Of a DNA stretch of 64,000 nucleotides, positions 1 through 64,000 are shown in pieces. Numbering within the stretch: the stretch's first letter is position 1; each line of letters begins with the position of its first letter. The DNA is taken from assembly GCF_013141825.1 (NCBI RefSeq), contig NZ_RZNH01000004.1:146132-210131 (forward strand). The letters run 5' to 3'. Below the pieces are notes generated by a model. That model searched no databases. It had not been told where the DNA came from and saw only the letters and a list, made by a program, of their open reading frames with translations. Source of the DNA: Marinifilum caeruleilacunae. GTDB lineage: Bacteria > Bacteroidota > Bacteroidia > Bacteroidales > Marinifilaceae. The position numbers and the translations under genes are program-made.

Positions 1-1
1 T

Positions 2-136
2 TATCCGGGAAACTTTGTAGAGCAAGACTATCTGCCAAAAGAGATTATAAATCAAAGATTATATATCCCACAGCAAAATGCACAAGAGTCAAAAATTTGG
101 GAGAGATTAAAAAATTGGTGGAAGAATCGATTCTAA
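2..136 (+). CDS. Replication-associated recombination protein A (RarA/MgsA-like), 3' end only
   Basis: The frame opening at base 2 runs 44 codons to a TAA at 134-136 and is cut by the window edge. The residues (YPGNFVEQDYLPKEI, then IWERLKNWWKNRF) resemble the C-terminus of RarA/MgsA clamp-loader-like AAA+ ATPases, which end with a Tyr-Pro, 'FV.Q.YLP..I' block and a basic tail. RarA acts at stalled replication forks. Only the last part is visible, so no ATPase motif can be checked. The stop lies 35 bases before the kdsA start on the same strand. The call rests on recall of the family tail. Confidence 0.55.
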   Translation, partial: YPGNFVEQDYLPKEIINQRLYIPQQNAQESKIWERLKNWWKNRF

Positions 137-171
137 AATGTTTACTTTTGCCCTGAATAAAATTGAATATC

Positions 172-990
172 ATGATTAAAAATATTCCAAATATCAAACA
201 CGCAAATAGTGGTAACTTTTTCCTTTTGGCCGGACCATGTGCCATTGAAGGGGAAGAAATTGCCATGAGAATTGCCGAGAGAGTTGTTGAAATTACCAAC
301 AAACTTGAAATTCCTTACATTTTTAAAGGTTCGTACAGAAAAGCAAACCGATCGAGACTGGATTCTTTTTCGGGCATTGGTGATGAAAAAGCTCTAAAAA
401 TCCTGAAAAAGGTAAGCGATACTTTTGGAGTACCAACTGTAACCGACATTCACAGCGCAGAAGAAGCTGCTATGGCGGCTGAATATGTTGATGTATTGCA
501 GATTCCGGCTTTCCTATGTCGTCAGACAGATCTATTGGTTGCTGCAGCGAAAACGGGTAAGGTTGTGAATATCAAAAAAGGTCAGTTTTTGGCTGCTGAA
601 TCGATGAAATTTGCCGTTACCAAAGTTCGTGAATCGGGCAACGACCAGGTGGTTCTTACCGATCGTGGTAATATGTTTGGCTACCAGGATATGATTGTAG
701 ATTACAGGGGAATTCCTGTGATGCAGGAAAACAATTGTCCGGTAGTTTTGGACATCACCCACTCTTTGCAACAGCCAAACCAGGCTGGTGGAGTAACAGG
801 TGGACGTCCTGAGCTAATTGAAACAGTTGCCAAAGCAGGTATTGCAGTAGGTGTTGATGGAATCTTTATCGAAACACATCCTGATCCTGCCAATGCTAAA
901 TCTGATGGAGCAAACATGTTGCATCTTGACTACCTTGAAGATTTGCTTACCAAACTTGTGGCAATCAGAAAAACGATCAATCAGTTCTAG
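172..990 (+). CDS. kdsA: 3-deoxy-8-phosphooctulonate (KDO-8-P) synthase
   Basis: KdsA condenses phosphoenolpyruvate with arabinose-5-phosphate in the cytoplasm to make KDO-8-phosphate, the precursor of the inner core of lipopolysaccharide. The 272-residue protein has the family landmarks: LAGPCAIE near the N-terminus, KGSYRKANRSR with the substrate-binding Lys/Arg cluster, the TDIH motif, LTDRGNMFGYQ, and the C-terminal IETHPDPANAKSDGANML. Length is normal. A TTG three codons upstream (163) is in frame, but ATG at 172 is preferred since the conserved part begins right after it. A strong hairpin terminator follows. No other LPS gene is adjacent. A Gram-negative envelope is implied. Confidence 0.96.
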   Translation: MIKNIPNIKHANSGNFFLLAGPCAIEGEEIAMRIAERVVEITNKLEIPYIFKGSYRKANRSRLDSFSGIGDEKALKILKKVSDTFGVPTVTDIHSAEEAAMAAEYVDVLQIPAFLCRQTDLLVAAAKTGKVVNIKKGQFLAAESMKFAVTKVRESGNDQVVLTDRGNMFGYQDMIVDYRGIPVMQENNCPVVLDITHSLQQPNQAGGVTGGRPELIETVAKAGIAVGVDGIFIETHPDPANAKSDGANMLHLDYLEDLLTKLVAIRKTINQF

Positions 991-1013
991 AAGAACAGAA
1001 TAGATATCATACA

Positions 1014-1045
1014 AAAGATCCGGCCTAAGCCGGATCTTTCTTTTT
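1014..1045 (+). terminator. Intrinsic terminator after kdsA, possibly bidirectional
   Basis: Perfect 11-bp stem AAAGATCCGGC / GCCGGATCTTT with loop CTAA, followed by CTTTTT on the plus strand. It lies between the convergent kdsA (plus) and hydrogenase (minus) stops. On the minus strand it is followed by TTTTG, so it may serve both. Confidence 0.85.
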
Positions 1046-1063
1046 ACACAAAATTACCATTTT

Positions 1064-2854
1064 CTAGTACTGCTCACGCTTCACATAACTGGTGTGAAGT
1101 AACTTGTGAGATTTATGACTTAGAGGTTCTTCAAGGAAGTCTTTGTAAATCTGAACAATTTCAGGATTCTCGTGCGATTTTCTAATTGGCAGTTCGCAAT
1201 CTTCAGCATAAATGGCTTCCATACGTTTCATACGTACTTCATCATCTACTGGGTAAGGCTGACCACCACCTCCCAGGCAACCACCCGGACAGGCCATGAT
1301 TTCCACGAAATGATAGAATCTTTCACCATTCTTGATGTCATCCATTAAACGATGTGCATTTTCCAAACCATTTGTAATGGCACATTTCAGCTCAACACCT
1401 TCAAGGAAATTCCAGTCTGCAACTGTTCCTTCAATCTTAATCGAAGCTTCCTTAACGCCTTCAAGACCACGAACAGGAAGAATTTCAAGATTTTCGAAAG
1501 GTACTTCCCTGCCAGTAATAATTTCGTAAGCAGTACGAAGAGCTGCTTCCATTACACCACCGGTAGCACCAAAGATGATACCAGCTCCGGAACCTGTACC
1601 CATAATTGAATCGTAGTTCTCATCGCTTAGCTTTTCGAACTCGATACCCGCTTGTCTGATCATTACTGCCAATTCACGAGTTGTCAGAACGTAATCCACA
1701 TCCTTATACCCACTATCCTTCATCTCTGGACGGTTGGCTTCGTATTTTTTCGCCGTACAAGGCATAATGGATACGGATATGATATTTTGAGGCTCAACAC
1801 CAATGTTTTTAGCGTAATAAGTTTTCGCCAATGCGCCAAACATCTGCTGAGGCGATTTACAAGTTGAAAGATTTGGCAAATACTCAGGGTATTTGTGTTC
1901 GATGTATTTCACCCAACCTGGCGAACATGAAGTTGCCATAGGAAGAGCTACATCAGGATCATCTTCTACCAATGCACGCTTCAACCTGGTCAACAACTCG
2001 GTTCCTTCTTCCATAATGGTAAGGTCGGCAGTAAAATCGGTATCCAAAACAGAATCGAAACCTAAACGACGAAGAGCCGATACCATTTTACCAGTTACGC
2101 GAGTCCCAGCACCCAAGCCAAGTTCCTCACCTAAACCAATACGAACAGCCGGAGCGGTTTGTACCACAACATGAGTATCAGGATCTGCGATGGCATCCCA
2201 TACCTTCTCAACATATGATTTTTCGGTTAAAGCACCAGTTGGACAGTGAACGATACACTGGCCACAATTTGTACAAACTACCTCATCAAGGGCACGATCG
2301 AATACAGTCGAAATTTTCATTTCCGATCCTTTGTGTGCTACCGCAATTGCACCTACACTTTGAATTTCGGCACATGTGCGAACACATCTCTGACAACGAA
2401 TACATTTTGAATCATCTTTCTCCAATGCAGGAGAAATTCTGTCAACCGTATAGTTTTTATCAGGTACCAAATCGATAAAATCCTGGTTGGTAATCTGATA
2501 CTCAGCGGAAAGTTCCTGCAATTCGCAGTGACCGTTTCGATAACACTTGGTACACTCCTCGTTGTGCTCGGTAAGCAACAATTCGATGATGTGCTTACGA
2601 CAGTTACGTACTTTAAGGGTATTTGTATTAATTTCCATGCCTTCTGATACAGGCATTGCACAAGATGCAACAAGCTTATTGTTTCCAACTTGTTCTACTA
2701 CACAAACACGACAGTTACCTGCAACGCAAAGGTCTTTGTGATAGCATAAGGTTGGTATTTTAATATGGAGTTTTTCTGCTGCTTCGAGAATGGTTTTTCC
2801 CTCTTCTACGCTAACAGCTATTCCATTGATTGTTAAATTTACCATGTTTGACAT
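1064..2854 (-). CDS. hydA: NADH-linked [FeFe] hydrogenase catalytic subunit (HydA/HndD type)
   Basis: Catalytic subunit of a trimeric cytoplasmic [FeFe] hydrogenase making or consuming H2 with pyridine nucleotide through the partner subunits. 596 residues. Visible in order: N-terminal [2Fe-2S] domain (Cys37, 48, 51, 65), His-ligated [4Fe-4S] (His97, Cys101, 104, 110), two [4Fe-4S] motifs (Cys151-161 and Cys194-204), then the H-cluster domain with motif 1 TSCSPGW (Cys310), motif 2 MPCTAKK (Cys366) and motif 3 MACPGGCLGGGGQP (Cys522, Cys526), and the LLHTSY tail usual in HndD-type enzymes. Motif 1 has Ser where the textbook form TSCCPxW has a second Cys. It is the third gene of an operon, 46 bases after the NuoF-like gene. 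The maturases HydE, HydF and HydG are not in the window. Confidence 0.95.
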   Translation of the reverse strand: MSNMVNLTINGIAVSVEEGKTILEAAEKLHIKIPTLCYHKDLCVAGNCRVCVVEQVGNNKLVASCAMPVSEGMEINTNTLKVRNCRKHIIELLLTEHNEECTKCYRNGHCELQELSAEYQITNQDFIDLVPDKNYTVDRISPALEKDDSKCIRCQRCVRTCAEIQSVGAIAVAHKGSEMKISTVFDRALDEVVCTNCGQCIVHCPTGALTEKSYVEKVWDAIADPDTHVVVQTAPAVRIGLGEELGLGAGTRVTGKMVSALRRLGFDSVLDTDFTADLTIMEEGTELLTRLKRALVEDDPDVALPMATSCSPGWVKYIEHKYPEYLPNLSTCKSPQQMFGALAKTYYAKNIGVEPQNIISVSIMPCTAKKYEANRPEMKDSGYKDVDYVLTTRELAVMIRQAGIEFEKLSDENYDSIMGTGSGAGIIFGATGGVMEAALRTAYEIITGREVPFENLEILPVRGLEGVKEASIKIEGTVADWNFLEGVELKCAITNGLENAHRLMDDIKNGERFYHFVEIMACPGGCLGGGGQPYPVDDEVRMKRMEAIYAEDCELPIRKSHENPEIVQIYKDFLEEPLSHKSHKLLHTSYVKREQY

Positions 2855-2900
2855 ATCAAATTTCTTTTTAATGGTTTAAATAAATTGGAATTAGCTCTTG

Positions 2901-4088
2901 TTAGTAAATCATTTCCTCACGGAAATTTTCTACAATCGAAGAGAATGAATTTGCCACTGACTGGCCCAAACCACATTTTGCAGTCAACTTCATGGTATCT
3001 GTAAGTTTAAGCAAATGATCAAGATAAGAGGCAGGTTTTTCGCCGCGTTTCACAGCTTTAATCCCTTTTAATAGTTGCTGACAACCAACTCTACAAGGAG
3101 TACATTGTCCGCATGATTCCTCCTCAAAGAAATCAAGGTAATTATTCAATACATTGTACATTGAGCGGGAACTGTTGAAGATCATCATCGATCCTCCTGT
3201 AGGTAATGAAATACCTGTTAGTTTTCCCTGGTATCCAATGGTTGTTTTTCCAAATCGTTTACGAGGCACAAGGAAACCCGAAGCACCACCAACCTGAACT
3301 GCTTTGGTGTCACCATCACCAAAATCGTCCACGAAATCTTGTACCGTCATCCCCAATTCAAGCTCATAAATACCTGGAATAGGAGTATCTCCAGAAACTG
3401 AAAACACTTTCGATCCGCGTGAATCTTTCACACCCAACTCGCGGAATTTCTTAGCACCATACTTCAGAATGGTATATGAATGTGCTAAAGTTTCAACATT
3501 ATTAATAACCGTTGGTTTATTCATGTAACCAATCTCGGTTGGGAAAGGTGGTTTATTTCTAGGCTCACCGCGTTTTCCTTCCATCGATTCAAACAGAGCA
3601 CTCTCCTCACCACAGATGTATGCACCGCTACCCATGAAAATTTCCACACGGAAATCTAAACCTAGTTCATCTAATATATCATGAAACTTTCTTAGCTCCT
3701 TTTTTAGGTTTGGAACCAAGAATCTATATTCTCCTCTTAAATAAATATAGCCTTTCTTTGAACCTATAATTTGGGCACAAACAGCCATTCCGGATAAAAC
3801 TTTATGAGGCACCCTGGTTAGAATTTCTCTATCCTTAAAAGTTCCCGGTTCGCCTTCGTCGGCATTACATATTACGTATTTCTCTTTATCTTTTTGTTCG
3901 GCAGTTAATTTCCATTTTAAACCTGTTGGAAATCCTGCTCCCCCTCTACCCTTGAGACCGGAGTTAACCATCTCATTTATTACTTCCTGATTGGACCTTG
4001 CCAATGCATTTCTTAGAATCTCTTTACAATCTTGCTCATTCTTAAAGATAAGGTCGATTCTATGAAGATGTTTTTTAGTTGTTGTCAT
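2901..4088 (-). CDS. hydB: NuoF-like flavoprotein subunit of the [FeFe] hydrogenase (short HydB)
   Basis: Diaphorase subunit that binds FMN and NAD(H) and passes electrons to the HydA chain. The 395-residue protein has the FMN/NADH Rossmann signature GRGGAGFPTGLKW (48-59), the GSGAYICGEESAL loop (153-165), and the N3-type [4Fe-4S] ligands Cys326, Cys329, Cys332 and Cys372. It lacks the N-terminal thioredoxin-like [2Fe-2S] domain and the C-terminal two-[4Fe-4S] extension found in long HydB/HndC subunits of electron-bifurcating enzymes such as that of Thermotoga. It sits between the NuoE-like gene (46-base gap) and hydA (46-base gap). Compared with NuoF of complex I, the neighbourhood clearly points to the hydrogenase. 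Confidence 0.92.
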   Translation of the reverse strand: MTTTKKHLHRIDLIFKNEQDCKEILRNALARSNQEVINEMVNSGLKGRGGAGFPTGLKWKLTAEQKDKEKYVICNADEGEPGTFKDREILTRVPHKVLSGMAVCAQIIGSKKGYIYLRGEYRFLVPNLKKELRKFHDILDELGLDFRVEIFMGSGAYICGEESALFESMEGKRGEPRNKPPFPTEIGYMNKPTVINNVETLAHSYTILKYGAKKFRELGVKDSRGSKVFSVSGDTPIPGIYELELGMTVQDFVDDFGDGDTKAVQVGGASGFLVPRKRFGKTTIGYQGKLTGISLPTGGSMMIFNSSRSMYNVLNNYLDFFEEESCGQCTPCRVGCQQLLKGIKAVKRGEKPASYLDHLLKLTDTMKLTAKCGLGQSVANSFSSIVENFREEMIY

Positions 4089-4134
4089 ACCTAAGGGTAT
4101 TTAGAATGTTAGTTTTGCTTTACAAATGTTAGTG

Positions 4135-4602
4135 TTAGTTTTCTTCGCGATACTCACGTAGAATATCCACAACCGATTCTTCTGTTAATTCTGTATAAAC
4201 ATCATCATTAACCAGCATGGCAGGTGCTTTATGACACCACCCTAAACAGTTGGTCTGAAGAATTGTAAATTTCTTATCGACAGTTGTTTCGCCGACTTTA
4301 ATTTTTAGGAAGTTCTCAATTGCCTGAATGATTTGGTTTTTGCCTTTCATTGCACAGGTAATTGTTTTACAAACACGAATTACATACTTGCCGCGTAGGT
4401 CTGTATCGAGGAACGAATAGAATGTTGCCGTTCCGTAAACATCTGCTGCAGGTATGCTCATTTCTTTAGCAATCTTCAAAATTGCCTCTTCTGATAGGTA
4501 TCTTTCCTGATCAATTACTCCCTGAAGAATTGGAAGCAAACTTTCGCGATCAGTACCATGTTTGGCAACTAAATCATGCACTAATTTTTCTTGAAAATCC
4601 AT
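4135..4602 (-). CDS. hydC: NuoE-like [2Fe-2S] subunit of the [FeFe] hydrogenase
   Basis: Small thioredoxin-fold subunit that carries one [2Fe-2S] cluster between the flavoprotein and the other clusters. 155 residues, normal for NuoE/HndA. The ligands are visible as VCKTITC (Cys-x4-Cys) and NCLGWC (Cys-x3-Cys) about 40 residues later. The N-terminal half has the helical region typical of the family (LLPILQGVI, YLSEEAILKIA, VYGTATFYSF). It is the first gene of the minus-strand operon hydC-hydB-hydA. The promoter should lie in the 4603-4898 gap. Confidence 0.92.
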   Translation of the reverse strand: MDFQEKLVHDLVAKHGTDRESLLPILQGVIDQERYLSEEAILKIAKEMSIPAADVYGTATFYSFLDTDLRGKYVIRVCKTITCAMKGKNQIIQAIENFLKIKVGETTVDKKFTILQTNCLGWCHKAPAMLVNDDVYTELTEESVVDILREYREEN

Positions 4603-4898
4603 ACACTGTAGGTTTAAGGGTTTAATTAATAGAGTTACACTATGAATATAAAAAAATTAAAGAAATTTTTCTCTATTTAAACAAAAAACTCTAACAGTCA
4701 ACAGATTACTAATAAATACAAAAAATAAGCTTAACTTAACTTAACAACAACTACAAAACCCTAGTAAACAAAAGGCTTTCAGAAGCGTTTTTCCTATAAA
4801 AAATTTTCAATACGTTCAACATAAAGTGCCGTATAACACATTTAATTTGAATTTAGACTTTATTTAAAGAAGCAAATAAGATGACAAATCTCATAAAA
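4603..4898. other. Intergenic region upstream of the hydrogenase operon
   Basis: About 300 very AT-rich bases between the hydC start and the butyrate kinase terminator. I see no gene. It must hold the hydrogenase promoter, but no clean TAnnTTTG box stands out on the minus strand. The only structure noticed is the tandem pentamer entered separately at 4731-4745. Confidence 0.6.
4731..4745. repeat. Three tandem TTAAC pentamers upstream of the hydrogenase operon
   Basis: TTAACTTAACTTAAC, about 130 bases upstream of the hydC start. It could be a regulator site or chance in AT-rich DNA. The same pentamer recurs upstream of the small-RNA promoters at 53.3-54.0 kb, with different spacing. Confidence 0.3.
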
Positions 4899-4927
4899 AA
4901 AGCCTTCGGTTAATTACCGAAGGCTTT
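4899..4927 (-). terminator. Intrinsic terminator of butyrate kinase gene
   Basis: Perfect 12-bp stem AAAGCCTTCGGT / ACCGAAGGCTTT with a five-base loop, followed on the minus strand by a T-run. It lies 23 bases after the buk stop. Confidence 0.88.
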
Positions 4928-4950
4928 CTGTATTAAGATATTAAGATATT

Positions 4951-6027
4951 TTATTCATATACTTTTGGTTCAATTTCATTTCTCAGAACCATATATCCAT
5001 TCATGGCAAGTGCTTTCATTTCATCTTCGCCCGGATAAACAACTACTGGTGCAATAAACGACACCATATCTTTAATGTAATTCACAAGGTCAGGGTTATG
5101 AGCAATACCACCAGTTAAAAGAATTCCTTCGACATCACCTTTTAAAACTGCTGCCATTTCACCAATCGATTTAGCAACCTGGTATGACATTGCATCCTGG
5201 ATCAATTTTGCTTTTGCATCACCATCTTTCGCTTTCAATTCTACTTCGTAAGCATCATTGGTTCCAAGATGTGCAACCAAACCACCTTCACCTTTAATCA
5301 TTTTTTTGATATCATCCAGGGTGTATTCACCGCTAAAACACATTTTAGCAAGAGCACCTGTAGGCAATGTACCCGAACGCTCAGGTGAGAAAGGACCTTC
5401 TCCGTCTAAAGCATTGTTTACATCAACCACTTTTCCTTTAAGGTGAGCTCCTACAGAGATACCTCCACCAAGGTGAGCAACAATTACATTGATATCTTCG
5501 TATTTTTTGTCGATAGACTGAGCAAAAGCACGACCGATTGCTTTTTGATTCAAAGCATGGAAAATTGAGACTCTCTGAAATTCTGGGTGACCAGAAACTC
5601 TTGCAACATCAATCATTTCGTCAACAACTACCGGATCGGCAATATAAGCTTTCGCTTTTGGCAAAGATTGAGCAATGTTATCGGCGATAAGTCCACCAAG
5701 GTTACTGGCGTGCTCGCCAAGAATCCCAACTCTTAAATCTTCTTTAAGGCGATCATTCACTTCATAAATTCCGGATTCAATTGGTTTTACCAATCCACCA
5801 CGTCCCACTACTGCTTCAATTAAATCAATTTGAATTTCAGCATCCACCATCTCTTTCATGATGATATTCTTACGAAATTCGAATTGTTCTGTGATCTGAT
5901 TGAATTCTGCTAATTCTTCCGCGCTATGCTTAATATTTTTCAAGAAGACTGACTTATCACCTTGAAATACAGCAATCTTTGTAGATGTAGATCCGGGATT
6001 AATTGCTAAGATTCTACGAGTTTCCAT
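4951..6027 (-). CDS. buk: Butyrate kinase
   Basis: Acetokinase-family enzyme (ASKHA fold) that converts butyryl-phosphate and ADP to butyrate and ATP, or works on branched short-chain acids in reverse. 358 residues, the usual Buk length and shorter than acetate kinase (about 400). Landmarks: N-terminal phosphate loop AINPGSTSTKIAVF, VVGRGGLVKP, VIVAHLGGGISVGAH, GEGPFSPERSGTLP and GILLTGGIAHNP. The classical partner phosphate butyryltransferase (ptb) is not beside it: upstream is a serine hydrolase and downstream the hydrogenase operon. A terminator separates it from the hydrogenase genes. Substrate range cannot be told from sequence alone. Confidence 0.93.
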   Translation of the reverse strand: METRRILAINPGSTSTKIAVFQGDKSVFLKNIKHSAEELAEFNQITEQFEFRKNIIMKEMVDAEIQIDLIEAVVGRGGLVKPIESGIYEVNDRLKEDLRVGILGEHASNLGGLIADNIAQSLPKAKAYIADPVVVDEMIDVARVSGHPEFQRVSIFHALNQKAIGRAFAQSIDKKYEDINVIVAHLGGGISVGAHLKGKVVDVNNALDGEGPFSPERSGTLPTGALAKMCFSGEYTLDDIKKMIKGEGGLVAHLGTNDAYEVELKAKDGDAKAKLIQDAMSYQVAKSIGEMAAVLKGDVEGILLTGGIAHNPDLVNYIKDMVSFIAPVVVYPGEDEMKALAMNGYMVLRNEIEPKVYE

Positions 6028-6213
6028 TAGTTAAATAGTATGTTTGTGTTAAGTTGTATTTTTCTGAGTGCAAAAATATCAAACCAAATTAGAATTTAAT
6101 AGGATTTGCACACATTTTACATGCAAATTTACAATTAAAATTGATTTTAAGTTACAATTTAAAATCATTTCGCAGTAAATACTGCATATTTATTGCATTT
6201 AGGACATAAAAAA

Positions 6214-6234
6214 AGCTGATTGTTACAATCAGCT
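6214..6234 (-). terminator. Hairpin terminator overlapping the stop of the serine hydrolase gene
   Basis: Near-perfect palindrome AGCTGATTGT / ACAATCAGCT with a T-run on its minus-strand 3' side. The stop codon of the 6229-7566 gene lies in its ascending arm. Confidence 0.75.
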
Positions 6235-7566
6235 CCATTCTTGATATTTTGGTAATTTATCTAATGCCATTCGATCCGGTCGCGCTTCAAAATGATTGAA
6301 CAAATCTCTTTCGGGCCACTCTTTTACCGAGCGGAGTACGCGTCTCATGAGTACATTTAAATCTCTTGTAAAGTCTGAACCTCTCCATGTTGAAGCGTTG
6401 GTAACAATTACGAAGCTATATCCATCTACCTGGTGTTTCATTAGGGCTGAAGAACCAGCAAGTGTTCCTGTTCTCCACCATGTTTTTGTCCTGGTTCCTT
6501 TCCATCCAATCGGACTATGGCCATTTTTGTTTGGTGTAGTCATATAAGCAATACTTTTCTTGCTCAGGATATCCGGATGGCTATCATCTCCATCAATAGC
6601 CAGAAGAAATTTCATCAATTCGGCTGCAGAGGCTACCCAACCGCCAGCACCTCCTAATGCTTCAATGTTATTTCCTCCGTTCGATCTAAAAACGGTTTTC
6701 CCCGAACCATCGAAGGCCGATACTTTAATAGCATTGGATTGCTCGTAATATTTTACCTCATTCGCATAATGATCCGTTTCCAGACTTTTCCCCAGGTGCA
6801 TATCAAATATACCAGCCGGGTTTAGAATCTGTTTCTTTACATACTCTTCATAATCCTGTCCAGAAGCTTTCTCCACCACTTTTTCGAGCATCACATATCC
6901 TAAATTTGAATATCCACCTCGGCTACCTGGCGTAAAATGTAATCTTCTGGATAGAGCAAATTGAATTGTAGTTTCGGCAGAGATTGGAGGTTCCACCTTC
7001 ATTTTTTTTGCAATGGACAAGGGCAAAAACATTGGGTCACCATATTTACTGGAATATCCTGCCGAGTGGCGCAGCAAATGCTCCACTGTAATTCGTTTGC
7101 TACGCTTATCCTTAATTTTAGAATAGATGGAGTCATTTAAAATTCCATGTTCCCCAAAAACATAGTCATTCATCTTCAGTTTGCCTTCTTCCTGCAGTTT
7201 CATAATTGCAGTGGCTGTAATCAGTTTAGAAACACTTGCAATTCTAAAAATATGAGAAGGTTCAACCTTAATTTCATTTTCCAAATCGGCATAACCAAAG
7301 CCTTTGGCATAAAGCAGCTTTTGGTCTTTTACAACTGCAACAGTTGCACCTGCTACTTCCCATTTTTTTAAAAATCGATTGATTAAGCGCTCTGCACGCT
7401 CAGTTTCAACACAGTCTGAAAGGGTATTTGATATTCGGTGAGAGACAGCTTCGATACTGCTGTCAAATTCAATTGCCTCAGTTCCTTGCTTGGAGAAGCT
7501 AAAATTCCGATCGAAAAAGACCAGGAACAAAACTATTAGAAAAGAAAAAATTCTTCTTACTATCAT
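6229..7566 (-). CDS. Secreted serine hydrolase, beta-lactamase (class C/PBP4*) family
   Basis: 445 residues with an N-terminal hydrophobic signal (IFSFLIVLFLVFF, 6-18), then a PF00144-type penicillin-binding fold. The nucleophile motif SxxK is SVSK (Ser111, Lys114), followed by the Tyr-x-Asn motif in YSNLGYVMLEKVV, and a WWRTGTLAG segment in the place of the KTG/HxG motif. Members hydrolyse esters, amides or D-amino peptides in the periplasm; the true substrate cannot be deduced. The gene is monocistronic: a terminator follows and more than 300 noncoding bases precede it. Beta-lactamase activity is possible but not implied; most members of this family are esterases or peptidases. Confidence 0.85.
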   Translation of the reverse strand: MIVRRIFSFLIVLFLVFFDRNFSFSKQGTEAIEFDSSIEAVSHRISNTLSDCVETERAERLINRFLKKWEVAGATVAVVKDQKLLYAKGFGYADLENEIKVEPSHIFRIASVSKLITATAIMKLQEEGKLKMNDYVFGEHGILNDSIYSKIKDKRSKRITVEHLLRHSAGYSSKYGDPMFLPLSIAKKMKVEPPISAETTIQFALSRRLHFTPGSRGGYSNLGYVMLEKVVEKASGQDYEEYVKKQILNPAGIFDMHLGKSLETDHYANEVKYYEQSNAIKVSAFDGSGKTVFRSNGGNNIEALGGAGGWVASAAELMKFLLAIDGDDSHPDILSKKSIAYMTTPNKNGHSPIGWKGTRTKTWWRTGTLAGSSALMKHQVDGYSFVIVTNASTWRGSDFTRDLNVLMRRVLRSVKEWPERDLFNHFEARPDRMALDKLPKYQEWS

Positions 7567-7844
7567 CCACTAAAAATTCGTTCAACATGTACTTCCAACA
7601 TCACAACTCATTCAACAACAAGTTAACATGTTCTTTTCTACTTAATTCGGTACAAAAATGTTTATATTTTTTTGAAATTCCATTCTAAATTAGAGTCAAT
7701 TTAAAAATAACAATAATTTATTCATTAATCACAATAAAAATGCTTTTTATCATCAAATTTATAGTTTTCACACAAATATAGATTGGGCTAACATTCTAAT
7801 TTAGAACCAATATCAACAGCTGTTTATATTTATCCTAAAAAAAT
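7567..7844. other. AT-rich intergenic region with two TTCTAAwTTAGA-like palindromes
   Basis: About 280 bases between the serine hydrolase start and the cyclase terminator, with no gene seen. Two similar palindromes (TTCTAAATTAGA near 7683 and TTCTAATTTAGAA near 7795) are about 110 bases apart. They could be regulator sites for the hydrolase gene or chance in AT-rich DNA. Confidence 0.35.
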
Positions 7845-7878
7845 AATCGCTGCCGAAAACTCAATAACGGCAGCGATT
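7845..7878 (-). terminator. Intrinsic terminator of the channel-cyclase operon
   Basis: 11-bp perfect stem AATCGCTGCCG / CGGCAGCGATT with a 12-base loop, followed on the minus strand by a T-rich run. It lies 29 bases after the cyclase stop. Confidence 0.85.
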
Positions 7879-7907
7879 CATGAATATTGTATACATATCC
7901 TGTTTTT

Positions 7908-9215
7908 CTATTCTTTGGAACAGGAGCACCGTTCCCCAACCTGGTACACCTGTACTTCATCATCAAATCCTTTCACATGAACTTCACCTAAATCTTTAAA
8001 ACAGCCTTTGCAATTGAGCATCTCCACAAATTGCCCGCTTACTAAAAATTGTGTTTTAAAATTCTTGTTTAGCTGCTCAATTCTCGAAGCCATAATTACA
8101 TTCTTGCCTGCTATTGAGAATTGCTTTCGAATTTCGTTCCCGATATTCCCTGTAACAACTTCACCAGAATGCAAGCCAATACCAACCCTTGTAGTGCCAC
8201 CATTTTCATCGGTGCGCAAATGGTTGATAACCTCAATAATTTCTAAACCGGCATGTAAAGAATCTTTCGCGTGGTTTTCATTCTTTCCGGCAATTCCGAA
8301 TGAGGCCATAAATCCGTCGCCCAGAATCTGGTGAATAATTCCATTGTTCTTTTCAATAATTCGAATCAAAGGATCGAAAATTGCATTTTGGAATGCGATG
8401 GTTTCTTCAGGACTTTGATGATCAGCCATCACGGTAAAGTTTCGAATATCCAGAAACATGATCGATCCAACAACCTTGTGTCCAACTGTATCATTTCGAT
8501 GAACAATTAATTCGTTGGCAACATCTTTTGACAGTTGCTGTCCCAGCAGAGACTCGATTTCTTTCTGTTCTTCTATGCTATTGAGATAATTATTTACCCT
8601 CTTTTTAATTTCGGATGCCACGACTCCTGCAACCAAACCCGCTACAAACAGGCCAAAGCTTCGCATGGTGTAAATTTCTTTCAGTTGCACCACATCATCT
8701 TCTGGCTGCAAATATTCTATTCCCCAAAAAGCCACCAGAAAATAGCCAAGGCCCGCAAGCAAACCAGCACCAGCCGATACTTTAAAATCGAGATGCATGG
8801 CAGAAAGCATGAGAAGAAGAAAATAAAACAAAAGACCATCGTACTCCAATATTAAAAGAGAGTAATCGTATTTTATCGCGTGATAGAGAACAATGGCAGG
8901 CAAACCAAACTCTACAATAATATTTAGAATTAATATCCGCTTGGGAACCAGCAAATTGTTTTTAATGGCATAGGTTAACCTGAAATATATGGCCAGTTCG
9001 AACACGCAGAATAACAACCACCAAAATACCAGGCCAGTAAAAAACTGATCTTGATTTAAAAAGTTTCGAAGTAGGTTCGGCGCCAGGTAATGCAGAACAG
9101 GAAGTATTAAAGAACCAAAAATAAAAAGGCCTAAAATTATACCAACTCTCTTTCGCTCTATCCTGAGAAACTCAGGATGTAAGGATTCGCTAAAATGATC
9201 ATGAGGACGAAACAT
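7908..9215 (-). CDS. Membrane-bound class III nucleotide cyclase-like protein
   Basis: 435 residues: about six hydrophobic segments (roughly 24-42, 58-80, 92-112, 120-140, 146-166, 184-202), a short linker helix (205-230) and a class III adenylate/guanylate cyclase homology domain (about 245-425). Both metal-binding Asp are present: Asp256 in FLDIRNFT and Asp300 in LGDGFMASFG. The transition-state Arg is kept (Arg378 in MASRIEQ). However, the base-recognition Lys four residues before the second Asp is Gln296, and the transition-state Asn four before Arg378 is Ile374. So either a divergent cyclase subfamily or a reduced-activity enzyme. The stop of the CNG channel gene lies 17 bases upstream, so the two are co-transcribed and the cyclase very likely feeds that channel. 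Confidence 0.85.
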   Translation of the reverse strand: MFRPHDHFSESLHPEFLRIERKRVGIILGLFIFGSLILPVLHYLAPNLLRNFLNQDQFFTGLVFWWLLFCVFELAIYFRLTYAIKNNLLVPKRILILNIIVEFGLPAIVLYHAIKYDYSLLILEYDGLLFYFLLLMLSAMHLDFKVSAGAGLLAGLGYFLVAFWGIEYLQPEDDVVQLKEIYTMRSFGLFVAGLVAGVVASEIKKRVNNYLNSIEEQKEIESLLGQQLSKDVANELIVHRNDTVGHKVVGSIMFLDIRNFTVMADHQSPEETIAFQNAIFDPLIRIIEKNNGIIHQILGDGFMASFGIAGKNENHAKDSLHAGLEIIEVINHLRTDENGGTTRVGIGLHSGEVVTGNIGNEIRKQFSIAGKNVIMASRIEQLNKNFKTQFLVSGQFVEMLNCKGCFKDLGEVHVKGFDDEVQVYQVGERCSCSKE

Positions 9216-9232
9216 GGTGCTTGATTTTTAAT

Positions 9233-10510
9233 TTACATATACCTTTCTTCCCTGGATTGTGATTTCGATCTTAGTTTTTCAGCAATCTCAGGGTATTTTT
9301 TCAGAACCTTATTGAACTCCTTTTTTTGAAGTTCGTACAGGTCGGAATAACCAATAGATTTTACAGTAGCGGTTCTTGTCGTACTCTTGAACAATGCTAT
9401 TTCTCCCATAAAATCCCCATTCTTTAAAATTGTTAGCTGCTTACTTTCATCGGCCGATAATGCCTCCAACCTTCCTTTCTGAACAAAGAACATCGAATTG
9501 GCAGCATCGCCCACCCTAAACAGATAATCTCCCGGAGTCAAAACCATTGGACTTAAATATTGAGCAATATCCCTTATAAAATGATCATCCACACATTCGA
9601 ATAATGGAATGTCCTTAATTGCATTTTTTTTAAACTCAAATTGCAATTCGTTTTTTAATCCGTAGGGCAAGGTCTCCATCAGTTCAGATTCATCGTAGCC
9701 TAATTTCTGCTTCCACTCGTAAGTAAAATAGTCGCTAATTCTCTCTTCCAGATCTTTAGGAATCTTATGGTAATGTATCAGGGCACGTAACTTATCAATG
9801 TTTTCCATAAAGCGCTGTTCGGCAGGATTCTTTTTGGTAAAAATCCCAACCATGGAAGCAACAAATAGGGCCAAAACCCCTACGCCGAGAATTTGAAGCA
9901 AGGTCGTAAAGAGCATTTCCACATTTCCGTGCGGCACAATATCTCCATAGCCAACCGAAGTTAAGGTGGTTACTACCCAATACAAGGCTTGCACATAGTT
10001 ATCCGTGTTGGATAATCCAGGTTCGAAGCCATGAATCCAAATCCAGATACACGACAGCCAGTGCGTAAAGTGAAAAAAACCTAAAATTAAAAGTCCAAAG
10101 GATATCCTGGAAGAAAATCTTAGGTTTCTCATTTGAAAAAAGTGAGCCGTTCGGATTACACGAACCCATTTGAATAGGCGGAACAGTTGAAACCAGGGGT
10201 TCGAAAACAGAACCGCATAAGGCAGAATGGCCAATATATCGGCAATAAAATATTTCCCTGAGTCATAAGTATCCCAATACACATCCTTAAGTAAAGCTTG
10301 AGATTTGATTCCTTTGTACCTGGCGATATTGATGATTAAATCGAGGAAAAACAGTAATGATATACTTAAATCAAGCGTCTTGTACCAGCTTAAGCTTCTT
10401 AAATTAAAAAGAAAATCCAGAGGAATTAATCCTACCTGCAGCAATACCGCAAGAATGATTATAATTCTCCAGCCAGAATCATAGAGAGATTTTAAGTAGT
10501 TATCAGACAT
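9233..10510 (-). CDS. Cyclic-nucleotide-gated potassium channel
   Basis: 425 residues with the layout of CNG/HCN-type channels: transmembrane S1-S6 (about 15-222), a mildly charged S4 (RLFKWVRVIRTAHFF, 111-125), pore helix and selectivity filter TSVGYGD (184-190, the K+ signature), a C-linker (230-300) and a C-terminal cyclic nucleotide-binding domain (about 305-415). The phosphate-binding cassette is visible as GDFMGEIAL...TRTATV with the phosphate Arg379. The segment before the pore (HFTHWLSCIWIW) is CNG-like. It should open a K+ pore in the inner membrane when cAMP or cGMP binds. It is the first gene of a two-gene unit with the cyclase at 7908-9215. Confidence 0.93.
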   Translation of the reverse strand: MSDNYLKSLYDSGWRIIIILAVLLQVGLIPLDFLFNLRSLSWYKTLDLSISLLFFLDLIINIARYKGIKSQALLKDVYWDTYDSGKYFIADILAILPYAVLFSNPWFQLFRLFKWVRVIRTAHFFQMRNLRFSSRISFGLLILGFFHFTHWLSCIWIWIHGFEPGLSNTDNYVQALYWVVTTLTSVGYGDIVPHGNVEMLFTTLLQILGVGVLALFVASMVGIFTKKNPAEQRFMENIDKLRALIHYHKIPKDLEERISDYFTYEWKQKLGYDESELMETLPYGLKNELQFEFKKNAIKDIPLFECVDDHFIRDIAQYLSPMVLTPGDYLFRVGDAANSMFFVQKGRLEALSADESKQLTILKNGDFMGEIALFKSTTRTATVKSIGYSDLYELQKKEFNKVLKKYPEIAEKLRSKSQSREERYM

Positions 10511-10617
10511 TAGGATTGGGTTTTTCTCAAAGTAAACTGAATTGCATTATTTAATTTAGTAAAAATAGATAAAAGCTCTTTATTAATCGGTAAATGACCT
10601 GGCAGATTGCATTTCAT

Positions 10618-11736
10618 TTATGCCACTTTTCGGTGACGGTTTACTGCTATTGTTACCGATGCAATTGCAAAAGCTCCTAAGATGGCAATGTCCTTCAGGA
10701 TATCCATTAATCCAGATCCTTTCAATAAAATCATTCGAATGATTTTAATAAAGTAAGCTATCGGGTTAAAATAATTCAGCTTTTGCCCCCATTCCGGCAT
10801 ACTTTCAACGGGTGTAAACAAACCACTCATCAGTAAAAATATCACCATAAAGAACCAGGCAATAAACATGGCTTGTTGTTGTGTATTGGTTTGAGTTGAT
10901 ATCAGTAATCCGAAACCTAATATTCCAATGAGATACACAAATGCCACCAGGAAAATAAGCCAAACCGATCCCAGGAAAGGAATATTAAAAACAAAAGCAG
11001 CAATGCACAAACCTATTGCCAGCTCAAAGAAACCAATTACCAGGAAGGGAATTAGTTTTGCTATTAAAAACTGCGACTTTTTAATTGGTGTAACATTAAT
11101 TTGTTCGATTGTGCCAATTTCCTTCTCTCTCACAACATTCATAGCCGATAAAAACAGACCAACCACGGTTACCAGCAATACCAAAAGGCCGGGAAGCATA
11201 TAAGGAATGTATTTCATTTCTGGATTAAACTGATGCAAATAGGTTGATTGCACAAGCTGCATAGGAGTTGTTCCATCAACACTTATCATATCAGTATTAA
11301 TTATAGAATTATAATCCTGAATTACCGAAGAAATGTATGCATTATACAAACCGGCAGAACTTGCATTGATGGCATTAACAAGTACCTGAATACTTGCGTT
11401 CGCTTGTAGATCCAAATGCTCTCCAAATCCTTTATCAAAAACAAGGATGGCATCAATTTCATCTTTATACAGCTCTTTCTCGGCTTCCTCAACCGAGAAG
11501 GCAATTTCCTTTACCGTAAAAAAAGGCGAACCACTAAATTTCGAAATCAATTGTCTCGAATGACTCGACAGGTCCTTATCTACAATGTAAAGATTGGTGT
11601 TTTTCATGTCGTAGGTTGCTGCAAACGACAAGACACAAAGTTGGAGAATAGGCATTACAAATATAATTGGCAACATGCTTTTGTTGCGAAAAATTTGCAG
11701 AAACTCCTTTTGTAACAGGTATTTTAGTATTCTCAT
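10618..11736 (-). CDS. ABC-2 type exporter permease (YbhR/YhhJ-like), last gene of the export operon
   Basis: 372 residues: one N-terminal membrane anchor (about 20-40), a large periplasmic domain (about 45-170) and five C-terminal membrane helices. The family sequence MNVVREKEIGTIEQINVTPIKKSQF marks ABC-2 permeases of the YhhJ/YbhR group, and LLMSGLFTPVESMPEWGQ is the conserved re-entrant helix region. With the sister permease (16 bases upstream) it should form the membrane heterodimer of a drug or envelope-substance exporter powered by the two ATPases of the operon. No terminator was recognised just after it; the channel gene start is about 100 bases downstream on the same strand. Confidence 0.9.
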   Translation of the reverse strand: MRILKYLLQKEFLQIFRNKSMLPIIFVMPILQLCVLSFAATYDMKNTNLYIVDKDLSSHSRQLISKFSGSPFFTVKEIAFSVEEAEKELYKDEIDAILVFDKGFGEHLDLQANASIQVLVNAINASSAGLYNAYISSVIQDYNSIINTDMISVDGTTPMQLVQSTYLHQFNPEMKYIPYMLPGLLVLLVTVVGLFLSAMNVVREKEIGTIEQINVTPIKKSQFLIAKLIPFLVIGFFELAIGLCIAAFVFNIPFLGSVWLIFLVAFVYLIGILGFGLLISTQTNTQQQAMFIAWFFMVIFLLMSGLFTPVESMPEWGQKLNYFNPIAYFIKIIRMILLKGSGLMDILKDIAILGAFAIASVTIAVNRHRKVA

Positions 11737-11752
11737 GATTAAGCTTTCTTAT

Positions 11753-12859
11753 TTACTGTAACCTAACTTTAAACTTCTTAAGACTCAGAACTATAAATCC
11801 GATTGTCATACCAAACAAAACCAGGGTTTCCTTCCAAACATATTCAAAACCAACACCTTTAAGCATGATATTTTTAAGAATTATTATGAAATACTTGGGT
11901 GGAATGATATGGCTTATAACCTGCAAAGGCACAGGCATATTTCGAATGGGAAATATAAAACCAGACAATATAATTGTTGGCAACATGAGTACGAACATGG
12001 AAAGCATCATGGCCACCTGTTGACTTTTGGCAACCGTTGAAATAAAAATACCTATGGATAAAGCCAGGAAAATAAACAGAATACTTTCAGCCATAAGCAA
12101 AACAAAGCTTCCCAGAATTGGAACTCCGAACACAAAATATCCCATACCAATAATCACCAGGGCGTTGATAAAAGATAGAGCTAAATAAGGAGTTACCTTA
12201 CCCAAAATGATCTGTAAAGGATTCAGTGGCGATACCAATAGTATTTCCATGGTGCCCAATTCCTTTTCTCTGGCTATTGATATGGAGGTCATCATGGCCG
12301 ATACTAACATTAAAATGGTAGCCATAATTCCCGGAATAAACATGAAAACACTTTCGAGATTCGAATTAAAATACATTCTCGATTTTACCTGTACTGAAGA
12401 TGGTACTGGTCTGCCTTCGTTAATTTCCACATTGTAGTTTTGCAGAATCCCCTGCAAATAATTCACCTCTAAATTTGCAGTATTGGGATCAGAAGCATCT
12501 GTTAGTATTTGAACATTGCCATTTGAATTTTTGATCAGGTTCTTGCCAAAATCAGGTTCGAAAACCAAAATCAATTTCACCTCTCCTTTTCTAAAAACAG
12601 CATCGGCCTGGTCCAAATGCTGTAAATTTTCGGTCAGCTGAAAATAACCCGAGGATGTAATCTTATTGATTATTTCAGCCGTATATTCATCCTTTGAATG
12701 ATCCAATACAGCCATTTTCACATCTTTCAAATCTGTATTGATTACATATCCGAAAAGCATGATTTGCACTATGGGCATCCCGAAAAGAATCAACATTGAA
12801 CGCTTATCGCGGAAAATATGATAGAACTCCTTTTTTAAAAATCCGAAAAATCGATTCAT
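11753..12859 (-). CDS. ABC-2 type exporter permease (YbhS-like)
   Basis: 368 residues with the same architecture as the gene at 10618: N-terminal membrane helix (about 22-42), periplasmic domain, then five helices. Conserved segments are SIAREKELGTMEILLVSPLNPLQIILGKVTPYL and LSGFIFPIRNMPVPLQVISHIIPPKYF. It is the paralogous partner of the next gene (16-base gap) and follows the ATPase gene by 17 bases. Its role is the other half of the transmembrane channel of a YbhFSR-like exporter. Confidence 0.9.
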   Translation of the reverse strand: MNRFFGFLKKEFYHIFRDKRSMLILFGMPIVQIMLFGYVINTDLKDVKMAVLDHSKDEYTAEIINKITSSGYFQLTENLQHLDQADAVFRKGEVKLILVFEPDFGKNLIKNSNGNVQILTDASDPNTANLEVNYLQGILQNYNVEINEGRPVPSSVQVKSRMYFNSNLESVFMFIPGIMATILMLVSAMMTSISIAREKELGTMEILLVSPLNPLQIILGKVTPYLALSFINALVIIGMGYFVFGVPILGSFVLLMAESILFIFLALSIGIFISTVAKSQQVAMMLSMFVLMLPTIILSGFIFPIRNMPVPLQVISHIIPPKYFIIILKNIMLKGVGFEYVWKETLVLFGMTIGFIVLSLKKFKVRLQ

Positions 12860-12876
12860 TCTTTCTTATTTTTTAT

Positions 12877-13623
12877 CTACTCAACATTTTTAGCCTTCCT
12901 GGCCAAACTCAAAAACACCTGATCCATATCAAGAGCATTAAATTGCTCCTTTAACTTAGTGGGAGTATCAAGTGCCTCAACTCTGCCGTCAACCATGATC
13001 GATACCCGATCGCAATATTCGGCCTCATCCATATAGTGGGTGGTTACGAAAATGGTAATCCCCGCTCGCGAAGCTTCATAAATCAAATCCCAAAATTGTC
13101 TTCTGGTAACAGGATCGACTCCTCCTGTTGGTTCATCGAGAAATACAATCTCCGGATTGTGAAAAATAGCCACCGAAAATGCGAGTTTTTGCTTCCAGCC
13201 AAGCGGTAGTGAGCTAATTCGCTTATTTCGCGAGTGCTGTAAATCAAGTTGATCTAAGAGCCCATTCGTTTTTGTATCTATCTCCTGCTTCGTCATGCCA
13301 TAAATTCCACCATAGAATCGAATATTTTCATACACAGTCAGGTCTTCGTAGAGCGAGAATTTCTGACTCATGTATCCAATGTTCCTTTTCAGAAGTTCGC
13401 GTTCTTTATACACATCAAAACCAGCCACACTTATCTCTCCTGAACTTGGATAAGACAAGCCACAAAGTATTTTTATGGCCGTTGTTTTACCAGCTCCATT
13501 GGCTCCCAAGAAGCCAAAAATTTCACCTTTCGAAACTTCAAAGGACAGGTTGTCATTGGCCGTAAAATCACCAAATTTCTTATACAGGTTTTTCACCCGA
13601 ATTACTTTCACATCCTTATTCAT
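12877..13623 (-). CDS. ABC transporter ATPase (YbhF C-half-like)
   Basis: 248-residue nucleotide-binding subunit. Walker A is GANGAGKTT, the Q-loop YMSQKFSLYEDLTVYENI, the signature is the divergent LPLGWKQKL instead of LSGGQ, and Walker B is IVFLDEPTGGVDP, then the H-loop TTHYMDEAEYCDR. The non-canonical signature is what I recall for the second ATPase half of E. coli YbhF. The start overlaps the upstream ATPase gene by 8 bases, so the two are translationally coupled and behave like a split YbhF. Drives the ABC-2 permeases downstream. Confidence 0.92.
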   Translation of the reverse strand: MNKDVKVIRVKNLYKKFGDFTANDNLSFEVSKGEIFGFLGANGAGKTTAIKILCGLSYPSSGEISVAGFDVYKERELLKRNIGYMSQKFSLYEDLTVYENIRFYGGIYGMTKQEIDTKTNGLLDQLDLQHSRNKRISSLPLGWKQKLAFSVAIFHNPEIVFLDEPTGGVDPVTRRQFWDLIYEASRAGITIFVTTHYMDEAEYCDRVSIMVDGRVEALDTPTKLKEQFNALDMDQVFLSLARKAKNVE

Positions 13624-14542
13624 GCTGATCGCTTTTTACACTCAAGGCCATAAAACAGTCCTCAATTCCAGGTTTAATTTTCTCTATTTCCAATTGTAAT
13701 CGACCTTTATTTTTCAGATAATCTTCGATTTCATCAATTAAAAAATCATTCCGCACATCGGTGTAATGCAAACTTTGCCCGAATAGAAAAACAGATTCTG
13801 TATGATCAAACTCTCTCAAATCCAACAAACTTTGATAGTTATCATCGCTTTTTATTGCATACAAATCTTTTCCAAACTGATCCACAATCTCAGCCGGAGA
13901 ATTTACCTGCAGTATTTCACCTTCCTGAATAAGGGCAACACGTTCACACATATTTGCCTCATCCATATAAGGGGTAGCTACCACAATGGTAATCCCTTTC
14001 GATTTTAAGCCTTTTAACATCTGCCAGAACTCATTCCTCGAAACTGCATCAACACCAGTTGTAGGCTCATCGAGCAAGAGCACTTTAGGCTGATGAATTA
14101 AGGCGCAACACAATGCCAGCTTCTGCTTCATTCCCCCCGAAAGTTTACCAGCAAGCCGATCCTTAAAAGGTTCAATTTGCACCCATATATCATGGATCAT
14201 ATCCATATTATCTGCTATGCGCGTATTAAAAACCCTTGCAAAAAACTCTAGGTTTTCAATCACACTAAGATCCTGATATAGAGAAAACTTCCCTGGCATA
14301 TAGCCTAATAAATTTCGAATGACTTTGTACTGATCCACCACATCTGTTTCGCAAAGCCTTAGCTTTCCACTATCGGGTAGCAATAAAGTCGCGAGCAATC
14401 TAAAGAGCGTAGTCTTCCCTGCCCCATCAGGACCAATAATTCCAAACAACTCTCCAGCCTTTATATCCAGATTGATATTTTTAAGTGCATGAACATCATC
14501 GTATGATTTCGATAAATTATCGATTTGAATACCAGCATCCAT
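13616..14542 (-). CDS. ABC transporter ATPase (YbhF N-half-like)
   Basis: 308 residues. Walker A GPDGAGKTT, signature LSGGMKQKLAL, Walker B VLLLDEPTTGVDAVSRNEFW, and an H-loop degraded to VVATPYMDEANMCERVALI (Thr-Pro-Tyr in place of Thr-His-Tyr). The lost H-loop His suggests one of the two ATP sites is degenerate, as in many heterodimeric ABC exporters; this is inference. A C-terminal extension of about 80 residues follows the ATPase core. It overlaps the next ATPase gene by 8 bases and begins 6 bases after the HlyD stop. Confidence 0.92.
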   Translation of the reverse strand: MDAGIQIDNLSKSYDDVHALKNINLDIKAGELFGIIGPDGAGKTTLFRLLATLLLPDSGKLRLCETDVVDQYKVIRNLLGYMPGKFSLYQDLSVIENLEFFARVFNTRIADNMDMIHDIWVQIEPFKDRLAGKLSGGMKQKLALCCALIHQPKVLLLDEPTTGVDAVSRNEFWQMLKGLKSKGITIVVATPYMDEANMCERVALIQEGEILQVNSPAEIVDQFGKDLYAIKSDDNYQSLLDLREFDHTESVFLFGQSLHYTDVRNDFLIDEIEDYLKNKGRLQLEIEKIKPGIEDCFMALSVKSDQHE

Positions 14543-14547
14543 AAGCT

Positions 14548-15432
14548 TTAAAATTTAATTTCACCTGGCATGCCAATTTTTAGTCGTCCATCGTTAACAA
14601 CCCTAACTTTAACGGCATAAACCAATTTCACTCTTTCCTCTTTGGTCTGAATAATCTTTGGTGTAAACTCCGATTGTGAAGAAATCCATGATACAGTTCC
14701 TTTAACACTTTCATTCTCTGTTTCATTTTTATCGATAATCACATCTACACCCTGACCTATTTTAAGAGCTGGCAATTGGTCTCCACTTACATAAACCCGA
14801 AGGTCCAAAACGTTTAAATCTGCCAATTTAAATAAAGGCGTGCCGGCATTTACCATTTCGTAAGGTTCCTTGTATTTTTCCAATACAGTAGCCGTTTTGG
14901 GCACAAAAATTTTACTTTTTTCAATCAAATCTTCCAAGGATTTAATTTGATTATCGTAACTCTCCAGATTGCCGAAAACCTGGGCATTTTCTGTTTTCAC
15001 AGATTCAATCTGCTTTTCTACAACCTGAACATTTCCATTGATATCGTCAAGTTCCTTTATTGAAACTGCTCCATCGGCAAACATCTTATCAATTCGCTTT
15101 TTGTCTTTTTGTAGTATGGCCAATTGTTCCTTGTACACCTCGATTCGGGATAATATATTCTGAATGCCCGCAGCAGTAGCCTTTCTTTGAGCTTTTAGCT
15201 GTTCTTTTTGCAGATAAAGTTGAGTTGTATCGATAAAACCAACCTGTTTCGCTTCTGTAAATTCATCTCCTTCTTCAAGCTGTAGTTCCATAATTTTACC
15301 TGCATTTTCAGCAGAAATGATATAATCTACAGCCTCAAAATTACCATATGCATCAGATTGATCATTTCCATTTCCACAGGCCATTACCACCATAGCCAGA
15401 ACCACTGTCATTATTATATTTGAATATTTCAT
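14548..15432 (-). CDS. HlyD/YbhG-type periplasmic adaptor, predicted lipoprotein
   Basis: 294 residues. The N-terminus (MKYSNIIMTVVLAMVVMACGNG) is a lipoprotein signal with lipobox VMAC, so the protein is anchored in the inner membrane facing the periplasm. A long coiled-coil hairpin covers about 70-170 (KQVGFIDTTQLYLQKEQLKAQ through KTENAQVFGNLESY), flanked by two lipoyl-like half motifs, and a beta-barrel domain follows. It should bridge the ABC permeases and the TolC-like outer membrane protein. Spacing is 6 bases to both neighbours, so it is clearly within one operon. Confidence 0.9.
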   Translation of the reverse strand: MKYSNIIMTVVLAMVVMACGNGNDQSDAYGNFEAVDYIISAENAGKIMELQLEEGDEFTEAKQVGFIDTTQLYLQKEQLKAQRKATAAGIQNILSRIEVYKEQLAILQKDKKRIDKMFADGAVSIKELDDINGNVQVVEKQIESVKTENAQVFGNLESYDNQIKSLEDLIEKSKIFVPKTATVLEKYKEPYEMVNAGTPLFKLADLNVLDLRVYVSGDQLPALKIGQGVDVIIDKNETENESVKGTVSWISSQSEFTPKIIQTKEERVKLVYAVKVRVVNDGRLKIGMPGEIKF

Positions 15433-15437
15433 TTCGA

Positions 15438-16739
15438 TCAGATTTTTGTATTTGTTATGCCTAAAATTCTTTTGTATTCACGTATTGCCTGACTCAGCTG
15501 AATTTCATGATATCTTCTATTGAGTTTGGCCTGAATTTCTTTGTTTAAATCTTCCAGGTAATCACTTGAAGTAATTACTCCATTGTCAAGCTGAGAAGAG
15601 GAGCTTTGGGTAACTTCTTCCTGAAGACTTACAATAGCGTCATCCTGCTCCAAAAGAATTTTAAATTTCGAGATGTTGTTAATTTCCTTTCGAAGTTCAA
15701 GTTTTTGATTTTTCTGAAAACTTGACAATTGAGTTGCCACCAGGTCTTTCTGATATTGATATTTTCTTTGGCTTCGTTTGCTCGATTTCCAATCGAAAAT
15801 ATTCCAGCTTAATTTTGCCCCAATCATGTAATAACTATCAAAATCGTCGTTTAACTGATTGTACCCTGGTTGTCCATAACCCACCTGACCAAAAGCAGTA
15901 ATTACCGGAAATCTGTCTTTCTTTGTAATTTCTATCTTCTCATCCAGCAGTAAGTTTTGACCCTTGTACCACTTGTATTCCGGTCTGTCTTCCCTAAGTT
16001 CATTCACTGACACAATCAAATCTGACTCGTCTTTTACATCAAGATCTTCCACATCAATATCATCATCTCTGCCCATCAGTTCTGCCAGTGTTTCCAGGCT
16101 AGTTCTTTCAACAAATTTTATTTCATTAATCTGCTGATCGATTAACAACAGCTCCGACTCCAGCACTTTAGCGTTAAAGGCAGCCATTGCTCCATTCTTT
16201 ACAGCAGAATGAACTTGTTGTAAGCTGGCATCCACACTTTTTCTTTTCTCCAATAAAACCTGATTACTTTGTCTTAGCAAAAGAATAGTAAAGTACGCAT
16301 CGTTAACACGCTTGCGAAGCTCATACATCTTCACTTCCAAATCGGTTACTTCAACTTCTGTGGATATTTGGTCGAGTTTAATTTGACTTTTTGTCCTTCC
16401 TCCATTATAGATTAATTGTTCAACATCCAAATTCAGTGAGAATTGTTCTTTAGGAGCTCCGAATGAACCTGCTCCCGAAAGAGGACTGCTGGTAACATCG
16501 GATTGATAACTCATTTTACCATTTGCATACAGCTTTGGCAAATAAGCAGTTTTTATATTTTCAATACTTAAACCTGATTGTTTGTGCAACAACTCTTTCC
16601 CTTTTATTAAAGGATAATTTTGCTGTACTTCTTCATGAATTTGCTCCAGGCTAAGCTTAGCATCCTGCCCATAACCAGGCTCAATTAAAGCAAAGCAAAC
16701 CAGTAGTAAAGCACTACATTTGTACAATATCATTTTCAT
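15438..16739 (-). CDS. TolC-family outer membrane efflux protein
   Basis: 433 residues with an N-terminal signal peptide (LYKCSALLLVCFALIEPGYGQ) and two OEP repeats. Long helical stretches alternate with beta strands typical of TolC barrels (LSWNIFDWKSSKRSQ and LDVEQLIYNGGRTKSQI). It forms the outer membrane tunnel of the tripartite exporter. The start is 6 bases after the TetR stop and the stop 6 bases before the adaptor start. Confidence 0.92.
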   Translation of the reverse strand: MKMILYKCSALLLVCFALIEPGYGQDAKLSLEQIHEEVQQNYPLIKGKELLHKQSGLSIENIKTAYLPKLYANGKMSYQSDVTSSPLSGAGSFGAPKEQFSLNLDVEQLIYNGGRTKSQIKLDQISTEVEVTDLEVKMYELRKRVNDAYFTILLLRQSNQVLLEKRKSVDASLQQVHSAVKNGAMAAFNAKVLESELLLIDQQINEIKFVERTSLETLAELMGRDDDIDVEDLDVKDESDLIVSVNELREDRPEYKWYKGQNLLLDEKIEITKKDRFPVITAFGQVGYGQPGYNQLNDDFDSYYMIGAKLSWNIFDWKSSKRSQRKYQYQKDLVATQLSSFQKNQKLELRKEINNISKFKILLEQDDAIVSLQEEVTQSSSSQLDNGVITSSDYLEDLNKEIQAKLNRRYHEIQLSQAIREYKRILGITNTKI

Positions 16740-16744
16740 TTTAT

Positions 16745-17353
16745 CTACATTTTAATGGATTGAATCACAAAATCAGCAACACGATCGGCCCTCTGCTTTA
16801 GAACTTCCGACACATCATCATTGGAGTACAATATTTCTACGGCTATTGGTCTACTTACAATTGGAAATATGCACAAACTCATAATATTCCATAGCAATTC
16901 CCTGGGATCGATAGGTCTTATTTTGCCTTCATTAATATATTGCTGGATTTGCATCCTGGTTTTCTCTTTGGCTTCAACCACTCCTTCAAATTTCATTAAG
17001 CGTAAAAAGCGATCGGGGTTGGCGCTGGCTTCGCTCAAAACAAAAATTGGAATAAAAGGATACTCAATCAACACATTGTAGTAATGATGACACAGGTTTC
17101 TAATTTTAGTAAACAACTCTGAATCGTCAGCTAAAAAAGAAGCCAAAGGGCCCAATAGTTTGCGAATGGCACCTTCAAAAACCTGTTCGAATAGCTTTTC
17201 TTTGTTCCGGTAATAGTAATGAAGTAATGCTTTATTTATGCCAGCCTCATCAGCAATTTCCTGCATTCTTGCACCCGCTAATCCTTTGGCGGCAAATATT
17301 TTTTTGGCTGCATCAAGGATTTGCTTTTGTGTTTCCTCCGATTTTTCTCTCAT
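16745..17353 (-). CDS. TetR-family repressor of the export operon
   Basis: 202 residues from ATG at 17353. The N-terminal helix-turn-helix reads KKIFAAKGLAGARMQEIADEAGINKALLHYYYRNKEKLFEQVF, classic TetR, followed by a helical ligand-binding domain with no recognised ligand. An in-frame upstream start at 17386 is possible but would put the coding start through the first palindromic operator, so 17353 is preferred. It is the first gene of a seven-gene operon (TetR, TolC, HlyD, two ATPases, two permeases) and sits directly downstream of three copies of a palindrome, so autoregulation with drug-induced release is likely. Confidence 0.93.
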   Translation of the reverse strand: MREKSEETQKQILDAAKKIFAAKGLAGARMQEIADEAGINKALLHYYYRNKEKLFEQVFEGAIRKLLGPLASFLADDSELFTKIRNLCHHYYNVLIEYPFIPIFVLSEASANPDRFLRLMKFEGVVEAKEKTRMQIQQYINEGKIRPIDPRELLWNIMSLCIFPIVSRPIAVEILYSNDDVSEVLKQRADRVADFVIQSIKM

Positions 17354-17364
17354 ATTTATCTTTT

Positions 17365-17380
17365 TTAACCAGTTGGTTAA
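17365..17380. promoter_or_regulatory. TetR operator copy 1
   Basis: Palindrome TTAACCA-GT-TGGTTAA with 7-bp arms, 12 bases upstream of the tetR start. The identical arms recur at 17409 and 17473. Likely site of the TetR protein encoded next to it. Confidence 0.8.
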
Positions 17381-17408
17381 TATCATTTCATAAAATTAAC
17401 CATTTAGT

Positions 17409-17424
17409 TTAACCAAATGGTTAA
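17409..17424. promoter_or_regulatory. TetR operator copy 2
   Basis: Palindrome TTAACCA-AA-TGGTTAA. A half-site TTAACCA with a degenerate second arm lies just before it at 17396, so the site may be extended. Confidence 0.8.
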
Positions 17425-17472
17425 TGCAAATATATGACATTAATTTCTAGCCAAAAAGACTTTTTACATTTT

Positions 17473-17488
17473 TTAACCAAATGGTTAA
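17473..17488. promoter_or_regulatory. TetR operator copy 3
   Basis: Palindrome TTAACCA-AA-TGGTTAA, identical to copy 2 and 64 bases from it, close to the terminator of the upstream FtsX-type gene. Three copies suggest cooperative or looping repression. Confidence 0.75.
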
Positions 17489-17496
17489 AAACAAAA

Positions 17497-17526
17497 AAAA
17501 GAACCCTTAAACAATAGAGTTCTTTT
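17497..17526 (-). terminator. Probable terminator of the FtsX-type permease gene
   Basis: Imperfect stem AAAAGAACCCT / AGAGTTCTTTT with one mismatch, T-run on the minus strand, 17 bases after the stop of the 17543-19966 gene. Confidence 0.6.
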
Positions 17527-17542
17527 CTAAGCATACTTTATA

Positions 17543-19966
17543 CTATTCGTAACGTAACGATTTAATAGGATTTGTATTGGCAACCTTTAGCGAATGCCCG
17601 CTCACTGTAATTACAGCGAGTAATAATGATATCACCAATGCAATAATAAAATAATACCAGGGGAAATCGATTCGATAAACAAAATTCGATAACCATTTGT
17701 GCATCGCATAAAAGCTAATTGGCCAGGCAATTAAATTTGCAAGAATCACACTCACACATAAATTTCTACTAAGCAGCACCACTAAATTCATTTCTGTGCT
17801 ACCCAATACTTTTCTGATTCCAATTTCTTTAACACGTTGTTGCATTTCGAACGAAACCAAACCCAGTAGGCCAAGCAGGGCAATAATGAAAGCCAAAATG
17901 GTAAATGATGTCAAAATATTGGCAACCCTCACCTCACCTTTAAACAAAGTATTGAAATCTTCATCCAGAAAGAAATACTCAAAAGGTTCGCCTTTGGTCA
18001 TTTTCATCCATATTTTTTTCACCATTTTCATACCGCCCATCACATTATCAGGCTTTAACTTCACCAACATATATCTTTGATGGTATTTTGGAGTATAGGT
18101 TAAAAACATGGGTAAAATTTTATCTCTCATCGATTCGAAATGGAAGTTCTTAATGACACCAACAATCTCAATAAGCGTTCTTCCATTTTCCGAAAAGTTT
18201 GGGCGATATACATTCCTACCTATGGCGCAATCGGTGTAGCCTAATGCATGAATCGCTGCTTCGTTTGCAATAAATACAGCAGTGTCGGCCAGTCTATTAC
18301 GATCAAAATTTCTTCCCTCCTTTATTTTCAAATCGAGAAGGTCAATAAAATTCTCATCTACATGCATCAGTCTAAAATTGATCATGTCTTCATTACTTGC
18401 CCCTTCGCGGTACATCGACCAGCCATTTGTTCCTCTTCCAGGAACCATCCCTGAGAAGGATACACTTTCTACTCCCGTATATTTAAAGAGCATTTCTTTA
18501 ATGGTCTCCTTTTCGTCAGCATCGAAAGTATAAGCTCGATCAACCACCATAACTCTCTCTTTTTCAAACCCAAGTTTTTTGGTTTGCATAAAGTCTACCT
18601 GTTCCTTCATTACAAAGGCCGATATTAAAATTCCAATGGCAACAGTAAATTGGAAAACAACCAGAGATGCCCTGATGTTTTTCCCGAGCCTTCCTTTTCG
18701 AACTTCGCCTTTTAGCACACTAATGACTCTAAATCCCGATAAGGATAAAGCTGTATAGGTTCCTGCAAAAATGACTACAAAAACGATTACTCCTGCAACA
18801 AAAAGCAGATATTGAGGTTGCCACAGCAATGTTGATGACAGTTCCTTTTTTGCAATCATATTAAATGATGGCAACATCAATTCAATTAAGAAATAGGAAA
18901 GTATGGCAGCGAAAATTGTCATGATAAAGGTTTCGGCATAGAATTGTATCATTAACATTTCACGACTGCTTCCAAAAACTTTGCGCACGCCAACTTCACC
19001 TGCCCTGGTGTATGATCGTGCAGTAGTAAGATTTAGGAAATTTACACATGCTAATAAAAGAATAAAAAAGGCTATGGCGGAGAAAATGTAAACGTACTTA
19101 ATATCGCTAATGGGCTCTATTTGACCATCGGTTTTTGAGTGCAGGTATATTTTTTCCAGAGGTTCCAGGTAGTAATTAAACTCGTTGCCCATATTTTCCC
19201 ACTCATACACATCAATACCAAGAACGCTTTTCAGTTTTGGCCCCATGTATTTCAGGGTAAAATCTCTGAATTTCGATTCCAGCTCTTTATAATCCGTGCC
19301 AGGCTCCAACAAGAAATAGGCCTGCATGTAATCGCTAAACCAATTGTCATTGTCTTCGGCACTTAGCTTTAGGTTACACACCAAATTGTAATGAAAATGA
19401 GAGTTCACAGGCACATCTTCTACAACACCTGTTACGGTATAGAGCGTCTTTTCTCCCATACGAATCACTTTCCCAAGCGGATTTGCCTCTCCAAAATACT
19501 TGTTGGCTGTGCTTTCGGTCAACACAATATTGCCCGAACCGTACAAGGCAGTTTTTGGATCTCCATAAATAAACGGTCGGTCGAATACCTGGAAGAAAGT
19601 TGAATCGGTTCTCAACAGCTTGTTCTCTACAAACTGTTTATCTTCATAGGTGAATAGTACATTATTCCAGAAATGTGTGCGAACCGCATACTTCACTTCA
19701 GGAAAATCTGCTTGTGCTGTAGGCGAGAAAGGCGCACAAATCGTATTCCCTTCAAATCTTCTTTCGCCCATCTTCATTTTTACTGCAACACGATAGATAT
19801 CCTCAGACTTAGTATAGAACTTGTCGTAACTTAATTCATCCTGAACAAAAAGATAGATCAGGAATACACAAGCCAACCCGATAGCTAAACCAACTACATT
19901 GATAAAGGAATAGCCTTTATACTTTTTCATGTTGCGAAAGGCAACCTTAAAAAAATTCAGAATCAT
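17543..19966 (-). CDS. FtsX/MacB-type ABC transporter permease
   Basis: 807 residues from ATG at 19966; an in-frame TTG at 20002 would add 12. Two repeats of a MacB-like periplasmic core domain (about 20-240 and 440-650) each followed by FtsX helices; membrane segments include NVVGLAIGLACVFLIYLFV, IFSAIAFFILLLACVNFLNLTTARS and FTILAFIIALLGLLGLVSF. The motif ARSYTRAGEVGVRKVFGSSR and its second copy EIGIRKVLGSTEMNLV mark the family. No ATPase gene is adjacent. These large permeases in Bacteroidota are usually linked to lipoprotein or peptide export, but the substrate is unknown. The gene is single, with terminators on both sides. Confidence 0.88.
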   Translation of the reverse strand: MILNFFKVAFRNMKKYKGYSFINVVGLAIGLACVFLIYLFVQDELSYDKFYTKSEDIYRVAVKMKMGERRFEGNTICAPFSPTAQADFPEVKYAVRTHFWNNVLFTYEDKQFVENKLLRTDSTFFQVFDRPFIYGDPKTALYGSGNIVLTESTANKYFGEANPLGKVIRMGEKTLYTVTGVVEDVPVNSHFHYNLVCNLKLSAEDNDNWFSDYMQAYFLLEPGTDYKELESKFRDFTLKYMGPKLKSVLGIDVYEWENMGNEFNYYLEPLEKIYLHSKTDGQIEPISDIKYVYIFSAIAFFILLLACVNFLNLTTARSYTRAGEVGVRKVFGSSREMLMIQFYAETFIMTIFAAILSYFLIELMLPSFNMIAKKELSSTLLWQPQYLLFVAGVIVFVVIFAGTYTALSLSGFRVISVLKGEVRKGRLGKNIRASLVVFQFTVAIGILISAFVMKEQVDFMQTKKLGFEKERVMVVDRAYTFDADEKETIKEMLFKYTGVESVSFSGMVPGRGTNGWSMYREGASNEDMINFRLMHVDENFIDLLDLKIKEGRNFDRNRLADTAVFIANEAAIHALGYTDCAIGRNVYRPNFSENGRTLIEIVGVIKNFHFESMRDKILPMFLTYTPKYHQRYMLVKLKPDNVMGGMKMVKKIWMKMTKGEPFEYFFLDEDFNTLFKGEVRVANILTSFTILAFIIALLGLLGLVSFEMQQRVKEIGIRKVLGSTEMNLVVLLSRNLCVSVILANLIAWPISFYAMHKWLSNFVYRIDFPWYYFIIALVISLLLAVITVSGHSLKVANTNPIKSLRYE

Positions 19967-20112
19967 CACACTAAGATTAAGGTTATGACAATTCACAATC
20001 AATCAACATGCCACCCATCATACCGCACTCATTATCTGAACATTGAGAATAATCGCAAATAATCTCACATGTCCATTAACGAACACTTCATTTTCAATTA
20101 CGGACAAAAAAA

Positions 20113-20134
20113 GAGGGATGCTTTCGCGTCCCTC
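20113..20134 (-). terminator. Intrinsic terminator of the DUF1015 gene
   Basis: Stem GAGGGATGC / GCGTCCCTC with loop TTTC (one mismatch), T-run on the minus strand. It lies 25 bases after the DUF1015 stop. Confidence 0.85.
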
Positions 20135-20158
20135 TCCCAAATATAGTATTGACTTTTA

Positions 20159-21409
20159 TTAGTCTAATTTGTGAATTAACAAACCTGAACGAAGCTTAGG
20201 CTCGAACCAAGTTGTTTTTGGAGGCATGATGTTACCAGTGTCAGCAATATCAATTAACTGTTGCATAGATACAGCGTACAATGCAAATGCTGCTTTCATA
20301 TCACCATTGTCAACACGTTTTTTCAACTCACCTAATCCACGGATACCACCAACGAATTCTGCACGTGTAGTCGTACGAAGATCTTTAATATCAAGTAAGT
20401 TATCCAATACGTGGTTAGAAAGGATGGTTACGTCAAGAACACCAATTGGATCTTTATCATCGTAAGTTCCTTCTTTAGCATTCATTTTGTACCACTTTCC
20501 TTCTAAATACATAGAGAATTCGTGAAGTTTAGCTGGCTTGTAAATCTCTTCGCCCATGCACTCTACTTCGAAAGTTCCTTCTAGCTTTGCCAAGAACTCT
20601 TCTGCAGTCATACCATTCAAATCCTTTACTACACGGTTGTAGTCAATAATTTTCAGTTGGTTATCTGGGAAGTGAACTGCCATAAAGTAGTTGTACTCTT
20701 CGTCGCCAGTGTGGTTTGGATTCTTAGCAGCGAACTCATCACCAATACGAGCAGCAGCAGCTGTTCTGTGGTGACCATCAGCTACGTATGTTGCAGGAAC
20801 TTTAGTTGCGAACAACTCTTCCAACTCTTTGTTTGTAGCTGCATCGTTTACTGGCCAAAAATGGTGACCGAAACCATCTTCTGCAACGAAATCGTAAGTA
20901 GCTTCTTCGTTTTTAACGATGTTTTCAACAATAGCATCGATTTCAGGCACTGCTTTGTACGAGAAGAATACTGGCTCTAAGTTAGCCTTAGTGTAACGAG
21001 TTAAGATCATACGATCTTCTTCTTTGTCTGGACGAGTTAACTCGTGCTTTTTAATTACACCTGTTTTGTAATCTTCACAAGCAGCGTTAGCAACGATACC
21101 GTACTGCGTACGACCGTCCATTGTTTGAGCATAGATGTAGAATTTAGCTTCTTCATCTTGCTTCAACCAACCTTTTTCTTGCCACAAGTTGAAGTTTGAA
21201 ACTGATTTTTCATATACTTCTTCAGAGTGAACATCAGTTCCAGCAGGACAATCAATCTCTGCTCTTGTAATGTGTAATAAAGAACAATCTTTACCTTCAG
21301 CCATTTGAGCAGCCTCTTCTGAATTCATTACGTCGTATGGAAGACATGCTAAATCCTTAGCGATATCTTTAGTAGGGCGCAAGCCTCTGAATGGTTTTAC
21401 TATAGCCAT
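20159..21409 (-). CDS. DUF1015 family protein of the serine biosynthesis cluster
   Basis: 416 residues. The conserved core (AIVKPFRGLRPT start, PPYDV-like CLPYDVMNSEEA, ADGHHRTAAA, TILSNHVLDNLL) identifies DUF1015, a widespread family without an assigned reaction that is commonly found beside serA and serC in Bacteroidota. YVADGHHRTAAAARIG looks like a ligand or catalytic loop with two adjacent His. No signal peptide, so cytoplasmic. It follows the serA gene on the same strand but is now separated from it by the 452-base inverted-repeat element. A terminator closes the unit. Confidence 0.85.
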   Translation of the reverse strand: MAIVKPFRGLRPTKDIAKDLACLPYDVMNSEEAAQMAEGKDCSLLHITRAEIDCPAGTDVHSEEVYEKSVSNFNLWQEKGWLKQDEEAKFYIYAQTMDGRTQYGIVANAACEDYKTGVIKKHELTRPDKEEDRMILTRYTKANLEPVFFSYKAVPEIDAIVENIVKNEEATYDFVAEDGFGHHFWPVNDAATNKELEELFATKVPATYVADGHHRTAAAARIGDEFAAKNPNHTGDEEYNYFMAVHFPDNQLKIIDYNRVVKDLNGMTAEEFLAKLEGTFEVECMGEEIYKPAKLHEFSMYLEGKWYKMNAKEGTYDDKDPIGVLDVTILSNHVLDNLLDIKDLRTTTRAEFVGGIRGLGELKKRVDNGDMKAAFALYAVSMQQLIDIADTGNIMPPKTTWFEPKLRSGLLIHKLD

Positions 21410-21455
21410 CGTTAATATGTTTTTGTTGTGTTGTTAATTTTTGTGTTTACCTATC

Positions 21456-21485
21456 TGTGAATTAGTGATTTCGTGAATTTGTAAT
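21456..21485 (+). repeat. Left inverted repeat of the four-helix-bundle cassette
   Basis: Reverse complement begins ATTACAAATTCAC and continues with AAATCAC units. Pairs with 21878-21907 at 26 of 30 positions. The inner edge is 4 bases from the gene stop. Confidence 0.75.
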
Positions 21486-21489
21486 ATTG

Positions 21490-21855
21490 TTATTTAGATT
21501 CCAGTTTCTTCTCCAAATATTTCTTATAACCCGATGCCATTTTAGACAAATCAGTTAATATTTTTCGAATCTCATCATACTGATTTTGATCAATATATTT
21601 CTGTTGCAATGCTATTTCAGAACACACCAAACATTCACGAATAGAACCTTTTGATGTTTTCAGATATTTTAAAGACAAGGGTATTGTCTCCCCATATCCC
21701 TCTCCAATATTTAAAGCAACAGAATTTGCAGCTCTTCTATATTGATTTGTTAAACCAAACCTCTCATCATTTGGAAAGTGTTTCGTTTGGTTATAAACCA
21801 TTTTAATCATTTCCAATGATTTCTGATAAAGATCTAATTTTTCAAAATCAAACAT
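21490..21855 (-). CDS. Four helix bundle protein (23S rRNA intervening-sequence / S23 family)
   Basis: 121 residues, all helical: FEKLDLYQKSLEMIKMVY, then LTNQYRRAANSVALNIGEGYG, then KYLKTSKGSIRECLVCSEIA, then a C-terminal helix with a Lys-rich tail. The RRAANSVALNIGEG segment is the family hallmark. Relatives are encoded within intervening sequences of 23S rRNA genes or alone; Avd of diversity-generating retroelements shares the fold. They bind nucleic acid but a general function is not established. Here it is free-standing, flanked by inverted repeats and lodged in a serine biosynthesis operon on the same strand. Confidence 0.9.
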   Translation of the reverse strand: MFDFEKLDLYQKSLEMIKMVYNQTKHFPNDERFGLTNQYRRAANSVALNIGEGYGETIPLSLKYLKTSKGSIRECLVCSEIALQQKYIDQNQYDEIRKILTDLSKMASGYKKYLEKKLESK

Positions 21856-21877
21856 TTAATAGCTGTAAACTCCCAAA

Positions 21878-21907
21878 ATTACAAATTCACTAAATCACAA
21901 AATCACG
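21878..21907 (+). repeat. Right inverted repeat of the four-helix-bundle cassette
   Basis: Reads ATTACAAATTCAC, TAAATCAC, AAAATCAC, showing an internal roughly 8-base repeat (AAATCAC). It ends two bases before the serA stop codon. Confidence 0.75.
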
Positions 21908-21909
21908 AT

Positions 21910-22830
21910 CTAGTTTACTTTAAAAGTTGTATCTCCTTTTTCGATACAGTTCACAATTTGGTTTGCACCAGCAATACCAGCATTGATATTTGCTTCGGCA
22001 GTTTGTGCACCCATCTTTTTAGGTGTAAAGAAGAAGCGGCCGTCAAATTTAGCAGCAATCTCATCTTTACAATCAGGAGCGATATCAGAAATGTAAGCGA
22101 AATCTTTGCGATCTTCCATTAATTTCATCAATCCTTCTTCATCAATCACCTCTTTACGAGCTGTGTTTACAAGGATACCCCCTTCTGGCATCTTGTTCAA
22201 CAAGTCATAATTGATTGATTTTTTAGTCTTATCGTTAGCAGGAATATGCAAAGAAATATAGTTACATGTGCTATATAATTCTTCTACAGATTCTACTACT
22301 TTCACACCATCAGCTTCGATTGCTTCTTTGGCAACAAATGGATCGAAAGCAAGAACTTCCATTCCAAAGCCTTTCGCAATTTCGCCAACGTAACGACCTA
22401 CGTTACCATATGCATGGATACCGATTTTTTTCCCTCTAAGCTCAACACCAGCTTTTCCATTGTAACCGTTTCTTGCTAAGAATACCATCATTCCTAACAC
22501 CAACTCAGCAACAGCGTTTGAGTTCTGTCCTGGAGTGTTCATTGCTACAATTCCTTTTTCAGTACAAGCTTCAAGGTCGATATTATCGTATCCGGCACCT
22601 GCACGAACGATAACCTTAAGATTTTTAGCAGCTTCAACAACTTCACGTGTTGCTTTATCGCTTCGGATAATCATAGCATCCACGTCAGCTACAGCAGCCA
22701 ATAGATCAGCCTTATCAGTATAAGATTCCAACAAAGCCAACTCGTAACCTGCGCCTTCCACAACTTCTCTGATACCATTAACGGCGGCAGGAGCAAAAGG
22801 CTTTTCGGTTGCAATTAATACTTTTGTCAT
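21910..22830 (-). CDS. serA: D-3-phosphoglycerate dehydrogenase
   Basis: Oxidises 3-phosphoglycerate to 3-phosphohydroxypyruvate with NAD+, the first step of serine biosynthesis. 306 residues, the short form without an ACT regulatory domain. The NAD-binding loop is GKKIGIHAYGNVGRYVGE; the catalytic Arg lies in NTARKEVIDEEGL; VRAGAGYDNID and NTPGQNSNAVAELVLGMM are conserved family blocks. In the position of the catalytic His there is a KKMGAQTAEA segment, as in several Bacteroidota enzymes I recall. Downstream of serC on the same strand. The C-terminus (KGDTTFKVN) looks complete despite the inverted repeat two bases after it. Confidence 0.94.
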   Translation of the reverse strand: MTKVLIATEKPFAPAAVNGIREVVEGAGYELALLESYTDKADLLAAVADVDAMIIRSDKATREVVEAAKNLKVIVRAGAGYDNIDLEACTEKGIVAMNTPGQNSNAVAELVLGMMVFLARNGYNGKAGVELRGKKIGIHAYGNVGRYVGEIAKGFGMEVLAFDPFVAKEAIEADGVKVVESVEELYSTCNYISLHIPANDKTKKSINYDLLNKMPEGGILVNTARKEVIDEEGLMKLMEDRKDFAYISDIAPDCKDEIAAKFDGRFFFTPKKMGAQTAEANINAGIAGANQIVNCIEKGDTTFKVN

Positions 22831-22936
22831 TTTATTTGAAATTTTTAATTAAAAAAATAAAATGTCATTGCCAGCCAAATCGAAGTAATTACATAGAATT
22901 ACTTTAGTCGTTCCTCATGCATTTGAATGACGAAAA

Positions 22937-22964
22937 GCAGGATGTCAGATAACCTCTATCCTGC
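22937..22964 (-). terminator. Terminator after serC
   Basis: Stem GCAGGAT / ATCCTGC with a 14-base loop and TTTTCG on the minus strand. It may attenuate read-through from serC into serA, since about 105 bases then precede the serA start. Confidence 0.65.
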
Positions 22965-22978
22965 CATTCAAGAATATA

Positions 22979-24055
22979 TTATTTTACGTGCATTGCTTCA
23001 AATTCCTTCATGCAGTCAACAAGAGCTTGTACACTTGCTTTTGGTAAAGCATTGTATGTAGAAGCACGGAAACCACCTACTGAACGGTGACCTTTAATTC
23101 CAGACATGCCTTTAGAAGTAGCAAATTCGAAGAAGTCTTTTTCCAATTCTTTGTACTCATCAGCCATTATAAAGCAGATGTTCATTAAAGAACGATCTTC
23201 TTTATTAACAACAGTACCTTTGAACATTGGGTTACGATCGATTTCATCGTAAAGAACTGCAGCTTTTTCTTCGTTCATTTTTTGCATTGCTGCAACACCA
23301 CCTTGTTCTTTGATCCACTTCAAAGTTTGAAGAGCAGCAAATACTGGAACTACAGGAGGAGTATTGAACATAGATTCACCTTTAATGTGAGTTCTGTAAT
23401 CCAACATTGTAGGAATCTGACGATCAACTTTACCTAAAATTTCATCTTTAACAATCACAAAAGTAACACCTGCAGGAGCAAGGTTCTTTTGAGCACCACC
23501 ATAAATTAATGCATATTTAGATACATCAACCGGACGAGAGAAAATATCAGAAGACATATCAGCTACCAAAGGAACATTGATATCCATATCTTCTTTAATT
23601 TCTGTACCATAAATGGTATTGTTGGTAGTAATGTGGAAATAATCCGCATCAGCAGGAATTTCATATCCTTTTGGAATGTAATTGTAAATTGCCTCTTTTG
23701 AAGATGCTACTTCTACAACTTCACCAAAAAGGTTAGCCTCTTTTTGAGCTTTGTTCGCCCAGGCACCTGTATTAAGGTAAGCTGCTTTTTTCCCCATCAA
23801 GTTGTAAGGAATCATGCAGAACTGAGTTGATGCACCACCACCAACAAATAATACTGAGTATCCTTCAGGAATGCTCAATAATTCTTTGAACAATGCGATA
23901 GCTTCATCCATAACTGCAACAAACTCTTTGCTACGGTGAGAAACTTCCATTACAGAAAGTCCTGTACCAGCAAAATTTTTGATAGCTTCAGCAGTTTTTT
24001 CTACTGTAAAATCTGGAAGGATTGAAGGGCCTGCAGAAAAGTTGTGTACTTTCAT
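22979..24055 (-). CDS. serC: Phosphoserine aminotransferase
   Basis: PLP enzyme converting 3-phosphohydroxypyruvate and glutamate to phosphoserine; also used in pyridoxal phosphate synthesis. 358 residues, normal length. Landmarks: [11 protein letters not shown] start, [15 protein letters not shown] phosphate cup, the PLP Lys in [15 protein letters not shown], and [15 protein letters not shown] at the C-terminus that binds the substrate phosphate. First gene of the serine cluster, preceded by a long leader with a candidate promoter at 24387-24394. No serB was seen in this window. Confidence 0.96.
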
Positions 24056-24433
24056 TTTTTCAAACGTTTTAAATTTTTGTATTATTCCATATCCTGAGGC
24101 AAATTTGCAAATAAAAATTTATTTAGAAATGATTTTAGTTCTTAATTTCTATGTTTTTCAACAAAAAAATAATCATTTCCACCCCCTTCGTATAGATTAA
24201 TATTTACAGTCTGAAAAACAGCAATTTAACCCACAGAAAACATTTTGATTTTGTTCTCTTTTTAATCAATTTGGTGGCAATTTTTCCAATTCCGGATACA
24301 TTCTGAATGGACAACGTGAGATTTATCACCCAAGGAAAGATCAAAAACTGTCAGATTTACCTCCTCACCTGCTCAAAAGAGAGAAACAAATGTAAGAATT
24401 TATGTTAGAACTCTCTTTGTATTTTCACAAAAA
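24056..24433 (-). other. Long leader and upstream region of serC
   Basis: About 380 bases without a gene. If the -7 box at 24387-24394 is used, the serC 5' untranslated region would be about 320 bases, long enough for a regulatory RNA. A small hairpin with GTGA/TCAC arms is present near 24320, but I could not match it to a known riboswitch. Confidence 0.35.
24387..24394 (-). promoter_or_regulatory. Candidate -7 promoter box for serC
   Basis: Minus-strand TACATTTG, a perfect match to the Bacteroidetes -7 consensus TAnnTTTG. No convincing -33 element was identified. Confidence 0.5.
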
Positions 24434-24461
24434 AAGCAGATACTTTTAAAAGTACCTGCTT
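24434..24461 (-). terminator. Intrinsic terminator of gcvT
   Basis: Long stem AAGCAG(A)TACTTTTAAAAGTA(C)CTGCTT with a T-run on the minus strand, 21 bases after the gcvT stop. Confidence 0.85.
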
Positions 24462-24482
24462 CAAATATTTTAGGACTGATCT

Positions 24483-25586
24483 TTATCCTTTATAGAAAGG
24501 GATCTTCACAATTTTTGCTTTCAATGCTTTTTTACGAACACGGATGAAGATTTCTGTATCGGCTTTGTAAAATCCTTCTTTTACATATCCCATACCAATT
24601 GCTTTATCAACCATTGGAGCCATTGTACCAGAAGTTACTTCTCCAATTTCGTTTCCTTCAGCATCTTCAATCTTGTAACCCTGGCGAGGAATACCTCTGT
24701 CAATCATTTCGAAACCTTTTAATCTGCGCTTAGGTTTTTCTTCTTTTTGCTTTTCGAAGAAATCACGATCGATAAAATCGTTTCCTTCAACAAATTTTGT
24801 AATCCAACCCAAACCAGCTTCAATTGGTGTGTGATTGTCATCGATATCGTTACCATACAAACAGAAACCAACTTCTAGTCTTAAGGTATCGCGGGCAGCT
24901 AAACCAATAGGCTGAAGACCGAATTCTTTTCCTGCTTCCATTACCGCATTCCAAAGTTTCTCACCATCATCGTTTGCTACATAAATTTCACATCCGCCAG
25001 ATCCGGTATAACCAGTTGTAGAAAAAATTGCATTTTCGATTCCTGCAACAGTTGCTTTTTTGAATGTGTAGTATTCCATATCTTCAACAGGAACATCAAC
25101 AATTTTTTGCATTGCCTTAAGTGCCAATGGGCCTTGAACTGCAAGCTGGCAAATTTCATCAGAAGCGTTGTACAACTCCTTGCCTACTTCCAATCCCATT
25201 TCTTCAGCATTTTTACAACACCAGTTCCAGTCTTTTTCAATATTAGCAGCATTAACTACCAAAAGATAGGTTTCTTCGTCAATTCTGTACACCAACAAAT
25301 CGTCAACGATTCCACCTTCTCCGTTAGGAAAACAGCTGTATTGAACTTTACCATCAGATAAAGCTGCAACATCATTGGTTGTTAGTTTTTGAACAAAGCT
25401 AAAAGCTTTAGGGCCTTTAACCCAAAATTCTCCCATATGTGAAACATCGAAAACACCTAATTTTTCGCGAACACAAACGTGCTCATCTTTTACTCCGGTG
25501 TACTCAATTGGCATGCTATAGCCTGCAAATGGTGCCATTTTTGCACCTAGTTCTTCATGAAAACTAGTGAAAGCTGTTCTTTTCAT
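24483..25586 (-). CDS. gcvT: Aminomethyltransferase, glycine cleavage system T protein
   Basis: Transfers the methylene group from the aminomethyl-lipoyl H protein to tetrahydrofolate, releasing ammonia. 367 residues, normal for GcvT. Visible: [27 protein letters not shown], the folate-binding Asp region ([16 protein letters not shown]), [35 protein letters not shown] and the C-terminal barrel. The H and P proteins are not adjacent, so the system is split in this genome. A -7 box lies at 25679-25686. Confidence 0.96.
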
Positions 25587-25678
25587 TGTATTTTGTATTT
25601 AGGGCAATCGGTACTAATTTTATTAGTAAATCGAATACCTAAGAAAAAATGTGAATTATGTATGTGTTATTGTTAGTG

Positions 25679-25686
25679 CAAATGTA
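25679..25686 (-). promoter_or_regulatory. Candidate -7 promoter box for gcvT
   Basis: Minus-strand TACATTTG, perfect match to TAnnTTTG, about 90 bases upstream of the gcvT start. The leader is too short for a tandem glycine riboswitch. Confidence 0.5.
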
Positions 25687-25720
25687 GAAAATTTTCTTAG
25701 ATAACAACCGAATCCGTAAA

Positions 25721-27478
25721 TTACTTTACACCTCCTGTTTTCTTTGCAATTCCCAGGCGATATCCACCTTTAAATATCACTACAAAAGCATCGTGAACGC
25801 CACATGAATCACGATATTCGGCAGCTTCGTCAAAAGTTTCGAAACCTCCAATGGTATACTTGTGCCAACCTTCTACATACAAGTGTTCTATAACATCTCC
25901 ACCTTTATATCTCTTGAATAGATCAGCGGGTCCCATTTCTCTTTTACAAGCTGCAATTTGAACTCTGTATACAAAATCTTCCTGCACCAACTCTTGCTTC
26001 ATTTTAATCTCTTCAAGCTCCACAGTTTTCTCCTTTACAGGGATATTTGGCACAATAACTGGTACAGCCATTACAGGGGCACTCATTTTTTCTTGTTTCA
26101 ATTCATTGGGTACTTCTTTAATCTTAGCTTTCTCAGCTAGAATATTTGGTTCTTTAATTTTTTCAACAATTTGTTTTTCTCTATAAATATCAAAGCCTCC
26201 AGGTCCTCCAGATCTCTCCGAAGCAAAATAGAATCTTCCTTCTTCATCTTCAAAATAGGTGATGTCATTGTCGGTACTATTAATTGGGAAGCCCAGGTTT
26301 TTAGGTCTGCCCCATTCTCCGCTATCGGTTCTTTCGCATTTAAAAATATCATAACCTCCCATTGTATTATGACCTCTGGAACTAAAATACAATGCACTTC
26401 CATCCTTGTTTACAAAAACATCGCTCTCATCGTATTCTGTATTGATTTCGCCACCAAGATTCATAGGCTTAGACCATTTGCCTGATTCATTTTTCTGTGC
26501 ATAATAGATGTCACAATCGCCAAAACCTCCCTTTCGGTCACTTACGAAATAAACCTCTTTCTCATCTTTACAAAAACAAACCGAACTTTCTCTCGATTTA
26601 CTTTCGTTGATAAATTTCAAAGCCTTGCCTTTTGTCCATTTGTTTTTATCAGTCTTTGAAAAATAAACATCTCCATTTCCTTCTGCACCAGTATAAATCA
26701 CAAAATCATTATCGTTGGTATACATTAATCCAACATTCGATTTATTAGGTGTATTCAAAGGAAGTTTACTGGCTGCTGCTTCGGAATTCTGCTTAAATAT
26801 TTTTTCGTAATATTTTTGATCTGTTGCCGATCGTGAACTTTGCTCATCTCCTCGTCTTGAACTAAAATACATCACACCCTGTCTTGATATTGGGTTAAAC
26901 TCATCAAAGACTGTATTCACTTTTTCTCCAAGCAATTCAACCTGAAATTCAGACTCTCCTTTCTTTAATTTCTTCCCATTTTTACACTCTGCGATTCTTT
27001 TTTCACTCAAGAGAATCAAATCCTGTTTGTCTTTGTATTTATTTTGCCTAATCAGTTCAATATTGATTTTATACTGAACAATTGCCTGATCAAATTCGTT
27101 TCGATACTGGTGAGCCATTCCCAACAGGAAATGAATATCCTCACTCACATCTGGATTTAATTGCTGTGCCGCGTTCAAAAAGGGCAAAGCCTCATTTCTT
27201 GGTCCTGATATCAAATAGCTAACACCAATATTGTAATTCAATGCCGAATTTTTGTCATTAACCTGATAAGCATCCAAAAGCAGAGGAATTGCTTCGCGAA
27301 CATAGCCTTCTCCTTTTTCGAAAAGTGCAGCAGCAGTTGTAATTTTTTTGTATGCGTTTTTTCTTTCCTTATGCCCATCTACATAATCTGACTTCTTAAT
27401 ATCAATCAGGTTTTGGGCCGATAAATTTGTAAAAACAACAAAGAAAAAAAGAGTGAGAGTAGTAAATTTAAATTTCAT
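25721..27478 (-). CDS. Exported TPR / WD40-like propeller (PD40) protein with C-terminal SPOR-like domain
   Basis: 585 residues with a signal peptide (FTTLTLFFFVVFTNLSAQ). Residues about 45-165 are tetratricopeptide-like helices (NSALNYNIGVSYLISG, HFLLGMAHQYRNEFDQAI). About 180-425 form PD40 beta-propeller blades (MYFSSRRG, VYFVSDRKGGFGDCDIYYA, LYFSSRGHNTMGGYDIF, FYFASERSGGPGGFDIY). The last 75 residues (VYRVQIAACK to DAFVVIFKGGYR) look like a SPOR-type peptidoglycan-binding domain. TPR-PD40 proteins in Bacteroidota often end in OmpA (PorE-like); this one does not. Role probably in the periplasm or cell wall; function unknown. Confidence 0.8.
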   Translation of the reverse strand: MKFKFTTLTLFFFVVFTNLSAQNLIDIKKSDYVDGHKERKNAYKKITTAAALFEKGEGYVREAIPLLLDAYQVNDKNSALNYNIGVSYLISGPRNEALPFLNAAQQLNPDVSEDIHFLLGMAHQYRNEFDQAIVQYKINIELIRQNKYKDKQDLILLSEKRIAECKNGKKLKKGESEFQVELLGEKVNTVFDEFNPISRQGVMYFSSRRGDEQSSRSATDQKYYEKIFKQNSEAAASKLPLNTPNKSNVGLMYTNDNDFVIYTGAEGNGDVYFSKTDKNKWTKGKALKFINESKSRESSVCFCKDEKEVYFVSDRKGGFGDCDIYYAQKNESGKWSKPMNLGGEINTEYDESDVFVNKDGSALYFSSRGHNTMGGYDIFKCERTDSGEWGRPKNLGFPINSTDNDITYFEDEEGRFYFASERSGGPGGFDIYREKQIVEKIKEPNILAEKAKIKEVPNELKQEKMSAPVMAVPVIVPNIPVKEKTVELEEIKMKQELVQEDFVYRVQIAACKREMGPADLFKRYKGGDVIEHLYVEGWHKYTIGGFETFDEAAEYRDSCGVHDAFVVIFKGGYRLGIAKKTGGVK

Positions 27479-27711
27479 AGAGACCAGTAGTTAGTTTTGA
27501 TATGGGTTTTCTTAAAATGGATCAATTATCCAAATTTCATATTCACTAATACTGATAATAAAATAAAATGTTTCCTTTCCGGATTAAACTATTGGCAAAC
27601 ATTCCATAAATCAAAGGATATAATGCTCTTATTGAATGATAAAACTGATAGGTAATTTGAAAATAAATTAGTATCATTGCAATATTATATGTAGTAAAAC
27701 CACTCAGATTT

Positions 27712-27737
27712 ACAGGACTTTTAAAAATCAGTCCTGT
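27712..27737. promoter_or_regulatory. Inverted repeat upstream of the Hpt-STAS-phosphatase operon
   Basis: ACAGGAC and GTCCTGT arms separated by 12 AT-rich bases, 31 bases before the Hpt start. Could be a regulator dyad or a leader hairpin. A TTAATTTG sequence follows directly, one base off the -7 consensus. Confidence 0.45.
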
Positions 27738-27767
27738 TAATTTGTTAAAATTATTTTATCCTGTAGA

Positions 27768-28223
27768 ATGACTCAAGGAGAACAACTCACCAATTTGTCC
27801 TATTTAAAGGAAATGTCGGGAAATGACAACAGTATTATCGAAGAAATGATCGAAATATTCATTGAACAAATCCCTGAATTTACTGAAGAGGTTAGCTCAA
27901 ATTTTGAAACAAAGAACTGGGAAGGCCTTGGAGCAGTTGCACACAAAGCAAAATCATCGGTTCGAACAATGGGAATGGATAGTATTGGAGATTGTTTAGA
28001 ACAATTAGAGCATTTTTCAAAAGGAAATCTTAAATTTGAGTTACAGATAAAAAAAGAAAAAGGAATTGAGTTAAGTCCTAAAGATGAAAAGAATTGGAGT
28101 AATGTGATGCACGAAACAACTAACGACACGGAATTGAAACACATTCCTGATTTGGTAGAGCATTTTCTAACCAATTGTCCGTTGGCCGTTGAAGAACTTA
28201 AATCAAGTCTTAAACAACTTTAA
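27768..28223 (+). CDS. Histidine phosphotransfer (Hpt) domain protein
   Basis: 151 residues of helical sequence. The phospho-acceptor motif is AHKAKSSVRTMGMDSIG with His59, matching the Hpt signature (H-x-x-K-x-x-x). The domain carries an insertion of about 45 residues (LQIKKEKGIELSPKDEKNW...) between the active helix and the last helix (LKHIPDLVEHFLTNCPLAVEELK), longer than usual Hpt proteins of about 110 residues. It should relay phosphate between a sensor kinase, absent here, and the REC domain encoded two genes downstream. First gene of a three-gene plus-strand operon; gap to the STAS gene is 15 bases. Confidence 0.85.
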   Translation: MTQGEQLTNLSYLKEMSGNDNSIIEEMIEIFIEQIPEFTEEVSSNFETKNWEGLGAVAHKAKSSVRTMGMDSIGDCLEQLEHFSKGNLKFELQIKKEKGIELSPKDEKNWSNVMHETTNDTELKHIPDLVEHFLTNCPLAVEELKSSLKQL

Positions 28224-28238
28224 ACCATATCTAAAGCT

Positions 28239-28586
28239 ATGAATATTGAAACCAAACACGTCGACTCTGTTACAATAATGAAACTTTGCGAAACAAATCG
28301 TTTGTATGCCTTAAATGCCGGTATTGCAAAAGATAAAATGAACGAAGTTTTAACACAGCCACAAACAAGACTTGTAGTTGACTTTGAAGACATTAACTTT
28401 ATTGATAGTTCTGGTTTTGGAGCATTAATTTCTGCCCTAAAAACATCGAAAGAACACCAGAGCAAAATTAAGCTTTGCAATATCAACAAAGATGTAATGG
28501 AATTAATTGAATTAATGCAATTGGATTCTATTTTTGAGATTTTACAGGATCCTACCGCTTGTGTAAACAGCTTCTCGGCAGAATAG
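28239..28586 (+). CDS. STAS-domain anti-sigma factor antagonist
   Basis: 115 residues, SpoIIAA/RsbV-like. The phosphorylation loop is FIDSSGFGALISALK with Ser57/Ser58 at the position phosphorylated in SpoIIAA. In partner switching the dephosphorylated form binds an anti-sigma kinase or another target. The cognate phosphatase is very likely the next gene, 9 bases downstream; the usual HATPase-type kinase is not present in this module. Confidence 0.9.
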   Translation: MNIETKHVDSVTIMKLCETNRLYALNAGIAKDKMNEVLTQPQTRLVVDFEDINFIDSSGFGALISALKTSKEHQSKIKLCNINKDVMELIELMQLDSIFEILQDPTACVNSFSAE

Positions 28587-28595
28587 TAAGCCATT

Positions 28596-30158
28596 ATGGC
28601 CAAGGCCTCACCGCATATACTCGTTGTAGATGATGATGTTGTTGTACTTAAGTTTATAGAGTTTACATTAAGAGGCTTAAGCTACAAAACAACATTAGCG
28701 AGAAATGGTATTGAGGCCATTGATAAGGCCAAAACCGAACATTTCGATTTAATTATTTCGGATCTTTTCATGCCAATCATGGATGGTAATGAGTTGGTGC
28801 GACATTTTCGGAACACTCCCGAATACAAGCATACGCCTTTTATTTTCTTATCTGGAAACAACGAAGAGGAAACCTGGATCAAAAACCTTAATGATGGTGC
28901 CGATGATTTCATCACAAAGCCCATCAAACAGAAAGTTTTTGTTTCAAAAATCAACTCGCACTTAAAAAAGGCATTTCTACGAAAAGAAATTATTGCGGGA
29001 AAAGAAAAGTCTGACATTAGTTACGACAAAGGCACTTTAATATACTGTGCCAACAGAACCAAACCTTTTCCAATTCCCCGAAAACTAATAAAAACCAACA
29101 TTAAGGTAGTTTACACCGATGCCGATTTTTTTATGGCTCTGCAAGGTGCAAACAATTGGGGAATCATTATCGATGATGCCGCCACCTGGGCCATGTCGAT
29201 ACTTGAGAAAATAGTTGAAATTACAGCAGCTCACGTTCCGGTAAGTTTGCTAATTTCTGATCCGGATAATACCGAAATGATGGATCAGCTCTTGAAGTAC
29301 AAAATCAGCACTTTTCTGTATAAAAATCTGGATACAAGATTAATAGTACATCAAATCAATTCCAACATTCAAAGAGAACATGAACTGAAAAACAAGTATT
29401 TGAATGCCCTTAATACTGCGGCCAAACGATCGCCAATAAGGTTCGAGAACAAGTTTTCTGATGAGCTAAATGACTTCCAGATTCGTATTCTACATGAACC
29501 CTACGATAAATTGCCTGGTGGCGATTACTATGAAATTATCAATGTAGATGAAAATCGTAAGATATTTGTATTGGGCGATGTAATGGGTAAAAAATGGGAT
29601 GCCTGGTTCTTTGTTCCGGCCTACATTGCTTACATTAGAAGTACCATTAACTTTTTCCTGAATCGACAGGAATTTGATTTTGTGGAAGCTCCTGGAAAAT
29701 TCCTCGACATCATTAACCAGTACATTTTTAAGGACATGCAGCTCACCGAGGTTTTTACAACACTCAGCGTGATCTCGATTTGCACAAAGCAGAATAAAAT
29801 CAGCGTAGCTTCTGCTGGTGCATTGCGTCCATATTACTACAATAAATCGGAAGACACCATTTCGCAACTTAATATTGTGGGAACTTTACTTGGCGTGATT
29901 AAAACGACCAAATATCAAAGCCTGGTTCACGATTTTAATAAGGGTGACAAGGTTTTGTTTTATACCGATGGTTACACAGAGGCTGTAAACGACAAAAACA
30001 ATGAGATGATTGGCGACGATGCCTTGTTTCATTCCTTAAACAAGTTCAAATTAGAGAAAGAACTACACCCTCAAGCCATAGAAGAAGAACTTACAAAGAC
30101 CTACAACGTCTCAAAATTTGATGACGACAGAACCCTTCTTTTGATCCAAAGAAAATAG
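28596..30158 (+). CDS. Response regulator with C-terminal SpoIIE/RsbU-type PP2C phosphatase
   Basis: 520 residues. N-terminal receiver domain (about 6-125) with acidic pocket VDDD, phospho-acceptor Asp56 in IISDLFMP, and Lys in FITKPIK. Middle region (about 145-270) resembles a second, degenerate receiver fold without an acceptor Asp (KVVYTDADFFMALQ). The phosphatase (about 290-518) has GGDYYEI, LGDVMGKKWDAW, FYTDGYTEAVN and DDRTLLLI. RsbU enzymes usually read GDVSGHG; the GHG element is replaced by GKKW here. Likely role: phosphorylation through the Hpt protein activates dephosphorylation of the STAS protein. Encoded 9 bases after the STAS gene. Confidence 0.9.
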   Translation: MAKASPHILVVDDDVVVLKFIEFTLRGLSYKTTLARNGIEAIDKAKTEHFDLIISDLFMPIMDGNELVRHFRNTPEYKHTPFIFLSGNNEEETWIKNLNDGADDFITKPIKQKVFVSKINSHLKKAFLRKEIIAGKEKSDISYDKGTLIYCANRTKPFPIPRKLIKTNIKVVYTDADFFMALQGANNWGIIIDDAATWAMSILEKIVEITAAHVPVSLLISDPDNTEMMDQLLKYKISTFLYKNLDTRLIVHQINSNIQREHELKNKYLNALNTAAKRSPIRFENKFSDELNDFQIRILHEPYDKLPGGDYYEIINVDENRKIFVLGDVMGKKWDAWFFVPAYIAYIRSTINFFLNRQEFDFVEAPGKFLDIINQYIFKDMQLTEVFTTLSVISICTKQNKISVASAGALRPYYYNKSEDTISQLNIVGTLLGVIKTTKYQSLVHDFNKGDKVLFYTDGYTEAVNDKNNEMIGDDALFHSLNKFKLEKELHPQAIEEELTKTYNVSKFDDDRTLLLIQRK

Positions 30159-30222
30159 ATTTCTATATTTTCGAATTCAACTTTTTTTAGCACATTTGCC
30201 CTAAATATCAAAATTGGGGAAA

Positions 30223-30534
30223 ATGAATGAAGTAATTGGTTGGATTGGAAGTTTGCTATTTGCAATTTGTGCACTTCCACAAGTTATACACACTTTTAAA
30301 ACCAGGAAAACAGACGACTTAAGCGAGATTTTTTTATGGCTTTGGTTTTGGGGTGAAATTTTTACACTTAGCTATATCTTAGTGGATGATATTGCTAATA
30401 AAAACTATCACATTCCTCTTTATTTCAATTACCTATTCAACCTGGTATTGCTTTTCTACCTGTTGTTTGCGAAATACACCTACAATACAAAACCAACAGG
30501 ATTAGCCAGTTTGCTACAAAAAATTAAAAAATAA
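30223..30534 (+). CDS. PQ-loop / SemiSWEET-like small membrane transporter
   Basis: 103 residues from ATG at 30223; the upstream in-frame TTG (30214) is less likely. Three membrane helices (about 4-20, 38-56, 65-86) and the PQ-loop motif ALPQVIHTFKTRKTDDLS typical of SemiSWEET/MtN3 half-transporters, which dimerise to move sugars or amino acids. The substrate is not known. It starts 64 bases after the phosphatase gene and may belong to that operon or be independent. A terminator follows. Confidence 0.88.
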   Translation: MNEVIGWIGSLLFAICALPQVIHTFKTRKTDDLSEIFLWLWFWGEIFTLSYILVDDIANKNYHIPLYFNYLFNLVLLFYLLFAKYTYNTKPTGLASLLQKIKK

Positions 30535-30543
30535 TCATATCAA

Positions 30544-30568
30544 AAAAGCCAGACGTTGTCTGGCTTTT
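30544..30568. terminator. Bidirectional terminator between the PQ-loop gene and citC
   Basis: AAAA-GCCAGAC loop GTT GTCTGGC-TTTT: a symmetric stem with A-run and T-run, between convergent genes, so usable from both sides. Confidence 0.9.
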
Positions 30569-30591
30569 ATTTTATATCGAAATCACATGAT

Positions 30592-31665
30592 TTAATGTCT
30601 TGATATGGTATTTTGAATTTTTGTTCTTACCTCCAATGATTCGTCCGAAAGCAGGAAGTTCTTTGTTGAATCAGGCAGGAAATCCAGTACCTCTTCCAGT
30701 CGATCCTCTCTAATAGCTTGTCTTACCTTCGAGGCTGAAATGTAGTTATCATCATCTCCACTTGTAATTCTTGGTATTTCCAACAAATCTACACCATTCG
30801 AAGGAAGGTATTTGATCATTGCCTCATTGTATGCAGCTGTAACCGGCGAATACATCTCTGTTCCAACATATCGTTTATTGATATTCAGAACTGGCACAAT
30901 GTAATGCAGGAAAGTAATTACATCGAGCTCGGCTTGTTTTGCAGCAATATCGCTCTCCTTTTCCTGCTTTAGGAAATAACAAGGGAATATTGTGCCTGAA
31001 ACCACATAGTTTCCTCCTTTTACCATTATCAGGTTCTCGATATGCCCCAACTCTTCCTTTATCAATCTCCATCTGATATCGAAAGTAAAGGACGATCTGT
31101 CTTCTTCCACTACAAACAAGTACACCAACCTGTTTTCCTTACATGCTTTTTCGATCAGGTATTTATGACCTTTGGTAAAAGGGTTGCAATTCACTACAAC
31201 GGCAGCGATATCGCCCACATTCACCTCTTTTTTAATAGATCTTAAATAATCCTGGTAGGTTTTAATGTTTTCGTAACCAAATTCCAAAACAGAAAACAGA
31301 GGCTCAGCTGTTGCAATTTCGGTAAAACCTAAACCTTTAAACACTTCAAGATTCCTTGGTTTGGTGTAAACAAAAATATGTTTGTGCTCCTGTATCACAA
31401 TATCGATAAGATGTGTTACGATTTGTGCAAAGGCTGCTCCTTCACGAAATTTAGGTGCCACAGCTACATATTTCAACACTCTTCCTTTGTACGATCCGGT
31501 ACCAATTACCTCATCATTCAAATTGTAAAGTATCATGCTATAATCAACATCATGCTGATTAAAATCGAATCCCAATGGTTCCAGAAATTCTGTCACCAGT
31601 TTTATATCGAAGGGGTTTCGCAGATCCAAAGATTCTTCTCTGTAATCAGTATTTTCAACTCCCAT
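30592..31665 (-). CDS. citC: [Citrate (pro-3S)-lyase] ligase
   Basis: Acetylates the prosthetic group thiol of CitD using acetate and ATP, switching citrate lyase on. 357 residues: an N-terminal GNAT-like part (about 1-130, ending KGLGFTEIATAEPLFSVLEFG) and a C-terminal nucleotidyltransferase domain with the HxGH-type motif NPFTKGH and the ISxSxVR-type motif ISASKVRQ. Last gene of the minus-strand cit cluster, about 180 bases after citXG. The bidirectional hairpin at 30544 closes it. Confidence 0.94.
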   Translation of the reverse strand: MGVENTDYREESLDLRNPFDIKLVTEFLEPLGFDFNQHDVDYSMILYNLNDEVIGTGSYKGRVLKYVAVAPKFREGAAFAQIVTHLIDIVIQEHKHIFVYTKPRNLEVFKGLGFTEIATAEPLFSVLEFGYENIKTYQDYLRSIKKEVNVGDIAAVVVNCNPFTKGHKYLIEKACKENRLVYLFVVEEDRSSFTFDIRWRLIKEELGHIENLIMVKGGNYVVSGTIFPCYFLKQEKESDIAAKQAELDVITFLHYIVPVLNINKRYVGTEMYSPVTAAYNEAMIKYLPSNGVDLLEIPRITSGDDDNYISASKVRQAIREDRLEEVLDFLPDSTKNFLLSDESLEVRTKIQNTISRH

Positions 31666-31843
31666 ATTTTTGTCCTTAGTTTAGTATTTTGTTAGTGTGT
31701 GATAGCGTATTAAAACATCAGTCAATATTATTGGATTTTACGAAACAACAAAGCTTTTTTCATATGTTTCAGAGATATATTATTATCCAAAAATCATGAT
31801 AAATGTTATTTGTTTTTTTTGCCCGATTTGTTATAAATGAAAG

Positions 31844-33232
31844 CTAAGAATGATAATTGGCAAGGCTATAGATAAAGTACGATACCGCCAATAAATCAGC
31901 CGATCCTCCCGGTGAGATGTGATTGCTTTCACAGTAGTTGATTAAATCGGAATAGCGATTTTCAAAATCTTCTTCTCCAAAACAATCCATTGCCAATTGT
32001 GCTTTTGCTTTTAATTCATCAAGTACATCAACCCCTTTTCTAAAAAGGATATTACTGTCGTCGTTGTTCGCAATTAAGGCCAACAGGGCATGTGTCAATG
32101 ATTTTTGCAAAAGCTTATCATCTGCCTCCACATTGGCGAGGTGACGTTCAAGAACCGGAATTGCATTTTCAAAAACACAAGGTAAACCTGCCTGAATTTC
32201 GCCTCTAATTCCTCTTCCTTTGTTTCCATATTTCTCAAAACAAACTTCCCCATGCGTTTGTTTGGTTTGGTAAAGTTTTCTGCCTAGTTCGCGCTCCACC
32301 AGGTTTCCATTCAGCTTTTGAATCAAATCAACAAATGAATGGTAATTGAAACGCTGTTTTGCAATTAAATAGGCACTAACAAAAAGAGAAAATCCCAAAA
32401 GGAAAATCGCTCCTTTGTGTGTATTTACTCCCTTGGTTTCACGAAACATATCCTCTTCCATCAGCAATCCAATTCTTCTTAATTCAGGAAGAGCTTCTTT
32501 CAGGTTTTCATGTTTAAAAGAAAAACCGTAATTGGCAATCTCCTTAAAATAAACCGATAAAACCGAGGCTGAATTCAGGAAAGTGGCAAAGTCCATGTCG
32601 TCGTGAGAACCATTTGAAAAACGATCGACCAATCCGGGTTTTGGAGATAGGGCCACCTCATGCAAAAGAGATTTTAATGCTTTTGCAGCAAGATCATTGC
32701 AGATCTGCTCCCTGCTCAATTCGTTTAAATACTTATCGATATCTGCATTTATTTTTTTACGGATATCAGTATAAGAATGATTCTGCTGGCGCATACAAAG
32801 CAAAGCTGGCTTTTCGCTACAGTAGTAACATGTTTTGGCTTTGCCCGAAGAAACCGGATCCCCCTGAGCGTTGGTTATATCAACATCTAAAAGTCGACCC
32901 AAAGTATGATTCTCCTCAAACTTTTCAGTGATTTGCTTTATTTCCTCAATGACACAATTTCCATCTAGAATGGGAACAAGAAAAAGGTCGCCTGCCTCAT
33001 CTGTCGCACAATGCTCTTTTGATGAATCTATTAATATTCGGTGCGATAGCAAATGACGCTTCAGCTCTGATAAAACTTTCTGAAAGCATAAATGGATTTT
33101 CTCATCGGATTTCGGATAGCCGGGAATATTAAAATTCAGACTTAAAGAAGCCATTCCTGATTTGGAAATCTCTCCACGCAAAACCGCCCTTTTGTCCCTG
33201 GCAGCTAATATTTTTCCTAACACATCATCCAT
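31844..33232 (-). CDS. citXG: CitX-CitG fusion: prosthetic group synthesis and attachment for citrate lyase
   Basis: 462 residues. The N-terminal ~170 residues correspond to CitX, which transfers the triphosphoribosyl-dephospho-CoA group to apo-CitD (GKILAARDKRAVLRGE..., LDVDITNAQGDPVSS, CYYC). The C-terminal ~285 residues correspond to CitG, which makes that precursor from dephospho-CoA and ATP (LLHEVALSPKPGLVDRFSNGSHDDMDF, GVNTHKGAIFLLG, TKQTHGEVCFEKYG, SPGGSADLLA). CitX and CitG are separate proteins in Klebsiella but fused in some other bacteria. The fusion has no internal stop. It lies between citF and citC. Confidence 0.92.
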   Translation of the reverse strand: MDDVLGKILAARDKRAVLRGEISKSGMASLSLNFNIPGYPKSDEKIHLCFQKVLSELKRHLLSHRILIDSSKEHCATDEAGDLFLVPILDGNCVIEEIKQITEKFEENHTLGRLLDVDITNAQGDPVSSGKAKTCYYCSEKPALLCMRQQNHSYTDIRKKINADIDKYLNELSREQICNDLAAKALKSLLHEVALSPKPGLVDRFSNGSHDDMDFATFLNSASVLSVYFKEIANYGFSFKHENLKEALPELRRIGLLMEEDMFRETKGVNTHKGAIFLLGFSLFVSAYLIAKQRFNYHSFVDLIQKLNGNLVERELGRKLYQTKQTHGEVCFEKYGNKGRGIRGEIQAGLPCVFENAIPVLERHLANVEADDKLLQKSLTHALLALIANNDDSNILFRKGVDVLDELKAKAQLAMDCFGEEDFENRYSDLINYCESNHISPGGSADLLAVSYFIYSLANYHS

Positions 33233-33337
33233 ATTGCAATCATTAAATCAGCAATAAATTCATTTAAATATGATATAAAATTACACCCTAAAAGTAAAAT
33301 AACAATTAGGGTGCACTTTCTTTATGTAAGAATCTCT

Positions 33338-34897
33338 TTACGAGAGATTTTCAACATTGTAAATCACATCAATAATGGTTCCGTCACGATACTCTACCAA
33401 AGCAACAATCTTGTCACCTAGTTCTTTCTCGGCTGGAATACCAGTCATCGCATCCACCTTCTCTTTTAGGTCTTTGATATCGACAACTTTAACACCTGCT
33501 TTAATTAAAGCAGCAGCAAGATTTGGCTTAGAAGGATTCACACATACACCGCGCTCTGTAACAATTACATCAACACTTTCACCTGGTGTAACTACGGTGT
33601 GAACTCTGTCTTTCACAATTGGCAAACGCCCACGGAAAGAAGGACAAACCACAACCGTTAGGTTTGCACCCGAAGCGGTATCTGAGTGTCCACCCGATGC
33701 ACCACGAATTTCGCCCGACGAACCTGTAATTACGTTTACATTAAAATCCACATCAACTTCCAGAGCACCAAGAACCACAACATCAAGTTTATTGGTCATC
33801 GATCCACAGTTGTTCGGATTTGCATACTGGTCGCAAGTAATTTCGATATGGTTTGGATTGTTTAAAACAGAAGAACTTACAGCAGCATCGAAAGATTGAA
33901 CGTCGAAGATTGCCTGGAATAAGCCTTCATTCAACATATCTACACCGTAAGAAGTAACACCACCAATCATGAAACTACCTTTAATATCTTTGCGTTTCAT
34001 ATCTTCGCGAAGAAATTTTGCCACAGCCAAGGATGCTCCACCAGCACCAACCTGGAAAGACATACCATCCTTAAACAAACCAGAATGTTCGATTACATTG
34101 GCAGCAATACGTGCAATGCGTAAGTCCATTGGCGAAGTGGTAATACGAGTAGTTCCCGATGCAATTTTACTTGCATCACCAATGCTGTCTACCTTTACCA
34201 CATAATCGATAAAGTGCTGACGAACGGTACTTGGAACACAAGGGTAATCAACCAAATTATCGGTTACAATAATTACATTCTTAGAGTATCTTGCATCGAT
34301 ATCAGCATAACCCATAGAACCAAATGCCGAAGGACCATGAGAACCTGTAGCATTACCTTCCTCATCGGCAGCCGAAGCAGCCAAAACCGACAAATCTGGC
34401 TTAATTCTTCCTGTTAGGAAGTCGCGCACACGTCCACCATGCGAGTGAATAATCGCTGGGTATTTTAGTTTACCCATCGAAATAATTTCACCAAGTCTTC
34501 CACGAATCCCCGAAGAAAAAATCTTGGTAATCATACCCTTCTCTACGTAAGGTACAAGACCATCGTGAGCCGAAGTTAACGATGAAGAAGCCAAAGTAAT
34601 GTCTTTGATTCCCATTTCGTCAAGTATCTTAATGGTTTGCATCAAAACACCATCTCCACCACGTAGGTGATGGTGAAAAGTAACCGTCATTCCATCGAAT
34701 GGATTACACTTTTTGATGGCAGCCTCTAAGTTATCGCAAAGTTTTGAGGTATGAGGTTTTTTTGCTTTAAGTGTTCTGGAAATATTTGTAGCCGGAGCTT
34801 CATCTTCAATAATGCTTTTCCAAACACCACGGAATGGCTTTAATTCGCCAAATCCTTCTATATATTCAGGAATTTCAACTCCTAATGCGTTTTTCAT
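33338..34897 (-). CDS. citF: Citrate lyase alpha subunit (citrate CoA-transferase)
   Basis: Transfers the acetyl-ACP thioester to citrate, giving citryl-ACP and acetate. 519 residues, normal for CitF. CoA-transferase landmarks: MTVTFHHHLRGGDGVLMQT near the N-terminus, ATGSHGPSAFGSMGYADIDARYSKN, and SSGEIRGASGGHSDTASGANLTVVV. Cytoplasmic. It follows citE by 42 bases on the minus strand. Fermentative citrate use splits citrate into oxaloacetate and acetate. Confidence 0.96.
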   Translation of the reverse strand: MKNALGVEIPEYIEGFGELKPFRGVWKSIIEDEAPATNISRTLKAKKPHTSKLCDNLEAAIKKCNPFDGMTVTFHHHLRGGDGVLMQTIKILDEMGIKDITLASSSLTSAHDGLVPYVEKGMITKIFSSGIRGRLGEIISMGKLKYPAIIHSHGGRVRDFLTGRIKPDLSVLAASAADEEGNATGSHGPSAFGSMGYADIDARYSKNVIIVTDNLVDYPCVPSTVRQHFIDYVVKVDSIGDASKIASGTTRITTSPMDLRIARIAANVIEHSGLFKDGMSFQVGAGGASLAVAKFLREDMKRKDIKGSFMIGGVTSYGVDMLNEGLFQAIFDVQSFDAAVSSSVLNNPNHIEITCDQYANPNNCGSMTNKLDVVVLGALEVDVDFNVNVITGSSGEIRGASGGHSDTASGANLTVVVCPSFRGRLPIVKDRVHTVVTPGESVDVIVTERGVCVNPSKPNLAAALIKAGVKVVDIKDLKEKVDAMTGIPAEKELGDKIVALVEYRDGTIIDVIYNVENLS

Positions 34898-34939
34898 TTT
34901 GTCTTTGTATTAGTATCAATTCGTAAAACAGAAAAGCTG

Positions 34940-35839
34940 TTAACTTGCAACCGATTTTTCAATTTCTTTTAAATCGATATTTGCATATTCCAAAACGGTA
35001 ATTGCTCTTTGTACAACAGGAGCATCAACCATTTTACCATCAATTGCGAATACACCAATACCCGCATTTTTATTTCTGATAAACTCCGAATATACCCTGT
35101 ATGCTTTACGCACTTCATTCTCGGTTGGATTAAACACTTCGTGCACAACATCTACCTGGCGAGGGTTAATCAGTGCCTTACCAGCAAAACCTATTTTTTT
35201 GATGTATTCTGTTTCTTCACGAAGTCCTTCTTCATCATTAACATCTGCAAAAACGGTGTCTAAAACATCCAATCCATATGCTTTTCCGGCCATAACAATA
35301 CGCTTACGAGCATAATCGATACCAACACCATCAGGAGTTTTCACAATTCCCATATCGGCAGTTAAGTCCTGACCACCAATTGTAATTGCATCAATTCGTG
35401 AATCGGCATTTGCAATATCGTACACATTGGCAACACCTTTTGCTGTTTCGATCATTACATGAATGGTCATTGTAGGATTCTTAATTCCATGTTTTTTCTC
35501 GATTCTTCGAACTTCTTTCATGAAATCTTTTACATCCTGAACTGTTTCTGTTTTTGGAAATCTGATGTTATCAGGTTGTAGTGGCACAATTTCCTCTAAA
35601 TCGGCAAGGCCAAATGGGGTGTGCATGTTGTTTACACGAACACAAACTTCGGTATCGTAAAACTCTACAGTTTGTAGCATGTTACGTACCAAAATTCTTG
35701 CAGCATCTTTCTGGTTCAAAGCTACAGCATCTTCCAAGTCTAATAAAACCGCATCGCAACCATAAACTCCGGATTGTTGAATCATTGCAGGATTATTTCC
35801 CGGAATGTACAACATTGATCTTCTTTTCTTCTTTGCCAT
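34940..35839 (-). CDS. citE: Citrate lyase beta subunit (citryl-ACP lyase)
   Basis: Cleaves citryl-ACP to oxaloacetate and acetyl-ACP. 299 residues with the CitE TIM barrel: RRSMLYIPGNNPAMIQ, LLDLEDAVALNQKDAA (Asp/Glu for Mg), RVNNMHTPFG, MIETAKGVANVYDIA and ITIGGQDLTADMGI. Its ATG shares the A of the citD stop (TAATG), so it is translationally coupled to citD. Confidence 0.96.
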   Translation of the reverse strand: MAKKKRRSMLYIPGNNPAMIQQSGVYGCDAVLLDLEDAVALNQKDAARILVRNMLQTVEFYDTEVCVRVNNMHTPFGLADLEEIVPLQPDNIRFPKTETVQDVKDFMKEVRRIEKKHGIKNPTMTIHVMIETAKGVANVYDIANADSRIDAITIGGQDLTADMGIVKTPDGVGIDYARKRIVMAGKAYGLDVLDTVFADVNDEEGLREETEYIKKIGFAGKALINPRQVDVVHEVFNPTENEVRKAYRVYSEFIRNKNAGIGVFAIDGKMVDAPVVQRAITVLEYANIDLKEIEKSVAS

Positions 35840-36126
35840 TACATTGTACCCTCCTGAATACCTAAAGAACGTTTAACAGCAGCTTCTACTCTTGCCTTAA
35901 TTGTTGGCGTAAGTGCTCCCTTATCTTTTGCAATCAAGTGAACATCCTGGATATCCAACTCATCTAATACCTGATTAATCGTAGTTTTGATATCATTTTC
36001 GAACTGTAGCATTACAGTTGAAGAAATATCAATTTGGCGACCGGTTTCCTCTGTTACAGGTTCGATCAAGACCATAATATCGCTTGATTCGAAAGTTCCG
36101 GCTTGCGCTTTAAACTTAGGTGTCAT
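35839..36126 (-). CDS. citD: Citrate lyase gamma subunit (acyl carrier protein)
   Basis: 95-residue acyl carrier of citrate lyase. The prosthetic-group Ser lies in AGTFESSDIMVLIEP (Ser14 or Ser15; Ser14 is the attachment site reported in Klebsiella). FGDDI-like segments are replaced by a helical middle region (FENDIKTTINQVLDELDIQDVHLIAKDKGAL). First gene of the cluster citD-citE-citF-citXG-citC. No citrate transporter or CitAB sensor pair is in this window. Confidence 0.93.
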   Translation of the reverse strand: MTPKFKAQAGTFESSDIMVLIEPVTEETGRQIDISSTVMLQFENDIKTTINQVLDELDIQDVHLIAKDKGALTPTIKARVEAAVKRSLGIQEGTM

Positions 36127-36449
36127 TGTTAATGAAATTAGTTTAAATTATTCCGTAAGAATTATAATAATTGATCTTGCAAATTTTAATGACTTTGAAT
36201 AGAAATCAAAGCACTTTTAAAGATTTTTGTAGTTAATTACCTACTGTTATAAAACACACGCAGGAAACGATTGCATATCAACTCATTACCAAAGCTAAAA
36301 TCTTGTAAGTATTTACATTTCTTACTATTCACATAGTTTACAAGGATAAAATAAGCACTACCACTCAGGCTTTTTCAACAACAAATGAAATATTTAACAC
36401 TAAAAACTGCTGGTAAAGAAGAAGGAAACAATTATTGTAGAAAACAACA
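36127..36449. other. Noncoding region upstream of citD
   Basis: About 320 bases between the citD start and the hairpin at 36450. It must contain the citD promoter unless transcription starts further up. I see no open frame and no clean -7 box. Confidence 0.5.
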
Positions 36450-36545
36450 AAGGCCTCGCACAAGCGAAGCCTTAATTGTTAGTGATTAGTTAGTGGTTAG
36501 AATTCGCTTGCCTAATAGCAAGAAAATCAGTTGTGTGATTAGTAA
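36450..36545 (-). ncRNA. Candidate small RNA or attenuated cit leader carrying the complement of the TTAG-motif
   Basis: On the minus strand a -7-like CATTTGTAA (36551-36559 area) is followed by about 95 bases that end in a hairpin AAGGCTTCGC / GCGAGGCCTT (36450-36473, loop TTGT, one mismatch) and a T-rich tail (TGTTGTTTTC). Inside it, minus-strand TCTAACCACTAA (36490-36501) is the exact complement of TTAGTGGTTAGA, the most conserved part of the small RNAs at 53.4 and 54.0 kb. It could be a separate RNA, an attenuator in front of the cit operon, or a decayed plus-strand copy of the same family. Confidence 0.35.
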
Positions 36546-36880
36546 AGTTACAAATGGTAATTGTGTTTTACTTTTTAAATACGCCACAATAAAGTGTATT
36601 TTTTTTGATTACGCAAACGTTTTCTGAAAAATCTTTTTTCACATATTTTATTTTTAATGATTCTTAAAACTGTAATTTTCCTATATATTCTGATGGTTTT
36701 ATTACAGATTTTTTTCTTTTAATCAGGCATAGGAAAATGATTTTCAAGTTATCCGAAATCCAAATTACACTGATTCGGAAAAGCTATTTTCTTCAAAAAT
36801 TGAGCGATTAATAGATTTTTATGAGTTGTTAATCGTCAATTAAACTCAATATTAAGTGCGCAGGCATATATTCGCAATGT

Positions 36881-37008
36881 CATGAAATAATTCAAAGGTT
36901 AAAGATTAGATTAGTATAAGAAGTTAGAGTTAGCTTGAACTGCTCCACACATGCAGTTCGCGATGAAAGTGAAGATAGCCCGGGTACCACACCAAGGGCT
37001 ATTTTTAT
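36881..37008 (+). ncRNA. Candidate small RNA D, related to the trio at 53.4-54.1 kb
   Basis: A -7-like TATATTCG at 36867-36874 is followed by AATGT and then a TTAG-rich body (AAAGATTAGATTAGTA, then AGTTAGAG, to about 36929) that matches units A and B. Then come a strong hairpin GAACTGC / GCAGTTC (36937-36959) and a terminator stem TAGCCC / GGGCTA (36976-37001) with ATTTTTAT. No ribosome-binding site or plausible coding frame. The extra hairpin makes it longer (about 128 bases) than A-C. Confidence 0.5.
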
Positions 37009-37014
37009 AGAAAA

Positions 37015-37052
37015 AAAATGAGCTCCCAGGCAAAGACCCAGAAGCTCATTTT
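37015..37052 (-). terminator. Intrinsic terminator of the ADP-dependent kinase gene
   Basis: Stem AAAATGAGCT / AGCTCATTTT extended by CCCAG/CTGGG pairing, T-run on the minus strand, 22 bases after the stop. Confidence 0.85.
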
Positions 37053-37073
37053 AATTTGACAATTATATCTTTA

Positions 37074-38507
37074 TTAGATTGCACCAACCAACGATACCGA
37101 TGAAATGGTATCTCCCATTCCTACCAAGGTAACTGGTTTTTCAATTAAAATGGTTGGTACAGCAATAATTTCGATTTCCTGATTGGTATAAATACCAGAT
37201 GATAACAAATCATTGTCTCCAAGTATTTCTTTCACGGTATTGCTTAAGCCTTCCAATTCGTTCAGGCCTACATCTGAAACCTGATGGTCTTTTGCCCACA
37301 TCAACACATCTTTGCTGTTAATTGCACCTGTTCCTGCTTTGGCAGCTGCTACCGTAGCGGCCAATTGCATACCATCTCTATTTTGAATTGGGCTTACTTT
37401 AAAACCTTTTTGCTGCAGTGTAACATACAATCCAAACATGTGTAGCTGCATTCTAGGACATTGAGTATACTCATACACCTTTAACATTCCTTTAAAAAGG
37501 TTAGAAGCATTCGTTAGATTATCGCACTCTTTCGCCAATTCTTCCTCACCAATCACTTCAAGGATATCGATTAACTCTCTTTCGTTAAAACCCAAACTAT
37601 CTACATCCTGAACCAGGCTATCGATAAGGTGCTTTCTCACGACCTTATCCTGGGTAGAAGCAACTTCCAGGTGCAACAAATTATCCGGACAAGATTTTCT
37701 CCAGTCTGCAATCAAACCTTTCGATAAATCGATACGCTCAGCTCCCTTGGCTCCATCAGCCAGAGTTTCATGCAACATTTGGTAACCAGACAAAATGATG
37801 TATTCCGGATTTACATCCTCTTTAGCCATCCTATTGTTGAAATTATCATCGATATGAAGCTTAAAATTTAAAGGATCGTAGGTTGCAATAAATCGGTTTG
37901 CTTTCGGACAGGTATAAGTTTCATCACCAATGGTAAGCGTATCCCCTTTATCGAATTCAATAATCCAGTGAATTAGCGCATTATCTCCTTTTCGATCGAC
38001 CAGTGAAGCCTGCTTTAATTCACCATTTTCGTCGGTAGTTAGCAGGTTTGGCAAATCGAGAAACAGCTGCGATTGTTCTTTAGGTGCCGATGCACAATGT
38101 ACATACACATTTTGAACACCACACACGGCCATGGCATTGGCAACAATACCACCTTGTCCTCCCATTTGTAGTTTATCGTAGCCAACATGTTTGTTCAGCC
38201 AATAAAAAACATCTACATCTTCAATCAACCATTCTTCGGCAATTCCGCCTTTAAAACAATGGGCAATACCTCGAATTGCGTCTTCATTTTTTCGAATGGC
38301 TTTTTCCTCTCCAGATAAAATTAAATTTTGGTCCAGCTTATTATTTCTGATCAACTTCTCTACATCCTTTCCACTCACTTTGATAACCGCATCAACATTG
38401 GCATTAAAGGCACTAATTAAACCTTTAATTTCTCCCATCTTCTCTAATTGTTTAGGTGCTGTGCTATAATTTTTAAGCCAGGCAGCTTTTAATTCATTAT
38501 TCGACAT
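37074..38507 (-). CDS. ADP-dependent sugar kinase (glucokinase/phosphofructokinase family)
   Basis: 477 residues of the ADPGK/PfkC family in the ribokinase superfamily. These enzymes phosphorylate glucose or fructose-6-phosphate using ADP as donor, known mainly from Thermococcales, methanogens and animals. Visible: AFNANVDAVIKV at the sugar site, MGGQGGIVANAMAVCG, a GNEx-like LHLEVAS segment, and the catalytic GxGD as VGMGDTISS with Asp466. Single gene with a terminator behind it. Which sugar is used cannot be told from sequence by eye. Confidence 0.88.
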   Translation of the reverse strand: MSNNELKAAWLKNYSTAPKQLEKMGEIKGLISAFNANVDAVIKVSGKDVEKLIRNNKLDQNLILSGEEKAIRKNEDAIRGIAHCFKGGIAEEWLIEDVDVFYWLNKHVGYDKLQMGGQGGIVANAMAVCGVQNVYVHCASAPKEQSQLFLDLPNLLTTDENGELKQASLVDRKGDNALIHWIIEFDKGDTLTIGDETYTCPKANRFIATYDPLNFKLHIDDNFNNRMAKEDVNPEYIILSGYQMLHETLADGAKGAERIDLSKGLIADWRKSCPDNLLHLEVASTQDKVVRKHLIDSLVQDVDSLGFNERELIDILEVIGEEELAKECDNLTNASNLFKGMLKVYEYTQCPRMQLHMFGLYVTLQQKGFKVSPIQNRDGMQLAATVAAAKAGTGAINSKDVLMWAKDHQVSDVGLNELEGLSNTVKEILGDNDLLSSGIYTNQEIEIIAVPTILIEKPVTLVGMGDTISSVSLVGAI

Positions 38508-38656
38508 TTGAGATGTTTTATATTATTAATTGGATTTTTTGAATGATATCACATTTAACAAGCAAATTAATGCAATAATTGTTCAAATGATTAGAATGGA
38601 AGTGTTTTTTGTTCAATTTTTTACCGCAATGGTTTGCAGAAATCAGATTAAAAAAA

Positions 38657-38682
38657 GCCCTCGCAAAATTCATTGCGAAGGC
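38657..38682 (-). terminator. Intrinsic terminator of the SPFH gene
   Basis: GCC(C)TCGCAA / TTGCGA(A)GGC stem with a 6-base loop and T-run on the minus strand, 29 bases after the stop. Confidence 0.85.
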
Positions 38683-38710
38683 CCTAACTGAATTTCGAAA
38701 ATTAAAAGGA

Positions 38711-40021
38711 CTATTTCTTCAATTTGGTATCCATTAACTGATTTGCCATTGCAGCTCCAATTAACGATTCAAGAGGTGTTTTTCCGTTCTTGCCATCATT
38801 ACCGGTAATCATGACATCCGGGAATTTAACTTTGGCTATTTCTTTTGCCACACCAATTGCAATTTCTTTTTCGATTTGAGCTCGTTCCTGAGGTGTTAAA
38901 CCTGCCGAAACCAACTTCGCATTTTGGTATGATTCGGCATCAGCAGCAACCTTTTTAGCTGCAGATTTCAACTTCTCGGTCTCTAGCGCAATTGCTGCAA
39001 GTCTTTTGTTGGTTTCCTCTTGCTTCAATTTGGTTTCGATAGAGATCAGAGCCTTAACCTGTTCTTTTTCCTGCGCAACACGTTCCGCCGCTTTATCTCT
39101 TTCCCCTTCGGCAACAATACGAGCCTGCGCATCTTTTGCAGTTTTAATTTTCTGCTGTTCCAACTGTCTTTTTGCTGACTCATCGCGCTGAGCTTCCAGT
39201 CGCTTTTTAAAGACAGCTTCCAGAATTACATCATCAACAATTACCTGTGCCACAATAATGTTATTCTCATTGATATCATGAGGTATACGAATAAATTTAC
39301 CATTTTCATCTTTTCTCTTCTTTACCTCGTAACGAGTCTGAATTTCCTTAATTTCACGACTACTATCCTCAATCGAAGAAACAATAGTATCACGATATTC
39401 AAGTTTCTCAACACTATAAGCTCCATCTTTCAACTGATCTTCGATTGCTACCCTAAAATCGGATGCAGAACCCGAAATATAATCCTGTGCTGCAAACATA
39501 TAACCAGTATTCGATACTACTTCGCGAACAGTTGGTATAAGAGTGTTGTTAGCAAGATTTTGCAAAGATCTAAACTCAATTGCCATTTCAATAAAGGACT
39601 CTTTATCGGTTGGTAACTGGAAGCGAGTAGATAACTTTGCTGAAGCTGTTACCTGGTCGATAAAACGAATCGGAATTGGATTCATCACTCCTTCGATATC
39701 ATCATTCTTTTCTCCTTTACTCACCACCTTAACATCGATGTACTTTTGCCATGGGATAATTTTCGCGAATCCTCTCCATTTAATTCCTTCCGACATTACG
39801 GCATCTTTTCCACCATTAGGATAAACAACAAAGTATTGATAACCAGGCTCTGCCCAGAAAAATAAAAATGGCATAATAATCATAACAACACCTGAACCAA
39901 TTACTCCAAGAGAAAAACGAGAAGTTAGTTTCGAGAATGTTTGCGACTTACTTACCAATATTGGCTTTAAAAACAGCATGGCCAAACCTGCCAGTACAAT
40001 AATAATTCCTAATACAATCAT
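38711..40021 (-). CDS. SPFH/band-7 domain membrane protein
   Basis: 436 residues. Two N-terminal hydrophobic segments (VLGIIIVLAGLAMLFL and LGVIGSGVVMIIMPFLFFWA), a band-7 domain (about 60-260), then a long alanine/glutamate/lysine-rich coiled coil (about 265-375; EAQRDESAKRQLEQQKIK...), and a C-terminal tail ending KTPLESLIGAAMANQLMDTKLKK. The layout matches prohibitin/flotillin-like scaffolds that form membrane microdomains or protease cages. No protease gene is adjacent. Transcribed alone. Confidence 0.87.
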   Translation of the reverse strand: MIVLGIIIVLAGLAMLFLKPILVSKSQTFSKLTSRFSLGVIGSGVVMIIMPFLFFWAEPGYQYFVVYPNGGKDAVMSEGIKWRGFAKIIPWQKYIDVKVVSKGEKNDDIEGVMNPIPIRFIDQVTASAKLSTRFQLPTDKESFIEMAIEFRSLQNLANNTLIPTVREVVSNTGYMFAAQDYISGSASDFRVAIEDQLKDGAYSVEKLEYRDTIVSSIEDSSREIKEIQTRYEVKKRKDENGKFIRIPHDINENNIIVAQVIVDDVILEAVFKKRLEAQRDESAKRQLEQQKIKTAKDAQARIVAEGERDKAAERVAQEKEQVKALISIETKLKQEETNKRLAAIALETEKLKSAAKKVAADAESYQNAKLVSAGLTPQERAQIEKEIAIGVAKEIAKVKFPDVMITGNDGKNGKTPLESLIGAAMANQLMDTKLKK

Positions 40022-40165
40022 AAAATAATTTAGTTTAATTGGTTTTCTATTTCAAGCACTAAAGTAGAATTTAAAATTGAAAGCCTTATTATTTTTATGT
40101 TAGTATTCGATCAAGATGAATTTTGCACTGCGAAACCCGATTTTTTACATGATATTTCTTAAACA

Positions 40166-40194
40166 AAAAAGCCCATCCTAAAGATGAGCCTTTT
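40166..40194 (-). terminator. Probable terminator of clpB
   Basis: Imperfect stem GC(C)CATC / GATG(A)GC flanked by an A-run and TTTT, 23 bases after the clpB stop. Confidence 0.6.
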
Positions 40195-40216
40195 ATCGTC
40201 TAATTAAATGTAGTCA

Positions 40217-42817
40217 TTAAACGTCCTGTATGTTCCTAAATACAAGCGTTTCGTTAATTACATCAACCAGTATATTTTGACTGGCTGTAATGTTTTCGGA
40301 CAGTATCTGTTTCGACAAATCATTCAAAACCTGTTTTTGCAATATTCTTTTAATGGGGCGTGCTCCAAACTGGGGATCAAAGCCCAGTTCTCCAAGGTAA
40401 TCAACTGCACTATCGCTTAACTCTATACTGATATCATTTTTAGAAAGCATTTGCTGAACAGCCTTAAATTGCAACTGCACGATTCGTTTTACCTCTACTT
40501 TATCCAGTGGCGTAAATACAATGTTTTCATCAATCCTGTTCAGGAATTCTGGTCGAATACTCTTTTTCAAGAGTTCTAAAACCTCGCTTCTAGCCTGCCA
40601 CAACAATTCATCTTTGTTGCTTTCGCTCATCCTTTCAATTTTATCCTGAATCAGGTGCGATCCAATATTTGAGGTCATAATCACGATGGTATTCTTAAAG
40701 TCAACCACCCTTCCTTTATTGTCTGTTAATCGTCCATCATCCAACACCTGCAGAAGAATATTAAAAACATCGTGATGTGCTTTTTCGATTTCATCCAATA
40801 AAACTACCGAATAAGGCTTTCTTCGAACAGCTTCAGTCAATTGTCCTCCTTCGTCATATCCAACATATCCGGGAGGTGCGCCAATTAACCTCGAAACCGA
40901 ATGGCGTTCCTGGTACTCCGACATATCGATCCGAGTCAATTGATTTTCGTTATCAAAAAGAAATTCAGCCAAAGCCTTAGCCAACTCTGTTTTTCCAACT
41001 CCTGTTGTTCCCAGAAAAATGAATGATCCAATTGGCCTTTTTGCATCCTGTAATCCTGCACGACTTCTTCTTACAGCGTCCGAAATTGCCGTAATGGCCT
41101 CTTCTTGCCCCACAACTCTTTTGTGAAGTTCTTCCTCGAGAGATAACAATTTTTGCCTTTCACTCTTCAACATTCTGTTTACTGGAATCCCTGTCCAGCG
41201 CGATACTACCTCAGCAATATCATCATTTCCCACTTCCTCTTTAATCAGAGCATCCGAATTCTGATTTTGCTTCAGTTTTTCATTCAAACGATCAATCTTT
41301 TCAGCAACTTCTTTTAATTTGCCATAACGAATTTCTGCCACTTTACCGTAATCACCTTCACGCTCGGCTTTTTCGGCATCATATTTAAGCGATTCCAACA
41401 ACTCTTTATTCTTCTGAATTCCATGAATTACTTCCCGCTCCGCTTCCCACTTGGCACGATATTTCAGTCTTTCATCGTTTAGTTCAGCAATTTCTCGCGC
41501 CAATTCATCTTGCTTTTTCGAATCTCCTTCGCGCTGAATGGCTAATTTCTCAATTTCCAATTGCTTGATTTTTCTTTCAATTTCGTCCAGTTCTTCAGGC
41601 AATGAATTCATTTCAAGTCGAAGTTTTGCAGCTGCTTCATCAATCAGATCAATGGCTTTATCAGGAAGAAATCGATCTGAAATGTAACGCTGCGACAACT
41701 CAACGGCTGCTATAATTGCCTCATCACGAATTTGAACTTTATGATGATTCTCATAGCGTTCCTTTAATCCACGAAGAATAGAAATCGCACTTAGTGTATC
41801 TGGTTCATCCACCATTACTTTCTGAAAGCGTCGTTCTAAAGCCTTGTCTTTCTCGAAATACTTCTGATACTCATTTAAGGTAGTCGCCCCAATGGCACGT
41901 AAATCGCCGCGAGCTAAAGCTGGTTTTAAAATGTTGGCAGCATCCATGGCTCCTTCACTTTTTCCAGCTCCAACCAAAGTGTGGATTTCATCGATAAAAA
42001 GTACAATTTCGCCTTCTGACTCAACCACCTCTTTCACCACCGATTTTAAACGTTCTTCGAATTCGCCCTTGTATTTAGCGCCTGCCACCAGTGCTCCCAT
42101 ATCCAAGGAAAATATCTTTTTGTTCTTTAAATTATCAGGTACATCCCCTTTTATAATCCGGTGAGCCAAACCTTCGGCAATAGCAGTTTTGCCTACTCCG
42201 GGTTCACCAATAAGAATCGGATTATTTTTGGTTCTGCGCGATAAAATCTGAAGAATCCTTCTGATTTCCTCATCTCTCCCAATTACAGGATCAAGCTTCC
42301 CATTTCGTGCTCTCTCGTTTAGGTCAAGCGCAAATCGACTTAGCGAATTGAATGTATCGTCAGCAGTTTGAGAATCTACTTTCGCTCCTTTTCGTAATTC
42401 GTCTATTGCTGCAGAAAGATCCTTATCCGACACCCCATTGTCCTTAAAAAGCATCGCTATCTGATCTTTTCCTTTTACCAAAGCAAGTAGAATGTGTTCT
42501 ATGGAAACAAACTGATCGCCCATTTTTCCTGATACACTTACCGCATTTTGCAGAACAGTAGTGGAATCTCTAGACAAGAATGGTTCTCCTCCACTTACTT
42601 TTGGAAGAGACTCCAGAATCTTATCGAGAACTGTTTTGAAATGCTGCAGATTTACTCCAAGTTTATTCATCAAAAAACCTGCAACATTCTCTCCTTCTGC
42701 CAAAACCCCTTTCAACAAATGGGCAGTTTCAATGGCCTGTTGCTGATTTCCTTGCGCAATCTGAAATGCTTTTTCAATTGCCTGTTGTGATTTAATTGTG
42801 AAATTATTAAAGTTCAT
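40217..42817 (-). CDS. clpB: ATP-dependent disaggregase ClpB
   Basis: Hsp100 chaperone that rescues aggregated proteins with DnaK. 866 residues, normal ClpB length. Clp N-domain (1-145), first AAA+ with Walker A GEPGVGKTAIAEGLA and Walker B IVLFIDEIHTLVGAG, the coiled-coil M-domain (about 400-530, which separates ClpB from ClpA/ClpC), second AAA+ with GTTGVGKTELAKALAE and VVLLDEIEKAHHDVFN, sensor/arginine finger segments (RPEFLNRIDENIVF), and the C-terminal D2-small domain. Single gene; no recognised heat-shock operator was found in the 240 bases upstream. Confidence 0.97.
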   Translation of the reverse strand: MNFNNFTIKSQQAIEKAFQIAQGNQQQAIETAHLLKGVLAEGENVAGFLMNKLGVNLQHFKTVLDKILESLPKVSGGEPFLSRDSTTVLQNAVSVSGKMGDQFVSIEHILLALVKGKDQIAMLFKDNGVSDKDLSAAIDELRKGAKVDSQTADDTFNSLSRFALDLNERARNGKLDPVIGRDEEIRRILQILSRRTKNNPILIGEPGVGKTAIAEGLAHRIIKGDVPDNLKNKKIFSLDMGALVAGAKYKGEFEERLKSVVKEVVESEGEIVLFIDEIHTLVGAGKSEGAMDAANILKPALARGDLRAIGATTLNEYQKYFEKDKALERRFQKVMVDEPDTLSAISILRGLKERYENHHKVQIRDEAIIAAVELSQRYISDRFLPDKAIDLIDEAAAKLRLEMNSLPEELDEIERKIKQLEIEKLAIQREGDSKKQDELAREIAELNDERLKYRAKWEAEREVIHGIQKNKELLESLKYDAEKAEREGDYGKVAEIRYGKLKEVAEKIDRLNEKLKQNQNSDALIKEEVGNDDIAEVVSRWTGIPVNRMLKSERQKLLSLEEELHKRVVGQEEAITAISDAVRRSRAGLQDAKRPIGSFIFLGTTGVGKTELAKALAEFLFDNENQLTRIDMSEYQERHSVSRLIGAPPGYVGYDEGGQLTEAVRRKPYSVVLLDEIEKAHHDVFNILLQVLDDGRLTDNKGRVVDFKNTIVIMTSNIGSHLIQDKIERMSESNKDELLWQARSEVLELLKKSIRPEFLNRIDENIVFTPLDKVEVKRIVQLQFKAVQQMLSKNDISIELSDSAVDYLGELGFDPQFGARPIKRILQKQVLNDLSKQILSENITASQNILVDVINETLVFRNIQDV

Positions 42818-43011
42818 ATTGTGTTTGATTTTTAACCTGTTTTACACTCTGCTTCTTTTCAATTTACTTGCCATTTCTAAAAAACTGAAATAATGTCTGG
42901 GCAATTGTAAATCTCACAGTCAATTTGACATATTATTTGAAAATTTCATGATATATTTTCATGTTAACACAAATTAACCTAAGATAAACCTCATATATCT
43001 GGATATTTATA

Positions 43012-43019
43012 TATATTTG
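43012..43019 (+). promoter_or_regulatory. Candidate -7 promoter box of the OsmC gene
   Basis: TATATTTG, a perfect TAnnTTTG match, 39 bases before the ATG at 43059. Its presence argues against an upstream TTG start at 43017, which would lie inside the box. Confidence 0.6.
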
Positions 43020-43058
43020 CCGACTGAAAGTCAAAAAACATTTAAAAAGAATTACAAT

Positions 43059-43472
43059 ATGAAAGCAACAACTACCTGGACAAAAGGAATGTCGTCGGTA
43101 ATTACAAACAACAGAGGTCACGAAATCACAATTGATTTACCAGATGGAAAAGGTGGTGAAAACCTGGGAGCAACGGCATTCGAAGTATGTCTGATGAGTT
43201 ACTCTGGCTGTGTAAACACCATTTTTAACGTTGTAGCTAAAAAAATGCGCATTGAATTTAATGCTTTGGTGGTTGATACCATCGGATCACAAAAAGATGG
43301 AGCTCCAACTTTCACGGATGTTGAAGTAGAGCTAAAAATTGACTCTGAAGCAAGTGATGAAAAAATTGAAAAATGTTTACAGCAAACTTTAAAAATGTGC
43401 CCTGTAGGTGTACTTTTCCACCAGGCTGGTGTGAATACAACTTATACAATTGAGAAAATGCAAACTGCCTAA
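43059..43472 (+). CDS. OsmC/Ohr family peroxidase-like protein
   Basis: 137 residues from ATG at 43059. OsmC-fold proteins reduce organic hydroperoxides or sulfur compounds with two cysteines. Both are visible: SYSGCVNTIFNVVAKK and MCPVGVLFHQAG. The N-terminal strand region (GHEITIDLPDGKGGENLGATAFEVCLMSYSGC) is typical of the YhfA/OsmC branch. Divergent from clpB; single gene with its own promoter and terminator. Confidence 0.9.
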   Translation: MKATTTWTKGMSSVITNNRGHEITIDLPDGKGGENLGATAFEVCLMSYSGCVNTIFNVVAKKMRIEFNALVVDTIGSQKDGAPTFTDVEVELKIDSEASDEKIEKCLQQTLKMCPVGVLFHQAGVNTTYTIEKMQTA

Positions 43473-43497
43473 GCATTTCATCATTTAAATAACTGAA

Positions 43498-43529
43498 TCC
43501 CTTGCCTTTTGGTGAGGGATTTTTTTTTT
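43498..43529 (+). terminator. Intrinsic terminator of the OsmC gene
   Basis: TCCCTTGCC / GGTGAGGGA stem with loop TTTT (one mismatch) and a run of ten T. Confidence 0.9.
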
Positions 43530-43644
43530 GTAATTATTCCTAACAAAAGCTTTTAACACATCTTTAACACCCTTTGGATCTTCATTTTACTTGCGCTCAA
43601 AAAATAAAAGACTAATTTGTGTTTTATTTTAAAATTGATAAATC

Positions 43645-44226
43645 ATGAAGAAGTTAATAGGATTTTTAATATTGCTAATCAGCTTTACAAGCTATGCACA
43701 AAAAGAAGAGTCTACGATTAAAGTTGGCGACAAAGCGCCAATGTTTAAAGCAAAAGATCAGAATGGAAATGTTGTAAAAAGTGCTGATATCTTAAACAAC
43801 GAACAATTAATTGTTGTGTTTTATCGTGGTCAGTGGTGCCCATTGTGTAACAGACATCTTTCTCACCTGCAAGATCATGTTGAAGACTTTAAGAAAGCAG
43901 GTGCTCAATTGGTAGCAATATCTCCTGAAGTACCAGTTAGTGTAGACAAAACAGTTGAAAAAACCAATGCACAATATCCTGTATTGTACGATAAAGACAG
44001 CAAAATCATGAAAGAATTTGGTGTTGAATTTATGCTGTCTGAAAAACTTCAAAAAAAATACAAGGAGTATGGAATTGATTTAAGGGTATCGAATGGAAAC
44101 AATGATCAATTGCTTCCAGTTCCTGCAACCTACATCATCGGAAAAAATGGTAAAGTAAAATATGTGCAATACGATCCTGATTACAAAAACAGATCGAATG
44201 CAAAAGACATTTTAAAGCATTTGTAG
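43645..44226 (+). CDS. Secreted peroxiredoxin-like (AhpC/TSA, thioredoxin fold) protein
   Basis: 193 residues with a signal peptide (LIGFLILLISFTSYAQ). The thioredoxin fold has the active site FYRGQWCPLCNRHL with Cys65 and Cys68, and VPATYIIGKNGKVKYVQYDPDY at the cis-Pro region. The CPLC site and the surrounding RGxWCPxC are typical of peroxiredoxin-like AhpC/TSA proteins rather than classical 2-Cys peroxiredoxins. Acts in the periplasm, probably in peroxide removal or disulfide chemistry. Alone between terminators. Confidence 0.87.
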   Translation: MKKLIGFLILLISFTSYAQKEESTIKVGDKAPMFKAKDQNGNVVKSADILNNEQLIVVFYRGQWCPLCNRHLSHLQDHVEDFKKAGAQLVAISPEVPVSVDKTVEKTNAQYPVLYDKDSKIMKEFGVEFMLSEKLQKKYKEYGIDLRVSNGNNDQLLPVPATYIIGKNGKVKYVQYDPDYKNRSNAKDILKHL

Positions 44227-44240
44227 TGGTCAGATGTGAG

Positions 44241-44283
44241 TACCAGGTTTAAGGAGAAATTCTTTATGCCTGGTATTTTTTTT
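44241..44283 (+). terminator. Intrinsic terminator of the peroxiredoxin-like gene
   Basis: Stem TACCAGG / CCTGGTA with an internal smaller hairpin in a 21-base loop, followed by eight T. Confidence 0.85.
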
Positions 44284-44295
44284 CCTTCCTTACAT

Positions 44296-45129
44296 TTAAA
44301 TAATCTTCTTGTTGTAAATGCGGTAATCTTTCGGAGACATTTTAAATTGCGATTTAAAAACGCGATAAAAGTATCCCATATTTGCATATCCACTATCAGA
44401 TGCTATGGTTTTAATCGAAGCATCAGTCATCACCAACAAACGAGCTGCATATTTAATTTTTGCATCATTCACTGTTTTAGTTAATGTCTTTCCTGTATAT
44501 TTCTTTAAAATTCGATTGGTATGATCGATTGATTTGTTGGTAAGCGATAAGAATCCTTCAACTCCATGAAGAAAGTTTGCTGGTGAATTGTAATTCTCTA
44601 GTGCATATTGCAGCCAATAAGGCATGCTACTATTGTAATTTTCATGCCCAGGTTCAAGAATTTCAAAAATAAACAGAAGTAACCTGTCTAAATGGATATG
44701 ATCCTTTGGTTGGTTAATTACCTGATCTGCTTTTCCACTTAACAAACACAATTCCTCTTTCGGAATACGAAAACTAAAAGGCAGATGGCTTTTTACCCAA
44801 AAATAGAGGTTCGATTCCTTAAAATATCGTTCTTCGAAATGGTGCAAAGTTGACTTTGTAAACGCAAGGTTCGTTACGGTTAATCCCTTACTGGCCGTTT
44901 TTGCTGCGAATGTGTGTTGATCTCCAGGCCTTACCATACACAGATATCCAGGCATTATCTTTATTTTTTCTCCATTAATTAAATGAAAACCTTCCCCATC
45001 TTCTATCCAGAAAATCTCGGCATAATCGTGGGTATGCATCTGAATATCGCTCTTCGAACGCAATGTAATGCGAGCCAAATGGAAAACATCATTGGGCTTT
45101 GCCAAAAAGGAATCCAGCTTAAATTGCAT
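44296..45129 (-). CDS. AraC-family transcriptional regulator with cupin sensor domain
   Basis: 277 residues from ATG at 45129; an in-frame TTG at 45177 would add 16. N-terminal cupin/ligand domain (MHTHDYAEIFWIEDGEGFHLINGEKIKIMPGYLCMVRPGDQHTF) and C-terminal AraC helix-turn-helix pair (DASIKTIASDSGYANMGYFYRVFKSQFKMSPKDYRIYN). It lies 107 bases after the GH47 stop on the same strand, separated by a terminator. It may control the neighbouring mannosidase genes in response to a sugar; this is inference from proximity. Confidence 0.9.
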   Translation of the reverse strand: MQFKLDSFLAKPNDVFHLARITLRSKSDIQMHTHDYAEIFWIEDGEGFHLINGEKIKIMPGYLCMVRPGDQHTFAAKTASKGLTVTNLAFTKSTLHHFEERYFKESNLYFWVKSHLPFSFRIPKEELCLLSGKADQVINQPKDHIHLDRLLLFIFEILEPGHENYNSSMPYWLQYALENYNSPANFLHGVEGFLSLTNKSIDHTNRILKKYTGKTLTKTVNDAKIKYAARLLVMTDASIKTIASDSGYANMGYFYRVFKSQFKMSPKDYRIYNKKII

Positions 45130-45186
45130 CGTTTGATTAGATAAGTTGTTCACTGGCAAATTAGAATAATTAATCAAAATGAAAAA

Positions 45187-45211
45187 GGGGCTGCATTTCT
45201 AAAACAGCCCC
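45187..45211 (-). terminator. Terminator of the GH47 gene
   Basis: GGGGCTG / CAGCCCC stem with an 11-base loop and TTTTTC on the minus strand, 25 bases after the GH47 stop. Confidence 0.85.
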
Positions 45212-45235
45212 AATTAAAATCTAATTTCTAAGTTT

Positions 45236-46666
45236 TTATTTCAAACCTAGGTTCTTCTTCACCTTTTCAGGATCGAAAGATTTTTTAGCGAATGGATGAG
45301 CTTCTGTGTTAAACACATAATCATCCAAACTAAATTCGCCAGTTTCTTCAGTAAAGGTTAAGTAAAGATATTTAAATGTTTCGGCAAAAAAGAATGTTGG
45401 CATATAATCTTTTTTCTCCATCGTTCTCACATCTTCAACTGAAGAGTAGGCAACCTCAGTTCTACAGTACTTTTTAATATCTGACCAGTACTTATCAACC
45501 ATGTCGAAATACTTTTGTTTCCCGGTAATATGATACAGGTAATAAGCAGACTCGATAATTTCAGGATTCAAATCATAAACCGGATAGGTAGGTTCTCCTT
45601 GCTTATAGTCATAAATCATTGGTTCCAAACCATACTTATTCCACAATCCGTTCCAGGTATCCTGAGTTTTTTCTGCTCTTCTTAAATCTCCATCCAATGC
45701 TAAAATCGACTGAAAAAAGGCATCGTACAAAGTTACAACACTTGCAAACTGACGACCCGAATGCGGGTCGATGCAATCGCGCTTTGCAGTATGCATATTA
45801 ACACGGCCATACCATAAAGACTCCTCTGTTTCTTCTGCAACATGTTTGTTGATTGCTTCGATACTTTCATCCCACATTTTTTTTGAGTCCTGATCGCCAA
45901 ACAAGAGCATACTTTTGTAAAGGTATTCGTAATATGAATCGGCTCCGGCACAAATGTGAGAATGATCGTTCAACCATTCACCAGTTTCAACATCAATTAA
46001 ATCGGCCACCAGGTTAAGCTCAGAACGCCGTTCCCATATCGCCATATTTGCTTTCTTTGCAGTTTGATAATAAATCGGATTGCCAGTATAGTAGCTTAAA
46101 ATTCCCAATTCGAACATATAAGAAGCAGCCTCAGCCAAATTTACTTTTGTTCCCTTTGTTTCACCAGTTTTTAGGTTCACCCAATAGTAAGGTATCCCAG
46201 TTGGAGAATCGAATGCTTTCAACATGCGTTTGCCAAAATCTTCGGCTTTTAACAAGATTTTAGGATCGTATGTATATTCGTACATGGCAAGCAATCCTCC
46301 CATAATTCTGATATTTACCTCGAAAGTTTTTACATACAGATCTTTCTCCCAACTAATGCTGTCTATCAGGTAATTTTCTACTTCCTTGGCCTGCTCGTCC
46401 AAACCCATAACTTTCATGGTGCTGTATGCATCTATGGGAGAAATGTGCAGAGACTCCTCGTACCAATCCTGGTAAGATCTGGAAAGAGGCAACAATACAT
46501 CATGTCCCCATGCATATTTTTTATAGGCATCCCAGGTTCGTACAAATTCACTTTTCACTTCTTCTGCCAAAGGACTGATTTTCACCTCATCCTTTTTCGC
46601 TTGTTTCGATTGACAAGCTATCATGCTAATCGCAATTATCACAATTAAATAAGTAAGTTTTTTCAT
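45236..46666 (-). CDS. GH47-family alpha-1,2-mannosidase, predicted lipoprotein
   Basis: 476 residues from ATG at 46666 (an upstream in-frame start would add 20 residues before the signal peptide). Lipoprotein signal MKKLTYLIVIIAISMIAC with lipobox. The class I mannosidase hallmarks are present: YAWGHDVLLPLSRSYQDWYEESLHISPIDAYSTMKVMGL, ADSYYEYLYKSMLLFGD, and SAYYLYHITG and TFKYLYLTFTEETGEFSLDDYVFNTEAHPF, where the Thr of FNTEAHP is the usual Ca2+-binding residue. GH47 trims alpha-1,2-mannose from high-mannose glycans. It lies 140 bases downstream of the GH92 gene on the same strand. Confidence 0.9.
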   Translation of the reverse strand: MKKLTYLIVIIAISMIACQSKQAKKDEVKISPLAEEVKSEFVRTWDAYKKYAWGHDVLLPLSRSYQDWYEESLHISPIDAYSTMKVMGLDEQAKEVENYLIDSISWEKDLYVKTFEVNIRIMGGLLAMYEYTYDPKILLKAEDFGKRMLKAFDSPTGIPYYWVNLKTGETKGTKVNLAEAASYMFELGILSYYTGNPIYYQTAKKANMAIWERRSELNLVADLIDVETGEWLNDHSHICAGADSYYEYLYKSMLLFGDQDSKKMWDESIEAINKHVAEETEESLWYGRVNMHTAKRDCIDPHSGRQFASVVTLYDAFFQSILALDGDLRRAEKTQDTWNGLWNKYGLEPMIYDYKQGEPTYPVYDLNPEIIESAYYLYHITGKQKYFDMVDKYWSDIKKYCRTEVAYSSVEDVRTMEKKDYMPTFFFAETFKYLYLTFTEETGEFSLDDYVFNTEAHPFAKKSFDPEKVKKNLGLK

Positions 46667-46806
46667 GATATTCAGGTTTCGTTTATTTTTGTAATATTCT
46701 TTCAAAAAATGGCAATAATTTGGCATCTAATTGCCTGATAAAGTAAGCATCAACCGATTAAATCTGATTTAATTCATGATTAATTCAAAAGAAAACGGAT
46801 TAATGA

Positions 46807-49800
46807 TTAGTTGATTAATATCTCATCTACAAAAATCCAATGCTTTCTGCCACCTGCCATGTGCCAATCGGGGATTGGACCATTCTTAAATGTTACTTTC
46901 AGATACCTGCACGATACTTTCGGAAATTTGATGGATGGTCTGATCACATATCGGCTTTCATCTTTTACAGGTTCCAGGCTTCTGGTTTTCACAAGGCGGT
47001 AATTTTTCTGATCGTTTGAAACATAGATTTCAACCTCATCCGGATTAAAAATCCAGGCCCCAGGGTATATCAAAATTCCAGCTTTCACTTCCGAAATTTC
47101 TTTTGATTCTCCCAGGTCGATATCCACATCCATATCATGCAAATCGATTCCGGTCCAAAATCCATCATTAAAAGTGGTAGATCCAAAACCTCCATCAATC
47201 AACTGTATTCCCGTTTGCTTGCCATATCCAATTTTATCGCCTTCCACACTTATTTTTGGATATCCCGTATGGGGATTAAAAGGCAATCCTTTAAAATATT
47301 GAAGATTTAATACACCACTGGCTTTCAAACCTTCTTTAAAAGCTATTGCCTTAAGCCTAACATCATCTCGAACATGTATTGGTCTTTGATATTTTTTGGA
47401 GCTTAAGTCAGGTTCAGATCCGTCGGTTGTATAACGAATCTCGGCTCCATTCGTGCCACATCGTAATTGAATTGTTTTACTCTTTTCAAAACTAAATGCT
47501 GTATCATTGGTGTAGGGCATCAAGACCTGCTTTTCTTCATGAAGTTTGTATGCTTGACTCACTTTCATTCCTTGCATCTCATTCAAATCAGAACTTTCAG
47601 TTCCCCAGGAAAGATTTGGTTTACTTCCCATTTCGAAAACCAGCTCTCCCCCGTTTTTAATCTGATCGTAAGTGATAAATGCTTTATTAAATTCTTTTCC
47701 ATTTAACCTGGCCGATTGGATGTAAACATTTTTCTCGGAATTGTGATTGGCTACCACGCTAAACACTTTCCCATTCTCGAGATTTATACTTGCCTTCTGA
47801 TAAGCTGGCGATCCAATCTGATATTGGTTACTCCCCGGACAAACAGGATAAAAACCAAGCGATCCAAAAACATACCAGGAAGACATCTGTCCTAAATCAT
47901 CATTATTATCCAATCCGGCAGGATGATCATGATAAAAACGCGACAGAATTTCCCTTACCAACTTCTGGCTTTTCCAGGCCTGACCGGCATGAACATACAA
48001 ATACGGCATTTGGTGCGATGGCTCATCACCATGACCATACTTCCCAATAAAACCAGAAATATCAACATGCTGCGATCCTCCAATTTTCGAATTATCTGCG
48101 AAGATGGCATCTAACCAATATGCGAACTTTTCTTTTCCACCATGCAGCTGAATCAAGTAGCCCATATCGTGCGGTACATAAGAAGAGTATCCCCAAATGT
48201 TACCTGACACATAATTATGTACCAATCCGTCCCACTTTGTTTTATCTACATGTACAAATTTGCCATTTTGCAGTTTAGGCAATAGATATCCTGTATGCTG
48301 ATCAAATAAATTCCTGTATCCTTTCGATCGTTGTTGAAATAGATGGAGATCATCTAACTTTTTCATTTTTCTGGCCACCTGGCTTAAGCACCAATCGTAA
48401 TAATTGTACTCCGTAGTTTTCGATACAGAACTTCCAATTTCAGCAGGAACAAAATCCATATCGATATAATAATTCATTCCGTTAACATCGTAGCTATTGC
48501 TATGCTTTTCCAGGTTAAAAGCCGCAGCATACATGGCATCATATGCTGTCTGTTGATCTATTCCTGATATGTCTTTCATGATGGCATCAGACATTACAGA
48601 AACCGTACTGTATCCAATCATACATACATTGTCGTGCCCCAAACATTCCCAAACCGGCAAACCTACTTTCGCATCGGTAAATCTAGATGATAACGAGTTG
48701 ATGAAATCAGCCGTTTTATCGTGCTCTACAATAGAAAGCAAAGGGTGAACAGCCCTGTAAGTATCCCAGGTAGAAAAGTTACTGTACTGATCAAATGTTG
48801 AATGGTATTTCTCTCCTTCCACAATATACTCTCCACTTACATCCGAAATTAAATTCGGAGAAATCATGGAGTGATATACTGCGGTGTAAAAATTTCTTTT
48901 ATCGGATAATTTATCTGTTTCGATCTGAAACTTGTTCATTTTCTCTTCCCAAATGTCTTGTGCACTTTCTAGCACATGGTCGAAAGATACACCTTGCGCT
49001 TCAGCATCGAAATTTGCCTTTGCACCTTCGTAACTTACAAAAGACAGTGCCACTTTCACGAGCACTTCTTCCCCTTTTTCAACATCAAAACTCACAAAAC
49101 CTTTTACTTTTCGGTCAGTAGCTTTTTTCGCCGATTCCTTAATCACATCATCAATAGCTACTCCATTTTTTTGGAAGGATTTTGAAAAGCGCGCATAAAA
49201 ATAGACTTTTCGGTCTCCCCCTTCGCCATTACAATGCTTCCAACCCCTCACTTCCGAATCCGACACGAATTCAATTTCAGTTCCTTGTACATTTTCCATG
49301 ATGTTATGAGTGGGATCAAGAATCACATTAGCTTGTCCGGCCGTATTGAAAGTATACTTGTGATATCCTACTCTTGGACTACAGGTTAATTCAACCTTCA
49401 CATTGTAATCATCCAAAACCACAGCATAGTATCCTGGCGATGCTTCTTCCTTTTTGTGCGAAAAACGTGAACGAAATCCGCTTTCGGGATCTTCTTCTGT
49501 TCCTGCAATAATTTTTGTTTCTCCCAGGGTGGGCATCAACAAAATATCTCCTAAGCCTGCCAAACCAGCCCCACTAATGTGGGTATGAGCAAATCCTTTT
49601 AAAATTGAATCGCTATAATGATAGCCCGAACACCAGTCCCAGGCTTTAAAATCGTTACTCGGACTCAACTGAACCATACCAAAAGGCAATGTAGCCCCAG
49701 GAAATGTATGAGCATGTCCATCGGTTCCAATCATTGGATCGACGAATTGAATAAGTTGTTTGTTTTGTGCAAAAAGTTTAGGAACTACAAATGCAACAAA

Positions 49801-49827
49801 CAGGATAATTAGAATTAATCTCTTCAT
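46807..49827 (-). CDS. GH92 alpha-mannosidase with C-terminal carbohydrate-binding-like domains
   Basis: 1006 residues with a signal peptide (LILIILFVAFVVPKLFAQ). GH92 catalytic part (about 25-740): FVDPMIGTDGHAHTFPGATLPFGMVQLSPSND, GFAHTHISGAG, YGHGDEPSHQMPYLYVHAGQ and LDNNDDLGQMSSWYVFGSLGFYPVCPGSNQY. Then a chitobiase/Fn3-like domain (GAEIRYTTDGSEPDLSSKKYQ) and an F5/8 discoidin-like domain (about 870-1006; IDLGESKEISEVKAGILIYPGAWIFNPDEVEIYVSND). GH92 enzymes are Ca-dependent exo-alpha-mannosidases. With GH47 it would cut eukaryotic or yeast mannan-type glycans outside the cell or in the periplasm. No SusC/SusD pair is nearby. Confidence 0.94.
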   Translation of the reverse strand: MKRLILIILFVAFVVPKLFAQNKQLIQFVDPMIGTDGHAHTFPGATLPFGMVQLSPSNDFKAWDWCSGYHYSDSILKGFAHTHISGAGLAGLGDILLMPTLGETKIIAGTEEDPESGFRSRFSHKKEEASPGYYAVVLDDYNVKVELTCSPRVGYHKYTFNTAGQANVILDPTHNIMENVQGTEIEFVSDSEVRGWKHCNGEGGDRKVYFYARFSKSFQKNGVAIDDVIKESAKKATDRKVKGFVSFDVEKGEEVLVKVALSFVSYEGAKANFDAEAQGVSFDHVLESAQDIWEEKMNKFQIETDKLSDKRNFYTAVYHSMISPNLISDVSGEYIVEGEKYHSTFDQYSNFSTWDTYRAVHPLLSIVEHDKTADFINSLSSRFTDAKVGLPVWECLGHDNVCMIGYSTVSVMSDAIMKDISGIDQQTAYDAMYAAAFNLEKHSNSYDVNGMNYYIDMDFVPAEIGSSVSKTTEYNYYDWCLSQVARKMKKLDDLHLFQQRSKGYRNLFDQHTGYLLPKLQNGKFVHVDKTKWDGLVHNYVSGNIWGYSSYVPHDMGYLIQLHGGKEKFAYWLDAIFADNSKIGGSQHVDISGFIGKYGHGDEPSHQMPYLYVHAGQAWKSQKLVREILSRFYHDHPAGLDNNDDLGQMSSWYVFGSLGFYPVCPGSNQYQIGSPAYQKASINLENGKVFSVVANHNSEKNVYIQSARLNGKEFNKAFITYDQIKNGGELVFEMGSKPNLSWGTESSDLNEMQGMKVSQAYKLHEEKQVLMPYTNDTAFSFEKSKTIQLRCGTNGAEIRYTTDGSEPDLSSKKYQRPIHVRDDVRLKAIAFKEGLKASGVLNLQYFKGLPFNPHTGYPKISVEGDKIGYGKQTGIQLIDGGFGSTTFNDGFWTGIDLHDMDVDIDLGESKEISEVKAGILIYPGAWIFNPDEVEIYVSNDQKNYRLVKTRSLEPVKDESRYVIRPSIKFPKVSCRYLKVTFKNGPIPDWHMAGGRKHWIFVDEILIN

Positions 49828-50035
49828 GAATAAAATACTTTAGGCAATCAAACTTATTCTTGCTTTAATCTCGAGACAAAACTATTTGTTGACAATCAAC
49901 AAAACAGATTAATTTATTGCATGAGACAAGAAAAGCTTACACTATAACGACATTAAACTTTACACTTTCTCTACAAATAAAGCCTTACATGGTTAAGTTT
50001 TTGATTAATTCAAGATTAATCCCTAAAGTATTTTA

Positions 50036-53000
50036 TTATTTCTGACGTTTTCTTCTAATTCTGATGTCTCCTTCAGGCAATATGGTTACCCATAGGATTT
50101 CAATAAGAAGTAAGAATCTTCGAAGCACATCAAAATACAGCGAGAAGTAGAAGATGATTGTGGTGAGCCAAATAATGATCACATTGAACCAGAATGTATC
50201 GATCAGGTAATTACCCAGTCGCTTTTGAGAAGCAAACAGGTGTGCTCGCCCATTTGTACTATTGGGAGTTTGAAATACCGGGTCTTTTAATTGTATCAGT
50301 TCATCTTCATACCTAATCAACTTATTGAGTTCTCTTCTGTTTAAAGCAATTTGTTCTATTGCCTCGTTATGGTATGAATTTTTGAAATCAATCATCTTTT
50401 TACGATCCCCTAGCTCATCAATCATATCACCGTAAATCTTATCTCTCAAACCAGATTGACTATTGTACTCTTTCCAACCTGCTTGTTTCACTTGTTCGAG
50501 CCACATATTTACTGTTTCTGAGGAATCTTTCAGCATCTTTTTTGTAAACTCGATGTGTGTAGGGAAATTGTATACATCCGAGAGTTTTAGCAGTTCATTT
50601 TTAAATATGCGGTAATGTTTGTCATTATTGGTTTTAAGCCAGGCTTTGTAATTCTCCTGTATTTCCGGAATCAGAAAAGAAGACCTGAAAGATGATTCGC
50701 TCATTGCCTGTTCGAAGGAGAAGAACTGTTTTTCGAATTCGTTATTACTAAATTGTTCAACAACCAGTGCTTCATAGGCCCAACGCGAAGTCATTAAATC
50801 ACCAACAATGGGCACATATTTTTGCGATGTGATTGCCGGGTGAAGTTTATTAAAATTTACAATCACTCCAGAGAAGAGCAGTTGTGGCACCAAAATAAAC
50901 GGAATGGATACGTAAACAGCTACTACAGAATTCAATCCGGCAGATAAATTCAAACCAATTAGATTGGCACAAGCCGAAGCTGTATATAATATCAACCAGT
51001 ATTCCCAGGTTAATCCTTTAATTTCCAGAATTGAATTGGCCAATATCACAAAAAGGAAAGTTTGAATGGCCGAAATTACCAGGAGTACAATCACTTTTGA
51101 ATTTAGGTAGCTCGATCGGCTCAAATTTAGAAATTGTTCACGTTTCATCATGCGCCTGTCGTGCAATATCTCCTCCGCAGATATAATTAAGCCTAAAAAC
51201 AAAGCCACAACAACAGCCATGAATATAAAAGATGGTATGTTCTCATTTTTTGAGAATACATAGGCCATGTGATCGGCATCGGTACCACTAATATACTTGG
51301 TAAAATAGCCTAAGATAACTGCCAGCAAAGGTGCTTCCAACAAAGTAATCAGCATGTATTGCCTGTTACTCAGCTTCGATTTAATATCTCTCGACAGGTA
51401 AATCTTTAACTGATCCCATCGCTTCGGAATGCTAAAGAAATTTTGTGGGATTAACTTTTTTCTTCGTGGCTCACGGACTTTATTTTTCTTTTCGATATTC
51501 TCTTTATACAGATCATACCATTCATCGGAACTGCGTTTTCGTTTACGAATTTGCTTGCCATACTCATTCATCATACGGGCTTCGATAATTCGTAAAATCT
51601 GCTCCGAGTTTACATTACCACAGGTTAGGCATTCGCTTTCATCGGCCTTTACGTAGTGCGACTGCGTTTTAAAGTACACTACCGCATCAATCGGATTTCC
51701 AAAATAGATCACTTTTCCTCCCTGATCCATCATGACTAGTTTATCCAATAGCTTAAAAATATCTGATGACGGTTGATGAATATTACAAATCACCAACTTG
51801 CCTTTTAAAACTTGTCGTTTCAGTAAAAGCATTACCTTTTCGGAATCCATGCTCGACAAACCTGATGTTGGCTCGTCCACCAAAAGTACCGACGGCTCAC
51901 GCATCAGCTCCAGGGCAATATTCAAACGCTTTCTTTGTCCTCCACTCAAAACTTTATTAATCGGATCTCCAACTTTAAGATCCCTGGCCTCAACCAAATC
52001 AAAATCTTCAATGGTTTTGTCTATAATCTCTTCAATTTTCTCGTCTGAAGTATCATCGAAGCAAAGTTTTGCATTAAAATAGAGGTTTTCGTAAACGGTA
52101 AGTTCCTCAACCAGCAAATCATCCTGGGGCACATAACCAATAACACCTTGCAATTTTTCTTTGTCAAGATGAAGATCGTAACCATTAATGTATATGTTTC
52201 CTTGTCGCAAAGACAAATTCCCGTTCAGCACATTCAACAAGGTAGATTTTCCTGTTCCCGAACCTCCCATAATACCAACTAACTGTCCCGAATTCATTTC
52301 TAAACTTACCGGATGAATCCCATTATTGGATCCTGGAAATTTAAATTCTATATTTTTGGCAACGAATTGCAGGTCGCTCAAATTCTTTTTCTCGATAAAA
52401 ATCGAAGAAATCTGTGAGTAATAAATCGGATCGATTCGATGAGACCTGATTACCGATCCATAAGACAATAGATAAGCTCTATCGACCTTAATGTTATGTC
52501 CATTCAAAAAGAGGTTGTATTCTCCAAAATACTTCATCAGGAAGGTATTGGTACTTTCCAGGTGGAGTATAAAAATTCGTCCTCTCAATTTTTCACTATG
52601 AATATGTCGAACTACCTCATGTGTCCACTCCTCATTATTATCAATCAATAGCAGGTGCTCGTTGAAAGGAATCGAAAGTTCATCGCCTATAATAAATTGT
52701 CGACTTAACTCAAATTCTTTTTTGGGAATGTTAAAGGTTTTGGAAACTGTCTTCACCAAATCCAGCTCATCGTGACCCGTGTATTCTGTTTCATCGATAA
52801 ATTCTAACAGTTGGAGCATGATCCAAACTTTTTGCTCCTGCTCCACTTCTTCCACCAACTTCTCACAAACATGCTGCACCTGCGGATGCTTGTTAATAAA
52901 GCAAACCTCACCTGTTTCATCGCAATGAGAATCTTTCAAATATCGATCAAAATCTTCCAGGTATTTCTCTGTCCACTCTTTACTGAATTGTTTCTGAAGC

Positions 53001-53104
53001 CACACCTCTACAACATCTCTTGCAGCAGTTTCAAATCCCAACTTTTGCTCATCTACAATAATGGCAAATAGTTGCATTAAAGCTTTCAGTAAAGATTCAT
53101 TCAT
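50036..53104 (-). CDS. Large ABCG-like ATP-binding/permease fusion protein
   Basis: 1022 residues. N-terminal ~240 residues: helical domain with an acidic SPFNEH-type linker of unknown function, with a Cys/His-containing segment (DSHCDETGEVC). ATPase (about 250-490): Walker A GGSGTGKSTLLN, signature LSGGQRKRLNIA, Walker B VLLVDEPTSGL. A Cys-x2-Cys element (ECLTCGN) follows. The rest holds an ABC-2 membrane domain (about 600-800: LLAVILGYFTKYI, FIFMAVVVALFLGLIISAEEI, LLVISAIQTFLFVILANSIL, ASACANLIGLNLSAGLNSVV), a soluble insert and a C-terminal pair of helices (FNVIIIWLTTIIFYFSLYF). Substrate unknown. Single gene. Confidence 0.85.
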   Translation of the reverse strand: MNESLLKALMQLFAIIVDEQKLGFETAARDVVEVWLQKQFSKEWTEKYLEDFDRYLKDSHCDETGEVCFINKHPQVQHVCEKLVEEVEQEQKVWIMLQLLEFIDETEYTGHDELDLVKTVSKTFNIPKKEFELSRQFIIGDELSIPFNEHLLLIDNNEEWTHEVVRHIHSEKLRGRIFILHLESTNTFLMKYFGEYNLFLNGHNIKVDRAYLLSYGSVIRSHRIDPIYYSQISSIFIEKKNLSDLQFVAKNIEFKFPGSNNGIHPVSLEMNSGQLVGIMGGSGTGKSTLLNVLNGNLSLRQGNIYINGYDLHLDKEKLQGVIGYVPQDDLLVEELTVYENLYFNAKLCFDDTSDEKIEEIIDKTIEDFDLVEARDLKVGDPINKVLSGGQRKRLNIALELMREPSVLLVDEPTSGLSSMDSEKVMLLLKRQVLKGKLVICNIHQPSSDIFKLLDKLVMMDQGGKVIYFGNPIDAVVYFKTQSHYVKADESECLTCGNVNSEQILRIIEARMMNEYGKQIRKRKRSSDEWYDLYKENIEKKNKVREPRRKKLIPQNFFSIPKRWDQLKIYLSRDIKSKLSNRQYMLITLLEAPLLAVILGYFTKYISGTDADHMAYVFSKNENIPSFIFMAVVVALFLGLIISAEEILHDRRMMKREQFLNLSRSSYLNSKVIVLLVISAIQTFLFVILANSILEIKGLTWEYWLILYTASACANLIGLNLSAGLNSVVAVYVSIPFILVPQLLFSGVIVNFNKLHPAITSQKYVPIVGDLMTSRWAYEALVVEQFSNNEFEKQFFSFEQAMSESSFRSSFLIPEIQENYKAWLKTNNDKHYRIFKNELLKLSDVYNFPTHIEFTKKMLKDSSETVNMWLEQVKQAGWKEYNSQSGLRDKIYGDMIDELGDRKKMIDFKNSYHNEAIEQIALNRRELNKLIRYEDELIQLKDPVFQTPNSTNGRAHLFASQKRLGNYLIDTFWFNVIIIWLTTIIFYFSLYFDVLRRFLLLIEILWVTILPEGDIRIRRKRQK

Positions 53105-53341
53105 GGTTTAGGTTTGGAATTGGTTTTGGTTTTGACAAGGCCTAATTTAGATAAATAAAATGAGCTATGGAAACCTTTAAATCTGTAGAAATTTACAATT
53201 AGATCATAGATTCTTTATTGTCCTTAAAATCAACATCTTTTTTTTATTTTTTATTGAAACTTCTGAACACCGCGCCAATAAAGACATACAGCTCTTTTAT
53301 TTAAGGCTATCGCACTGAAGATCAAGCTGCTTTAAGGTTTT
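53105..53341. other. Noncoding region before the small-RNA array
   Basis: About 240 AT-rich bases upstream of the ABCG-like gene start. I see no gene, hairpin terminator or -7 box of note apart from the upstream boxes of unit A. Confidence 0.5.
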
Positions 53342-53386
53342 TTAACACTTATTTTCAGGTCTTAACCAAATCTTGCCATACCTTTG
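53342..53386 (+). promoter_or_regulatory. Promoter region of small-RNA unit A
   Basis: TTAACAC at 53342, CTTAACC at 53361 and the -7 box TACCTTTG at 53379-53386. TTAAC lies 41 bases before the TTTG in units A, B and C, and the second box 22 bases before it in all three. Confidence 0.6.
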
Positions 53387-53392
53387 TAATGT

Positions 53393-53481
53393 ACTACAAA
53401 AGATAGTATTTTCATAGATTAAAGATTTAGGTTAGTAATTAGTGGTTAGAGAGAATCCCGGACGCCCGTTCGGGATTTTTC
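53393..53481 (+). ncRNA. Candidate small RNA A
   Basis: About 89 bases. After GTAATGTAC come TTTTCATAGATTA, then GATTTAGGTTAG, TAATTAG and TGGTTAGAGAG (a ladder of TTAG units 5-7 bases apart), then a terminator TCCCGGAC-GCCC-GTTCGGGA (8-bp stem with one G-T pair) and TTTTTC. No start codon with a plausible frame. Closely similar to units B and C. Confidence 0.65.
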
Positions 53482-53651
53482 TTTTTAGGCAATCCGCTCT
53501 CAGCTAAAGCAGCAGGGCTGCGAAGTATTTATAAAAACAAAGGCTTGTCTTTTAAATTAGGTGTAGAGCACCGAAGTATGAAATACTAAATTTTCAACGC
53601 TTTTAAGTTACCTTAACCAATTGTCACTACATTAGGAACCATTGATTCAAA

Positions 53652-53765
53652 TCACCCTTTAGTCTTTCGACAGTTTTCCTCACAGGGAAACAGCCCGTAA
53701 TTTTCAGCAAACTTTAACATTTATGCTTCCCTTTTTAGGGGAAGTGCTGACAGACGAAGGGGTGA
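53652..53765. repeat. Imperfect palindromic element between small RNAs A and B
   Basis: 114 bases. The outer arms TCACCCTTTAGTC... and ...GACGAAGGGGTGA pair over about 28 bases with mismatches. Inside are two smaller hairpins, GTTTTCC/GGGAAAC (53673-53691) and GCTTCCC/GGGGAAG (53725-53743). The layout looks like a REP- or MITE-like intergenic palindrome or a multi-stem RNA. No transposase nearby. Confidence 0.6.
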
Positions 53766-53802
53766 TATAAAATAGTACCAAAACCCCAACTTTTAAGTTT
53801 CA

Positions 53803-53847
53803 TTAACTTTTGTTCAAAGCATTTAGCACATTCACATGCTACATTTG
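53803..53847 (+). promoter_or_regulatory. Promoter region of small-RNA unit B
   Basis: TTAAC at 53803, TTTAGCA at 53822 and the -7 box TACATTTG at 53840-53847, with the same spacing as units A and C. Confidence 0.6.
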
Positions 53848-53853
53848 TAAAGT

Positions 53854-53942
53854 ACAAAACAGAGAAAGTTTTTTCAAGATTAGATTTAGATTAGTAAATA
53901 GTGGTTAGAGAGAATCCCGGGCTTGAGAGTTCGGGATTTTTC
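53854..53942 (+). ncRNA. Candidate small RNA B
   Basis: About 89 bases. GTAAAGTAC, then TTTTCAAGATTAGATTTAG, ATTAGTAAATAG, TGGTTAGAGAG, then a terminator TCCCGGGCT-TGAG-AGTTCGGGA (9-bp stem with two G-T pairs) and TTTTTC. The stem sequence differs from A but pairing is kept. Confidence 0.65.
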
Positions 53943-53977
53943 TATGTATAAATCAAACACAAAGAAATTAGATTTAA

Positions 53978-54022
53978 TTAACACACGTTTAATGTCCTTA
54001 ACCTGTGTGCATCCTATATTTG
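53978..54022 (+). promoter_or_regulatory. Promoter region of small-RNA unit C
   Basis: TTAACAC at 53978, CTTAACC at 53997 and the -7 box TATATTTG at 54015-54022. The 41- and 22-base offsets to TTTG equal those of A and B. Confidence 0.6.
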
Positions 54023-54028
54023 TAATGT

Positions 54029-54120
54029 AGAAAAAACCTTAGGAGTTTTTTTTCATAGATTAGTGATTTAGGTTACATTTAGTGGTTAGATTGAAATCCG
54101 GGTGGGGACCCGGATTTTTT
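54029..54120 (+). ncRNA. Candidate small RNA C
   Basis: About 92 bases. TTTTCATAGATTA, then GTGATTTAGGTTACATTTAG, TGGTTAGATTG, then a terminator TCCGGGT-GGGG-ACCCGGA (7-bp perfect stem) and at least six T. The T-run meets the stop codon of the convergent GNAT gene. Confidence 0.65.
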
Positions 54121-54566
54121 TATAGCTTTTTTTCGAAACAAACACTATTTTCAACAGCCTGATATTGACCATAGTTGGAAATGCGATAATATTGGTTTTT
54201 CAGATACAAAGCTATGGCTTCAGGTTGCTTTAAACCAGTTTCAAGAATGCATTTCTCTGCACCCAGTTCTTTTGCCCAGATTTCCAGTTCCATTAAAATT
54301 TTTGTTGCCAAAACCTGTCCTCTAAAATCAGGCTTCACATACATTCTTTTGATTTCCATTACAGCAGTGTCGTATTCTTTAATTGCACCGCAGCCCACAG
54401 GCTGTTCTTCCAGGTACAAAACCAATACATGATTCAAATGATCGATGGTATTGAATTGGGCATAAAAAGCATGTTCATCACCATCGCGAATGGCCAGGTC
54501 GGCATCCAGTTCCTGAACCAATGCGATAAAATCGTTATTCCTGGAATTTGTACGAATGGTTTTCAT
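54120..54566 (-). CDS. GNAT-family N-acetyltransferase
   Basis: 148 residues of the GNAT fold. The acetyl-CoA-binding loop is RMYVKPDFRGQVLATKILMELEIWAKELG, and KCILETGLKQPEAIALYLKNQYYRI is the C-terminal strand-helix-strand. Substrate unknown. It lies 9 bases after the LAS-type protein gene on the same strand and converges with small RNA C. Confidence 0.9.
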   Translation of the reverse strand: MKTIRTNSRNNDFIALVQELDADLAIRDGDEHAFYAQFNTIDHLNHVLVLYLEEQPVGCGAIKEYDTAVMEIKRMYVKPDFRGQVLATKILMELEIWAKELGAEKCILETGLKQPEAIALYLKNQYYRISNYGQYQAVENSVCFEKKL

Positions 54567-54575
54567 GATAAAAAA

Positions 54576-55385
54576 TTAATTGATTTGAACATGAATATGA
54601 TCATCGTGCCTAACTGACCTACAGCCATGAAATCGAACCCTTTCGTCACTTATTTTTAGCCTTTGTTTTAAATGTGGCTCAATAAACATTTTGGTCATGG
54701 AAGCTTGCGCGAGAATTGCATCAATTAAAACTTTTGTTCCTTTTTCAGAGAATTTCAGTTCCTGATTGATCCTCCCAAATGTTAAATATTTTGGATAATC
54801 ATATTGAAAATACCCTTGCTCCTGGCACAATTTACACTGATCAACTTCTCCTTTTCTGGCATCTTCGAAAACACCATAACCACTAATCGACTTACTTTGA
54901 TTTATAATTTGTCCTTTACCATTCTCATACACCAAACTAAAATCTATTTTACAGCCATCGTTATGACTTAAATGAGGAAATAAAGGGAAACCATCCCAAA
55001 ATGGAAAACATGCATCCAGGTATCGTGCTTCAATTTCAGGATGCTCTTTGTGCAACTGTCCTGAAACTGCTTGCATAAAAGCTTGTGTTTCCACACTCAC
55101 ATAGTTTCTGTTGAGTAGAATTGTTGCATAAGAAACTGCCTGTAAATTGGAATTATTCTCAATCTTTTCCCTGCCAAACCAAGGAGCCACAAAGGGAACA
55201 ATCAAAATACTTGTAAAAGCATACAAGAGCATAAAAACGATAAATCTTTTCGTAGGAAAAACAGCTTTGATTTTTCTACTCACCAACATACTAGTGATGT
55301 AAACCAATCCTCCCACCTGAGAAAGGATTGTCAGAAAAAGAAATGCCAGTAAATGACCAAAATATGTAAGCAATTTCCTCATCAT
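54576..55385 (-). CDS. Membrane-anchored LAS-type (MepA/M15-like) metallopeptidase candidate
   Basis: 269 residues from ATG at 55385, where the start overlaps the stop of the SRPBCC gene (TAATG). An upstream in-frame start at 55430 would overlap that gene by 46 bases. Two hydrophobic segments near the N-terminus (LLAFLFLTILSQVGGLVYI and FIVFMLLYAFTSILIVPFV). The soluble part has SHNDGCKIDFSLVY, like the SxHxxGxAxD zinc motif of LAS peptidases, and DDHIHVQI giving the HxH motif at the C-terminus. Such enzymes cut D-amino-acid bonds of peptidoglycan. No database family is claimed; motif-based inference. Confidence 0.6.
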   Translation of the reverse strand: MMRKLLTYFGHLLAFLFLTILSQVGGLVYITSMLVSRKIKAVFPTKRFIVFMLLYAFTSILIVPFVAPWFGREKIENNSNLQAVSYATILLNRNYVSVETQAFMQAVSGQLHKEHPEIEARYLDACFPFWDGFPLFPHLSHNDGCKIDFSLVYENGKGQIINQSKSISGYGVFEDARKGEVDQCKLCQEQGYFQYDYPKYLTFGRINQELKFSEKGTKVLIDAILAQASMTKMFIEPHLKQRLKISDERVRFHGCRSVRHDDHIHVQIN

Positions 55386-55825
55386 TAATCCAAATACGCT
55401 TTTAATCTTTGATTGATAAAATAGTTCCAACCTCCTTCGCAGCTTTCTCTTCTGAACTCTGGAATATCACCAGGAAAGCTTTCGATACCCGTGGCTGTAA
55501 CTCTTATTTTGCATCCTTCACCTTCTTCGAATAATTCATAGCTTACAAAAGCAACACCATTGTATCCTTCATATTCCCATTTGCAAACCAATTTCTCACC
55601 CAAAACCACTTCCGTGATTTCCCACAAATGCATAAACTGTCTTTCTCCTGCATCTACGTTAAACTTCGTACTAAATCCAACTTCAGCTTTGTGGTCAGGC
55701 ATATCTTCAAAAAACCATTGTCTCATTTCATTCGGATCGCTAATGGCTTTCCAAACCTCATCTTTATTTTTTGCAAAAACTTGTTCTGTAATTATTGGTG
55801 TTGTATTCTCTTTCATATCATTCAT
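55385..55825 (-). CDS. SRPBCC/AHSA1-type START-like domain protein
   Basis: 146 residues from ATG at 55825 (ATG at 55816 is also possible). The sequence PITEQVFAKNKDEVWKAISDPNEMRQWFFEDM is the family start, followed by WEITEVVLGEKLVCKWEYEGY and a C-terminal helix (GGWNYFINQRLKAYLD). These small helix-grip proteins bind hydrophobic ligands or act in unknown stress roles. It lies 13 bases after the M48 gene and is coupled to the peptidase gene downstream. Confidence 0.88.
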   Translation of the reverse strand: MNDMKENTTPIITEQVFAKNKDEVWKAISDPNEMRQWFFEDMPDHKAEVGFSTKFNVDAGERQFMHLWEITEVVLGEKLVCKWEYEGYNGVAFVSYELFEEGEGCKIRVTATGIESFPGDIPEFRRESCEGGWNYFINQRLKAYLD

Positions 55826-55838
55826 TTTTATTATCAAT

Positions 55839-57920
55839 TTACATTTCTTCATTCACCACTGAGCTCTCCTGAAGCAAGTGTACCTGATAATCGAGTAATT
55901 CTTTTTTTGTGATAAAATAGCCCCTTGATATTAGGTATCCATAATCATTAATCGTTGCAAAGAGTATAGCCAGGTTATCCTCCAAATAGCTCTCCTCTCG
56001 AAAGTACTGCCAATCTTTTGACAAATACAATTCAAAATTTGATCTCATTTCATCACTAATTTCCTCTTGGTATTTTGAATCATCCAGTACATCTTTTACC
56101 TCTCTTTTTAAATCAAGTTCCAACTTGTATATTTTCCTGAAATTCTCTCGAATCTTATCAAATGGTGTTACAAAATTCGTGAAGTTAAGACCTTCCAACA
56201 ATCGTTCATAAACAGTGTATTTTCTATCGTATATTTTATCATATTCAAAAAAATCTGAATAAAGTTTCCCGATCAAGCTTGTTCGGTTCAAAGACTCTTC
56301 CAATTGCTTAAAAAAATGAAATATTTTAATATCATTTGCAATGATCTGATCATACAAGTCTTTCTTCTCTAAAATTAATTTTTCAACCAAATCAATGGCC
56401 TGTTTACTACCATACTTTACACCATCGTAGTCGAATGATTTAATGGGTATGGTTCTAGTATGTATTTGTTGAATAACATCGATATCATTTACTAAGGCAT
56501 GATACCTATAGATTAAATCGCATTTTTTTTCGTTATACAAATCATCTAAGATTATCTCTTCTCTATCATCTTCTAACTCCAGATCAAAATATTCTGGATT
56601 TTTCGTATCATAATAACCTTGATAAATTTCAGCAAAAGTGTTATTCAAATAAGCTTCAACAAATGCCTTACGAAAATCTTCAAAATCCAAATGTGATGGC
56701 TGGTCCTTAAATTCGATCTCAGAAAACACCTCCTGAGTTAAAGAAACTTGCAAATTCTCATAATTCTTTAATATGCCTACTGCCGGTGAACCATCATGTT
56801 TTTTCGAATTTAAGTTTGTTGAAACTATTCGCTCGATTCTATCTTCAACACTGGGATGTGATGCCCATTGATCTTTAATGACTAATTTCGATTTATTGAA
56901 CTTATTTAAATCCTCAATTTCTACTTCTGGAAAATCTCCAATCATCTTTATTTTATCATTTTCTGCTAAAAAGCTCATAACAAATGATTGTTCCTTAAAA
57001 ATATTTCTGCTTTTCAAATTGTTCTCATACTTTCCCTGATAGAAATTCATAACAGAATTTAAAGCGTAATCTGCAAGAGAAAAGCGCAGAAGAGAGCTCT
57101 TCAATGGTTCATATCCTGTAACATTTACAGCAATTTCATCGGCATGAAATTCCATTTCTCTTGACAATCCCATGTAACTTTTATTAACCACATTATAGAG
57201 TTTTCTTAGAATCCATTGAATGCCTTTATTAACCGTAGCAGCGATAACAACAAAAATGGAAAAATAACCACTTATATTAGCCCAGGATTCAACAAGTCGA
57301 TCATAAGATTCGTTGTCATATAACATATTATAAATCACTCTATTCACATTGTACACATAGCTGCCAACTTTCATGGTTTTTTGAGAAAAGTGTCCAAATT
57401 CATGTGAAAGAATTGCCTTCAATTCCTCTGTGCTTACTGTATTCATTAATCCCATACCTATCTGTAGGTTTTTTCTTACAGGCAAAAACATGCTCCAGAA
57501 ACTGGAATTATAAAACACAGAAGCATTTACATTGGATGACATATAAACTTTTTTAGGAAATTGTGTATCAACTTCATGAACAATTTCCTCGATCAATTTA
57601 AAGAGATTAGGTTCGTCTTCTTTCTTTATTTCTCTTAAATGAGTTAAATCAACCTTATTTGATTTAAACATAAATTTCAAAAGAAAAATTAGAATCAAAA
57701 AACCCAAACTAGCCAATCCAACTCCCAAGGCCAAAGTGATAAACTTAGGCAGTGTAATTATAAGAATCACACCTCCAAATACGCATAAAGCTGTTATGCC
57801 TAATGCGAGTACCAATATGAGAATATAAGTGATCGTGAAAAATAGAATGGATAATATTGCTTTGGTTGTTTGAGCCTTAAACTCTTTGGATAATTTAACT
57901 TGATCTTTTATCATTTTCAT
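55839..57920 (-). CDS. M48-family membrane metalloprotease
   Basis: 693 residues. Two N-terminal hydrophobic segments (about 20-53 and 55-85) precede an HtpX/Ste24-like protease domain with the zinc motif LSHEFGHFSQ (His173, Glu174, His177) and a third ligand in SREMEFHADEIAVNVTG. ASHPSVEDRIERI is conserved in the family. The C-terminal ~320 residues are helical and not assigned. Members degrade misfolded membrane proteins or act at the cell envelope. First gene of a run with the SRPBCC, peptidase and GNAT genes. Confidence 0.9.
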   Translation of the reverse strand: MKMIKDQVKLSKEFKAQTTKAILSILFFTITYILILVLALGITALCVFGGVILIITLPKFITLALGVGLASLGFLILIFLLKFMFKSNKVDLTHLREIKKEDEPNLFKLIEEIVHEVDTQFPKKVYMSSNVNASVFYNSSFWSMFLPVRKNLQIGMGLMNTVSTEELKAILSHEFGHFSQKTMKVGSYVYNVNRVIYNMLYDNESYDRLVESWANISGYFSIFVVIAATVNKGIQWILRKLYNVVNKSYMGLSREMEFHADEIAVNVTGYEPLKSSLLRFSLADYALNSVMNFYQGKYENNLKSRNIFKEQSFVMSFLAENDKIKMIGDFPEVEIEDLNKFNKSKLVIKDQWASHPSVEDRIERIVSTNLNSKKHDGSPAVGILKNYENLQVSLTQEVFSEIEFKDQPSHLDFEDFRKAFVEAYLNNTFAEIYQGYYDTKNPEYFDLELEDDREEIILDDLYNEKKCDLIYRYHALVNDIDVIQQIHTRTIPIKSFDYDGVKYGSKQAIDLVEKLILEKKDLYDQIIANDIKIFHFFKQLEESLNRTSLIGKLYSDFFEYDKIYDRKYTVYERLLEGLNFTNFVTPFDKIRENFRKIYKLELDLKREVKDVLDDSKYQEEISDEMRSNFELYLSKDWQYFREESYLEDNLAILFATINDYGYLISRGYFITKKELLDYQVHLLQESSVVNEEM

Positions 57921-57965
57921 TTAATGTCTATATCGTTTTGAATAATTTTTAATAGAATTCTATCT

Positions 57966-58706
57966 TTACACCCTACCATTCCTAATCCACTTAGCCCAGT
58001 CGGGTCTGTTATTTTTTTCTGCCAATAGGGCTGCTTCTTCATAATTATAAGAAAGGCTTACCTGTTCTATCTGGAAAGTTTCTCCGTCCAGACTGATGAT
58101 AACATATTTAGTCATTGGATTTAAACTTTCCATTTTGTGATAAATTGGCAATTCATCGTCGTAAGCCGGCAGTCCAACACTTCCACAATTGATTATGGTT
58201 TTGTACTTTGTTTTTACCACTTTCGAAACATGTGAATGAGCACAAAACACAATTGGTTGTGGGATATCTTTCAAAATCTCATCCAATTCATTCACATTTT
58301 TTACCGAAACTACATTCTTATCAAGCTTTTCCAGTAGGTAGTTACAATCGCTGTTCGGACTTGCATGACAACAATAAATTTGATTAAGCTTCAAACTAAA
58401 AGGCAATGATCGTAACCACTCAGTCATTACCGTATTCATTTGCGATTTTGTGAACTCCAAAGTAGGTATATCGGTCGCTTGGTCTATATTTTCCAGAATA
58501 AAGCGATCCTGGTTCCCAGAAATACTCTGAACCTGGTAATCCTGCAACAAATCAAATGTCCCTTTGGGATCCAAAGGGCCATATAAGCTATCTCCCAAAT
58601 TGATAATACTTTCGATTCCTCGTGATTGAATATTCTGTAGAACAACTCTTAGGGCTTCAGAATTTCCATGAATATCTGAAATAAATGCAATCTGTTTCAA
58701 TTTCAT
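57966..58706 (-). CDS. Calcineurin-like metallophosphoesterase (YfcE/MJ0936-like)
   Basis: 246 residues with the metal motifs AFISDIHGNSEAL, INLGDSLYGP, ISGNQDRFI, CHASP and FCAHSHVSKVV, then INCGSVGLPAY at the C-terminus, all typical of the YfcE-like phosphodiesterase family. Activity is usually shown on cyclic or simple phosphodiesters; natural substrate unknown. Located 45 bases after the M48 gene on the same strand, and 17 bases before the HAD gene stop. Confidence 0.92.
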   Translation of the reverse strand: MKLKQIAFISDIHGNSEALRVVLQNIQSRGIESIINLGDSLYGPLDPKGTFDLLQDYQVQSISGNQDRFILENIDQATDIPTLEFTKSQMNTVMTEWLRSLPFSLKLNQIYCCHASPNSDCNYLLEKLDKNVVSVKNVNELDEILKDIPQPIVFCAHSHVSKVVKTKYKTIINCGSVGLPAYDDELPIYHKMESLNPMTKYVIISLDGETFQIEQVSLSYNYEEAALLAEKNNRPDWAKWIRNGRV

Positions 58707-58723
58707 AATAAAACTATTCGCGT

Positions 58724-59425
58724 TTAATATTTTAGTATTTCCAACAATTCAGCAGGTCCGGAAATTTCAAAATCGGGTTGGTAATTCCAATTTCTGGTAT
58801 TTGCGCCACTATACATCGCAGTTACTGCGATTACTTTACTGTTATGGTTCAATTCACTTTCAATATTCCTTGCAAATTCTACATCTCCTTCATGATCTCC
58901 AACATAAACTATGGTTTTATCCAATAACGATTCATAAATCTGTTCCAAACATTTAATTCCTCCATATGGTTTAGGTTTTTGCATATGATCCGGAACATCA
59001 TCATAACCAACAACAGCATTCATTTTCGTTGAAATTTGATTCTTTTTTAACACTTGTATGATATTCTCCGAAGAATTTTGAGAGCATATCCCCTGTGGCA
59101 AATCAATAGAATGAATTGTATGTCGAATATCAGGAAACAATTCTACCGGGGTTGTATTTTTCAATTGAAATTCAGTCCATAGAGGTCCGGCTTTTAACAT
59201 TTCTTCCTCTGTCATTCCATAATAATTCACATACAAATCTTGCCAGTTTTTTGCCTGGTGGTTTGCAATATGGTATGCCTCTTCGCTTTGCAAACAAACA
59301 GGTAAATTGTCGAAACTTAAGCGTGGAGCTACAAGCGATATAATTTGTTTGGTGGTATCAATATTTTTGGGAACCGAGTTCACCAAAGTTCCGTCGTAAT
59401 CCCAAAGTACAGCATCAACCTTCAT
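58724..59425 (-). CDS. HAD-superfamily phosphatase (phosphoglycolate phosphatase-like)
   Basis: 233 residues from ATG at 59425; an in-frame TTG three codons upstream is less likely. HAD motif I VLWDYDGTLVNSVP, motif II ICSQNSSENII, motif III region KPKPYGGIKCL, and motif IV VYVGDHEGDVEFARN. A helical cap lies between motifs I and II. Likely a small phosphate-ester phosphatase; substrate not determined. First gene of the tight pair with the metallophosphoesterase. Confidence 0.9.
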   Translation of the reverse strand: MKVDAVLWDYDGTLVNSVPKNIDTTKQIISLVAPRLSFDNLPVCLQSEEAYHIANHQAKNWQDLYVNYYGMTEEEMLKAGPLWTEFQLKNTTPVELFPDIRHTIHSIDLPQGICSQNSSENIIQVLKKNQISTKMNAVVGYDDVPDHMQKPKPYGGIKCLEQIYESLLDKTIVYVGDHEGDVEFARNIESELNHNSKVIAVTAMYSGANTRNWNYQPDFEISGPAELLEILKY

Positions 59426-59765
59426 ACAATTCAAGTCTTATTATATTTTTTAGTAATTAATCGATTCGCATGCTACAGAATATCGTTCATTCAAATGGTA
59501 AAAATTCCTCAATAAATTGTACTGAATAAATTCTGCAGCTAAGCTTTAAATTTACCAATTCGTATCGATTTAATCCTATCATATTATCAAACTTTTGGAA
59601 GAATTATTATAAATAAGTTTTACATTTTATGAATCATTCCACAAAAGCATTTTCATTTTTTACTTCAAAATTGTAAATTCGCTTCGGTTGTAAAAAGGCC
59701 TAGTTGAGTGGCTCTTGTTTTACAGCCAAAATCAATCAAGTATTAATCCCTATAAATTGTTATTG
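59426..59765. other. Divergent intergenic region
   Basis: About 340 AT-rich bases between the divergent HAD and FKBP genes. No open frame, tRNA-like fold or clear -7 box recognised. Confidence 0.5.
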
Positions 59766-60590
59766 ATGAAAAGAAGTAGTCTTATAATTGCTCTTTTAGC
59801 TCTTATTGTAAGTTTTAGTGCATGTAAGAAAGTGCCAAGATCAGGAAAAATGAAATTTGCGAACAGTGTTGATAGCGTGAGCTATGCACTTGGATACATC
59901 GAGGCTGGTAATTTTAAGAAGAACTTCAATCAAGTTCCTTTTGAAATGGACTCTACGGCCTATATGCACTTTGCAAAAGCCATTGCAAAAACCAAATTAT
60001 CGGAACGATATACCCAATTCAGAAATAATCAATTTAATGAAATTAACGAAGAAGCTTTTTACAAAGGATTCTTGAATGAGTTAGCCTATGGAAAATCCTA
60101 TTTCTCAGAAATGAGCGCTGATATCTATTTAAGAAAGATTTTTGAGAAGAATAAAGCAGTAAGAGATTCAATCAAAAAAGAAAAAGGAAAAGCAAATCTT
60201 GAAAAAGGGCGTAAGTTTTTAGAGGAAAATAAAGCGAGAGAAGGAGTTTTCGAAACAGAAAGTGGATTACAATACGAAATCATCAAAGAAGGTAATGGTC
60301 CTAAACCAGGAGCAAGAGATAGAGTAAAATGTGTTTACCATGGTACCTTATTGGATGGAACGGTTTTCGATAGTGCCAAAGAACGTGGCGATACTACAAG
60401 TTTTGGTGTAAATGCAGTAATTAAAGGATGGAAAGAAGCTTTGACACTTATGCCTGAAGGTTCGGAATGGAGATTATACGTTCCTGGCGATTTGGCTTAT
60501 GGAGAAAGAGGCAGCAGAGACATCATTGGTCCAAATGAAACTTTGATTTTCGATGTCAACCTGGTTGAGGTAATTCCAAATAAAAAATAA
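59766..60590 (+). CDS. FKBP-type peptidyl-prolyl isomerase, predicted lipoprotein
   Basis: 274 residues from ATG at 59766 (an in-frame upstream start would extend it by 17 without improving the signal). Lipoprotein signal MKRSSLIIALLALIVSFSAC. N-terminal ~140 residues are a FkpA/Mip-type helical dimerisation region; the FKBP domain (about 160-272) reads LQYEIIKEGNGPKPGARDRVKCVYHGTLLDGTVFDSAKERG...PEGSEWRLYVPGDLAYGERG, with the Tyr and Asp of the active site. A periplasmic folding factor anchored to a membrane. Single gene with a terminator behind it. Confidence 0.93.
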   Translation: MKRSSLIIALLALIVSFSACKKVPRSGKMKFANSVDSVSYALGYIEAGNFKKNFNQVPFEMDSTAYMHFAKAIAKTKLSERYTQFRNNQFNEINEEAFYKGFLNELAYGKSYFSEMSADIYLRKIFEKNKAVRDSIKKEKGKANLEKGRKFLEENKAREGVFETESGLQYEIIKEGNGPKPGARDRVKCVYHGTLLDGTVFDSAKERGDTTSFGVNAVIKGWKEALTLMPEGSEWRLYVPGDLAYGERGSRDIIGPNETLIFDVNLVEVIPNKK

Positions 60591-60612
60591 TACTCAAACT
60601 ATACTGTTTGAT

Positions 60613-60641
60613 AAAGGGATGCCAATTGGTATCCCTTTTTT
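60613..60641 (+). terminator. Intrinsic terminator of the FKBP gene
   Basis: AAAGGGATGCC / GGTATCCCTTT stem (one G-T pair) with loop AATT and a T-run. Its arms are identical to the terminator at 63269. Confidence 0.9.
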
Positions 60642-60769
60642 AATGAATAATTTGTAATGATTTGATCTTTGCCACACCATCCTTCCCTTCAAAACAATTA
60701 ATTTACAACTCTTCGACTCTTCAACTTTTCGGCCTTTCCACATTCATCTTACTATTATCTTAGAACTTT

Positions 60770-60786
60770 TACTACAAATATAGTAG
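60770..60786. promoter_or_regulatory. BlaI-type operator, site 1
   Basis: TACTACAAATATAGTAG, the exact inverted copy of site 2 (60802-60818). Each site also contains its own small TACTA/TAGTA dyad. Confidence 0.75.
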
Positions 60787-60801
60787 GATTTAAAAATCAT
60801 T

Positions 60802-60818
60802 CTACTATATTTGTAGTA
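60802..60818. promoter_or_regulatory. BlaI-type operator, site 2, overlapping the -7 box
   Basis: CTACTATATTTGTAGTA, which includes the -7 box TATATTTG (60806-60813). Binding here should block transcription of the repressor and sensor genes. BlaI/MecI operators classically contain TACTA/TAGTA dyads. Confidence 0.78.
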
Positions 60819-60839
60819 GAATTATAATCGAAATCGTCT

Positions 60840-61229
60840 ATGGATATTAAATCACTTACCAAAGCAGAAGAGCAGATCATGCAGATTTTGTGGCAGTTAC
60901 AAGAAGGAACTGTGAAAGAAGTTATCGAAAACTTTAAAGATGCGAAGCCAGCATATACCACAGTTGCCACAGTATTAAGCGTGTTGGAAAAGAAAGGATT
61001 TGTGAAACATCGTAAAATTGGAAACACAAAATTGTTTACGCCACAGGTAAGTAAAACCGATTATACAAAAGTTCAGTTTAGTTCTCTCTTAAGAAATTAC
61101 TTTAATGGCTCGTTTCCAAAAATGGCTAGCTTTTTTGCCAAAGAAAACGATTTGGATATATCCGATTTGGAAAATATCATGAAACAAGCCGAAGAGGAGA
61201 TGAAACAAGATTTTAATAAAAATGAATAG
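60840..61229 (+). CDS. blaI: BlaI/MecI/CopY-family transcriptional repressor
   Basis: 129 residues. Winged helix KAEEQIMQILWQLQEGTVKEVIENFKDAKPAYTTVATVLSVLEKKGFVKHRKIG, the BlaI/MecI signature, followed by a C-terminal dimerisation helix pair (NDLDISDLENIMKQAEEEMKQDFNK). A BlaR1-type protease, encoded two bases downstream, would inactivate it on signal. It starts 21 bases after operator site 2. The regulated target in Bacteroidota is often an unknown stress or envelope function rather than a beta-lactamase. Confidence 0.95.
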   Translation: MDIKSLTKAEEQIMQILWQLQEGTVKEVIENFKDAKPAYTTVATVLSVLEKKGFVKHRKIGNTKLFTPQVSKTDYTKVQFSSLLRNYFNGSFPKMASFFAKENDLDISDLENIMKQAEEEMKQDFNKNE

Positions 61230-61231
61230 TT

Positions 61232-63262
61232 ATGAATGTTTATTTTGACTTTTTATTGAAAGCATCAGTCAGTATAAGCATCATGTATGCATTATATTGG
61301 TTGCTATTGCGCAATATGACTCACTTTAAGGCCAATCGTTTTTTCCTTTTGGCTAGTGTACTTTTGGCAGTAATTTGTGCTGCATTTCCCGTACGTTACG
61401 AAGTGCTAATGACTGCACCCCAGGTGATGCAAAGTTCTGAATTTGCAGACCAGTTTCAACGCAATATTTCAAGCACAATCACTCCACAGGAGGAAGAAGT
61501 GCAATTCAACATGTGGAACATTGGCCTTGCAATTTATCTATTGGGTTTGATAATGGTTTTGCTGCGACTCATTATTCAATCGTGGAAACCTATTCAAATC
61601 ATTTTTAAAACAAAAGCAAAAAAAATAGACGAATACCTGTTGCATGAGAATACAGTTTACAAAATGCCTTTCTCATTCTTTAACAGGATTTTAATTCACC
61701 CAGAATATTTTAAGCAAAACGAAATTAATGACATTTTAGCTCACGAAAAAGTGCACATTCAGGAGCGTCATTGGATCGATTTGTTCATTATAGAGCTGTT
61801 AACAGTGTTTTTTTGGTTCAACCCATTTATTTGGCTGTTTGAACGTGCAATTAAACAAAACCATGAATACCTGGCCGACAAAGGTGTATTATCCCGGGGC
61901 CAATCACCAGTCAGGTATCAGGCTATATTAATTAACCAGCTAATGGGCACAAAGGTTATTGGCTTGGCCAATCATCTGAATTTTGCCCTCGGCCCAACCC
62001 GATTTAAAATGATGACGAAAGAAAAAACTTCGAAACGCAAATTGTATCGAATGATTTGGCTGCTGCCGGTATTGGCAGTATTGATGTACTCTTTTGCTCA
62101 GCCTGAATATAAAGTACAAGTTCAGGAAGAAGCGAAAAAAGAAAGCATAGCAGAAGTAAGCATTGATGATGTAACAAATGTTGACCCTGTAAATTCAGAA
62201 CTTCCGCTCAAGGTAAACACAATTAGTAAGGAAAATGCTCAACCTGTGAAAGGAATTTCAAATTCAACTCCCGAGAAGAAAGTAAAAACTCAGGGCGAAG
62301 GTGAGAAACTCATTAAATCTTCAAAAACAAAGCTTAGAGGAGTTGTGAAGGATAATAATGGCAAGCCAATTGAAGGTGCGTCTATTATTCTTAAAGGCTC
62401 TAACACCGGAACAATTACCGATGCGAAAGGCAAGTATGAATTTGAACTTCCTTCTGAAGGTGAATTTGGAATTATTGCAACACATCCTGGATACGAAGTT
62501 GTGGCAAATACACTGACATTAAATTCTACAAAAGGTGCTGACTGGAAACACGATTTCATTTTAAAAGCCTTAAATCCTGAGGATACCAACGAAAAACAAA
62601 AAGTGTATAAAATATCAGGAACTGTAAAGAGTGAAGATGGCAAACCAATGCCAGGAGCATCCATAATTGTAAAAGGTACTACAATTGGTACAGTTTCCGA
62701 TTGGGATGGGAATTACGAAATTGAGGTAAAGAATGTGAAGAAACTTACACTTATTGCATCATTTGTAGGCTATAGATCGATTCTAAGTATGGAGGACTTT
62801 AAAGAAGGTCTAAACAATGTAAATTTCACCATGAAACGCGAAGTAATTGGCATTTCGGCCGATGAGCTTAAAAAGGCTGGTGATATGCCACCTCCGCCAC
62901 CACCACCACCAGCTCCAAAAATGAAGACTAAAAAATCGGATGAACCTGTTTTCTATATTGTTGAAGAACTGCCGGAATATCCACAAGGATTTTATGGTCT
63001 TGCACAGCATGTGAAAAAACAATCTGCCAGAATCAAGGAGAACTTTTTCTTCGAAGGAAAAAAGCTGAAAGGAAATGCAACCGTTGGTTTTACCATTACT
63101 CCTAAAGGGGAAGTAAGCAATATTCAAATTCTTAAGCAATCGAATAAAGTAGCGGCCGAAGCTGCTCAAATTATTGCTTCGAAAATGGAATACTGGAAAC
63201 CAGGTTCTCAGCGAGGCAAGAAAGTAAACGTGGATTTCGCCATGGAAATTAATTTCGAATAA
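61232..63262 (+). CDS. BlaR1-like M56 membrane protease with CarboxypepD-reg and TonB C-terminal domains
   Basis: 676 residues. Four N-terminal membrane helices (about 5-25, 35-53, 95-113, 182-203) with the M56 zinc motif HEKVH (His171, Glu172, His175) and ENHEYLADKGV-type helix, a fifth helix near 271-289, then two CarboxypepD-regulatory-like repeats (about 345-430 and 455-535; each GVVKDNNGKPIEGASIILKGSNTGTITDAKGKYEF-like), a Pro-rich linker PPPPPPPPAP and a TonB C-terminal-type domain (about 560-676). The typical penicillin-sensor domain is absent, so the signal is unlikely to be a beta-lactam; an envelope or TonB-linked signal is a reasonable guess. Confidence 0.92.
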   Translation: MNVYFDFLLKASVSISIMYALYWLLLRNMTHFKANRFFLLASVLLAVICAAFPVRYEVLMTAPQVMQSSEFADQFQRNISSTITPQEEEVQFNMWNIGLAIYLLGLIMVLLRLIIQSWKPIQIIFKTKAKKIDEYLLHENTVYKMPFSFFNRILIHPEYFKQNEINDILAHEKVHIQERHWIDLFIIELLTVFFWFNPFIWLFERAIKQNHEYLADKGVLSRGQSPVRYQAILINQLMGTKVIGLANHLNFALGPTRFKMMTKEKTSKRKLYRMIWLLPVLAVLMYSFAQPEYKVQVQEEAKKESIAEVSIDDVTNVDPVNSELPLKVNTISKENAQPVKGISNSTPEKKVKTQGEGEKLIKSSKTKLRGVVKDNNGKPIEGASIILKGSNTGTITDAKGKYEFELPSEGEFGIIATHPGYEVVANTLTLNSTKGADWKHDFILKALNPEDTNEKQKVYKISGTVKSEDGKPMPGASIIVKGTTIGTVSDWDGNYEIEVKNVKKLTLIASFVGYRSILSMEDFKEGLNNVNFTMKREVIGISADELKKAGDMPPPPPPPPAPKMKTKKSDEPVFYIVEELPEYPQGFYGLAQHVKKQSARIKENFFFEGKKLKGNATVGFTITPKGEVSNIQILKQSNKVAAEAAQIIASKMEYWKPGSQRGKKVNVDFAMEINFE

Positions 63263-63268
63263 TTCTAC

Positions 63269-63299
63269 AAAAAAGGGATGCCGCAGGTATCCCTTTTTT
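63269..63299 (+). terminator. Intrinsic terminator of the blaI-blaR1 operon
   Basis: AAAAGGGATGCC / GGTATCCCTTTT stem with loop GCA and a T-run. Arms match those of the hairpin at 60613. Confidence 0.9.
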
Positions 63300-63515
63300 A
63301 TTCTATGTACTATTGAAGTCCAAAATGAAAGTACTTAAGTAAGCTTCACCTCCTATTTCTTATAGCTTATTTTTTGACTATCCGTTTTTTTTTGATTTTT
63401 AAGCTCTTAGAATCTTCCGAACATAACTGTGCCTACCTTTTGACCTTTTAACTTTTTTTCATTTAGCATCATTTTAGCTTTCTTTGTAGCCAAACATCAA
63501 ATTTAAAATCAAAGA

Positions 63516-64000
63516 ATGACAAATAAGCAGGATGCACAAAGAGTAGCCTCGTCTCTTGAAAAGTTTGTGCTACATCTTCACCCAAAAAAGATTGATAGCA
63601 GAGCCATCAAATTCAATAGAACCTTTGGTTTGGGCGGTATTCTTGCTTTGCTCTTTGTTATCATTTCCTTAACCGGATTAATTCTGCGCTTCTCGTACAT
63701 TCCAACCGTTGAACATGCTTACGATTCTATCCTTGGATTAAAAAACAATACCATTTTTGGTCAGTTTATCAGGAACTTGCATCACCTGGCGGCAAAGCTA
63801 ATGGTGGTAGTATCTTTTCTGCACTTAATTCGGGTATATTATTCGCAAAGTATTTTTCAGAAAAGGGCCGAAAACTGGACTTATGGCTTGTTATTGTTCT
63901 TCCTTGTTTTGGCATCAAGCTTTACAGGATACCTTTTACCATGGGACCAGTTAGCCTATTGGGCCGTAACTGTTATTACGCAGATTGTTGAATACATTCC
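63516..64000 (+). CDS. Cytochrome b/b6 N-terminal domain protein (truncated by window end)
   Basis: Open frame from ATG at 63516, running off the window after 161 complete codons. The sequence has hydrophobic helices (IKFNRTFGLGGILALLFVIISLTGLIL and the TYGLLLFFLVLASSFTGYLLPW segment), the haem-ligand pattern RNLHHLAAKLMVVVSFLHLIRVYY, and GYLLPWDQLAYWAVTV, typical of cytochrome b subunits of bc- or b6f-like respiratory or photosynthetic-type complexes. The partner Rieske or c-type cytochrome genes are expected past the window. Which complex is meant cannot be told from the visible part. Confidence 0.85.
   Translation, partial: MTNKQDAQRVASSLEKFVLHLHPKKIDSRAIKFNRTFGLGGILALLFVIISLTGLILRFSYIPTVEHAYDSILGLKNNTIFGQFIRNLHHLAAKLMVVVSFLHLIRVYYSQSIFQKRAENWTYGLLLFFLVLASSFTGYLLPWDQLAYWAVTVITQIVEYI

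Follow-up and report, generated by a model that had tools for sequence, protein, structure and literature searches.

What is encoded in a stretch of just over a kilobase that holds no evident gene and in which three similar sequences follow one another? In the window, the 64,000 nucleotides of Marinifilum caeruleilacunae analysed here, there is no ORF of at least 50 codons between 53105 and 54119. This gap of 1,015 bases is bounded by two minus-strand genes: an ABC-2 transporter gene (50036-53104) turns its 5' end towards it, and a GNAT gene (54120-54566), convergent with the last of the three sequences, its 3' end. An earlier note on this DNA had proposed three homologous genes for small RNAs, lying in over 1 kb without coding and without a plausible frame of their own, and all of this is supported. 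The three units, A, B and C, lie on the plus strand and share 78% mean column identity when aligned, homologous tandem arrays are present in relatives, and no ORF over the array (53342-54118) exceeds 40 codons, on which ground a protein-coding reading was rejected. No tRNA, tmRNA or Rfam family at its cut-off was found within the window. Carriage by phage or plasmid was also considered, and was dropped when unit B matched nothing in either the phage or the plasmid collection.

The predicted RNA of unit A spans ca. 90 nt (53393..53482), with a start site placed from the -7 box, and those of unit B (53854..53944) and unit C (54029..54122) are predicted likewise; the 3' end of unit C runs into the stop codon of the GNAT gene. 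Model R1, of which all three units are training rows, scores them at 95.7, 100 and 72.3 bits, respectively. Each RNA contains a core, or seed, at 53407..53438 in unit A (UAUUUUCAUAGAUUAAAGAUUUAGGUUAGUAA), 53869..53897 in unit B and 54048..54075 in unit C (UUUUUUCAUAGAUUAGUGAUUUAGGUUA). The shared body described earlier holds in so far as TAGTGGTTAGA occurs exactly in all three units (53440-53450, 53899-53909 and 54080-54090), but has to be amended for unit B, which carries CAAG where most family members carry CATAG, so that its complement to a start codon is damaged. With at most one mismatch, TAGTGGTTAGA is found six times in the window against 0.83 expected, and 0 of 100 shuffles reach six. 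One further exact copy (36491-36501), directly 3' of a GC-rich hairpin-like stretch and without promoter boxes, is probably unrelated to the units.

All three units are preceded by the same promoter pattern, TTAAC-N15-TTARC-N12-TANNTTTG, which a pattern search finds three times on the plus strand of the window and never on the minus strand. The copies read TTAAC-N15-TTAAC-N12-TACCTTTG for unit A (53342..53386), TTAAC-N15-TTAGC-N12-TACATTTG for unit B (53803..53847) and TTAAC-N15-TTAAC-N12-TATATTTG for unit C (53978..54022), with identical spacing that is kept in relatives. The boxes noted earlier are thereby recovered at fixed spacing, with one correction that concerns the boxes of sigma-ABfr promoters (-7 TAnnTTTG and -33 TTTG): the -7 box is present, but the second box is a TTARC 12 nt upstream of it, where the -33 TTTG would stand, and not that TTTG itself. 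Promoters of the sigma-70 type show no surplus over shuffles. With up to one mismatch, the pattern has 11 hits in the genome that holds the window (G000), 16 in G001 and 8 in G010, while the reversed pattern used as a control has 1, 2 and 2. Downstream of all 11 hits in G000 lies an RNA that has UUAG repeats, a core of the UUUUUUCAU type, or the two together; a contig end falls before the terminator at C162:36714, and the RNA on C149 has no exact UUAG. The eight G010 hits, all inspected, are of the same kind, and one of the six inspected in G001 (L160) leads into a divergent body without the core. No protein gene was seen downstream of the promoter among these inspected hits (11/11 in G000, 8/8 in G010, 6/16 in G001). 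The same promoter (C162, 863-907 in G000; L174 and L184) also stands before a putative sibling RNA that has TAAATAGTGGTTAG twice and no UUCAU, suggesting that the 3' ladder may have a role of its own.

Each unit ends in its own intrinsic terminator, at 53451..53480 in unit A (stem 53456-53463/53468-53475), 53915..53941 in unit B (53915-53923/53928-53936) and 54097..54120 in unit C (54097-54103/54108-54114), all on the plus strand and with the stems that the earlier note had quoted. The stems were read off the sequence, and folding of the whole RNA (z of -2.36, -2.97 and -2.38 for A, B and C) predicts a weakly structured body and a strong terminator; a simple terminator scan reports that of unit A alone of the three. 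The claim that selection acts on stem pairing was examined in two alignments, and compensatory terminator changes uphold it in both. The 46 distinct units contain 42 distinct RNA parts, 41 of which entered the MAFFT alignment A2 (one over-long row omitted, five trimmed). Here, 92.0% of the 286 cells of the terminator helix are paired and 12 are double changes, and 0 of 500 shuffles are as high, while two other measures, the number of pairs with a change on either side and that of additional pair types, are not above shuffles. The model-fitted alignment A4 of 63 matches, which leans towards its own structure, has 94.1% of 422 cells paired and 145 double-change cells, again with 0 of 500 shuffles as high. 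For a 40-row alignment drawn from the whole order (A3), no common terminator structure is predicted.

How far does the family extend? A DNA search matched 17 of 58 genomes, the own genome included. A profile search of the fetched loci then found units of nearly full length in 14 genomes, all of them among the 34 that were sampled from this GTDB family; G032, with a weak partial profile match, is counted among the other 20, and a match in G021, which hits an inserted repeat and not a unit, is not counted. Marinifilum and Labilibaculum carry their units at a common position, in syntenic arrays of 2 to 7. The protein encoded next to the array in the window is 82-90% identical to its counterpart in named Marinifilum records, while identity is 76-77% for Labilibaculum and 66-67% for Ancylomarina, so that the window resembles Marinifilum most. 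When model R1 was run on 19 of the 22 loci found through neighbour proteins, units appeared in 14. Where both flanks are complete, there are 2 to 5 units per locus in Marinifilum and 4 to 7 in Labilibaculum, the largest array being the seven units of L. euxinus (L112), and L104, L108 and L113 are interrupted by contig ends. At E<=0.01, model R1 finds no units in the Ancylomarina loci L115, L116 and L122, nor in the distant L119 and L121. R1 scores are equal among three of the units in L118 and between two of those in L112, which suggests growth and homogenisation of the arrays. In addition, and beyond anything in the earlier note, the genome holds further members elsewhere: its 10 matches to model R1 (E<=0.01) and 11 promoter hits describe a multicopy paralogous family. 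Judged by sequence comparison, the units belong to a dispersed, tandemly amplified family of the Marinifilaceae.

An alternative is that the units are silent remnants or a mobile repeat, copied DNA without a regulatory role. Homogenised copies in L118 (three) and L112 (two) would agree with it, and a MITE-like element does travel with unit-B-like copies; against it stand the compensatory changes in the stem, the promoter spacing that stays constant and the presence of a related core in many families of the order, and we regard it as very improbable. The MITE-like element itself (53641-53790, with ends TCACCC.../...GGGGTGA), which folds strongly (-40.9 kcal/mol as RNA), sits just ahead of unit B, behind a conserved spacer of the array, and is bracketed by an 18-base direct repeat (53600-53617 / 53790-53807). 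In G001 (L169) the spacer joins the unit directly, and copies of the element accompany unit-B-like genes on C167 and C129. The 113-base spacer (53505-53617) has relatives beside units in other arrays, e.g. L169 and L187. Another kind of insertion, of ~100 bases, follows UUUUUUCAUA in the sRNA copies of L182 (1500-1760) and L158 and is followed by a second UUUCAUA; as it is present in two genera, it is perhaps old and may yield a longer RNA.

We then turned to known RNA families. The earlier note had not recognised the family, and here its view has to be revised. The core (UUUUUUCAUAGAUUAGAUUUAGGUUAGUAA) together with the terminator can be aligned with Rfam FopS (RF04319) over its whole length, well under the cut-off: a permissive scan gives 24.1, 18.7 and 25.3 bits for units A, B and C, full length, in register and on the plus strand, where the gathering cut-off is 56 and no unit of the window reaches it. 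Over the 5.27-Mb genome the best RF04319 match has 38 bits and none is over the cut-off, and seven of the best 14 matches are family members found by promoter or model R1. In the same permissive scan MicC ranks above FopS on unit A, with 29.4 bits, and the rnk leader matches too. Both families come from unrelated bacteria, both matches are far under their cut-offs (90 and 55) and MicC matches the back strand as well; these candidates were rejected.

RF04319 exceeds its cut-off in 65 of 344 genomes from the order, and model R1 has matches at E<=0.01 in 67. Loci were obtained for 30 of the listed R1 matches. The 29 from other genomes have in common a U-rich stretch followed by UUCAUA (changed in a few), repeats of the UUAG type and what looks on inspection like a terminator, but not TAGTGGTTAGA. 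Alignment A3 combines 28 of these 29 loci, L100 being omitted deliberately, with 12 family rows, and the resulting model R2 (40 loci) was built without L100. The 35 loci tested are all under every Rfam cut-off, comprising 28/28 order loci and 7/12 family loci (L033, L018, L025, L159, L171, L167 and L009, the last in the window; L012, L017, L020, L021 and L111 were outside this check). Model R2 nonetheless recovers the true FopS RNAs L100 and L194, at 47.6 and 45.0 bits, which score 70.1 and 73 bits in RF04319. Together with the full-length RF04319 match, this recovery marks the units as a FopS-like family, a variant of the FopS kind and a recognisable relative at the level of sequence. We read the likeness as common descent, with convergence on the same target signature as the less probable alternative.

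FopS has 14 paralogues in B. thetaiotaomicron, and the mechanism of susC repression has been demonstrated for FopS-10 (PMC11697453). The units share with FopS the multicopy paralogues, a short single-stranded 5' core followed by a terminator, the TAnnTTTG -7 box, the order of core elements (UUUUUCAU-UUAG-UUUA-GGUUA) and the predicted pairing over the susC start. They differ in the Rfam score, which is under the cut-off, in the double-TTAAC promoter, in sequence beyond the FopS consensus at both ends (a leader on the 5' side, TAGTGGTTAGA as an extension on the 3' side), and in that no RRM protein was found in the host genomes. They also form arrays of 2-7, whereas the word 'tandem' is absent from the main text of the FopS paper (PMC11697453), although G165 carries a tandem of three over-cut-off FopS. 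GibS (RF04182) has an R1-type seed in common with FopS and gives a weak match to unit A (18.4 bits), which does not approach its cut-off of 115; its length of ~145 nt and its PM2 promoter set it apart from the units, and it has a second seed region, also called R2 (PMC7366714). DonS-type RNAs are antisense to susC and encoded in cis beside their target (PMC7366714), whereas the array sits between ABC transporter and GNAT genes. Among literature titles, no sRNAs of Marinifilum and no work on the FopS family were found beyond PMC11697453, PMC7366714, PMC9723704 and PMC12119571. Outside this phylum, the likeness is to LhrC of Listeria, Qrr of Vibrio and OmrA/B, sibling sRNA genes with a shared seed and private terminators, and is one of description, not of sequence comparison.

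A further finding that goes beyond the earlier note concerns the targets, since the core is antisense to susC starts: CTAAATCTAATCTATGAAAAAA, with which its reverse complement ends, reads as leader sequence followed by a start codon and codons for lysine. We paired cores with windows from -60 to +45 around start codons (ViennaRNA duplexfold), using 30 of 33 over-cut-off susC genes in G000 (L052 with an in-frame stop), 24/24 in G105 and 30/48 in G375, along with 27 of 30 susD-like loci of G000, which lie downstream in the same operons. The 30 susC starts of G000 have a mean of -17.0 kcal/mol, with 13/30 at -18 or better and 17/30 pairing less well than that. The 42 window ORFs reach -11.4 kcal/mol (0/42 at -18), a background of 345 ORF starts, taken from the window plus 400 kb of genomic sequence, -10.7 (4/345; Fisher p 6e-13) and the susD-like starts -11.1 (0/27; p 2.7e-5). 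These values are to be read with the start choice in mind, as susC starts were picked by a signal-peptide heuristic, by which a few look wrong, and background starts are the first ATG, a weakness that the susD control shares less. When only MK/MR starts are compared, susC (-19.5, n=19) still differs from susD (-11.7, n=18; p 1.5e-5). Pairing with the leader alone only just separates susC from susD starts (-10.4 versus -8.3, p 0.013), so that much of the signal comes from AUGAAA. None of 120 shuffled cores reaches the susC mean, and the reversed core gives -11.0 (0/30). Longer segments reach -34.3 kcal/mol (41 nt of unit A, core included, with the susC start of L073) and -35.6 kcal/mol (the paralogue on C173 with L072), and the core of unit B is the weakest of four tested cores for 20/30 susC starts. 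Near-perfect antisense as a simple target rule was dropped, as the 20-nt core complement with up to three mismatches has 5 hits, of which one is unit B read on its back strand, and the reversed pattern has 3.

In G000, complementarity is strong, enriched at susC and generic to UUAG-type cores. In fact, four foreign cores also separate the own susC from the own susD starts (p 8.1e-5, 1.8e-5, 8.9e-4 and 1.1e-4), indicating that seed-target matching is generic, with susC leaders suiting any core of the UUAG type. Against 60 shuffles, core_f1 has z of -10.3 on the own susC starts, -6.5 in G105 and -4.7 in G375, and separates susC from susD with p of 2.7e-5, 0.013 and 0.69, respectively. Within G105 its local core does not separate the two (p 0.085), and two local cores of G375 do so modestly within G375 (p 0.012 and 0.008). 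Seed-target covariation across genomes is weak or absent on these figures (G105 p 0.085, G375 modest, foreign cores working as well) and was not retained, and the complementarity is only suggestive as a class-wide rule.

We consider it likely that the units are paralogous, ~90-nt, FopS-like RNAs that repress susC translation in trans, be they a Marinifilaceae branch or a convergent twin of FopS/GibS. Each sRNA would be made from its own double-TTAAC promoter when a putative regulator is active, in answer to a putative signal, and would end at its own terminator. The regulator may be of the LytTR type, as a guess from the direct-repeat spacing, which resembles that of AgrA sites. The single-stranded core, UUUUUUCAU and a UUAG ladder, would pair with the CUAA-rich leader, the AUG and then the AAA codons of susC-type mRNAs, with many mRNAs for susC-type TonB-dependent transporters as targets. 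Such pairing would block ribosome entry and thereby shut down glycan-uptake operons that are not needed, and copy number may set the dose and supply slightly different cores. It is unlikely that the RNAs are expressed and have other main targets, such as mRNAs of secreted or outer-membrane proteins, or that they activate instead of repress. Some well-pairing background starts do encode secreted-looking proteins, e.g. L239 18063-19295 at -20.3, and only 13/30 susC starts reach -18; set against this is the enrichment of susC over both the 345 background starts and the susD-like starts of the same operons.

The RRM protein RbpB is a binding partner of FopS and acts against the repression (PMC11697453). 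No RRM (PF00076, E<=0.001) was found in G000, which is 99.96% complete, nor in any of the 13 further genomes whose units are confirmed; of the 20 remaining genomes drawn from the same family, 17 have one. The known partner of FopS seems to be missing or unrecognisable here, e.g. as a diverged RRM below detection, and repression by the units may be independent of it. The unit-bearing genomes form one clade, however, so the pattern is not an independent correlation. Mutual exclusion of sRNA and RRM was rejected as a general rule: it holds only in the close family (0/14 versus 17/20), and weaker R1 relatives in G007 and G022 coexist with RRM genes.

That no RRM was found also bears on a different function for the ladder, namely that UUAG repeats titrate an RNA-binding protein, RRM or other, as CsrB titrates CsrA, with susC complementarity being secondary. 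The units would lend themselves to this in that their UUAG-type elements are conserved while linkers vary, and the C162:863 sibling keeps TAAATAGTGGTTAG twice without UUCAU. Such a decoy is nonetheless improbable, since RRM_1 was found in 0/14 unit-bearing genomes against 17/20 others of the family, since the UUUUUUCAU part, which has no obvious decoy role, matches the ladder in conservation in most units, and since shuffled and reversed cores lose the susC pairing.

Post-transcriptional control of glycan uptake by paralogous sRNAs has been described for Bacteroidaceae (PMC11697453). If the units are indeed repressors of susC translation, the same logic would operate in environmental Bacteroidales, expanded there as tandem sRNA arrays under a promoter of their own and with no need for the RRM protein that counteracts the sRNA in Bacteroides, and a rule that can be tested would follow for telling silenced susC genes from the others by sequence. 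A broader version is conceivable, although we hold it only tentatively: FopS may be one Bacteroidaceae branch of an old system spanning the class Bacteroidia, in which a UUUUCAU-UUAG core is generic antisense to a CUAA-AUG-AAA signature of susC, and in marine Marinifilaceae this system may have become a dedicated regulon of at least 10 sRNA genes with a private two-box promoter that works without any RRM protein. In a draw of 395 genomes from the phylum, model R2 (E<=0.001, stricter filters) matched 11: the own genome, three more of the order, six from other orders of the class (f121 and f124, with the same architecture) and a doubtful one. A universal distribution in Bacteroidota was discarded on this count, G549, the sole match outside the class, being the one that looks doubtful.

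Two smaller observations concern related sequences. In family f124, the loci L192, L193, L195 and L196, over no Rfam cut-off, contain a highly conserved RNA with UUUUUCAUAAUUUAAAGUUUGGUUGGUUAUUUAGG and a terminator, preceded by AGGGGTGGTTCCCT. In G000, weak matches to the FopS model fall on the strand opposite to susC, either over the start of the gene or upstream of it (C11 13265-13346 and 5708-5788, C191 7695-7797), and represent either the target signature read in reverse or DonS-like antisense RNAs.
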